From contig CAIUOD010000007.1 in the NCBI GenBank assembly GCA_903900775.1, positions 1-34,124 of the forward strand: 34,124 nucleotides of DNA. Reading direction: 5' to 3'. Positions within the stretch are counted from its first letter, which is position 1, and each line of letters starts with the position of its first letter. Source of the stretch: Candidatus Adlerbacteria bacterium (GTDB lineage: Bacteria > Patescibacteriota > Minisyncoccia > Phycocordibacterales > SBAW01). This document shows positions 1 to 34,124 of the stretch, piece by piece. The notes under the pieces are model-generated. The model was given only the letters and a program-made list of their open reading frames with translations. It had not been told where the DNA came from and made no database searches. Position numbers and translations under genes: made by a program.

Positions 1-10
1 AGGGTGTGTA

Positions 11-631
11 ATGGCCACGTTTGAGGGCAACCCTTGTAGGCTACCCGGGGGGGGTTCTAACAACGGGTCGTATAATTCCAGCACCAACGGTGGTGGTGAA
101 GGCGGCAGTGGTGCTTCTTATAGCGGGGCAAACTCCGCTGACACGTCAGCGAAGGGTGGCTCTGCAGACCCTGGCACTGCCGGAGCAGAAGGGAACAGTG
201 GATCAGAGAGCAGTGGTGGAGGTAGCGGTGGCGGTGCATGCTTTGCCGCTGGAACACCAATAGAGATGGCAGATGGTTCCGCAAAGCCAATTGAGGCGGT
301 GCAGCTTGGCGATATGGTTATGTCGTATGACGCAAATGGTTCGCTGACACCGGCAAAAGTTCTACAAATTTTGGTTCACCCAAATCAGCCCGTGAATAAC
401 TTAAACGGCATACTGGTGACTGGTGAACATCGGTTTTTGACATCAAACGGCACGTACAAGCACGATTCTGACCTACAGCATGGAGTAGACAAGCTTGTGG
501 CGGCTGATGGCTCTCTCGTTTCCGATTGGACACTGACGCCAACGGGTAAGGTGATGACCGTATACAATTTTACGATTGAAGGTACACATACCTATATCGC
601 AGGAGGCTTCCGTGTACATAACTCAAAGTAA
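11..631 (+). CDS. Hint (Hedgehog/intein) autoprocessing-domain protein, possibly 5'-partial
   Basis: A 206-residue product in two parts. Residues 13-76 are a Gly/Ser/Asn/Ala-rich low-complexity linker. From Cys77 (motif CFAAGTPI) to the end it is a Hint fold of the pretoxin-HINT type: Cys77 as the N-terminal nucleophile, TGEH at 137-140 as the block-B Thr/His motif, VYNFTIEGTHTY at 184-195, and a terminal VHN followed only by Ser-Lys. Family knowledge: such domains cleave or splice the chain at the Cys and at the Asn. In polymorphic toxins a toxin domain follows VHN; here nothing does. The reading frame is open to the window edge and no signal peptide is visible, so the ATG at 11 may be internal to a longer surface protein. 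A strong terminator follows. Confidence 0.7.
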   Translation: MATFEGNPCRLPGGGSNNGSYNSSTNGGGEGGSGASYSGANSADTSAKGGSADPGTAGAEGNSGSESSGGGSGGGACFAAGTPIEMADGSAKPIEAVQLGDMVMSYDANGSLTPAKVLQILVHPNQPVNNLNGILVTGEHRFLTSNGTYKHDSDLQHGVDKLVAADGSLVSDWTLTPTGKVMTVYNFTIEGTHTYIAGGFRVHNSK

Positions 632-642
632 TGCTGAAAAAA

Positions 643-671
643 CCGCCGCGGCCTTGGGCCGCGGCGGTTTT
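643..671. terminator. Bidirectional intrinsic terminator
   Basis: An 11-bp perfect GC stem (CCGCCGCGGCC / GGCCGCGGCGG, loop TTG) has a T-run on its right and an A-run on its left. It can therefore end both the Hint gene (plus) and rpmB (minus), which converge here. Confidence 0.85.
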
Positions 672-691
672 GCGTTTCCGATTTAAAAAAA

Positions 692-934
692 TTAGATAAG
701 CCCCGCTTTTTTGAGTGTTTTGTAAGCGCCGTTTTTAGCGATAGTCTTGAGCCCTTGGGTCGAGATAGTGACGACCACCGTGCGATTGAGCTCGGGCACA
801 AAAATGCGCTTCTTTTGAAGATTGGGATACTTGCGCACCATGCCGGTCGGGTTGTATTTGGTCGCGCGGATGCGGTTGCTGTAGCCGCCAGCAACTTTCG
901 AGCCTTTTTTAGTGATGGGACAGATTTTTGCCAT
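692..934 (-). CDS. rpmB: 50S ribosomal protein L28 (bL28)
   Basis: An 80-residue basic protein with the family start MAKICPITKKG, then NRIRATKYNPTGMVRKYPNLQ and the conserved RTVVVTISTQGLKTI region. It is full length for bL28, a large-subunit protein near the E site. There is no CxxC pair, so it is the zinc-free form. It is a single-gene unit, divergent from the M50 protease gene and ended by the bidirectional terminator at 643-671. No Shine-Dalgarno sequence precedes the ATG. Confidence 0.95.
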   Translation of the reverse strand: MAKICPITKKGSKVAGGYSNRIRATKYNPTGMVRKYPNLQKKRIFVPELNRTVVVTISTQGLKTIAKNGAYKTLKKAGLI

Positions 935-952
935 ATGATTATCGAGGTCGCA

Positions 953-971
953 TCATGCTATCATATATTGT
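953..971. promoter_or_regulatory. Overlapping divergent -10 elements for rpmB and the M50 gene
   Basis: Plus strand: TGCTATCAT, an extended -10 with TATCAT at 959-964. Minus strand: TATGAT over 965-960. The two overlap by 5 bp, and each predicted start lies about 19 nt before its ATG (990 and 934), so the genes probably share one promoter region and compete for it. Inferred from sequence only. Confidence 0.5.
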
Positions 972-989
972 CTGATTCGCAAATAATCT

Positions 990-1643
990 ATGCAATTTCT
1001 CTTCTATTTCATCGTCCTTATCTTCTCGGTCATCCTCCACGAGGTCGCGCACGGCTATATGGCCAACTGGCGGGGCGACCCGACCGCGCGCTTGCAAGGC
1101 CGCCTCACGCTCAACCCCATCTCGCACATCGACCCCACGGGCACGATCATTCTCCCGCTCCTTATGTGGATGGCGCAGGGCTTCGGGCCCAACCCCATCC
1201 TCCTGGGCTACGCCAAACCGGTGCCCTACAATCCCTACAATCTGCCCGGAAAATACGACGAGCTCTTGGTGGCGGGCGCGGGGCCGGCAACGAACATTTT
1301 TCTCGCCGTTCTTTTTGGTTTGGCAATCCGTTTTGCGGGGCCTTTGGGTTTGAGCGGGGCAGTGGGGCTTTTGGATGCCTTCGCTATCATCGTGTTAGTC
1401 AATATGCTTTTGGCACTCTTCAATCTTATCCCGATACCGCCGCTGGACGGCTCGAAGGTGCTCTCGGGAATTTTGCCTGGTGCTTTGGGGCAGGCCTACA
1501 ATCGCTTCCGCCACTCGTTTGAACGGATGGGGGTACTCACGGGCACTTTGGTTATTCTCGTCATTTTCTACTTCTTGCTCGCGCCCATTTTTGGCAAAGT
1601 GCTCCTGACCCTCTTCCAGCTTTTGACAGGAGCCTCGCTGTAA
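990..1643 (+). CDS. Site-2 protease family (M50) membrane metalloprotease
   Basis: 217 residues, mostly membrane segments. HEVAH at 17-21 is the HExxH zinc motif inside the first hydrophobic helix, and [10 protein letters not shown] at 145-154 carries the third-ligand Asp of the family's NxxPxxxLDG signature. No PDZ domain is present, so it resembles the short M50B proteases rather than RseP. Such enzymes cut membrane-embedded substrates, often in stress or processing pathways; the substrate here is unknown. It has its own extended -10 upstream, and its last codons contain the -35 box of the rpsL promoter. Confidence 0.88.
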
Positions 1644-1679
1644 TATAGAGTGCTCTGTAGCGCGCGATGGCGCGTTTTT
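1623..1679 (+). promoter_or_regulatory. rpsL promoter and 5'-terminal hairpin
   Basis: A perfect -35 TTGACA at 1623-1628, inside the preceding gene, then a 17-nt spacer and TAGAGT at 1646-1651 (alternatively TATAGA at 1644). The predicted start near 1658 is followed directly by the stem CGCGC-GATG-GCGCG (1661-1674) and five T, only 7 nt before the rpsL ATG at 1687. Confidence 0.6.
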
Positions 1680-1686
1680 ACTTCAC

Positions 1687-2097
1687 ATGGCACGCATCTC
1701 ACAACTCGTCCGCCGGGGGCGCTCAACCGCCAGCCGCGTAAAGTCCAAGTCGCCCGCACTCAAGCGGGGCTTCAACGTGCTCAAAAACCGCCCGGTCTTC
1801 TACCCCAGCCCCTTCAAGCGCGGCGTGTGCACCAAAGTGACGACCATGACCCCGCGCAAACCAAACTCGGCCGTGCGCAAAATCGCCCGCGTCCGCCTCA
1901 CCAATGGCCAAGAAATCACCGCCTACATCCCGGGGGAGAAGCACAACCTCCAGGAGCACTCCGTGGTCATCGTGCGCGCCGGCCGCGTGAAGGACATCAA
2001 CGTCCGCTACCAGATTGTGCGCGGTCGCCTCGACGCCGGCGGGGTAGAGAAGCGCAATGTCTCCCGTAGCCGCTACGGTGTTAAGAAACCAAAATAA
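1687..2097 (+). CDS. rpsL: 30S ribosomal protein S12 (uS12)
   Basis: 136 residues. The decoding-centre loops are recognisable: [33 protein letters not shown] and [12 protein letters not shown]. An insertion of about a dozen residues before KRGVCTKV, relative to E. coli, gives the longer form seen in many bacteria. The loop that normally reads RGGRVKDLPGVRY is [12 protein letters not shown] here: one residue shorter and without the Pro-Gly that follows Lys-Asp. That loop lies near the A-site codon and is the site of streptomycin-resistance changes in other species. It is the first gene of the str cluster, 30 nt upstream of rpsG. No Shine-Dalgarno is visible. Confidence 0.96.
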
Positions 2098-2127
2098 AAT
2101 AGTTAACTATTTTCAATAAAAAAGTAT

Positions 2128-2598
2128 ATGCGTCGCCCTGTAAAAAATCGTAATATCGTTGGCCCGGACATGAAGTACAACTCTGCCCGCGTGGAGAAGT
2201 TCATCAACTCGGTCATGTGGGACGGCAAAAAGTCGACCGCTCGCAAAGTGGTCTACGACTCTTTTGATTTGATCAAAGAAAAAACTAAGGTGGAGAGCCC
2301 GCTCGAACTTTTTGAGACCGCTATCCGCAACGTGAGCCCACAGGTAGAGATCCGCTCCCGCCGCGTCGGCGGCGCCAACTATCAGGTGCCGCGCGAGGTG
2401 CGCCCCGAGCGCAAGCAGGCACTGGCCTTCCGTTGGATACTCTTGGCCGCCCGCGCCCGCAAAGGTATGCCGATGCATAAGCGCCTGGCCGAGGAACTCA
2501 TTGCCGCTTCAAATAACGAAGGCTCTGCCGTCAAAAAGCGCGAGGATACGCACCGTATGGCCGAAGCCAACAAGGCCTTTGCCCACTTCGCGTGGTAA
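2128..2598 (+). CDS. rpsG: 30S ribosomal protein S7 (uS7)
   Basis: 156 residues, the usual length. It starts MRRPVKNRN and includes the 16S-binding [14 protein letters not shown] segment and the C-terminal [11 protein letters not shown] tail. S7 nucleates assembly of the 30S head. It is cotranscribed with rpsL across an A/T-rich 30-nt gap without a Shine-Dalgarno. The last ten codons, the stop and 11 nt of 3' sequence (2565-2609) are repeated exactly at 3212-3256, after the next gene. Confidence 0.96.
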
Positions 2599-2609
2599 AA
2601 CAGCTCTCT
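2565..2609 (+). repeat. rpsG 3'-end repeat, copy A (in place)
   Basis: Original copy of a 45-nt unit that encodes the end of S7 and its stop codon. It contains a small hairpin, CCAC-TTCGC-GTGG, over the last two codons. It is identical to 3212-3256, and its core recurs at 3712-3727. Confidence 0.9.
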
Positions 2610-2620
2610 CTTTTTGTGCG

Positions 2621-2629
2621 TGATACTAT
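2621..2629 (+). promoter_or_regulatory. Extended -10 of the first membrane gene
   Basis: TGATACTAT (TG-A-TACTAT) ends 8 nt before the ATG at 2638, so the predicted mRNA has almost no leader. The same element recurs as TGATACGAT before the next two genes. Confidence 0.5.
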
Positions 2630-2637
2630 TTTAGGAT

Positions 2638-3213
2638 ATGGGACCTATTGAAGGCGCAGCATTTGTTGTCTTTTTAATCGCAATACTTTTTGCTAGTGTT
2701 TACTTTGTGACACGTGCGCGCTGGACCATGCGCAACGCGACCAGATCATTTACTAAAGATGATACCGAGCGAATAAGGCGGAACCCCTATTTTGCGGGAA
2801 TCTTTTTCATTCTTGCCCTCGCTCTTTTGAGTTATGGTTGGTATTTAGGAAATCAAAATAGCGCTTTCGCAGCTTTAGCACACAAAGCGACTGGGCAAGT
2901 AATTGAGCTCCGGATAGATCTCACCCCCAGCAGTTTGGATGATTATGGCAACCATATAAGTTCAATATCCTATCCTGTTGTCCTTTTCACTACAGACAAA
3001 GGCCAACAGTTTACTTTCCAATCTGATATAGGCGACACTTCCTCTCAGTACAAAAAAGGCGACGCGGTGGAAGTCCTCTACGATCCCTCAGACCCCAAGA
3101 ACGCGAGAATCGCTTCACAGGATTCGCTATCATCACTTCTTTTCTTTCTTGGACTGATCTTTTTGATCGCGCCAATCGTCTTTGTCTGGAAGAAGTTTTT
3201 TGCCAAACCATAG
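2638..3213 (+). CDS. DUF3592-type membrane protein
   Basis: 191 residues. A hydrophobic helix at about 6-24, a second at 51-70, an extracytoplasmic-looking beta region (about 85-160) and a C-terminal helix at about 164-184. The segment KKGDAVEVLYDPSDPKNARI matches the DUF3592 signature (VxVxYDPxxPxxA). Function unknown for the family. It is more A/T-rich than the ribosomal genes on either side. Its stop codon overlaps the start of the second rpsG 3'-end repeat, so the gene lies between exact 45-nt direct repeats. Confidence 0.75.
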   Translation: MGPIEGAAFVVFLIAILFASVYFVTRARWTMRNATRSFTKDDTERIRRNPYFAGIFFILALALLSYGWYLGNQNSAFAALAHKATGQVIELRIDLTPSSLDDYGNHISSISYPVVLFTTDKGQQFTFQSDIGDTSSQYKKGDAVEVLYDPSDPKNARIASQDSLSSLLFFLGLIFLIAPIVFVWKKFFAKP

Positions 3214-3256
3214 CCAACAAGGCCTTTGCCCACTTCGCGTGGTAAAACAGCTCTCT
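3212..3256 (+). repeat. rpsG 3'-end repeat, copy B
   Basis: An exact 45-nt copy of 2565-2609. It would still encode [10 protein letters not shown] and stop, but has no gene body before it, so it is a displaced fragment of rpsG. The following promoter-like bases also resemble those after copy A. Confidence 0.9.
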
Positions 3257-3275
3257 TTTTGTGTGATACGATTAT
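3256..3275 (+). promoter_or_regulatory. Repeated promoter module, copy 1
   Basis: A 20-nt block containing TGTGATACGAT (extended -10 TG-A-TACGAT), 7 nt before the ATG at 3282. It is identical to 3770-3789, which lies the same distance before the next gene. Confidence 0.55.
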
Positions 3276-3281
3276 CGTGAG

Positions 3282-3695
3282 ATGGCAGACCTACTCATCC
3301 TTTCAAAGGGCATCCTTCTTGCGTTTGTTTTGGCACTGCCTTTCCTTTGGGTGTGGGTTAATCGCAGGCGATTTAAAAATAAGGACGATTCACTCTCTTA
3401 CACGATAGTTAATTCGATACTGGGGATTATCGAGATTCCGTTGATGATTCTTGTAGCTGCCTGGGTTATAGTAATTCTAGGAGGCGCGGGCTCTTGCCAC
3501 GGTTCCTCGTCTTGCGGAGACAGTGGTTTAGCTCTTTATCTACTTACTTTGATTATAGGATTCCCTCTTCTAATTCTTTATTTAGTCCTGAGTCTGTTGC
3601 CGGTAGGGAATAAGAAAGTGCGAAACTTGCCGTGGTGGGTCCCCGGGCTAGCGCTAGCGGCAATCATCCTTGGCATTACCTATTTCATTGGTTAA
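3282..3695 (+). CDS. Small polytopic membrane protein, unknown family
   Basis: 137 residues with about four hydrophobic segments (roughly 5-26, 42-68, 82-106, 118-136), a basic NRRRFKNK loop and a Cys pair in GSCHGSSSCGDSG between helices 2 and 3, which could form a disulfide. I recognise no family. It is the second member of the three-gene membrane array between rpsG and fusA, with its own extended -10 and almost no leader. A shorter, diverged copy of the rpsG-end repeat follows it. Confidence 0.65.
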   Translation: MADLLILSKGILLAFVLALPFLWVWVNRRRFKNKDDSLSYTIVNSILGIIEIPLMILVAAWVIVILGGAGSCHGSSSCGDSGLALYLLTLIIGFPLLILYLVLSLLPVGNKKVRNLPWWVPGLALAAIILGITYFIG

Positions 3696-3711
3696 GAGAT
3701 TCTATGGCCGT

Positions 3712-3727
3712 CCACTTCGCGTGGTAA
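3712..3727 (+). repeat. rpsG 3'-end repeat, copy C (eroded)
   Basis: The 16 nt CCACTTCGCGTGGTAA are identical to the core of copies A and B, including the small hairpin and the stop codon. The flanking bases have diverged (preceded by ATGGCCGT rather than AGGCCTTTGC). Confidence 0.8.
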
Positions 3728-3755
3728 TTTCAACCTAAAACACTATTAACAAAGA

Positions 3756-3774
3756 CCGCCGCAGGGCGGTTTTT
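3756..3774 (+). terminator. Intrinsic terminator
   Basis: Stem CCGCC-GCAG-GGCGG followed by five T. It ends the second membrane gene, and its T-run is also the first part of the next promoter module. Confidence 0.7.
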
Positions 3775-3789
3775 GTGTGATACGATTAT
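3770..3789 (+). promoter_or_regulatory. Repeated promoter module, copy 2
   Basis: Identical over 20 nt to 3256-3275. TACGAT at 3781-3786 ends 9 nt before the ATG at 3796. Confidence 0.55.
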
Positions 3790-3795
3790 TTCGTT

Positions 3796-4113
3796 ATGGT
3801 TAGAAAAATTGCCATTACTATCGGTCTCGTATTGTTGGCGCTAGCTGTGATCAGTCCAAACTTTGAAGAGAGTCTTGTTGCGTTCTCGTACGCCGAAATC
3901 ATACTCTTCTTTGCATTTCGTCCAGCGTTTTTACGCTACACGGCACACCATAATCGCATAGTGCAAAATCTTGTAATATTCGTCGTGGAGTTTGTCGCAA
4001 TTTTCGGTTTTATACTCATGATTTCTTTCCCGCTACTTCACTGTTCAGATATAGGGTGCCCAGCATATTTTTCCCAATCTTGGTATCAAGTGCTTTGGGG
4101 TCTATTTGGGTAA
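3796..4113 (+). CDS. Small membrane protein, unknown family
   Basis: 105 residues. A first hydrophobic helix at about 4-21, then 31-45 and 58-80, ending in an [11 protein letters not shown] segment with two Cys that could pair outside the membrane. No family recognised. It is the third membrane gene between rpsG and fusA and has the repeated near-leaderless promoter. Like the previous product it combines hydrophobic helices with one Cys pair, but I see no clear sequence similarity between the two. Confidence 0.6.
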
Positions 4114-4135
4114 TTGTTTCCATCGTGCTTGGCAA

Positions 4136-4189
4136 TTTACTTTTTCTCGCTTTTCGAGTATCGTAGTGGAGCGCCCGTGCGGGCGTTTT
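4136..4189 (+). promoter_or_regulatory. fusA promoter and 5'-terminal hairpin
   Basis: TTTACT (4136-4141), a 17-nt spacer, then TATCGT (4159-4164). The predicted start near 4171 meets the stem CGCCC-GTGC-GGGCG (4172-4185) and four T, 12 nt before the ATG. The stretch before the -10 (CTTTTCGAG) closely resembles the one before the rplC -10. Confidence 0.6.
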
Positions 4190-4201
4190 AATTTACAATA
4201 T

Positions 4202-6352
4202 ATGCCCCAACGAGACTATCCATTGGAGAAAGTGCGCAACTTCGGCATCATCGCTCACATCGATGCGGGCAAGACGACCACCTCCGAGCGCGTTTTGTAC
4301 TACACCGGTAGCCAGCACAAGATAGGCGAGGTGCACGAAGGAGAGACCACCACCGACTGGATGGAGCAGGAGCGCGAGCGCGGCATCACCATCACCGCCG
4401 CGGCCGTCTCATGCTTTTGGACGCGCACCGATGAGCCCGACAAAAAAGATCTCGCGAAGAAATACCGTTTCAACATCATCGACACCCCCGGGCACATCGA
4501 CTTTACCGTCGAGGTGAAGCGCTCGATGCGGGTGCTCGACGGCGCCATCGTCGTCTTCGATGGCGTGGCCGGTGTGGAGCCGCAGTCTGAAACTAACTGG
4601 CGCTATGCCGACGAGGCCAATGTGCCTAGAGTGTGCTTCATCAATAAGCTTGATCGCATGGGCGCAAATTTTGAAAAATCGTTTCAGTCTATCCTCGACC
4701 GTCTGAACAAAAATGCGGTGCGCATGCAGTTGCCGATTGGCGCCGAAGAAAAATTCGAGGGTGTTATTGATCTGCTCGACATGAAGGCCTACGGCTTTGA
4801 GGGTGAGATGGGTCGCGACGTCGTCGAAATTCCTATCCCCGAAAATCTCAAAAGCGACGCGGCTACGTATCGCGCAGAGCTCGTGGAGAAGATTGTCGAG
4901 CAAGACGACCAGATGATGAACGAGTATTTGGATGGCAAAGAGCCCACCCTTGAGCAACTTAAAGCGACCCTTCGCAAGGCCGTTATCGACAATAAGCTTT
5001 TCCCCGTTTATACCGGTTCTGCATTGAAAAATAAGGGTGTTCAGCAGGTGCTCGACGCCGTCGTCGACTATTTGCCGAGCCCGCTTGATGTGCCGCCGGT
5101 CAAGGGTGTCAACCCGAAGACGGGCGAAGAGGTTACTCGCCACGCCTCCGACGCGGAGCCGTTCTGTGCGCTTGTTTTTAAAATCCAGCGCGACCCGTTC
5201 GTGGGGCAGTTGGCGTTCTTCCGCGTCTACTCGGGCACCATCGAGGCGGGTTCGTATTTGTATAACTCGACCACCGGCAAGAAAGAGCGTCTCGGCCGTA
5301 TCGTGCGCCTCCAAGCCGACAAGCGCGAAGAGGTAAAGAAAGTCTACGCAGGCGAGATAGCCGCCGCCGTGGGCCTTAAGGATTCCAAAACTTCGCACAC
5401 GCTGTGCGACGAGGAGAACCAGATTATTCTCGAACAGATCAAATTCCCTGAGCCGGTTATTTCACTCCGTATTGAACCTAAAACCAAGGCCGACCAAGAG
5501 CGCATGGGCATGGCGCTCAAAGAACTCTCGGACGAAGACCCGACCTTTAAAGTGGCGAGTGACCCCGAGACTATGGAGACGCTCATCTCGGGTATGGGCG
5601 AGCTCCACCTCGAGATTATCGTCGACCGCATGAAGCGCGAGTTTAATGTCGAGGCCGATGTTGGTAAGCCACAGGTGGCCTACCGCGAAACCATCACTCA
5701 AGGCTCCGAAGCTGAAGGCAAATATATCAAACAGACCGGCGGTCGCGGGCAGTATGGCCATGTGCGTCTACGCCTCAAGCCGCTCGAGCCCATCAACGAA
5801 GACAAGAAGATTTCAAAAAACATCACGCGCGAGGAGCACTTCGAATTCATCAACAGCATCAAAGGCGGCGTCATCCCGCAGGAATACATCCCGGCGGTGG
5901 AGAAGGGCGTCCGCGAGGCTATGGAGCGCGGTATTGTGGCCGGCTTCAAACTGGTGGATATTTCCTGCGAGCTCTACGACGGCTCCTACCACGATGTCGA
6001 CTCGTCCGAAATCGCCTTTAAAATTGCGGCATCTATGGGCTTCCAAGATGCGGCCCGCGCCGCCCGGCCCGTCTTGCTTGAACCGATTATGAAAGTCGAG
6101 GTCGTCGCGCCCGAGAAGTTCATGGGCGACGTCAACGGCTCACTCTCCGGCAAACGCGGCGCTATCGAGGGCATCGAGGAGCGCGGGCTCAACCGCGCCG
6201 TCAAAGCCAAGGTGCCGCTCTCCGAGATGTTCGGCTATACGACCCAGCTGCGCTCGATGACCGAGGGTCGCGCCGGCTTCACCATGGAGTTTGACCACTA
6301 CGAAATCGTCCCCAAAAACGTCGCCGACACCATCATCGCCGGGCGGAAATAA
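4202..6352 (+). CDS. fusA: Elongation factor G
   Basis: 716 residues. Translocase GTPase that moves tRNA and mRNA after peptide transfer and helps recycle ribosomes. Visible motifs: G1 [10 protein letters not shown], switch [13 protein letters not shown]3 DTPGHIDF, G4 NKLDRMG, G5 GSALKNKG, then domain II, domain III ([11 protein letters not shown]...LSDEDPTF), domain IV ([15 protein letters not shown]) and domain V ending [16 protein letters not shown] chose the ATG at 4202 ([15 protein letters not shown]) because the longer frame from 4106 runs through the promoter and hairpin. The gene is separated from rpsG by three inserted membrane genes and from tuf by two secreted-protein genes. Confidence 0.96.
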
Positions 6353-6423
6353 AATAGTTATCCTCTTTGTGGGGGATAGGCCTCTTGTGCGCCCTCGGTG
6401 TGTGTGATTTTATAGATAACAAC

Positions 6424-6460
6424 AGGGTAGCCCCGTAAGGGGCCGCCCTTTCTTTTGTTT
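6424..6460 (+). terminator. fusA intrinsic terminator
   Basis: A two-part stem: outer AGGG/CCCT, inner GCCCC-GTAA-GGGGC with a GNRA-like loop, followed by TTCTTTTGTTTT. Confidence 0.75.
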
Positions 6461-6504
6461 TAGCGCTTATTTACCCATCTCCTTAGAATTAGAAAGTTAT
6501 TAGT

Positions 6505-7665
6505 ATGAAAACTTCGAATGCCGCAGTGCTCTCGCCCAGCTCACTCTTCGATTTAAAACATCTGCGCGTTTTAGCCGTCGCCATCGCGCTTTCATTTGCT
6601 CTGGTAGCGGTGCCGGCCCCTGCCCACGCCGCACCTCTCAATCAGACCCAGATTTCTGCTATTCTCTCTCTTTTGCAATCTTTTGGTGCTAACCAGAACA
6701 CCATCAATAATGTTTCAGCCGCTTTAAACGGTACGGGTGGTAAATACATCGGCGAGAAGGGGAGTCTTTCAGCAGTCCCGATTTCGGGACCAGCTCCACT
6801 TACCGTGGCGTTCACTACTTCGTATGGGATGTCTCCCTCTATAGTTGATGCTACCTATAGTATTGACTTTGGGGATGGGTCGGCGCAAAACATTACCTGC
6901 GACGTCAGTGCGGCTACGTCCCTGTGTTATGCCCCGGTAACCGTTCAACACACGTACAGCGACAAGGGGACGTACACAGCGGCTGTCCACAGTAATGACA
7001 GAATCATCGCGACACAAACAATTGTTGCCACCAATGATCAAGCGACTAGCGCACCAACCGTCACCATCGACCAGAGCTCGCTCACGATTAATGCCCCTCA
7101 AACGGTATCGGCACCTTTAACGAATTCGACGGCGCCCTCGGTTGACGCCATGAATCCGCCCACCGACACGCAGACCTTGGGTGCCCTGACCAGTAAACAG
7201 GCCTTCTATACCTACCTTTACAACTGCGTGCTTGGTAGGGCACCGGATGCTGGTGGGCTCTCCGGCTGGGTGCAGGGCACCATCAACTCGTTCCAGACTG
7301 CCTATCGCGGGTTCTTCAATTCACCCGAATATGTCGCGGCGAATAACTCTGATCAGAAATTTATCAATCAGGCGTACCAGTGTATCCTCTTCCGCACGCC
7401 GGATGCGGTCGGCAATGCGTTTTGGTTATCCAAACTGCAGAGCGGCGCCTCGCGCGATAGTGTCGTAACCTTCTTTGCAGGGAGTTCAGAATTCCAAACA
7501 AAGATCGCACCCACCCTACAAAGCGTGATGGTTTCGAGCCCCGTAAGCGTCGCGCCTTCGGTGCTCTCTCAAGTAGCTTCGGTAGCGGTGATAGTCGCGG
7601 CCGCGCCGTTCAATGTCCTCATCGACAGCCTCTCGCAGATGTTCGTGGCGCTCGGGATGTATTAA
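6505..7665 (+). CDS. Secreted protein: PKD-like domain plus two DUF4214 repeats
   Basis: 386 residues. A signal peptide with hydrophobic core at 22-38 and likely cleavage near AHA/AP (42-43). Residues 45-74 hold LNQTQISAILSLLQSFGA...TINNVSAAL, shared with the next gene. About 84-175 is PKD-like (SIDFGDGS, then HTYSDKGTY). About 231-332 has two DUF4214 units: YTYLYNCVLGRAPDAGG with GFFNSPEY, and INQAYQCILFRTPDA with FFAGSSEF. A hydrophobic C-terminal stretch follows (about 350-378). DUF4214 often occurs in surface and S-layer-associated proteins; its exact role is not known. A TAGAAT -10 at 6484-6489 gives a leader of about 9 nt. Confidence 0.8.
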   Translation: MKTSNAAVLSPSSLFDLKHLRVLAVAIALSFALVAVPAPAHAAPLNQTQISAILSLLQSFGANQNTINNVSAALNGTGGKYIGEKGSLSAVPISGPAPLTVAFTTSYGMSPSIVDATYSIDFGDGSAQNITCDVSAATSLCYAPVTVQHTYSDKGTYTAAVHSNDRIIATQTIVATNDQATSAPTVTIDQSSLTINAPQTVSAPLTNSTAPSVDAMNPPTDTQTLGALTSKQAFYTYLYNCVLGRAPDAGGLSGWVQGTINSFQTAYRGFFNSPEYVAANNSDQKFINQAYQCILFRTPDAVGNAFWLSKLQSGASRDSVVTFFAGSSEFQTKIAPTLQSVMVSSPVSVAPSVLSQVASVAVIVAAAPFNVLIDSLSQMFVALGMY

Positions 7666-7709
7666 AGAGATTCTCGCTGAGAGATAAAGAAATAGAGAAA
7701 AAGGCACTG

Positions 7710-7718
7710 TGCTAGAAT
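7710..7718 (+). promoter_or_regulatory. Extended -10 of the second secreted-protein gene
   Basis: TGCTAGAAT (TG-C-TAGAAT) gives a predicted start near 7725 and a leader of about 32 nt with a small CGAG/CTCG hairpin. No clear -35. Confidence 0.5.
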
Positions 7719-7756
7719 GACGCGAGCGCTTTACTCGTAATCTAGCTACAGAGCTT

Positions 7757-8917
7757 ATGAAATCAACACTTTTTAGGACTGTGTTTGGTGTTTTTGCCGG
7801 CGCAGCACTTTTGTGGGCCGGGGCCGCGCAAGCCTCGACGCTCACGAGCGCACAAGTGCAATCGATACTACAGATGCTCCAGTCATTTGGCGCAGACCAG
7901 ACTACGATAAACAACGTGTCGGCTTCTCTCGGCTCGCCAACTAACCCATCACCAACCACCCCTGGATATACCTGCCCGAGCCCAGCGCTCTCCTATAATC
8001 TCTACCTTGGTTTGAAGGACGCACAAACCGGCGGCCAAGTGTCGCAACTCCAGAAATTCTTCGGCATGACGCCGACGGGCTATTTCGGCCCGCTTACTCG
8101 TCAAGCAGTGATGAATTTTCAGCAAACAAATCATGTGTCGCCCGTAACCGGTGGCGTGGGCCCACTCACTCGCGCGTTCATAAATAACAGTATTTGTGGC
8201 ACAGGTGAATACAATGCTCCCACTCCAATAATCACTTCAATCACCCCAACCCAAGGGCCGGTGGGAACCCAAATAACCATTAATGGGCAAGGTTTTACGG
8301 CCGACAACACCGTGCATTTTGGTAGTGGGGGAGCACTGCATGTGCCAGCACAAAACGGCAGGGGAACACTCTCGTTCACGATCCCGAGCGCCGTTGGGCC
8401 GTGTAGCTATGTAGGCGACACCTCGCCTATACGCTGTATGATTGCCGATCAACAAGTCGTCCCCGGTAATTATTCGATCTATGTCACCAATACAAACGGC
8501 CAAAGCGCCACGCAGACTTTTACCGTAACGAGCGGGCAAACGGGATTGCTATTGCAAATCACTTCGCCCGCGACCGGGCAGACATTTGTGCGCGGGCAAG
8601 ATATGCCGATTGTGTGGACTATCGGGCAAAACGCCCCTTCAAGCGCGAACCTTGTGCTTGACCTCTACACAGAGGCAGGGAGCAAGGTGGGAACGATAGC
8701 AATACCCCAGATAACCGCCGACTCCTACACCTGGCACATCCCCGGCTTCCCGCAGAACTATATGTGCACGATGCAGTACCCCAACGGCTTATGCGGTAGC
8801 GATATACCAACCGGCCAGTACTACATCAAAGCGACTGCCACCGCCGACGGCTTTAATCCAAACGCGGCAGTGTATGCCACGGCGCAGAGCGGCGTCTTCA
8901 CCATCAACCTGCAATAG
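7757..8917 (+). CDS. Secreted protein: peptidoglycan-binding, IPT/TIG and Kre9-like domains
   Basis: 386 residues. A signal peptide ends near AQAS (24-27). Residues 29-58 repeat the LLQSFGA...TINNVSASL motif of the previous gene. About 82-144 is a PG_binding_1-type domain (QVSQLQKFFGM, GYFGPLTRQAVMNFQ). About 157-258 is an IPT/TIG Ig-like domain (ITSITPTQGPVGTQITINGQGF). About 263-384 resembles the Ser/Thr-rich Kre9/Knh1 fold (ITSPATGQTF, MPIVWTI, ADSYTWHIP). Likely anchored to or acting at the cell wall. The shared N-terminus suggests both proteins are sorted or partnered the same way. Confidence 0.82.
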   Translation: MKSTLFRTVFGVFAGAALLWAGAAQASTLTSAQVQSILQMLQSFGADQTTINNVSASLGSPTNPSPTTPGYTCPSPALSYNLYLGLKDAQTGGQVSQLQKFFGMTPTGYFGPLTRQAVMNFQQTNHVSPVTGGVGPLTRAFINNSICGTGEYNAPTPIITSITPTQGPVGTQITINGQGFTADNTVHFGSGGALHVPAQNGRGTLSFTIPSAVGPCSYVGDTSPIRCMIADQQVVPGNYSIYVTNTNGQSATQTFTVTSGQTGLLLQITSPATGQTFVRGQDMPIVWTIGQNAPSSANLVLDLYTEAGSKVGTIAIPQITADSYTWHIPGFPQNYMCTMQYPNGLCGSDIPTGQYYIKATATADGFNPNAAVYATAQSGVFTINLQ

Positions 8918-8926
8918 GCCCTCGAG

Positions 8927-8955
8927 TTGCACTTTTGGAGGGAGTCGGGTAGTAT
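8927..8955 (+). promoter_or_regulatory. tuf promoter
   Basis: TTGCAC (8927-8932), exactly 17 nt, TAGTAT (8950-8955). The leader to the ATG at 9033 is about 70 nt. The same -35 hexamer is used by the predicted RNA gene at 10707. Confidence 0.6.
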
Positions 8956-9032
8956 AAGCGCATTGCACTGGCGTGTTTTCCTGTGCTCGTGTTTAGTTAT
9001 CAGCAATTATTACTAGTTAGAAGAAATTAGAT

Positions 9033-10227
<1,195 letters not shown>

Positions 10228-10235
<8 letters not shown>

Positions 10236-10605
10236 CTCGACTGAAGAAAAGAAGCCCGCAACCCGGAGCCGCGCTCGCAAAGCGGCCGCTCCGGTTGCTA
10301 TAGCGAAATTGCGCATCAAGGTCATGGCCTATGAGCACAAGATTCTTGATGCATCGGTGCGCCAGATCATGGACACCGCCGCGCGCTACGACGCCAACAT
10401 CGCGGGGCCGATACCGCTGCCGACCGAAATCAAAAAGTGGACCGTCAACCGCTCGACCTTCATCTACAAAGATACGCGCGAGCAGTTCGAGATGCGCACC
10501 CACAAGCGACTTATCGACATCATTGATCCAAGCCCAAAAGTTATCGAGGCACTTACCAACCTTTCGCTGCCCTCGGGGGTTACGATTGAGGTGAAGATGA
10601 TGTAA
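10228..10605 (+). CDS. rpsJ: 30S ribosomal protein S10 (uS10)
   Basis: 125 residues. The S10 core begins near residue 28 ([21 protein letters not shown]) and contains [26 protein letters not shown] and the C-terminal [12 protein letters not shown]. The Lys/Arg/Ala-rich N-terminal 25 residues are an extension relative to E. coli S10 (103 residues). The start overlaps the end of tuf by 8 nt, so it is probably translated by reinitiation. A terminator follows, which separates S10 from the rest of its usual operon. Confidence 0.94.
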
Positions 10606-10627
10606 TATTCATAATCGGACGAACACG

Positions 10628-10658
10628 AAAAATCTCCGCCAACTCGGCGGGGATTTTT
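10628..10658. terminator. Bidirectional intrinsic terminator after rpsJ
   Basis: Stem AAAAATC-T-CCGCC / GGCGG-G-GATTTTT around loop AACTC, with A- and T-runs in the stem so it works from both sides. It ends the tuf-rpsJ unit. Confidence 0.8.
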
Positions 10659-10672
10659 CGTTTTATCATCGC

Positions 10673-10700
10673 TTGCACTTTTTATTTTGGGGAGTATTGT
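10673..10700 (+). promoter_or_regulatory. Promoter of the predicted 10707 RNA
   Basis: TTGCAC (10673-10678), 16-nt spacer, TATTGT (10695-10700). Same -35 as tuf. Confidence 0.45.
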
Positions 10701-10706
10701 AACGGC

Positions 10707-11021
10707 GGTGGTACCCGTAGCGTAAGCTCGGGCGTTGGCTCCCCCATAGTGCGGGGCTGGAGCAGTATCGTGTGCGGTGTTTTGAACCGGTATCGGGCCT
10801 CGTAAGGCCGATTGACCGGCTGTCTCCGCCCATCTTCCGAGGGCAAGGGGCCCTAGCGCTCGGTTGACTGCTCCCCACCCACAGGTGTCCGGAGCCGCGC
10901 CCCGCGGGCGGGTCGTGGCATTACAGCCTGTGGCTATCCGGACGGGTTGGGTTCTCAATAACTTTGCTACCCAGCCCGTCCGACGGCCTCTCTTTGCAAA
11001 AATCTTGCGGGAGAGGTTTTT
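10707..11021 (+). ncRNA. Candidate stand-alone structured RNA, about 315 nt, unknown family
   Basis: There is no plausible gene here, but there is a promoter, a dense set of stems and a clear terminator. Stems: CCCG(T)AGC-GTAA-GCTCGGG, a GNRA-capped hairpin at 10714-10732; a long-range pair GGAGCAGT (10759-10766) with ACTGCTCC (10867-10874); inside it, CCGGT...ACCGG closing ATCGG...CCGAT; GTCCGGA (10887-10893) with TCCGGAC (10937-10943); and CGGACGGG/CCCGTCCG (10939-10982), an alternative partner for the same bases. The conserved RNase P motif GAGGAAAGTCC and the SRP motif GGAAGGAAGCAGC are absent from both strands. Stability and regulation of S10/L3 expression are possible roles; none is shown. 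Confidence 0.5.
10987..11021 (+). terminator. Intrinsic terminator of the 10707 RNA
   Basis: Stem CCTCTC / GAGAGG with an inner GCAA/TTGC pair, then five T. It lies directly upstream of the rplC promoter. Confidence 0.75.
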
Positions 11022-11023
11022 GT

Positions 11024-11108
11024 TTGCATATTTTCTGGCTTTCGAGTATAGTCCTTGGGACGTTAGAAACCCGCCTGTCGGCGGACAGGTAGCGTTGATC
11101 CACGTCCC
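11024..11108 (+). promoter_or_regulatory. rplC promoter and structured leader
   Basis: TTGCAT (11024-11029), exactly 17 nt, TATAGT (11047-11052). The predicted start, near 11058, is at the beginning of GGGACGT (11057-11063), which pairs with ACGTCCC (11102-11108). The hairpin CCTGTC-GGCG-GACAGG lies between them. About 50 nt remain to the L3 ATG. This could be an autoregulatory leader for the L3-L4-L23-L2 unit; L4 controls the S10 operon leader in E. coli, but that structure is not recognisable here. Confidence 0.6.
11068..11089. repeat. Palindromic repeat AACCCG-CCTGyC-GGCG, copy 1
   Basis: AACCCG, then CCTGTC-GGCG-GACAGG. Same layout as 13655-13676 but with a T:A pair where the second copy has C:G, so the pairing is kept. 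Confidence 0.7.
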
Positions 11109-11158
11109 GGGCTTAGGCCACCGCGCCTTAGACAAAATAGGGGACCAATAGACAACAT

Positions 11159-11791
11159 ATGAAATTCATCCTTGGCACAAAGGGCCCCATGACGACCGTC
11201 TTCGACGATGAAGGCCGCGCGCGCGCGGCAACCATCATCACGGCGACCCCGTCGATCGTGACCCAAATCAAGACCCTCGAGAAGGAGGGCTATTCGGCGG
11301 TGCAGATCGGCTATGGTGATGCGAAAGAGAGCCGCGTCAATAAGGCCCAGCTAGCGCACGCAAAAGGCAAAGCGCTCAAGCATTTTAAAGAACTGCGCGC
11401 CGGCCTCGGCAAACAAGCCTCGAATATTGCGGGCGTTGAACTCGGCGCCTCGGTTGATGTCTCGGTTTTCGCGCCGGGGGAGATGGTAGAGGTCTCGGCA
11501 ATCTCCAAAGGCAAAGGATTCCAGGGTGTCATCAAGCGGCACGGCTTCCACGGCGGGCCGCGTAGCCACGGCCAGAAGCACTCCGAACGCTCCCCGGGCT
11601 CGATCGGCGGCGGCGGCGGGCGCGGCGGCGGGCGTGTGGCCAAAGGCATGCGCATGGCCGGGCGCACCGGCAACGATCGCGTCACCATCCGCGGCTTGGC
11701 AATCCTCCAAGTGCACCCCGAGACCAACGAGATCGTGATTGCCGGGGCAGTGCCGGGCACGCGCGGCACGCTGGTTGAAATCCGCGGTTAG
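11159..11791 (+). CDS. rplC: 50S ribosomal protein L3 (uL3)
   Basis: 210 residues, normal length. It starts [12 protein letters not shown], with the family's [17 protein letters not shown] and [10 protein letters not shown] loop, which reaches towards the peptidyl-transferase centre, then [16 protein letters not shown] Gly/Arg-rich run [11 protein letters not shown] follows GSIG where E. coli has QNQTPGKV, so the tip of the loop is unusually glycine-rich. First gene of the unit rplC-rplD-rplW-rplB. Confidence 0.95.
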
Positions 11792-11808
11792 CCAAACTTT
11801 GAATATAT

Positions 11809-12501
11809 ATGGAAACGAAAACGATAAAAAAAGAAAACATGGCGGCGACCGTCTATAACAACAAGGGGTTGAAGGCGGGCACGGTTGAACTCCCCGCAGG
11901 TATTTTTGGCCTGCCGTGGAATGCCGACCTCGTGCACCAAGTCGTAGTAGGCATGCAGGCCAACGCCCGCACGCCGGTAGCCCACACTAAAGATCGTGGC
12001 GAAGTGCGCGGTGGCGGCCGCAAACCGTGGAAGCAAAAAGGCACCGGCCGCGCGCGCGTCGGCTCCTCTCGCTCGCCGATCTGGAAAGGCGGCGGCGTGA
12101 CCCACGGCCCGCGCAATGACAAAATCTACGCGCAGAAGATTAACCGCAAGCAGGCCCAAAAGGCGCTCTTGGTCGCCCTCTCGCGTAAGTTTAAAGATAA
12201 CGAAATCATTTTCGTCGACTCGATTGGCCTCGCCACACCCAAAGCAAGCGAAGCCAAGAAAATGCTCACGGCCTTTACGGCAAACTTCGCCGGCTTGAAC
12301 AAAAAGAAAAACGCGGCAACCTTAGCGCTCGCGACCGCCAACAGCGCGGCGCAGAAAAGCTTCGCCAACTTCGGCAACATTAACGTCGAGGAGGTGCGCA
12401 ATCTCAACCCACTCTCGATCTTCTCAACCAAATACCTGATCCTCGAGAATCCGGCCGCGGCCATCGAAGTGTTCGCGAAGAAACAAACGGCCAAGAAATA
12501 A
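11809..12501 (+). CDS. rplD: 50S ribosomal protein L4 (uL4)
   Basis: 230 residues. The exit-tunnel loop is recognisable: HTKDRGEVRGGGRKPWKQKG, then RARVGSSRSPIWKGGGVTHGPR. The C-terminal alpha/beta domain follows, with LNPLSIFSTKYLILE near the end. The start at 11809 gives METKTIKKEN; an internal ATG at 11839 (MAATVYNNKG) is closer to the usual N-terminus and could be used instead. The 17-nt gap from rplC is A/T-rich with no Shine-Dalgarno. Confidence 0.94.
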   Translation: METKTIKKENMAATVYNNKGLKAGTVELPAGIFGLPWNADLVHQVVVGMQANARTPVAHTKDRGEVRGGGRKPWKQKGTGRARVGSSRSPIWKGGGVTHGPRNDKIYAQKINRKQAQKALLVALSRKFKDNEIIFVDSIGLATPKASEAKKMLTAFTANFAGLNKKKNAATLALATANSAAQKSFANFGNINVEEVRNLNPLSIFSTKYLILENPAAAIEVFAKKQTAKK

Positions 12502-12507
12502 ACTATT

Positions 12508-12795
12508 ATGCAAAAACACTCTGGAACCATCATCATAGCTCCCCGCATCACCGAAAAAGGCGCGTTTGTTGCTGAACAAGGGTGCTATGTCTTTAATGTC
12601 GCGATGAACGCCACCAAAAATGAGATCGCGCACGCCATTGAGACGATCTACAAAGTCGCCCCGCGCAAAGTTACGCTCGTGGCCGTGCCGGGCAAGACGG
12701 TACGCACCCGCGGGAGCAACCGCCCCGGCCGCACCAACGCCGGCAAAAAAGCGTACGTCTTTCTCAAAGCAGGGGAGACCATTGAGGTCGCGTAA
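12508..12795 (+). CDS. rplW: 50S ribosomal protein L23 (uL23)
   Basis: 95 residues. APRITEKGAFVAEQGCYVFNV at the N-terminus, then KNEIAHAIETIYKVAPRKV and the RNA-binding loop PGKTVRTRGSNRPGRTNAGKKAYV, ending in LKAGETIEVA. At the tunnel exit, L23 is the docking site for trigger factor and SRP. Spacer TAAACTATTATG, without a Shine-Dalgarno. Confidence 0.95.
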   Translation: MQKHSGTIIIAPRITEKGAFVAEQGCYVFNVAMNATKNEIAHAIETIYKVAPRKVTLVAVPGKTVRTRGSNRPGRTNAGKKAYVFLKAGETIEVA

Positions 12796-12809
12796 TCTTT
12801 AAGAAAATT

Positions 12810-13649
12810 ATGAAAACGTATAAACCGTACACCAAATCGCGCCGCCACATGACCACGGTCACCTTCCGCGGCAAAATCACGGCGGCCGAGCCGCACAAAG
12901 CACTCACTTCGGGCGGCAAGCGCGACGTGGGGCGCAACAACGCCGGGCGCATCACGGTGCGCCACAAGGGCGGCGGCCACAAGCGGCTCCTACGCGATGT
13001 CGATTTTTCCTACACCAAGCGCGTGCCGGCCGTGGTTGAGACGGTTGAATATGATCCGAACCGCTCCGGCTTTATCGGCCTCTTGCTCTACAAAGATGGC
13101 GAGCGCCGCTACGCGCTTTTGCCGAAGTCGTCCGTCGTAGGCACTGCGGTCATCACCAACGAAGATGCACCAGCCACGCCGGGCAACCGCATGCCGCTTA
13201 AAAACGCTCCCTTGGGCGCCTTTGTCTACAATGTCGAGATTAAGCCGGGCCAGGGTGGCAAATTGGGCCGAGCGGCTGGCGGGCACATCGAGCTCGTTGC
13301 GCGCGATGCGGGGCTTGTCGACCTCAAAATGCCTTCAAGCGAGATCCGCCGTGTCCCTGAAGAGTGCTGGGCAACCCTGGGCGAAGTCTCCAACGAAGAA
13401 CACCACCTGATGACGATTGGGAAAGCCGGCCGCAGCCGCTGGCTCGGCATCCGGCCCACGGTGCGCGGCACCGCGATGAATCCGGTTGACCACCCACACG
13501 GTGGCGGCGAAGGCCGCCAGGGCAGGGGATTGCGCCGCGCCAAAACGCTCTGGGGCAAGCCCTCCGGCAAGGGCCAGAAGACGCGCAAGCCGAAGAAGTA
13601 CTCCAACTACTTGATAGTCAGTAGGCGAAAAGTAGGAAAGAGGCGATAG
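12810..13649 (+). CDS. rplB: 50S ribosomal protein L2 (uL2)
   Basis: 279 residues. Hallmark C-terminal MNPVDHPHGGGEGR with the His needed for peptidyl-transferase centre assembly, then GLRRAKTLWGKPSGKGQKTRKPKKYS and a basic tail. The N-terminal OB and SH3-like domains are normal (KGGGHKRLLRDVDF, VEYDPNRSGFIGLLLYKDGERRY, GNRMPLKNAPLG). Last gene of the unit: S19, its usual neighbour, is 1 kb downstream behind its own promoter. Confidence 0.97.
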   Translation: MKTYKPYTKSRRHMTTVTFRGKITAAEPHKALTSGGKRDVGRNNAGRITVRHKGGGHKRLLRDVDFSYTKRVPAVVETVEYDPNRSGFIGLLLYKDGERRYALLPKSSVVGTAVITNEDAPATPGNRMPLKNAPLGAFVYNVEIKPGQGGKLGRAAGGHIELVARDAGLVDLKMPSSEIRRVPEECWATLGEVSNEEHHLMTIGKAGRSRWLGIRPTVRGTAMNPVDHPHGGGEGRQGRGLRRAKTLWGKPSGKGQKTRKPKKYSNYLIVSRRKVGKRR

Positions 13650-13654
13650 GCCGC

Positions 13655-13676
13655 AACCCGCCTGCCGGCGGGCAGG
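13655..13676. repeat. Palindromic repeat AACCCG-CCTGyC-GGCG, copy 2
   Basis: AACCCG, then CCTGCC-GGCG-GGCAGG, 5 nt after the rplB stop. It pairs like copy 1 at 11068-11089 but with a compensatory base-pair change. Confidence 0.7.
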
Positions 13677-13711
13677 AGTCGGCAAACGCCGCTAATACAT
13701 ATAAAAAGAAC

Positions 13712-13739
13712 GATCCCCGGCTCTCGCGAGCCGGGGATC
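13712..13739. terminator. Intrinsic terminator after rplB
   Basis: A perfect 12-bp stem GATCCCCGGCTC / GAGCCGGGGATC with loop TCGC. The T tail is weak on the plus strand (TCTCGTT); on the minus strand there is a run TTCTTTTTAT. It probably serves both directions. Confidence 0.7.
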
Positions 13740-13755
13740 TCTCGTTACGCGGGTG

Positions 13756-13878
13756 ACTTTGCGCGGGGCTTCAGATGTAGATATACATCAAAGCCCCACA
13801 ACCACCACACGATTTTTGCGAACTGGATCATGGGCCCTCCCATTTAGAACACCGGGCCCGAGCTAAAGTTGCGCAAGT
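13756..13878. other. Structured noncoding element between rplB and rpsS
   Basis: A closed fold: ACTTTGCGC (13756-13764) pairs with GCGCAAGT (13871-13878), allowing one bulge. Inside are GGGGCTT...AAGCCCC (13765-13797, with inner GATGTA/TACATC) and GGGCCC...GGGCCC (13832-13859). I see no ORF. Strand and function are unknown; it could be an RNA leader, a processed RNA or a DNA structure. Confidence 0.4.
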
Positions 13879-13909
13879 GACTTCATTGTTATTCTTTTAA
13901 AATCTGTTA

Positions 13910-14177
13910 CAAATGGATCACGCCGGGGACCTGTACTCCTGGGCAACGTGTTGGCGTGCTTATAAAGAGGAGGGGAGACCTGGTCTCCCGGCAAGGCACT
14001 GTTTGGGCCTCCCCTCTAACCAACCGGAGGCCGCGTCAGACAGTGTGCTGGTACACACTGCCTGACCCGTAATGGCTATGCGGCGCCTCGAACAAGTTTC
14101 AGGCCGTTGCAAATAGCCAAGTCGCGGCACTCGTTCTTTACGCCCAGCTCCGCCTCCTGCGGAGCTTTCTCTTTTCT
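13910..14177 (+). ncRNA. Candidate structured RNA upstream of the 14232 gene
   Basis: A noncoding stretch with a possible TAAAAT -10 at 13898-13903 and a convincing terminator at 14146-14177. Internal stems: GGGAGAC-CTG-GTCTCCC near 13974-13990 inside AGAGGAGG / CCTCCCCTCT, and GTCAG-A-CAGTGTG / CACACTG-C-CTGAC near 14035-14066. I recognise no family. The promoter is weak, so the start is uncertain. Confidence 0.35.
14146..14177 (+). terminator. Intrinsic terminator (plus strand)
   Basis: Perfect stem AGCTCCGC-CTCCT-GCGGAGCT followed by TTCTCTTTTCT. Confidence 0.75.
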
Positions 14178-14190
14178 ATAAAAAACGAAC

Positions 14191-14210
14191 CCCCGGCCTT
14201 GCGGTCGGGG
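14191..14210 (-). terminator. Intrinsic terminator of the 14232 gene
   Basis: On the minus strand, stem CCCCGACC-GCAA-GGCCGGGG (one G-T pair) is followed by TTCGTTTTTT. It lies 21 nt past the stop of the minus-strand gene. Confidence 0.7.
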
Positions 14211-14231
14211 ATTTCTCGTTGCCGGGCGAAG

Positions 14232-14576
14232 CTACTTCTTCGCCCGCTTTTTCACTTTCTTTTTCGCCTCCTTCTTGGTGTGCGGTTTCACCGCCTGCCC
14301 ATGAGCCCTCATCTCATCTGACCAGGTGAAGATGCCTCGGACGGCCATGCTCACGATTTCGAGCGGGTCGAGGCGCACATCCGCAGTCTCGGACCGCTTC
14401 CATCGACCCCGCTCCACCACCAGGGGGCAGCCGAGCAACTGACCATCTGGTGTTTTCCCCCACGGCACGACATAGTCCTTGCCCACGAGAAAAACGGGAA
14501 ACGATTCACCATTTTTCTGCAACCCAATTCTCGGCACCTTCAACGCCCTCCTGCCGTCCAAACCTTGGCGAACCAT
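14232..14576 (-). CDS. Unknown small protein with Lys-rich tail
   Basis: 114 residues, no family recognised. Mixed sequence with a central [21 protein letters not shown] segment, and a strongly basic C-terminus rich in Lys ([14 protein letters not shown]). No signal peptide or membrane helix, so a cytoplasmic nucleic-acid or ribosome-binding role is possible but unproven. It lies on the opposite strand inside the S10 operon, divergent from rpsS, and has its own terminator, which supports it being a real gene. Confidence 0.55.
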
Positions 14577-14592
14577 ACCTATTTAGCCAAAC

Positions 14593-14670
14593 TTGCGCAA
14601 GGGAGGGAATTCCTGTACTATCTTTTTACCGCGCTTTGGCGCGTTTTCAATTGCATAGCTTGCTATGCAA
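14593..14670 (+). promoter_or_regulatory. rpsS promoter and two leader hairpins
   Basis: TTGCGC (within the palindrome CTTGCGCAAG, 14592-14601), exactly 17 nt, TACTAT (14616-14621). The predicted start near 14628 meets CGCGC-TTTG-GCGCG (14630-14643) plus four T, the same stem as in the rpsL leader. A second perfect hairpin, TTGCATAGC-TT-GCTATGCAA (14651-14670), ends 20 nt before the ATG. Confidence 0.65.
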
Positions 14671-14690
14671 GCGTCAAATATAAACAAGAT

Positions 14691-15035
14691 ATGGCACGAT
14701 CGCTCAAAAAAGGACCCTACGTCGACGAAAAGCTCCTCAAGAAGATTGAGGGCAAACGCCCGCAGACTGCGGCGGTAGTTAAAACGTGGGCGCGCCGCTC
14801 CCAAATCGCCCCGGAGATGGTCGGCTTTACTTTTGGCGTCCACAACGGCAAGGCGCACATCGAGGTCCTCGTCTCCGAGGATATGGTGGGGCACCGCTTG
14901 GGCGAATTCTCGCCGACCAAAAAGTTCGTCCGCCACGGCGGTAAGATGCAGAAGGAGCAGGAACAGAAGCAGAAGGAGGCCGAGATCTCGGCAGCGCAAG
15001 CGGCTAAGACTGCCACCGAGACGAAGAAGAAATAG
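14691..15035 (+). CDS. rpsS: 30S ribosomal protein S19 (uS19)
   Basis: 114 residues. [19 protein letters not shown], then [26 protein letters not shown] and [16 protein letters not shown] are diagnostic. A Gln/Glu/Lys/Ala-rich C-terminal tail of about 25 residues extends past the E. coli length. I chose the ATG at 14691; the frame is open upstream to 14565 but that runs through the promoter. First gene of the nine-gene unit rpsS-rplE. Confidence 0.95.
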
Positions 15036-15040
15036 ATTAT

Positions 15041-15412
15041 ATGGCATCCTCCAAAGCATCACTTTCAAATTACCGACAATCACCGCGCAAGGTGCGCCTG
15101 GTGGCCGACTTGGTGCGCGGTAAAAATGCCGCCCACGCGCTTGCCATCCTCGCCGCGCTCCCGAAGCGCGCCTCGGGGCCGGTCGCCGACCTTATTAAAT
15201 CAGCGGTCGCCAATGCGGGGGAGGGGAATCCGGCCAACTCGCTCATCATCTCGAGTGTCCAGGTCAACAAGGGCGTGGTGCTCAAGCGCTCGATGCCGCG
15301 CGCGCGCGGCCGCGCCTCGGCGATCCGCAAACACTCGAGCCACATCAGCATTTCGCTTACCTCAAAACCGGCGCCCAAAACCCCTCGAGAAACCTCGGGG
15401 CAAGCAAACTAA
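15041..15412 (+). CDS. rplV: 50S ribosomal protein L22 (uL22)
   Basis: 123 residues. N-terminal NYRQSPRKVRLVADLVRGK, then the tunnel hairpin region VQVNKGVVLKRSMPRARGRASAIRK and the HISISL strand. Ends in a short Pro/Thr/Ser-rich tail. It is separated by 1 nt from rpsC, so translation is probably coupled. Confidence 0.95.
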   Translation: MASSKASLSNYRQSPRKVRLVADLVRGKNAAHALAILAALPKRASGPVADLIKSAVANAGEGNPANSLIISSVQVNKGVVLKRSMPRARGRASAIRKHSSHISISLTSKPAPKTPRETSGQAN

Positions 15413-15413
15413 T

Positions 15414-16079
15414 ATGTCTAAAGTAGTCCATCCCTATTCTCATCGACTCGGTATCCTGCGCGACTGGCGGCATCGTTGGTTTGCCCGCGGCGCGACCTAC
15501 CAGCAGTACATCAAATCGGACATTCTCCTGCGCCAGTTTTTAGAGACCGAGCTTGTCGGCATGCACGTGGGAGCGCTCGAACTTGAGCGCGGCCAAAATA
15601 TGCTGAAGGTCATCATCAAAACCTCCCGCCCCGGCCTTATCATCGGGCGCTCGGGCGAGGGTTCGGCCAAATTACGCAATCGCATCGCGGCCTTTTTGCA
15701 GAAGAATGATCTGCCGGTGCCCGAGATTAAACTTGATATCGAAGAGATCCGCTCGCCCGAGAGCAACGCGGCTATTGTTGCCGCCATGGTGGTTGAAGGC
15801 CTCGAAAAGCGCATGCCCTTCCGCCGCGTGCTCAAGCAGACGGTGGAGAAGACCATTGCTAACCGCGATGTCAAAGGAGTCCGCATCAGCTTGGGCGGCA
15901 TGCTCGGCGGCGGCAAGATGTCGCGCAAAGAAGAATTGAAGAAAGGCCGTATTCCGCTGCAGACCCTGCGCTCGGACATCGACTTCGCCCGCGTGCGCGC
16001 TAATCTGCCGCTCGGCGTCATCGGGGTAAAGGTGTGGGTCTACCGTGGCGACATCTTCACCAACGCCAAAGACAAATAA
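15414..16079 (+). CDS. rpsC: 30S ribosomal protein S3 (uS3)
   Basis: 221 residues. N-terminal HPYSHRLGILRDWRHRWFA, KH domain with SRPGLIIGRSGEGSAKLRN, and the C-terminal domain with RVLKQTVEKTIANRDVKGVRI, GRIPLQTLRSDIDF and GVIGVKVWVYRGDIF. S3 lines the mRNA entry tunnel. The start is the ATG at 15414, 1 nt after the rplV stop; the longer frame upstream is the rplV gene read out of frame. Confidence 0.96.
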   Translation: MSKVVHPYSHRLGILRDWRHRWFARGATYQQYIKSDILLRQFLETELVGMHVGALELERGQNMLKVIIKTSRPGLIIGRSGEGSAKLRNRIAAFLQKNDLPVPEIKLDIEEIRSPESNAAIVAAMVVEGLEKRMPFRRVLKQTVEKTIANRDVKGVRISLGGMLGGGKMSRKEELKKGRIPLQTLRSDIDFARVRANLPLGVIGVKVWVYRGDIFTNAKDK

Positions 16080-16104
16080 TGCGTAGCCCGTCTGAATAAA
16101 AAGT

Positions 16105-16527
16105 ATGTTATTCCCCAAGAAAGTAAAATTTAGGAAGTCGCACACGTTCCGCCGCAACCCGAAGCGCGCGCTGAACGCCTCCCGCGGCATCACCATCGCC
16201 TTCGGCTCGCATGGGCTTAAAGCGATGACTCATGCGCGCGTGCGGAGCAATCAGATCGAGAGCGCCCGCAAGGCCATCGCCCGCAACCTCGGCAAGAGCG
16301 GCAAGCAGTGGATCCGCATCTTCCCCGACAAGCCCTTCACCCAGAAGCCGCCGGAGGTTAAGCTCGGCAAAGGCAAGGGCGACATCGCGGGCTACGAGGT
16401 AGAGGTGTGGCCGGGGCGTGTTCTCTTTGAGATCGATGGGGTGGCTGATACCGTTGCTATCGCCGCACTCACAAGCGCCGCGCAAAAATTACCGCTCAAG
16501 ACGAAAGTTGTTGCCCGCGCAAACTAA
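16105..16527 (+). CDS. rplP: 50S ribosomal protein L16 (uL16)
   Basis: 140 residues. [13 protein letters not shown], then [35 protein letters not shown] and [13 protein letters not shown] are family signatures. It contacts the A-site tRNA and is assembled late. The 25-nt gap after rpsC is longer than most in this unit but shows no Shine-Dalgarno. Confidence 0.96.
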
Positions 16528-16536
16528 ATCACGAAT

Positions 16537-16731
16537 ATGGCAAAGAAAATTGATTACAACACCTATAGCAAAGAAGAACTCGACCGCGTCGTGGGGGACA
16601 CCCGCGAGGAACTGCGCGGCTTGCGTTTTGCGGCTAGCGGGAGTAAAAACCACAATGTGAAGCAGGGGAGTGTCCTCCGCAAGCGCATCGCGCGCGCTAT
16701 GACCGCGCTTTCGGCACAGGGTAAAAAATAA
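16537..16731 (+). CDS. rpmC: 50S ribosomal protein L29 (uL29)
   Basis: 64 residues. [24 protein letters not shown], two helices, and the C-terminal [16 protein letters not shown] helix. It sits near the tunnel exit beside L23. Standard place between L16 and S17. Confidence 0.93.
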
Positions 16732-16736
16732 TTTGT

Positions 16737-17006
16737 ATGGAAAAGAAAGTATCAACAAAAATAGTTGCGCCGGTAGTGCATAAAAAAACACTCCGCGGTA
16801 CCGTCGTCTCCGACAAAATGCGCGAGAGCGCCGTTGTGGCCGTCGCGCGTTATGTGAAGCACCCGAAGTACAAGAAGTATATGAAGCGCACCAAGAACTA
16901 CCACGTCCACAATGAGGGCAATAAAGCCAAAGAAGGGGATGTGGTCACCATCCGCTCGTGCCGCCCGCTTTCTAAAACCATCTCGTTCGAGATTGTTGCC
17001 GAATAA
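16737..17006 (+). CDS. rpsQ: 30S ribosomal protein S17 (uS17)
   Basis: 89 residues. OB-fold with [33 protein letters not shown] and [30 protein letters not shown] primary 16S-binding protein. It follows rpmC by 5 nt (spacer ATTTGT before the ATG). Confidence 0.96.
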
Positions 17007-17011
17007 CTATT

Positions 17012-17392
17012 ATGATCCAAGACCGCTCACTCGTAGTCGTTACCGATAACTCCGGCGCCAAAGTCGGGAGGATTTTCAAGATACCCGGCTCCTCGAAGAA
17101 GCGCTACGCGAGCATCGGCGAGATCGTCGTGCTCTCGGTACAAGCCGCCGAGCCGCGCAAGCAGGTAAAGAAGAAGGACATCCTCAAGGCCGTCGTGGTG
17201 CGCCAGCGCAAGCCCTTCCGCCGGAAGGATGGCTCGTACCTGCGCTTCGACGATAACGCGGTGGTCATCATCGAGGGCACGGGCAAGAGCCCTAAAGAGC
17301 CAAAAGCCGGCCGCATCTTCGGGCCTATACCGCGCGAGCTCCAGGAGCTCGGCTATCAGACGATTATCTCTCGCGCGCCGGAGGTGGTGTAA
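17012..17392 (+). CDS. rplN: 50S ribosomal protein L14 (uL14)
   Basis: 126 residues. MIQDRSLVVVTDNSGAKVGRIFKI, ASIGEIVVLSVQ, LKAVVVRQRKPFRRKDGSYLRFDDNAVVII and GRIFGPIPRELQ are diagnostic. Interface protein of the 50S and binding site of RsfS in other bacteria. The spacer is ACTATT before the ATG. Confidence 0.97.
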   Translation: MIQDRSLVVVTDNSGAKVGRIFKIPGSSKKRYASIGEIVVLSVQAAEPRKQVKKKDILKAVVVRQRKPFRRKDGSYLRFDDNAVVIIEGTGKSPKEPKAGRIFGPIPRELQELGYQTIISRAPEVV

Positions 17393-17399
17393 AAATTCT

Positions 17400-17669
17400 A
17401 TGAACACTTTGCATGTTAAAACAGGCGACACCGTGAAAGTCCTCTCCGGCAACGAGAAGGGGAAGAGCGGTAAAGTAGTCAAAGTCTTCCCAAAGACGGG
17501 GCTCATTTTGGTAGAGGGTGTTGGCCTGCGCAAGAAGCACCAGAAGGCCCGCCGCGAAGGACAGAAAGGCCAGATTGTTGACAAGCATTTTCCTATCCAC
17601 GCCAGCAAAGTCGCCTCGACCGCAGAGGTGAAAGTGAAGGCCAAAGCCAAGACAAAAGCTAAAAAATAA
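17400..17669 (+). CDS. rplX: 50S ribosomal protein L24 (uL24)
   Basis: 89 residues. KOW domain: HVKTGDTVKVLSGNEKGKSGKVVKVFPKTGLILVEGV, with a shortened second half and a Lys/Ala-rich tail (VKVKAKAKTKAKK). It initiates 50S assembly. The start is the ATG at 17400; upstream codons in frame belong to rplN read out of frame. Shorter than E. coli L24 (104). Confidence 0.93.
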   Translation: MNTLHVKTGDTVKVLSGNEKGKSGKVVKVFPKTGLILVEGVGLRKKHQKARREGQKGQIVDKHFPIHASKVASTAEVKVKAKAKTKAKK

Positions 17670-17674
17670 TCACT

Positions 17675-18214
17675 ATGCCTAAACTTTTGCAAGAACAACA
17701 GCAGACCGCATTTGATACGCTCAAGGGCAGCTTTGGGTGGAAGAACCGCATGCAGGTGCCTAAGATTGAGAAGGTCGTCATCTCGGTTGGGGTAGGGAAG
17801 ATGATCAAAGACAAGGGCCGGGTCCAGCTCGTCGCTGACCGACTCGCCAAAATCACCGGCCAGAAGGCCGCCAACCGCACCGCCAAGAAAGCTATCGCCT
17901 CGTTTAAGACGCGCATCGGCGACCACATTGGCTACCAGATCACCTTGCGCGGCAAGCGCGCCCAGGATTTCGTCAATCGCCTCATCCACGTGGCCCTGCC
18001 GCGCACGAAGGACTTTAAGGGCATCTCGCCCGCGGCCATCGATGGCATGGGCAACTACACGCTCGGCATCCGCGAGCACACCGTCTTCCCTGAAACGGCC
18101 GACGAAGATATCAAGGATGTCTTCGGCCTCGCCGTGACTGTCGTCACCACCGCGCACACCAAAGCAGAGGCCAAGGCTTACCTCACCCACCTCGGTTTTC
18201 CGTTTAAGAAATAA
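17675..18214 (+). CDS. rplE: 50S ribosomal protein L5 (uL5)
   Basis: 179 residues. VPKIEKVVISVGVGK near the N-terminus, FKTRIGDHIGYQITLRGKRAQDF, and NYTLGIREHTVFPE are the family motifs. It binds 5S rRNA. Last gene of this unit: S14, normally next, is 2 kb away behind its own promoter. Confidence 0.96.
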   Translation: MPKLLQEQQQTAFDTLKGSFGWKNRMQVPKIEKVVISVGVGKMIKDKGRVQLVADRLAKITGQKAANRTAKKAIASFKTRIGDHIGYQITLRGKRAQDFVNRLIHVALPRTKDFKGISPAAIDGMGNYTLGIREHTVFPETADEDIKDVFGLAVTVVTTAHTKAEAKAYLTHLGFPFKK

Positions 18215-18298
18215 GTTCCGTAGTAAAAAGTAGAAAAATTCGATTAGCTACGTAATAACTAGGGGTTCCCTAATAACCTTTTATTGCTTCTTCATCTG

Positions 18299-18307
18299 TG
18301 GTATTAC
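18299..18307 (+). promoter_or_regulatory. Extended -10 of the htpX-like gene
   Basis: TGGTATTAC (TG-G-TATTAC) ends 6 nt before the ATG at 18314, so the mRNA is predicted to be leaderless. Upstream, TAATAAC occurs twice (18252 and 18271), and GTAATAACTAGGGG at 18251 resembles the bases over the -10. Confidence 0.5.
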
Positions 18308-18313
18308 TAGGGC

Positions 18314-19192
18314 ATGAATTTACAGGCCCAAATAAGGGGAAACGTCTGGCGCTCCTATTTATGGATGGTCATTTTGACTACCCTAATCGCTGCTCTCGGG
18401 GGTCTTATTTCTTATTTCTTTAACTGGGGACTGACAGGCACCAGTACTTTTATAATTATCGCTGGCATCTTTAACCTTGTAGCTTACTTCTATTCAGATA
18501 AAATTGTTCTACGAGCAACAGGAGCAAAGTTACTTACTAGGGAACAGGCACCCGAACTTTTTACGATAGTAGAGAAGCTGTGTGCTAAGGTTAACCTTCC
18601 GGTGCCGACTCTCTACATATTGGAAGATAAGACAATGAACGCTTTTGCAACGGGCAGAAATTACAAACACAGTGCAGTAGCAGTTTCCCGTGGATTACTG
18701 GAACGTATGACCCCCGAGGAAGTAGAAGGGGTGGTTGCACATGAACTCTCACATATTCGTAATTATGATATGCGTCTTTCGGCTATTGTGTCAGTACTTG
18801 TCGGTTTCATCAGTCTTATAGCAGATATGTACTGGTCGTCACAGATGATGGGCAAGGTTCAAGAAAAGGATCGTTCTGGGTATTTAGCCCTCATAGGAGT
18901 AATACTTGCAGTAGCAGCACCTCTTTCTGCCATGCTTATTCAAATGGCTATTTCTAGAAAACGTGAATCACTTGCCGATCTCTCGGGAGCAGAACTAAGT
19001 CAACGCCCTTCAGCCCTTGCATCGGCACTAAGGAAGATATCTGTAGATATGCGTTTTCCTAAAAACGTCAGCCCGGCAACTGCCCATCTTTACTTTTCGA
19101 CCCCAAACAGGGATTCCTTTATCGAGAAGCTGTTTGCAACTCATCCTCCAATCGAGGAGAGAATTATCATTTTAGAAAACATGAAAGTATAA
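18314..19192 (+). CDS. htpX: M48 family zinc metalloprotease, HtpX-like
   Basis: 292 residues. Two N-terminal membrane helices (about 16-36 and 44-62), zinc motif HELSH at 143-147, two more helices (about 157-173 and 190-213), third ligand Glu218 in RESLAD, and TPNRDSFIEKLFATHPPIEERI at the end. Full length for HtpX, a membrane-protein quality-control protease. It is inserted between rplE and rpsN. It is much more A/T-rich than its ribosomal neighbours and predicted to be leaderless, so it is expressed separately from them. Confidence 0.9.
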   Translation: MNLQAQIRGNVWRSYLWMVILTTLIAALGGLISYFFNWGLTGTSTFIIIAGIFNLVAYFYSDKIVLRATGAKLLTREQAPELFTIVEKLCAKVNLPVPTLYILEDKTMNAFATGRNYKHSAVAVSRGLLERMTPEEVEGVVAHELSHIRNYDMRLSAIVSVLVGFISLIADMYWSSQMMGKVQEKDRSGYLALIGVILAVAAPLSAMLIQMAISRKRESLADLSGAELSQRPSALASALRKISVDMRFPKNVSPATAHLYFSTPNRDSFIEKLFATHPPIEERIIILENMKV

Positions 19193-19196
19193 TTTT

Positions 19197-19802
19197 ATGA
19201 CTGACTCAGTTGTAACCATAGGGTCTAAAACCAATTTAACAGTCACTTGTTCTAACTGTGGGAAAGAGGGAACAACGGGAGAGTTTTTCACTTATCAAGG
19301 AGCAAAAGGTGCCGATGTATATCTATGTCCTGAATGCAGAGCAAAGGTAAACGATACATTGGTTGGTGAGGAAAAGAGTATACCTACCTGGAGGGCTTTT
19401 GGCCTTGGTTTGATTGCCGCAGTTGTTGGCGCAGTGATCTGGTATTACATCACTATTTTGACCGACCATGAATATGGCTATGTCTCTCTTGGACTTGGAT
19501 ACTTAGTGGGTTATGCCGTTCTTATTGGGGCAGGAAAGCGCCGAGGCCGCAAGCTTCAAATTATTTCCGCCCTATTGGTAGTATTTGGTATCTTTATCGC
19601 TGAATATGCAATCTTTAGTCACAGTTTGCATACTTATATGGTAGCAAATCCTTCCCAGTTTGATTGGTGGGATGGGCAACCAGTATGGGTAGATCCTTGG
19701 AACTCACTCTTTTTAGAAAGCTTTATTTCTCCCATCGGACTACTCATCTACGCCATCGGTGTTTACCTTGGCTACGTGGTGTGCAAACCCCAAAAAGTTT
19801 AG
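19197..19802 (+). CDS. Membrane protein with N-terminal zinc ribbon
   Basis: 201 residues. Cys18/Cys21 (CSNC) and Cys44/Cys47 (CPEC) form a predicted zinc ribbon, followed by four hydrophobic helices (about 67-85, 92-110, 120-137, 174-193). I recognise no named family. It follows htpX by 4 nt and shares its base composition, so the two are probably cotranscribed; a role with the protease (regulator or adaptor) is a guess from context. Confidence 0.7.
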   Translation: MTDSVVTIGSKTNLTVTCSNCGKEGTTGEFFTYQGAKGADVYLCPECRAKVNDTLVGEEKSIPTWRAFGLGLIAAVVGAVIWYYITILTDHEYGYVSLGLGYLVGYAVLIGAGKRRGRKLQIISALLVVFGIFIAEYAIFSHSLHTYMVANPSQFDWWDGQPVWVDPWNSLFLESFISPIGLLIYAIGVYLGYVVCKPQKV

Positions 19803-19911
19803 TAGAAACCATCGAGGTCGAACCTTGATGTGCTACGGCAGTATCCTTCACAGAAGGTATTTTAAAACTGTTGGAGTGTTGAAGCGAAACAACTGCTCAT
19901 ATCTCACAAAT

Positions 19912-19942
19912 CTAAAACCCACTCCTGAAGAGTGGGTTTTAG
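19912..19942. terminator. Bidirectional terminator after the htpX unit
   Basis: A perfect 13-bp stem CTAAAACCCACTC / GAGTGGGTTTTAG around CTGAA, with T and A runs within the stem. It is about 110 nt downstream of the zinc-ribbon gene; the 19803-19911 stretch has no ORF. Confidence 0.7.
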
Positions 19943-19943
19943 G

Positions 19944-20093
19944 TAAGGCCACGGAATTGCTAGGCAGTCTTTTCGTACCCATGGGGTGAGCTGATTCGCG
20001 CAGACAACTGATGTGGCCTTAACCTGACTCTATGAATGACGTTTGGTGGCTACATCTTTTAAACCCCGCTCAGCGAAGTTTGTGCCCACCAAC
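19944..20093. other. Two consecutive long-range hairpins, possible RNA element
   Basis: TAAGGCCAC (19944-19952) pairs perfectly with GTGGCCTTA (20013-20021), enclosing ACCC-ATG-GGGT and other small pairings. Next, GTTTGGTGG (20041-20049) pairs with CCACCAAC (20086-20093) with one bulge. No riboswitch or tRNA signature recognised, and no ORF. The rest, up to the rpsN promoter at 20184, is A/T-rich without clear features. Confidence 0.35.
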
Positions 20094-20183
20094 AATACAA
20101 CACTCACTCGGCTTTTTAGATTGTAGTGGTTATTTTTAATATGTCAACAACTTTTTGTTAAACAGCCTGCAAAAGCAAGAGGT

Positions 20184-20240
20184 TTGACTTCCTGCGCCCA
20201 TTCGCGTATATTCTACACAGCCCTCGCGGGCTGTTTTTTT
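20184..20240 (+). promoter_or_regulatory. rpsN promoter and 5'-terminal hairpin
   Basis: TTGACT (20184-20189), exactly 17 nt, TATATT (20207-20212): the best promoter of the window. The predicted start near 20219 falls in the stem CAGCCC-TCGC-GGGCTG (20218-20233), followed by seven T and, 7 nt later, the ATG. Confidence 0.75.
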
Positions 20241-20247
20241 CGATAGT

Positions 20248-20433
20248 ATGGCTAAAACATCCGTTATTGCACGCTCAAAGAAGACCCCGAAATTCGCCTC
20301 ACGGGCGACTAATCGCTGTTTCCGTTGTGGGCGCAAGCGCGCCTTCATGCGCGACTTCGGTATGTGCCGGCTGTGCTTCCGCGAGGCGGCTTCCGAAGGC
20401 CTCATCCCGGGCGTGCGCAAATCGTCCTGGTAG
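20248..20433 (+). CDS. rpsN: 30S ribosomal protein S14, zinc-binding type (uS14)
   Basis: 61 residues, the short form. Cys24/Cys27 (CFRC) and Cys40/Cys43 (CRLC) form the zinc ribbon, followed by [18 protein letters not shown]. First gene of the spc-like unit rpsN-rpsH-rplF-rplR-rpsE-rplO-secY. Confidence 0.96.
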
Positions 20434-20451
20434 CCCGACCTTAAAAACACT

Positions 20452-20838
20452 ATGGTAACCGACCCCATTTCCGATTTGCTGATACGACTCCAAAACGCCT
20501 CGCGCGCGGGCCACGAGCGCGTGGTGCTCCCGGCTTCCAAAATGAAGGCCGCCGTCGCTCAAGTCCTCGCCAAAGAAAAATACGTTACCGAAATCGAGAA
20601 GCCGAAGAAATCGAATCAACTCTCGCTCGTCTTGGCCTACCGCGACGGCAAGCCGGCCATCCAGGGCGTTAAGCGCCTCTCGAAGCCCTCGCGCCGGCTC
20701 TATGTGGGAGCAGGGGAGATCCATCCCATCAAACACGGCCACGGACTCCTCGTCCTCTCGACCCCGCTCGGCGTCATGACCGGCCTCGATGCGCGCAAGC
20801 ACAAGGTAGGCGGCGAGGCTTTGTTCGAAATTTGGTAA
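20452..20838 (+). CDS. rpsH: 30S ribosomal protein S8 (uS8)
   Basis: 128 residues. TDPISDLLIRLQNASRAGHERVVLPASKMK at the N-terminus and RRLYVGAGEIHPIKHGHGLLVLSTPLGVMT near the C-terminus. S8 binds 16S helix 21 and represses the spc operon in E. coli. Preceded by ACACT without a Shine-Dalgarno. Confidence 0.96.
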   Translation: MVTDPISDLLIRLQNASRAGHERVVLPASKMKAAVAQVLAKEKYVTEIEKPKKSNQLSLVLAYRDGKPAIQGVKRLSKPSRRLYVGAGEIHPIKHGHGLLVLSTPLGVMTGLDARKHKVGGEALFEIW

Positions 20839-20847
20839 AAAAATTGT

Positions 20848-21381
20848 ATGTCACGACTTGCAAAACGACCCATAGCTATTCCCGCCAAAGCAGAGCTCGC
20901 ACTCGTCGGGGACTCCGTAGTGGTCAAAGGCCCGAAGGGGACCCTCTCACGCCCCGCGCATCGGCTCATCTCGATTGAGAATGTCGAGGGCGGCGTGCAG
21001 GTATCCTCCAAGGATGCTTCGCTCGAAGCACGCGCGCTTTTGGGGACCTATGCCAGCCACGTGCGCAACATGTTCGAGGGCGTCACGGCCGGCTTCACCA
21101 AAAAATTAATTATCGAAGGCGTCGGCTTTAAGTGGGACGTGGCCGGGAATAAACTCAATCTCTCGCTCGGCTTCTCGCACCCGGTCTCGATGGAAATCCC
21201 CGAAGGGCTCAAAGTCACGGCCGAGCGCAATGTGCTCACGATTGCCGGCTTCGATAAAGAAGTGGTGGGCCAATTTGCCGCCAATGTCCGCGCCCTCAAG
21301 AAGCCCGAGCCGTACAAAGGCAAAGGTATCCACTACGAAGGCGAGGTCATACGCCGCAAGCAGGGTAAGAAAGCCGCCTAA
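20848..21381 (+). CDS. rplF: 50S ribosomal protein L6 (uL6)
   Basis: 177 residues. SRLAKRPIAIPAKAELALVGDSVVVKGPKGTLS, GVTAGFTKKLIIEGVGFKWDV and the C-terminal KPEPYKGKGIHYEGEVIRRKQGKKA match L6. It lies at the base of the stalk near the sarcin-ricin loop. Confidence 0.96.
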   Translation: MSRLAKRPIAIPAKAELALVGDSVVVKGPKGTLSRPAHRLISIENVEGGVQVSSKDASLEARALLGTYASHVRNMFEGVTAGFTKKLIIEGVGFKWDVAGNKLNLSLGFSHPVSMEIPEGLKVTAERNVLTIAGFDKEVVGQFAANVRALKKPEPYKGKGIHYEGEVIRRKQGKKAA

Positions 21382-21386
21382 TCACT

Positions 21387-21740
21387 ATGCATACTAAACC
21401 TCGCACCATCACTGGCAGAATTGAGCGGCACGCGCGTATCCGCGCGCGCATGGCGGGCACGGCCGCGCGCCCCCGCTTGGCGGTTTACAAATCCAATCGC
21501 TACCTACACGCGCAGATTATTGACGACACGACCGGCAAGACGTTACTCTCGGGCTCGACCAAAGGGGCGGCGGCAGGCATCAAAAAAGTTGATGCGGCGA
21601 CCAAGCTCGGCGCTGAGTTGGCGGCCAAAGCAAAAGCGGCGGGCATTACCGAGGTGGTGTTCGATCGGGGCGGTTTCCGCTATACTGGCCGCGTCGCTGT
21701 GCTCGCGACGGCTGCGCGCGAAGGAGGGCTCAAATTTTAA
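21387..21740 (+). CDS. rplR: 50S ribosomal protein L18 (uL18)
   Basis: 117 residues. RHARIRARMAGTAARPRLAVYKSNRYLHAQIIDD, then AGITEVVFDRGGFRYTGRVAVLATAAREGGL. Binds 5S rRNA together with L5. Spacer AATCACT before the ATG, the same as before rplE. Confidence 0.96.
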   Translation: MHTKPRTITGRIERHARIRARMAGTAARPRLAVYKSNRYLHAQIIDDTTGKTLLSGSTKGAAAGIKKVDAATKLGAELAAKAKAAGITEVVFDRGGFRYTGRVAVLATAAREGGLKF

Positions 21741-21746
21741 ACTATT

Positions 21747-22331
21747 ATGGCTGACCCAGAAACAACAATCACAACCACACCCGAAGCCGCTCCCGAAGCG
21801 ACGCATGTTGCCCGGAGCCCCCGTGGGGCCGCCGGCGCCGGCCGCGGAGGTAGCCGTGGCCGCGGCGGCAACAGCCGCACTTCGCGCCCGCCGCGCGCTC
21901 GGGGCGAATTTGATCAGAAAATGATCGCGGTGCGCCGCGTGGCGCGCGTGGTGGCCGGCGGTCGACGCTTCTCCTTCTCGGCGGCTATCATCATCGGTAA
22001 CAAAAACGGCAAGGTCGGCGTGGGCCTCGGCAAAGCAGGGGACACGACGCTCGCTATCGACAAAGCCACCCGCGACGCGAAGAAAAATATGATTACCATA
22101 GCGCTCAACAAAGAGCACTCCATCGCCCACGAAGTCGATGCCAAGTTCTGTGCGGCGCGCGTGTGGCTCTCACCGGCGCCGGGCCGCGGATTGGTAGCCG
22201 GGTCATCTGCACGCTCGGTGCTCGAGTTGGCAGGCGTCAGCAACACGGTTGCTAAAGTTCGCTCGGGCAGTAAAAATGGTCTTAACAATGCCCGCGCGAC
22301 TATCGAGGCGCTTCGCAAGCTCAAAGTATAA
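21747..22331 (+). CDS. rpsE: 30S ribosomal protein S5 (uS5)
   Basis: 194 residues. A low-complexity N-terminal extension of about 50 residues (Thr/Ala/Pro then Gly/Arg-rich) precedes the dsRBD-like core FDQKMIAVRRVARVVAGGRRFSFSA, GNKNGKVGVGLGKAG and the C-terminal PAPGRGLVAGSSARSVLELAGV. S5 is an accuracy and mRNA-helicase component. rplO follows after 6 nt; the usual rpmD (L30) between them is absent. Confidence 0.96.
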   Translation: MADPETTITTTPEAAPEATHVARSPRGAAGAGRGGSRGRGGNSRTSRPPRARGEFDQKMIAVRRVARVVAGGRRFSFSAAIIIGNKNGKVGVGLGKAGDTTLAIDKATRDAKKNMITIALNKEHSIAHEVDAKFCAARVWLSPAPGRGLVAGSSARSVLELAGVSNTVAKVRSGSKNGLNNARATIEALRKLKV

Positions 22332-22337
22332 ATTTGT

Positions 22338-22781
22338 ATGCAACTCAACGAACTAAAACGTAAGACTCCGCAGAAAGGCCCCAAGCGTGTTGGCCGTGGT
22401 GGTGGCCGTGGCAAAACCTCGGGCCGTGGCACTAAGGGCCAAAAGGCGCGCGCTGGGCACAGCATCCGGCCGGATGTCCGTGAGAAACTTAAGAAGCTCC
22501 CGAAACAGCGCGGCCGCGGTATCCACGGCTTGCACACTTACCAGACGCGCCCCGAGGTGGTGAATGTTTCTCTACTCGAGCTCTCGTTCTCGACAGGGGA
22601 GACGGTGAGTCCTGCAATTCTTCTCGAGCGCTCGCTCATCCGCACGCGCCGCAATGCTCTGCCGATGGTTAAAATCCTCGGCGACGGTACCCTCACCAAA
22701 AAACTCACCGTGTCCGGCTGTACTGTCTCCACAGCCGCCAAAGAAAAAATAGAAAAGGCGGGAGGCGCCGTCCATGAATAG
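22338..22781 (+). CDS. rplO: 50S ribosomal protein L15 (uL15)
   Basis: 147 residues. MQLNELKRKTPQKGPKRVGRGGGRGKTSGRGTKGQKARAG is diagnostic, with the C-terminal VKILGDGTLTKKLTVSGCTVS domain. The last 8 nt overlap secY. The GGGAGG inside its final codons, 8 nt before the secY ATG, could act as a Shine-Dalgarno for secY. Confidence 0.95.
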   Translation: MQLNELKRKTPQKGPKRVGRGGGRGKTSGRGTKGQKARAGHSIRPDVREKLKKLPKQRGRGIHGLHTYQTRPEVVNVSLLELSFSTGETVSPAILLERSLIRTRRNALPMVKILGDGTLTKKLTVSGCTVSTAAKEKIEKAGGAVHE

Positions 22782-24045
22782 CTTTACCCAAAAGATAGCG
22801 CTCGTACTCCAGGACTCGATGCTACGCGGCCGGCTTCTTTTTGTACTTGGGGCCCTCGTAGTCTTCCGCGTGCTCGCGTCTATCCCGGTGCCAGGCATCA
22901 ACGCGGCCCAGCTCCAGCTATTTTTCAATAACAACCAATTCTTCGGCCTGCTCAACCTCTTCTCCGGCGGCGGCCTTTCGAACCTCTCGATAGTGCTCCT
23001 CGGCGTCGGCCCCTATATCACCGCCTCGATTATCCTCCAGCTTCTCACGATGATGATCCCGCGACTCAAACAGCTCTATCAAGAAGAGGGCGAGGCAGGG
23101 CGCGCGCGCTTTAGCCAATACACCCGCTTCTTGACGCTCCCGGTGGCGCTCCTTCAAGGCATCTCGTTCCTGCTCATCCTCGAGCGCGAGGGGATTTTAC
23201 CTACGCTTTCACCCTTCCAATTCGGCACCAACCTACTCGTCATCACGGCGGGCTCGGTGCTTCTGATGTGGTTGGGTGAGCTCATCACCGAGTTTGGTCT
23301 CGGCAACGGTGTCTCGGTGCTTATCTTCGCCGGTATTGTCGCGCGCTTGCCGCGCGATATCTCGCAGGCCATCTTTGCCTTTACCCCGTCGCAAATTCCT
23401 ACCTACCTCGGCTTCTTGGCGGTAGCGATAGCCATCGTGTGGGCCGTGGTGGTCGTGACCGAGGCCGAGCGCCCGGTACCCGTGACCTACGCTAAGCGAG
23501 TGCGCGGCGGCAAGCTCTACGGCGGCTCCTCTACTTATCTGCCGCTTCGGCTTAATCAAGCAGGCGTCATCCCGATTATCTTCGCGCTCTCACTCCTGCT
23601 CATCCCGCAAATGGCGGCGACGTTCTTCTCAACCTCGGGTAATGCCCTAGTGGCTAACGTGGCGAGCGTAGCGCTCTCTGTATTCCAGAATCTTGCGCTC
23701 TACGGCACCTTCTACTTCATCCTCGTATTTCTTTTCACCTACTTCTACACGGCCGTAACCTTCGACCCGCATCAGATTGCTGAAAACTTGCAGAAAAATG
23801 GCGCGTTTATCCCGGGAGTCCGCCCCGGGACGCCGACCACCGAATACCTCGGCCGCGTCATTACGCGCATCACGTTCGTGGGCGCGCTCTTCTTGGGCTT
23901 TGTGGCCGTGCTCCCGATCATCATGCAGTCGCTGACCGGCATCCAAACGCTCACGATTGGCGGCACCGCGCTCCTCATCGTTGTCTCCGTCATTCTTGAC
24001 CTCGCGCGCCGCGTTGACGCGCAAATCTCTCTCAGAGAGTATTAA
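22774..24045 (+). CDS. secY: Preprotein translocase subunit SecY
   Basis: 423 residues, ten predicted membrane helices. VFRVLASIPVPGIN (TM1/plug side), GVGPYITASIILQLLTMMIP (TM2), the cytoplasmic loop with KRVRGGKLYGGSSTYLPLRLNQAGVIPIIFA, and ENLQKNGAFIPGVRPGTPTTEYL before TM9 are family signatures. It forms the Sec channel, which the two secreted proteins in this window probably use. The start overlaps rplO by 8 nt. Confidence 0.97.
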   Translation: MNSFTQKIALVLQDSMLRGRLLFVLGALVVFRVLASIPVPGINAAQLQLFFNNNQFFGLLNLFSGGGLSNLSIVLLGVGPYITASIILQLLTMMIPRLKQLYQEEGEAGRARFSQYTRFLTLPVALLQGISFLLILEREGILPTLSPFQFGTNLLVITAGSVLLMWLGELITEFGLGNGVSVLIFAGIVARLPRDISQAIFAFTPSQIPTYLGFLAVAIAIVWAVVVVTEAERPVPVTYAKRVRGGKLYGGSSTYLPLRLNQAGVIPIIFALSLLLIPQMAATFFSTSGNALVANVASVALSVFQNLALYGTFYFILVFLFTYFYTAVTFDPHQIAENLQKNGAFIPGVRPGTPTTEYLGRVITRITFVGALFLGFVAVLPIIMQSLTGIQTLTIGGTALLIVVSVILDLARRVDAQISLREY

Positions 24046-24048
24046 TAA

Positions 24049-24621
24049 ATGGAAAGGAACGTTTTTGTGATTATGGGTCGTCCGGCTTCTGGCAAGGGGA
24101 CTCAGGCTGCACTACTTGCGCAAAAGATTCCTAACGCTCGCATAGTATCGTTGGGCAAAGAGTTTCGCTCATTAGTTGCGGGCGAGACACTGGTTGGAAA
24201 ACAGCTCAAAGTCGATCTTGAGGCTGGCAAGTTGTCACCGAGCTGGCTCGCAGAATATACTTGCGAAAAAGTGCTTTTTTCGATTGGAGAAAACGACAAG
24301 GTGGTATTTGATAGCGGATGCCGCATTAAACGGGAAGCGGAGCTCTTCGACGAAATCTGCCAGTGGCTTGGGCTCCCATATGTCGTCGTATACATTGACG
24401 TAAGTGAAGAGGAGGTAACCCGACGTATTATTGAAAGGAAAAAAATCGAGGGAAGAGCCGATGATGCGGAATCCTCTATCGGGAAACGGATTAGTGAATT
24501 CAATACCAAGACGACACTCTCGATAGACTTTTTTAAATCGAAGAACAACTTACTAATCGTGAATGGAGAACAGCCGATGGATAAAGTGCATCAAGATGTG
24601 CTTAAAGTGCTGGGCCTATAA
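24049..24621 (+). CDS. Adenylate-kinase-family protein, divergent paralogue
   Basis: 190 residues. P-loop GRPASGKGTQ at 10-19; DSGCRIKREAE at 88-98 stands where adenylate kinases have DGFPRTxxQA; RADDAESSIGKRISEF at 136-151 resembles the C-terminal RxDD...R motif. The LID insert is short. The change of the DGFPRT motif suggests a different monophosphate substrate or loss of AMP binding. It starts 3 nt after secY, the usual place of adk, but is more A/T-rich than secY or the next kinase gene. Phosphotransfer activity is likely, substrate uncertain. Confidence 0.75.
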   Translation: MERNVFVIMGRPASGKGTQAALLAQKIPNARIVSLGKEFRSLVAGETLVGKQLKVDLEAGKLSPSWLAEYTCEKVLFSIGENDKVVFDSGCRIKREAELFDEICQWLGLPYVVVYIDVSEEEVTRRIIERKKIEGRADDAESSIGKRISEFNTKTTLSIDFFKSKNNLLIVNGEQPMDKVHQDVLKVLGL

Positions 24622-24674
24622 TTTTGAGCCGCTAGTTTGCCTTTTTACTCATAAAACGTTATCATTAAGTAGTT

Positions 24675-25262
24675 GTGGAACAATTGACCGTCATCTTTTT
24701 GGGGCCGCAGGGCAGCGGTAAGGGCACACAGGTTGACCTCCTTTCCACCCACTTAAAACAAATGGACACGCGCCCGGTGGGCGTTTTCAGCATGGGTAAA
24801 ACGCTGCGCGACTTTTGCGCAAAGGAGGGCTACTCGCAAAAATTGGTACGCAACTCACTCGAGCACGGTGAGATGCAGCCAGATTTTCTCGTCACGACCC
24901 TGCTGGGGAACTTTTTGACCGAGCACGTGGTCGGCAGCCAACACCTCATCACCGATGGCTTCCCGCGCACCATAACCCAGGCCAAAGACTTCGACAGCAT
25001 CACTGCGTTTTATGGTTTGACGCGCCCTAAGGTCGTGTACCTGCGCCTTGATGAAAACACTTCGGTGGAGCGTCTCACCAAGCGCGGCCGCGAAGACGAC
25101 AACGAAGCCGCTATCCGCCATCGCCTCAATTGGTATCGCGAACAGGTTGTGCCAGCACTGCAATACTTCCGCGAGAGCCCGCTGTACGAAGTCTGTGAGA
25201 TAGATGGCAACCAATCAATCGAGAAGGTCCACGCCGACATTGTGGCGGCGCTCACGCAGTAG
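24675..25262 (+). CDS. adk: Adenylate kinase
   Basis: 195 residues. P-loop GPQGSGKGTQ (10-19), the canonical DGFPRT (94-99), and RGREDDNEAAIRHRL (137-151) with a short LID lacking zinc Cys. Interconverts ATP + AMP and 2 ADP. The start is GTG at 24675; a possible -10 TATCAT at 24660-24665 gives almost no leader. A second adk-family gene lies immediately upstream. Probably leads an adk-pyrH-map unit with 3- to -4-nt junctions. Confidence 0.9.
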   Translation: MEQLTVIFLGPQGSGKGTQVDLLSTHLKQMDTRPVGVFSMGKTLRDFCAKEGYSQKLVRNSLEHGEMQPDFLVTTLLGNFLTEHVVGSQHLITDGFPRTITQAKDFDSITAFYGLTRPKVVYLRLDENTSVERLTKRGREDDNEAAIRHRLNWYREQVVPALQYFRESPLYEVCEIDGNQSIEKVHADIVAALTQ

Positions 25263-25265
25263 ATT

Positions 25266-25958
25266 ATGAAAGAGGGGAGCGAGACACACATACTTTCGCT
25301 CGGCGGATCGCTTTTATTCCAAGGGCAAGAGCTCGACACCACATTCATTAATAGTTTTGTGGCGTGCATTAAAGCAGAGGTGGCGCGCGGTATGCGTTTT
25401 ATCATCGTAGTGGGCGGCGGCTATCCGTCGAGGATGTATCAACGCGCGCTCACGGAGCTTGGCGCGAAGGACTCCGAAGATCTCGACTGGATTGGCATCT
25501 ATTCTTGCCGTCTCAACGCACAACTGCTGCGCTTATTGTTAAAAGAATGCGCGCACCCCGAACTTATCCGCGAGCCCGGCCAGGTGGCAGGGATTACCGC
25601 GCCGGTCGCTTTTGCCGGCGGCATCAAGCCGGGCGCGAGCAGTGATTACGTTGCGGTGACGCTCGCCCGTGCCGCCCAGGCAAAAATAGTCGTTAATATC
25701 ACCAACACCTCGCATGTATTTGATAAAGATCCGGCAAAAAACCCGGATGCACGCGCCTTTGAGACTCTGACCTGGGACCAATACCGCACCCTCATCCCCG
25801 CCACCTGGACCCCGGGGCTCCATTCGCCGTTTGACCCGGGAGCCGCGGCACTGGCCGAGGAGAGCGGCATCGAGGTATATGTGGTGGGGAAGGAGGCCGA
25901 GAACATACAGCGGCTTCTCGCGGGCGAAGAACACGTCGGGACCAGAATCCACGCATGA
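25266..25958 (+). CDS. pyrH: Archaeal-type UMP kinase (amino-acid kinase fold)
   Basis: 230 residues. SLGGSLLF at 11-18, VVGGGYPSRMY, GGIKPGASSDYVAVTLAR, VNITNTSHVFDKDPAKNPDA and WTPGLHSPFDPGAA, the last two typical of the archaeal UMP kinase branch rather than E. coli PyrH. Makes UDP from UMP. The stop overlaps the map start by 4 nt (ATGA). Uridylate kinase is the best call; another carbamate/amino-acid kinase is less likely. Confidence 0.82.
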   Translation: MKEGSETHILSLGGSLLFQGQELDTTFINSFVACIKAEVARGMRFIIVVGGGYPSRMYQRALTELGAKDSEDLDWIGIYSCRLNAQLLRLLLKECAHPELIREPGQVAGITAPVAFAGGIKPGASSDYVAVTLARAAQAKIVVNITNTSHVFDKDPAKNPDARAFETLTWDQYRTLIPATWTPGLHSPFDPGAAALAEESGIEVYVVGKEAENIQRLLAGEEHVGTRIHA

Positions 25959-26719
25959 TAGCGAAAACCGAAAAAGAAATAGTTGGCTTGCGCGAGGCGG
26001 GTAAACGTATGGCGGCCGTGGTGGCCGAGGTTTTAGCGCGGGTGGCATCTGGTGTCTCCTCCTGGGAGCTTGAAGAGGTGGCGCGTACCACCACCAAGCG
26101 TTTGGGGAGCGAGCCGGTATATCTCGGCTATAAAGACAGCCCGAGAGACACACCTTATCCGACCGCGCTGTGCATCTCGATCGACGACGAGATAGCCCAC
26201 AGCCCGGCCCGCCCCGACAAAATGCTCAAGCCCGGTAGCGTCGTCTCGATTGACTTTGGCCTCTCGTATCAGGGATTTTTTATGGACACGGCCCACACGC
26301 TCGGTGTGGGCCAAATAGATGCCAAGGCGCAAAATCTTATAACAGGGACACGCGAAGCGCTCCCGGCAGGCATCGCAGCCGCCCAGGTGGGCGGCCACTT
26401 GGGCGACATCGGTGCGGCGGTTGAGGCGATCGCCAAAAAATATAAATTGGGGATTGTGAAAGATCTGCGAGGCCACGGCGTTGGTGCCGCGGTGCACGAG
26501 GACCCACTGGTGCCTAACTTCGGCCGGGCAGGGAAGGGCATGCTTATCCCCGAAGGGTTGGTTATCGCTATTGAGCCGATTTTTGCCGAGGGCTCGGGCG
26601 CGCTTATCGACCAAGGCGACGGGTTTACTTACTCGACCCGCGACCACTCTCGTGCCGCGCACTTCGAACACACAGTGCTTATAACCAAAAACGGGCCCGA
26701 GATTTTAACCGCTTTATAA
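25955..26719 (+). CDS. map: Methionine aminopeptidase, type I
   Basis: 254 residues. All five metal ligands are visible: Asp100 (SIDFG), Asp111 (MDTAH), His174 (RGHGVG), Glu207 (IEPIF) and Glu238 (FEHTV), plus the substrate-side His82. Removes the initiator Met from new proteins. It is in the classical place downstream of secY-adk, here with pyrH between. Confidence 0.95.
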   Translation: MIAKTEKEIVGLREAGKRMAAVVAEVLARVASGVSSWELEEVARTTTKRLGSEPVYLGYKDSPRDTPYPTALCISIDDEIAHSPARPDKMLKPGSVVSIDFGLSYQGFFMDTAHTLGVGQIDAKAQNLITGTREALPAGIAAAQVGGHLGDIGAAVEAIAKKYKLGIVKDLRGHGVGAAVHEDPLVPNFGRAGKGMLIPEGLVIAIEPIFAEGSGALIDQGDGFTYSTRDHSRAAHFEHTVLITKNGPEILTAL

Positions 26720-26735
26720 AAACTTTTAAATATTG

Positions 26736-26748
26736 TATAGTGCCGCCA
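26736..26748 (+). promoter_or_regulatory. Leaderless promoter of ndk
   Basis: TATAGT (26736-26741) is followed by six bases and then the ATG at 26748, so transcription should begin at or next to the A of the start codon. Confidence 0.6.
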
Positions 26749-27341
26749 TGCAACTCCCTAAAGAAGAAAAGACGTTCGTGATGGTCAAGCCCGACGGCGT
26801 GCAAAAAGGCCTTATCGGCGAAATTATCAAGCGCTTTGAACAGCGTGATCTTAAGATTGTGGCGCTTCAGATGTTCCAGGCCTCTTTAGAAGAGGTCGAC
26901 GGACATTATCCCAAGGACGAAAAGTGGATTCGCCGCCTCGGCGAGAAGACACTGGCGACCTACGAAAAATCCGGCCGGAACATTGACGACGTTGAGAAAG
27001 ACTTTGGCACGACTGATCTCGCTAAAGTGGGCGTGACGGTGCGCGGCTGGCTTATCACCTATGTGGCCTCTTCGCCGATGGTTAAAATGGTCGTCCAGGG
27101 CGTGCATGCGGTTGATATGGTGCGCAAACTAGTCGGCCCGACGATGCCCTCGCTTGCCGAGGTAGGCACCATCCGCGGCGATTACTCGACCGACTCGGCC
27201 ATCAGCGCCAATGTCGAGAAGCGCGCAGTCTTTAACCTCGCCCACGCCTCCGAGACGCCCGAAGAAGCCGCGCATGAAATCGAATACTGGTTTGGTAAAC
27301 AACCAATCTTCACCTACAAGCGCTTCGGGGTGGACGCGTAA
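26748..27341 (+). CDS. ndk: Nucleoside diphosphate kinase, long form
   Basis: 197 residues, versus about 140-150 for typical NDKs. KTFVMVKPDGVQKGLIGEIIKRFE at the N-terminus, GPTMPSLAEVGTIRGDY, and the catalytic His166 in NLAHASETPEEAAHEI. An insert of some 45 residues (about 57-100) containing WIRRLGEKTLATYEKSG replaces the short Kpn-proximal loop. Equalises NTP/NDP pools; it complements the adk and pyrH genes upstream. I chose the ATG at 26748 over an upstream start at 26733 because the -10 lies between them. Confidence 0.92.
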   Translation: MQLPKEEKTFVMVKPDGVQKGLIGEIIKRFEQRDLKIVALQMFQASLEEVDGHYPKDEKWIRRLGEKTLATYEKSGRNIDDVEKDFGTTDLAKVGVTVRGWLITYVASSPMVKMVVQGVHAVDMVRKLVGPTMPSLAEVGTIRGDYSTDSAISANVEKRAVFNLAHASETPEEAAHEIEYWFGKQPIFTYKRFGVDA

Positions 27342-27365
27342 AGGACAACGTGCACCTTTTGAGTT

Positions 27366-27374
27366 TGGTATACT
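27366..27374 (+). promoter_or_regulatory. Promoter of the predicted 27381 RNA
   Basis: TGGTATACT, an extended -10 (TG-G-TATACT) with five of six consensus bases in the hexamer at 27369-27374. No clear -35. Confidence 0.5.
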
Positions 27375-27380
27375 AAAAGG

Positions 27381-27534
27381 GGACATCGGGGGCAAATGTC
27401 CTTAAGTGAATCTACCGGGAGTTCGATGTTGTGCGGTCGTAAAGGCCGCGCACAGAACACCCACTTATACCTAGGTAGACACTTGCTTCCGAAGTCCACC
27501 AGAGAACCCCGCTACAAAGGCGGGGCTTTCTGTT
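27381..27534 (+). ncRNA. Candidate small structured RNA, about 150 nt
   Basis: The 205-nt gap between ndk and the beta-CASP gene has a promoter at one end and a terminator at the other but no gene. A 5' hairpin GGACAT...ATGTCC precedes a rod: AAGTG-AA-TCTACC pairs with GGTAGA-CACTT (near 27402-27414 and 27474-27484), enclosing TGTT-GTGCG / CGCAC-AG-AACA with a GTAAA loop. The rod with internal bulges is loosely like 6S RNA, but I cannot identify the family; no SRP signature is present. Confidence 0.45.
27507..27534 (+). terminator. Intrinsic terminator of the 27381 RNA
   Basis: Stem CCCCGC-TACAAAG-GCGGGG followed by CTTTCTGTT. It runs directly into the -10 of the next gene. Confidence 0.65.
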
Positions 27535-27546
27535 ACACTAGGCCTC
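27531..27546 (+). promoter_or_regulatory. Leaderless promoter of the beta-CASP gene
   Basis: TGTTACACT (TG-T-TACACT) ends 7 nt before the ATG at 27547. It overlaps the preceding terminator's T-rich tail. Confidence 0.55.
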
Positions 27547-28947
27547 ATGCAATCAACGATTTATTTCTACGGCGGGGCCGGCTCGGTGACGGGTGCAAAT
27601 TTTTTACTTGAAGCGGGCGACCCCGACGCTTCGGTCGGGGCAGGCAAGAAATTTTTAATCGACTGCGGACTTGAGCAGGGGATGGGGAGCGAGGATGTCA
27701 ATTGGGCGCCCTTTGCCTATGAGCCGAGCGATATCGAGGCGCTCGTGGTAACTCACGCCCACATCGACCATATTGGCCGCATCCCGCTGTTAGTGAAGCG
27801 CGGCTTCAAGGGCGCTATCATCTCAACCGAGGCGACCTTGGGTCTGGTGGAGCCCATGCTCGAAGACGCGATGGGGCTCATGCGCGCCGATGCTAAACGT
27901 CATGGGCGCGAGGAGCTCTATAACGAAGATGATATCGCCGCCGCGCTCAAGCTCTGGCGAGGCGTCTCGTATCATAAGCCGCAAGAACTAGCAGGGGTCA
28001 CACTGGAACTCCTCGATTCAGGGCACATTTTGGGTTCTGCTATGGCCAAGTTTTCTCGGGCTGATCACTCGGTCGTCTTCACTGGCGACCTCGGCGGTGG
28101 AAACTCGCCGTTCTTGCCGCCCTGCGAGAGCCCGGCAGGCATCGACTACCTCGTCATGGAAAGCGTCTACGGCGACCGGATGCGGCCGGACGACCACAAC
28201 CGACTTGAAGAACTTGAGAACCTTATCGAAGACACCGCGACACGTGGCGGGACTTTACTGGTCTCTGCCTTCTCGGCCGAGCGCACCCAAGACCTACTCT
28301 TTGATATCCGCGGCCTTATGATGACCAAACGTGTGCCGAGCGTGCCGGTCTACCTCGATTCACCCCTGGCCGAGAAAATCACGGCCGCCTATTTACGCTA
28401 CCCAGACTACTTTGCTCCTGCGATAGCCGAGCGCTTGAAAACAGGGGAGGATATTTTCTCCTTCCCCGAGCTGCATATCGTGAAGGACGCGCATGAATCT
28501 GCTGGTATCCTCGCACATGAAGGCGCCAAAATCCTCCTGGCAGGCTCGGGCATGAGCCAGGGCGGGCGCGTGCTCGCCCACGAGAGGGAAGTTCTGCCTG
28601 ACCCCAAATCAACCCTGCTTATCTCAGGCTACCAGGCGGCTGGGTCCCTCGGGCGGCGGCTGGTCGATGGCGAAAAGAAAGTGCGGATACAGGGCGAGGA
28701 GGTTGCGGTCAACTGTCGTGTGGAGCATATCTATGGCTACTCGGCACACATGCAGGGCGAGCAACTACTGGAGTTCGTCAACAAAATTGCTATTTTACCT
28801 TCTGGCGAACGCGCAGCGCTTAAAGAAGCCTTTGTGGTAATGGGAGAACCGGCGGCGGCGGGCTTTTTAGCCCAAAGAATTCGTGACTATCTGGGCGTAC
28901 GCGCCACGACGCCCGAGGCCGGGGCGAAAGCAATAATAAATTTCTAA
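27547..28947 (+). CDS. Beta-CASP metallo-beta-lactamase RNase-like protein (COG1236/CPSF73-like)
   Basis: 466 residues. MBL domain with HAHIDH (the HxHxDH motif, residues 70-75), the DSGHILGSAM segment and FTGDLGG; beta-CASP part with YLDSPLAEKITAAYL, GSGMSQGGR and SGYQAAGSLGRRL, and a C-terminal HIYGYSAHMQGEQLLEFV motif. Members of this group cut RNA endo- or exonucleolytically (archaeal aCPSF, bacterial TTHA0252-like). Likely an RNA-processing or mRNA-decay enzyme in the cytoplasm. It is single-gene and predicted leaderless. Confidence 0.88.
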   Translation: MQSTIYFYGGAGSVTGANFLLEAGDPDASVGAGKKFLIDCGLEQGMGSEDVNWAPFAYEPSDIEALVVTHAHIDHIGRIPLLVKRGFKGAIISTEATLGLVEPMLEDAMGLMRADAKRHGREELYNEDDIAAALKLWRGVSYHKPQELAGVTLELLDSGHILGSAMAKFSRADHSVVFTGDLGGGNSPFLPPCESPAGIDYLVMESVYGDRMRPDDHNRLEELENLIEDTATRGGTLLVSAFSAERTQDLLFDIRGLMMTKRVPSVPVYLDSPLAEKITAAYLRYPDYFAPAIAERLKTGEDIFSFPELHIVKDAHESAGILAHEGAKILLAGSGMSQGGRVLAHEREVLPDPKSTLLISGYQAAGSLGRRLVDGEKKVRIQGEEVAVNCRVEHIYGYSAHMQGEQLLEFVNKIAILPSGERAALKEAFVVMGEPAAAGFLAQRIRDYLGVRATTPEAGAKAIINF

Positions 28948-28956
28948 TGCTAAAAT
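28948..28956 (+). promoter_or_regulatory. Leaderless promoter of the SLOG-type gene
   Basis: ATGCTAAAAT: TG-C-TAAAAT, with the hexamer at 28951-28956, seven bases before the ATG at 28964. Confidence 0.55.
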
Positions 28957-28963
28957 AGCTTTC

Positions 28964-29587
28964 ATGGATGAAATCAAAAAAGACGCGGCCCACGGTCATC
29001 TGCAGATAAAGCTTGGTGTCTCCGGCGCGGCCGAGACCGGCCACTGCGGGGTCGACGCGTATGACAAGGGCCTCGAACTCGGCCGCCAAATTGCCAAACA
29101 CGGTGCCATGCTGGTGACCGGCGCCACGACCGGCTTCCCGATGTGGGCGGCCATGGGGGCGGTTGAGGCGGGCGGCTTCTCGTTGGGGTTCTCACCCGCC
29201 ACTGGTGAGAAAGAGCATGTCGAGAAATACAACCTGCCTCTGGAATATATGGACGCTATCGTCTACACCGGCTTTGGTTACCCGGGGCGAGATCTCATCT
29301 TTACTAACTCGTGCGACGGGATGCTCTTTGGTTGTGGTCGCATCGGCACTATCCACGAGTTCATGGTCGCGTTTGAAAATCAAAAACCTATCGGTATTTT
29401 TGAGGCCGATTGGGAAACCGACGAGGTATTTAAAAATATTTTAGACAAAGGCCATCGGCCTAACGACAAAATCGTCTTCGACACCGACCCCACGGCCCTG
29501 GTCGAGCGCGTCATCGAGCTCGTCCAAAAAGACCGAATCAACCGCGCCTCCTTTAGGTTTGAGGCATCAGAAGTGGCAGGCAAATAA
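28964..29587 (+). CDS. SLOG/LOG-family Rossmann protein (TIGR00725-like)
   Basis: 207 residues. LGVSGAAETGHCG at the N-terminus, VTGATTGFPMWAAMGAVEAGG, and GCGRIGTIHEF at about 123-133, which matches the GGGxGTxxE nucleotide-binding signature of LOG/molybdenum-cofactor-carrier-like proteins with the second Gly replaced by Cys. Family members bind or hydrolyse nucleotide derivatives; the substrate here cannot be read from sequence. It ends 14 nt from the convergent gamma-glutamylcyclotransferase gene, with no terminator visible. Confidence 0.72.
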   Translation: MDEIKKDAAHGHLQIKLGVSGAAETGHCGVDAYDKGLELGRQIAKHGAMLVTGATTGFPMWAAMGAVEAGGFSLGFSPATGEKEHVEKYNLPLEYMDAIVYTGFGYPGRDLIFTNSCDGMLFGCGRIGTIHEFMVAFENQKPIGIFEADWETDEVFKNILDKGHRPNDKIVFDTDPTALVERVIELVQKDRINRASFRFEASEVAGK

Positions 29588-29601
29588 GAGTAATTTTTAA
29601 A

Positions 29602-30078
29602 TCATTCGAGAGCTGCGTTTGCGTATACCGGCGTTTTTGTATCTTCCTTTATCTCATTTTCAATGATTGTCTCCGCCAGCCATTGCTGTCGATCTGTCGA
29701 AGACTTCCCCAACAAACACGTTAATAAATAGCTACGAGGAATTTGTAAATTTGGATAGGATCTGTCTGGAGCTATAAAAGTATACGTGTTTCTTCTTTTC
29801 CTTCGTTCCAGACTATTCGATATATCGACACAGCCATACCCCACTTCGCGCTTTTTGAGCTGTTGTAGTTCTTTATCGGTTACCGGGATAATGACCCCTT
29901 CGACCTTCTTTTCAGCTCGCGGAACAATGTTGAGGTAGAGATAACCATCAACTGGAGCATTGATTTTTCTCTGATAACCAAGTAGCCGCGCCGGTTCAAC
30001 AGCACGCTCGCCCGGCAGTGTTTTTCTAATACTCTTGGGGTTCATCAGCGACCCATATCCGAAGACGTATGATTTCAT
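29602..30078 (-). CDS. Gamma-glutamylcyclotransferase-like protein (AIG2/GGCT fold)
   Basis: 158 residues. YVFGYGSLMNP at 4-14 is the substrate-binding YGSL motif, and KKREVGY at 75-81 carries the catalytic Glu78 expected in the family's R-E-GY motif. These enzymes release 5-oxoproline from gamma-glutamyl amines or peptides. I chose the ATG at 30078 (MKSYVFGYG); the longer frame from 30156 crosses a perfect palindrome. It lies 78 nt downstream of a glutamate-cysteine-ligase-like gene on the same strand, which supports gamma-glutamyl chemistry. More A/T-rich than its partner. Confidence 0.82.
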   Translation of the reverse strand: MKSYVFGYGSLMNPKSIRKTLPGERAVEPARLLGYQRKINAPVDGYLYLNIVPRAEKKVEGVIIPVTDKELQQLKKREVGYGCVDISNSLERRKRRNTYTFIAPDRSYPNLQIPRSYLLTCLLGKSSTDRQQWLAETIIENEIKEDTKTPVYANAALE

Positions 30079-30106
30079 ATCATTAAGTAGTTTCTTATAA
30101 GATTCC

Positions 30107-30140
30107 TCCCCGAACGTCCCACTAGTGGGACGTTCGGGGA
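30107..30140. repeat. Perfect 34-nt palindrome
   Basis: Arms TCCCCGAACGTCCCACT and its exact reverse complement, centred on ACTAGT with no spacer. It lies between the ligase-like and cyclotransferase-like genes. It lacks a T-run, so it is not a standard terminator; a protein-binding site, a processing hairpin or a dispersed repeat are possible. Confidence 0.85.
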
Positions 30141-30156
30141 AGCGGGAACAACCCAA

Positions 30157-31038
30157 TCAGAGGTTCATCGTGTCGAGCACTTTTCGCAGTTGCCCCTCAA
30201 GCTTCGCGTCTTCGCGCCGGGGCAAGGGACGCACTTCGATGCAGAGTCGGTTGCCGTAGCGCTTCAGCCTGAAATACCACCATACCGAACGCAGAAAGAG
30301 CCGAATATCGAACTCGCCTGCTTCTGCATACGAGACCAACCGGCCATTTTGCACTACCTTGTGCCGAGACAGTTGGCCACAGTAATTGCGTAAGCTGTCG
30401 AATTGCAGCGGTCCGCCGTAGCGCAGAGAGTCATACCCGGCAAGCGAAGCCCGGATATATTCTTTCCAGACCGAATCCTGCGGATAATCGGCAAGAAAGG
30501 AGTCGATCGCACGTCCGAGCAGGTTCAAGCAGGGGATAGCCTGCCCAAGAGATATTTCGACTGTGTACTGCACGGCTGATATCGTCGCGAGCGGCGCCAG
30601 CGCCGCTCGCCCATCGAGCGCGAGCCATCTAGCGTCCCGCTCGTCGGGAATTACCAGCAAATCTTCTGCGGTTTCGAGTATCGGCGCAAAGTGTGGAGTA
30701 AGTCCTGCAGATTGCGCCGCCTCATACAACTGGCAGAGTGTGTCTTGAGCAATCCCAGCAACACTCGCCCGGGTTGCAGGACGTGTGGCGACCTCTATAT
30801 TTTGTCGCCCAAGCTCGTAGAGCAGCCGATTGCCGTCCTTGTCGGCTATTTCGGTTATCAAAGCTCCTTTTTGTTGGACTGTAGTCCATCCTTTTCGCAG
30901 CAGAACATGAAGCGTCTCTTGCGATTGAGCGAGCGATGCTGGCTCCTCTCCGCACCGGAACGACGTCTCAACTTCTGCGCCGACAGTCCGAGCGGGCTGA
31001 TTCAACCCACTTTGGAAATATTCGAGCAGTCTTTTCAC
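30157..31038 (-). CDS. Glutamate-cysteine-ligase-like (GCS2/carboxylate-amine ligase) protein
   Basis: 293 residues from the GTG at 31038. VGAEVETSF at 19-27 resembles the metal-binding VGxExE motif of GCS2 ligases, ELGRQNIEVATRPA at 75-88 the ExxxxxxVEvaT motif, and IEVRPLPRR at about 267-275 the C-terminal ExRxxP motif. Family members join Glu to an amine or to Cys using ATP. The start is chosen for the Shine-Dalgarno AAGGAGG five bases upstream, the only strong one in the window; an in-frame TTG at 31116 would read through a terminator hairpin. Substrate unknown. Confidence 0.72.
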   Translation of the reverse strand: MKRLLEYFQSGLNQPARTVGAEVETSFRCGEEPASLAQSQETLHVLLRKGWTTVQQKGALITEIADKDGNRLLYELGRQNIEVATRPATRASVAGIAQDTLCQLYEAAQSAGLTPHFAPILETAEDLLVIPDERDARWLALDGRAALAPLATISAVQYTVEISLGQAIPCLNLLGRAIDSFLADYPQDSVWKEYIRASLAGYDSLRYGGPLQFDSLRNYCGQLSRHKVVQNGRLVSYAEAGEFDIRLFLRSVWWYFRLKRYGNRLCIEVRPLPRREDAKLEGQLRKVLDTMNL

Positions 31039-31051
31039 GATATCCTCCTTC
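31039..31051 (-). promoter_or_regulatory. Strong Shine-Dalgarno deciding the ligase-like start
   Basis: On the minus strand, AAGGAGG followed by ATATC and GTG. It is exceptional here: the ribosomal genes in this window have none. Confidence 0.75.
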
Positions 31052-31074
31052 AAAGAACTAGGGTCTGGCTGATA

Positions 31075-31102
31075 CCAAAACCCCCTCTCGCATGAGAGGG
31101 GG
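31075..31102 (-). terminator. Intrinsic terminator, second of two after rplT
   Basis: Stem CCCCCTCTC-ATGC-GAGAGGGGG (minus strand) followed by TTTTGG. Confidence 0.75.
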
Positions 31103-31112
31103 TTGGTTTGAT

Positions 31113-31168
31113 ACAAAAATTAGCGCATCAACTCAATCCTCTCTCATGGAGAAGAGGGTATGATGCGC
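31113..31168 (-). terminator. Terminator of infC-rpmI-rplT, first of two
   Basis: Minus strand: GCGCATCA (31168-31161) pairs with TGATGCGC (31130-31123), enclosing CCTCTTCTCCATGAGAGAGG, and is followed by TAATTTTTG. Confidence 0.7.
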
Positions 31169-31197
31169 ACAAGAATTGATTATGATTTTTTGCATGA

Positions 31198-31569
31198 TTA
31201 CGAAGCCTTTTTGACAATCTGCGCGAAGGTTGCGGGTTTTAATTGTGCCAGCTCGGCGAGCATTTTGCGGTTGATGAGAATTTTCTGCTTGCCCAAGGCT
31301 CCGATAAGCTTGCTGTAGGAGAGTTTGCGGGCACCATTCTCGGCAGCAGGGAAGAGGGTCTCGAGCCCGGCGTTGATACGGACGCTCCAGAGCTTGCGGT
31401 AGTCGTTCTTTTTATCCTTGCGGTGGGCAAAAGCGTATTTACCCGCGTGGAAGATCGCCTCTTTGGCCTGGCGCTTTTTGGTCGAGCGGCCAAAGCGATA
31501 GCCCTTGGTCATTTTTAAGATGCCGTGGCGGCGCTTGAGCGATGTTACTCCTCCTTTTACTCGTGCCAT
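31198..31569 (-). CDS. rplT: 50S ribosomal protein L20 (bL20)
   Basis: 123 residues. MARVKGGVTSLKRRHGILKMTKGYRFGRS, then AFAHRKDKKNDYRKLWSVRINAG and the C-terminal LAELAQLKPATFAQIV. L20 is needed for early 50S assembly and represses its own operon in E. coli and B. subtilis. It is the last gene of infC-rpmI-rplT, 6 nt after rpmI. Confidence 0.96.
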   Translation of the reverse strand: MARVKGGVTSLKRRHGILKMTKGYRFGRSTKKRQAKEAIFHAGKYAFAHRKDKKNDYRKLWSVRINAGLETLFPAAENGARKLSYSKLIGALGKQKILINRKMLAELAQLKPATFAQIVKKAS

Positions 31570-31575
31570 GTTGGT

Positions 31576-31761
31576 TTATTTAAATTTAATATAACGCTGT
31601 TTAACTTTGCTCGTGAGCGTGATCTTCTGGGTGCGGTTGCCGGCCATCTGGGTATTGCGCGCCTCTTTGGCGTTGAAGTGGTTCTGCCCTGGCTTGCGCG
31701 AGGTAATTTTACCGTTGCGCGAGATTTTAAGACGTTTTGCAAATGCTTTGTTTGTTTTCAT
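31576..31761 (-). CDS. rpmI: 50S ribosomal protein L35 (bL35)
   Basis: 61 residues from the ATG at 31761 (MKTNKAFAKRLKISRNGKI), with KPGQNHFNAKEARNTQMAGN. Slightly shorter than the usual 64-66. A frame start nine codons upstream (31788) is less likely because it lies within the leader hairpin. Confidence 0.94.
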   Translation of the reverse strand: MKTNKAFAKRLKISRNGKITSRKPGQNHFNAKEARNTQMAGNRTQKITLTSKVKQRYIKFK

Positions 31762-31779
31762 GTGATTTTGCGAAATCAT

Positions 31780-31807
31780 GCCGCGCAATCGTCCTTTAAG
31801 GCGCGGC
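31780..31807 (-). promoter_or_regulatory. rpmI leader hairpin
   Basis: GCCGCGC / GCGCGGC enclosing 14 nt, between the infC stop and the rpmI start. Its position matches where L20 binds for autoregulation in other bacteria; binding here is an inference. Confidence 0.4.
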
Positions 31808-31814
31808 CTTATAA

Positions 31815-32327
31815 CTATTTCTTCCCATCAAACTCCACTACCATCGAGAGGCCTTTGGGGCTCTTCGCGATAGGCGAAGCTACTTTGAATTCCGCGGGGA
31901 TCAGCTTGAGGAATCGCTCCAACCGCTCCTTGAGGAACTCGAACTCCATGTATTTGTACCGCCCCCACAGAAAGAGATTGATTTTGACCCGATGGCCCTC
32001 CCGGAGCCACTCGGCCGCCTTTTTGGCCTTCAGCGCAAGGTCGTTTTCGCCAGTGCCGATTTTAACCTGAACGCTCTTCGTTTCGGCTATATGGGACTTA
32101 GCTTTAACCTCGCGGCGCTTCTTCTCCTGTTCGTATTGGAATTTACCATATTCCATTATTTTTGCAACCGGTGGGGTGGCATTTGGCGAGATCTCGATGA
32201 GGTCGAGCCCAAGCTCCTGCGCGCGAGAAATGGCTTCACTCAAGGCCAAAACACCCAGGTTTTCTCCCTCGGGGCCCACAACCCGCACCTCTTTAGCGCT
32301 AATGCGATGATTTACTCGGGTTTCCAA
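31815..32327 (-). CDS. infC: Translation initiation factor IF-3
   Basis: 170 residues. N-domain: RVNHRISAKEVRVVGPEGENLGVLALSEA, DLIEISPNATPPVAKIMEYGKFQYE; C-domain: SVQVKIGTGENDLALKAKKAAEWLREGHRVKINLFLWGRYKYM. IF-3 screens start codons and keeps the 30S free. The best start is TTG at 32327. A rare start codon is a family habit, since E. coli infC uses AUU for autoregulation. The predicted leader is only about 10 nt. Confidence 0.95.
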   Translation of the reverse strand: METRVNHRISAKEVRVVGPEGENLGVLALSEAISRAQELGLDLIEISPNATPPVAKIMEYGKFQYEQEKKRREVKAKSHIAETKSVQVKIGTGENDLALKAKKAAEWLREGHRVKINLFLWGRYKYMEFEFLKERLERFLKLIPAEFKVASPIAKSPKGLSMVVEFDGKK

Positions 32328-32343
32328 AGTGTTTGTGAGGCCC

Positions 32344-32352
32344 AGTATAGCA
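32344..32352 (-). promoter_or_regulatory. infC promoter, extended -10
   Basis: Minus strand TGCTATACT (TG-C-TATACT). Predicted start near 32337, about 10 nt before the TTG start codon. Confidence 0.6.
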
Positions 32353-32448
32353 GAAAAACGCCTTTATGCACACCCCCGAAGGGCGGCTAATGGCCGGGAA
32401 GCCGCGGTATGATGAGGAAAGTTCATTAGTAAATTAATTAATTTGAAC

Positions 32449-32757
32449 ATGGAAAGCGATAAGAAGTGCTCGTGCGGAGAGGCGGGGATGAGCTGCGGCA
32501 TGTGCGGGCATCATCATTGGTCGCACTGGGTGGTTAAGGCAGCAATACTTCTCTTTGTCTTCTGGGCGGGGATGGAATTCGGCGAAGTCCGCGCGCTTTT
32601 GCACTCCGACTACAGCTATCGGAGTTTTGGCCCGACCATGATGGGTAATGAGGGATACTACTTGAATGTGCGCGGCTCGGGGGATGCCGCTCCAGTTACC
32701 GTCACTGCCCCGGCAGGCGCCACCAAAACGGCCCCAGCTCCTGCGGCACAGCAATAG
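32449..32757 (+). CDS. Small single-pass membrane protein with Cys/His-rich N-terminus
   Basis: 102 residues. Residues 7-25 contain five Cys and several His (CSCGEAGMSCGMCGHHHWSHW), a likely metal-binding site. One hydrophobic helix follows (about 28-46), then a soluble segment and a C-terminal Ala/Pro/Thr-rich tail. No family recognised. The start is the ATG at 32449; an in-frame TTG lies two codons upstream. A TATGAT -10 at 32408-32413, divergent from infC, gives a leader of about 29 nt. Confidence 0.62.
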   Translation: MESDKKCSCGEAGMSCGMCGHHHWSHWVVKAAILLFVFWAGMEFGEVRALLHSDYSYRSFGPTMMGNEGYYLNVRGSGDAAPVTVTAPAGATKTAPAPAAQQ

Positions 32758-32780
32758 TTCTCAACAAGGCTTCATCGGCG

Positions 32781-32789
32781 TGCTATCGT
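32781..32789 (+). promoter_or_regulatory. Leaderless promoter of the SET gene
   Basis: TGCTATCGT (TG-C-TATCGT) ends 7 nt before the GTG at 32797. Confidence 0.5.
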
Positions 32790-32796
32790 AGCAGTG

Positions 32797-33222
32797 GTGA
32801 ATAAACAAGAATTTCTCAATTCGCTCAATGACGTCTACTGCCGGCTGGGTATCACCAGCCACGGGGTAGGCGTCATTGCCGTTCGGGCTATCCCCAAAGG
32901 CCTCGACCCGTTTAAAAACTGCGACCCCGGCGGCGATTTACTCGAGATCCCCGCGACCGATCTCGAAGCATGTAGCGCCCCGGAAGAGGCCAAGCAGTTG
33001 GTGCGCGATTTTTGCGCACTCCAGGGCGGCATTTATTTCGCGCCCGACTACGGCATCGACGCGATTGATAAATCTTTTTATCTCAATCATTCAGACGAAC
33101 CCAACATGGTTTCTCTCGACCACGGCGAAACCTTTCTCACCGCGCGCGATATCGCGGCAGGGGAGGAGCTGACGATGAACTACGACACCTACAACGAGGC
33201 CGCGCATTTTAAACGCACGTGA
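32797..33222 (+). CDS. SET-domain protein (putative lysine methyltransferase)
   Basis: 141 residues from GTG 32797 (an adjacent GTG at 32794 is also possible). SHGVGVIAVRAIPKG is the N-terminal SET strand, NHSDEPNM the NHxxxPN cofactor motif, and TARDIAAGEELTMNYDTY the C-terminal motif with the catalytic Tyr. Stand-alone, without pre- or post-SET zinc domains. It probably methylates a protein lysine with S-adenosylmethionine. Ribosomal proteins are plausible targets by context only. Confidence 0.82.
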   Translation: MNKQEFLNSLNDVYCRLGITSHGVGVIAVRAIPKGLDPFKNCDPGGDLLEIPATDLEACSAPEEAKQLVRDFCALQGGIYFAPDYGIDAIDKSFYLNHSDEPNMVSLDHGETFLTARDIAAGEELTMNYDTYNEAAHFKRT

Positions 33223-33223
33223 T

Positions 33224-33526
33224 TTAGCGATAGAGCAAGATTTCAATAACGATTACGAGGTCGAGGAGTGCCATCAAAAAGTTGGCGAGGAAGATGAGCC
33301 GCTCGCGATGCAGGCGGCCGTAGAGGCTCCACATGAGGTTGATTAAGCACAAGAGCCCCCACGTGCCGAGCGAGAGCCCGGCGACATTTTTGCTTTCAAA
33401 CGCTTGGAGAATTTGCGGCAAGAGCGTGAGCGGCGCGCACAAACTAACGACGAGCATGAGCGAGTCGAACGCGCGCGCCACCCCAAGCCGCTGGCGTTTA
33501 AGCAAATGATGCAGACCGTGAGTCAT
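33224..33526 (-). CDS. SemiSWEET sugar transporter (PQ-loop)
   Basis: 100 residues, three helices (about 22-40, 49-68, 74-96). The PQ motif (LTLLPQILQAFESK) and NLMWSLYG match the half-size SWEET family, which dimerises to form a sugar uniporter in the cytoplasmic membrane. It converges with the SET gene with 1 nt between the stops. A TATACT -10 (minus, 33538-33533) lies six bases before the ATG, so it is predicted leaderless. Confidence 0.82.
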   Translation of the reverse strand: MTHGLHHLLKRQRLGVARAFDSLMLVVSLCAPLTLLPQILQAFESKNVAGLSLGTWGLLCLINLMWSLYGRLHRERLIFLANFLMALLDLVIVIEILLYR

Positions 33527-33541
33527 CAGACTAGTATAACG

Positions 33542-33570
33542 GCAAAAATCTCCCGAGGGGAGATTTTTGC
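33542..33570. terminator. Bidirectional terminator between ssrA and the SemiSWEET gene
   Basis: A perfect 13-bp stem GCAAAAATCTCCC / GGGAGATTTTTGC with loop GAG, ending tmRNA transcription on the minus strand. Confidence 0.75.
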
Positions 33571-33583
33571 GGATTTTGGTGGC

Positions 33584-33606
33584 GCCGAAGCGTAAAACGC
33601 TTCGGC
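33584..33606. terminator. Additional hairpin downstream of ssrA
   Basis: A perfect 9-bp stem GCCGAAGCG-TAAAA-CGCTTCGGC without a T-run; probably 3'-end processing or a backup terminator of the tmRNA gene. Confidence 0.45.
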
Positions 33607-33644
33607 ATCCTACAAAATTATATTCGTAGGACTCATTAATTTTG

Positions 33645-34018
33645 TGGAGATGGGGGGTTTCGAGCCCCCGTCCAATGGAAGTTACGTGACGTTTCTACAC
33701 GACGTAGTTTGTTTTATTTTTCTCAACTGAGCGCCTTTAAAACAGACAAAATAGCAATCAGTCCAGCCTCATTTTTTAAATCACTCCCTGAGGCGGGGGA
33801 GCGACCGAGCTCGGTTGTATAACACCCTTCTTGCGCCCACGAGCGTCACGCAAGGGATGTCGCGTTAGGCCTTAGCGTAGGCGAACGCGAAATCATTCGC
33901 CGCGAAATACGGCGAAGCAACTGTTTTGGCAGTTATTGGTTTCCGGATTTTTAAGAAGATCCGGACTTCTGCCGCGCACAGCCACAAAACGGCTCCATTG
34001 TCTAAGCAATGCATCCCC
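33645..34018 (-). ncRNA. ssrA: Transfer-messenger RNA (tmRNA)
   Basis: About 374 nt. The 5' end GGGGATG (34018-34012) pairs with CATCTCC (33652-33646), giving a 7-bp acceptor with the G3-U70 alanine identity pair and discriminator A at 33645. The T arm is GGGGG-CTCGAAA-CCCCC. CCA is not encoded (ACAA follows). A pseudoknot-like stem CCGGAT/ATCCGG precedes the tag reading frame at 33930-33865, whose resume codon is probably GCC after AATAACT, as in E. coli TAGTC-GCA. The tag starts AKTVASPYF, ends NDFAFAYAKA and stops with TAA. It rescues stalled ribosomes with SmpB, whose gene ends 16 nt upstream. Confidence 0.9.
33865..33930 (-). other. tmRNA tag reading frame
   Basis: 21 codons plus TAA if the resume codon is GCC at 33930; a shorter alternative starts at a GCG giving ANDFAFAYAKA, similar to the E. 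coli ANDENYALAA. The end AYAKA differs from the usual ALAA/LAA proteolysis signal. Confidence 0.7.
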
Positions 34019-34034
34019 GAAAAACGTACGACGC

Positions 34035-34124
34035 TACCCGCGTTTGTCGTGGCTCACTGACTTAGTCTCTTTCTTCAGTTTTCAAGGTGCGGCGGATTTC
34101 GCGCTCGGCATCTCGTTTCTTCAG
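34035..34124 (-). CDS. smpB: SsrA-binding protein SmpB, 3' end only
   Basis: The frame is open to the window edge and shows the last 29 residues. They begin LKKRDAEREIRRTLKLKK, which matches the basic C-terminal tail of SmpB that enters the mRNA channel during tmRNA accommodation, and end SVSHDKRG. The stop is 16 nt from the 5' end of tmRNA, a known neighbour arrangement. The call rests on the tail and this position, because the core domain is outside the window. Confidence 0.8.

Follow-up and report, generated by a model that had tools for sequence, protein, structure and literature searches.

A divergent predicted gamma-glutamyl ligase of Patescibacteria and its exchangeable amide-cleaving neighbours

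Background

Could a bacterium with a reduced genome make and break a gamma-glutamyl bond without glutathione? The question is raised by two genes on a contig of a Candidatus Adlerbacteria bacterium, taken here in its whole length (34,124 nt; “the window”, contig C7 of source genome G000). The source genome measures 756 kb and is 97% complete, and its relatives are Patescibacteria (Paceibacterota, Liptonbacteria and Nomurabacteria by name). In a limited search of the literature on very reduced Patescibacteria, we found no thiol or gamma-glutamyl cycle.

An initial annotation of this DNA described two neighbouring genes on the same strand at 29602–31038, and both open reading frames are present with exactly these limits. 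It read the upstream gene, here called X, as a GCS2/ligase-like protein on the basis of motifs and the downstream gene as a gamma-glutamyl cyclotransferase (GGCT)-like protein, and proposed that one makes and the other cleaves a gamma-glutamyl bond. The company of a ligase and an amide-cleaving enzyme is already known from phage modules, in which an amidoligase lies beside an AIG2-type cyclotransferase, a GATase and an ATP-grasp protein (PMC3890496, PMC5513430); X differs from these by family.

Results and discussion

X and GGCT are real, neighbouring genes

X lies 5' of GGCT, both on the minus strand, and is preceded by an infC-rpmI-rplT run (as read from the sequence) that ends in a hairpin (Table 1). 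We take X to be 293 aa from a GTG start at 31038 to its end at 30157; the 319 aa given in the table of open reading frames corresponds to an upstream TTG start. GGCT is 158 aa from the ATG at 30078, where homology begins, or 184 aa if the TTG at 30156 is used. X is 31–52% identical to 17 relatives, which rules out chance open reading frames.

Between the two genes is the perfect palindrome CCCCGAACGTCCCACTAGTGGGACGTTCGGGG, which could uncouple their expression. As it occurs once in the window and was absent from other species' X loci when looked for there, it is not a conserved part of the arrangement. A SLOG/LOG-like gene adjoins the pair both in the window and at L023, that is, in both genus members that have the pair. 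Elsewhere in the window we noted a tmRNA gene and, side by side in this reduced genome, genes for a small SET-domain protein and an MtN3/PQ-loop (SWEET-like) protein.

Table 1. Positions of features in the window and at other loci
Locus	Position	Strand	Feature	Basis
Window	28964–29587	+	SLOG cluster-4 (LOG-like) gene, convergent with GGCT	PF18306, E 2.4e-29
Window	29602–30078	-	GGCT: gamma-glutamyl cyclotransferase, AIG2-like	PF06094, PHROG, alignment to 2g0q
Window	30108–30139		Perfect 32-nt palindrome between X and GGCT, without T run	
Window	30157–31038	-	X: predicted divergent GCL-fold carboxylate-amine (gamma-glutamyl) ligase	Fold model, Foldseek, hhalign, residue conservation
Window	31044–31050	-	Shine-Dalgarno-like AAGGAGG ahead of X GTG	Sequence
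Window	31081–31100	-	Terminator-like hairpin, closes upstream infC-rpmI-rplT run, before X	Sequence analysis
Window	32794–33222, 33224–33526	-	Small SET-domain protein; MtN3/PQ-loop (SWEET-like) protein	
Window	33642–34018	-	tmRNA gene	RF00023, 130 bits
L023	4176–5117		SLOG/LOG-like gene	PF18171/PF18306
L021	6286–6975		GGCT homologue, no detectable X	
L022	about 6714–7196		GGCT homologue, no detectable X	
L025	6831–11085		X, class-I GATase, short YbdK-type, long GCS2	
L026	6741–10930		Same four-gene order	
L027	2580–6608	-	Same four-gene order	
L028	6547–10813		Same four-gene order	
L049	2120–6260	-	Same four-gene order	
L050	5393–9423		Same four-gene order	
L068	3400–7102	-	YerC-like regulator, X, ATP-grasp, EgtC-like class-II GATase	
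L001	7514–7906		YerC/TrpR-like gene	HMM
L002	7228–7578		YerC/TrpR-like gene	HMM
L024	5001–5315		YerC/TrpR-like gene	HMM
L066	4797–5117		YerC/TrpR-like gene	HMM
L035	6208–6522		YerC/TrpR-like gene	Read from sequence
L037	643–957	-	YerC/TrpR-like gene	Read from sequence
L068	6788–7102	-	YerC/TrpR-like gene	Read from sequence
L003	2145–4027		Folate genes	
L027	1693–2514, 6813–8030		Folate genes	
L049	6778–8001		Folate gene	
L050	3871–5196		Folate genes	
L001	8976–9314		Pterin gene	
L068	8355–8675		Pterin gene	Read from sequence

X is very probably an active gamma-glutamyl ligase of an unrecognized family

Every public model used here fails to recognize the X family. X gave no match in Pfam at E<=1 (PF04107 included), nothing in NCBIfam at E<=10 and no PHROGs model; PF12224 (Amidoligase_2) did not match it at E<=10, a PADLOC search for anti-phage defence gave no matches, and querying PDB sequences with an alignment of X proteins returned nothing. 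PF04107 matched nowhere in the source genome and stayed below its cut-off of 21 bits in two X relatives (13.8 and 12.4 bits). Amidoligase_2 is reportedly found in the context of GATase or AIG2 domains, and the phage Amidoligase_2 and COOH-NH2_lig modules resemble the X loci in placing a ligase beside AIG2, GATase or ATP-grasp proteins; X, in contrast, has no PF12224 match and is cellular and Patescibacterial. No relative of X was detectable in viral contigs, and amidoligases in a viral fold library matched X weakly (E>=1e-3).

Structure prediction places X in the GCL superfamily. An AlphaFold2 model built on a 4-sequence alignment reached pLDDT 77 and pTM 0.78, and its best PDB match by Foldseek was the plant glutamate-cysteine ligase 2gwc (E 3.4e-11, TMq 0.68), followed by glutamine synthetases and YbdK (1r8g, 1tt4) at E about 1e-4; further matches were GmaS and, partially, Dop (7oxy, TMq 0.35). 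Profile comparison points to the same branch: 16 X proteins aligned by hhalign to six GshA/EgtA-like ligases (alphaproteobacterial/EgtA-like) with P 5.5e-7 and a probability of 92%, against P 0.13–0.18 for reversed-alignment controls. These six references are real proteins taken from plasmid records. Support was weaker for two GCS2-like neighbours from other loci and weak for E. coli YbdK (P 0.016). In register between X and the GshA/EgtA-like ligases are GxExE, ELGRQNxE with EPGGQLE, and VQYT with VQVN; the C-terminal ExR also aligned, in a separate comparison.

We read residue conservation across 18 sequences, mostly 40–55% identical, with L029 at only about 30%. E22, E24, E82, R134, R206, R257, E268 and R270 are identical in all 18; E75, N80 and Q157 change only in L029 (17/18), and T159 is kept except in L029 and L068. 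Most of the putative active-site residues thus never vary, which speaks for an active enzyme; by predicted fold, profile comparison and retained residues X is very probably an active gamma-glutamyl ligase. By sequence and predicted structure it belongs to the GCL superfamily, nearest to the branch of the plant/alphaproteobacterial glutamate-cysteine ligases (GshA group iii; 2gwc) and the actinobacterial EgtA-like proteins, with which it shares fold, GxExE, ExG(G)Q-xE, VQx(N/T) and RxK..ExR. It differs from them in length (293 against about 456 aa), in identity (19% over aligned columns), in falling below all family thresholds, and in its neighbourhood, where neither glutathione synthetase nor ergothioneine genes were found. 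Its substrate pockets may differ as well, since X reaches no HMM threshold and falls about 160 residues short of the length of GshA.

The GCS2/YbdK-type proteins (PF04107, TIGR02050) share the superfamily fold (1r8g, 1tt4), and a YbdK-type protein shares an operon with X in families f45 and f100; X, however, has no HxH motif and fails PF04107. Of the ligase assignment made from motifs, the predicted GCL fold and the profile match thus bear out the general part, whereas ordinary HMMs do not confirm the family: X falls short of the PF04107 threshold and is closer to GshA/EgtA (VQxN) than to YbdK-type GCS2.

GGCT is an ordinary family member

The cyclotransferase assignment fared better, as GGCT passes PF06094 (E=9.5e-7, 29.8 bits against a cut-off of 22.8). 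It also matches the PHROG gamma-glutamyl cyclotransferase (E 9e-5), and carries FGYGSLM together with an acidic residue in register with the Arabidopsis AIG2-like protein 2g0q, as in the GGCT/GGACT/ChaC proteins. The YGSLM motif is kept in L018, L019 and L066 (as YGSLI in L066), and the homologues of G005, G016 and L066 keep both motif and acidic residue. By homology, GGCT is an ordinary gamma-glutamyl cyclotransferase, which may be of the GGCT, GGACT or ChaC substrate type.

X and GGCT are patchy, and their pairing recurs

X was found in 2 of the 35 genomes searched of its genus (the source genome and G025), in 3/28 genomes of family f45, in 2 of 380 genomes of a phylum sample (own genome not counted), and as convincing matches in 8 of 384 genomes of the class (own genome counted) and 8 of 244 genomes of another order. 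Three candidate carriers, G144 and G266 (class search, E about 4e-4) and G872 (search of another order), were dropped as noise. Such a patchy spread points either to horizontal transfer or to frequent loss.

X is followed by GGCT in three genomes of two families: in the window, in G025 (L023, where the contig ends within the GGCT gene) and at L066, which comes from another family than the window and whose partner is likewise a PF06094 protein. The pairing is therefore conserved but not obligatory. One may ask whether the two genes were instead acquired independently beside a ribosomal operon, their adjacency being incidental. Both genes are indeed patchy within the genus, and G005 and G016 have GGCT, at L021 and L022, without detectable X; yet the recurrence of the order at L023 and L066, and the other amide-cleaving enzymes that fill GGCT's place elsewhere, largely contradict this reading, and we consider it most improbable.

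Unrelated amide-cleaving enzymes take the place of GGCT

Of the other X loci examined, all except one have a different amide-cleaving enzyme close by, in most cases directly next to X: a class-I GATase at 8, an AstE/AspA protein at 5, an M20 hydrolase at 1 and an EgtC-like class-II GATase at 1. The class-I GATase is 3' of X at the f45/f100 loci L025–L028 and L049–L051, and also follows X at L003. The AstE/AspA protein adjoins X at L024, L030, L035 and L029, with one gene between at L001; the M20 hydrolase at L036 is convergent with X. At L068, X is accompanied by an ATP-grasp protein and by a class-II GATase that matches EgtC best (TIGR03442, E 1.1e-11, below cut-off). The exception is L002, apparently from the same genome as L067, at which we found no amide-cleaving partner. 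Among 264 open reading frames at 19 X loci, the partner families occur only next to X or, at L001 and L068, one gene away; this count is partly circular, the profiles having been built from the partners, so that it shows absence elsewhere in the loci, not independent significance. The adjacency of X to amide-cleaving enzymes is recurrent in gene order.

Partners have evidently been exchanged. L066 pairs X with GGCT, L024 and L035 pair it with AstE, and yet the X protein of L066 shares 67% identity with the other two and groups with both at 100/99 support; near-kin of X with different neighbours imply that the partner changed while X was kept. On the initial idea of a conserved X-GGCT pair the outcome is accordingly mixed, with recurrence in three genomes on one side and, on the other, the majority of X genes, which adjoin other amide-cleaving enzymes, and the GGCT genes without detectable X in G005 and G016. 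This strengthens the chemistry and weakens the notion of a fixed pair.

Several gene orders around X are noteworthy in themselves. At L025–L028, L049 and L050, X and the class-I GATase are followed by a short YbdK-type protein (with HxH) and a long GCS2 protein, while at L051 the contig ends within the short gene; with three GCL-superfamily ligases, this four-gene operon is likely to encode a multi-step gamma-glutamyl peptide pathway. The row of genes at L068 resembles a small peptide-synthesis cluster. It is like the ergothioneine EgtA/EgtC pair in combining X with an EgtC-like class-II GATase, and unlike it in that the GATase is below the EgtC cut-off, an ATP-grasp protein intervenes, and neither EgtB nor EgtD was seen in the locus. 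A YerC/TrpR-like gene directly upstream of X at seven loci suggests amino-acid-responsive control.

A proposed make-and-break cycle and its competitors

The reading we favour is that X makes a gamma-glutamyl amino acid and that GGCT, or an amide-cleaving enzyme in its place, breaks it without glutathione; we give this proposal as a whole a probability of roughly 0.6. X, dependent on ATP and metal, would convert the gamma-carboxyl of glutamate to gamma-glutamyl phosphate, which would then react with the amino group of a small acceptor. This acceptor would most likely be an amino acid, for example cysteine, and the product a gamma-glutamyl amino acid. GGCT would remove the gamma-glutamyl group as 5-oxoproline and free the acceptor. 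In the other X-bearing genomes, a class-I GATase, AstE/AspA, M20 or EgtC-like class-II GATase would hydrolyse the bond instead. The product may serve as a small thiol, as a store, or as a form in which the acceptor is protected, and it would do so in a cell with no detected glutathione synthetase: the initial annotation had seen none nearby, and a search for the glutathione synthetase domain PF02955 found none in the 97%-complete genome.

That one enzyme makes and the other cleaves such a bond finds support in homology (predicted GCL fold, conserved catalytic-type residues, PF06094 with its acidic residue) and in gene context. The convergence of partners supports a make-and-break cycle and favours a gamma-glutamyl amino acid as product, with the caveat that the GATase, M20 and AstE families have many other amides among their substrates; adjacency is therefore no proof of a gamma-glutamyl product. 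The usual substrates of AstE and M20 enzymes are N-acyl amino acids, and for this reason an amino-acid acceptor is favoured. Cysteine would be the simplest candidate, since the nearest relatives of X use it and gamma-Glu-Cys is known as an end-product thiol in haloarchaea, a glutathione-free precedent (PMC7278568). We infer the acceptor, the direction of flux and the physiological role from this context, and the ligase fold, active-site pattern and GGCT membership from homology, predicted fold and residues.

The same partners bear on a second proposal, in which X joins activated glutamate to an amine, for instance a polyamine, on the pattern of PuuA/GmaS-type amine utilisation, with release by the neighbouring enzymes. 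The glutamine synthetase superfamily includes gamma-glutamyl-amine ligases, GmaS is among the matches of the X model, class-I GATases include PuuD-like hydrolases, and the partner GATases give a PF07722 sub-hit. However, the N-acyl amino acids on which AstE and M20 partners normally act carry a free carboxylate, a gamma-glutamyl polyamine has none, and the closest fold and profile matches of X are cysteine-using ligases; we consider amine ligation unlikely.

Modification of a ribosomal peptide or protein side chain, in the manner of Dop/PafA or the amidoligases and with the neighbour reversing the tag, seems to us highly improbable. The Dop match would fit, as would the phage clusters that join amidoligase, ATP-grasp, GATase and AIG2 (PMC3890496), given the X, ATP-grasp and EgtC-like GATase of L068; but that match is only partial, we noticed no small peptide gene recurring next to X, and the partners are small-molecule hydrolase families.

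Folate and pterin genes were near X more often than we expected: SHMT is next to X at L027, L049 and L050 and near it at L003, which also has DHFR; FolD is near it at L027 and L050 (the latter read from the sequence), and pterin carbinolamine dehydratase at L001 and, read from the sequence, L068. X might then be a folate/pterin gamma-glutamyl ligase replacing FolC, with the GATase/C26, M20 or GGCT neighbour trimming the tail. FolC was above cut-off in 0/44 genomes, as such a replacement would have it, but it went undetected alike in X-positive and X-negative genomes. SHMT occurs in 12/14 X-positive and 22/30 X-negative genomes, X-positive G311 and G540 have no detectable SHMT, and no folate gene adjoins X in the window. 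The distribution of FolC and SHMT leaves a folate link unsupported as a requirement for X, and the folate reading is very unlikely; like protein tagging, it ranks below the gamma-glutamyl amino acid cycle.

Conclusions

As chemistry, the original idea holds, and it widens: the partner of X is an exchangeable amide-cleaving enzyme, not always GGCT. These swappable partners offer a handle on the product, because one small molecule should suit GGCT, GATase, AstE, M20 and EgtC-like enzymes alike. More broadly, and tentatively enough that we would sooner doubt than assert it, some Patescibacteria may run a glutathione-independent gamma-glutamyl cycle with an unrecognized ligase family, a cycle in which unrelated families have on several occasions taken over the cleaving step; in some of these bacteria, three GCL-superfamily ligases and a GATase in one operon may make a new gamma-glutamyl peptide or thiol.
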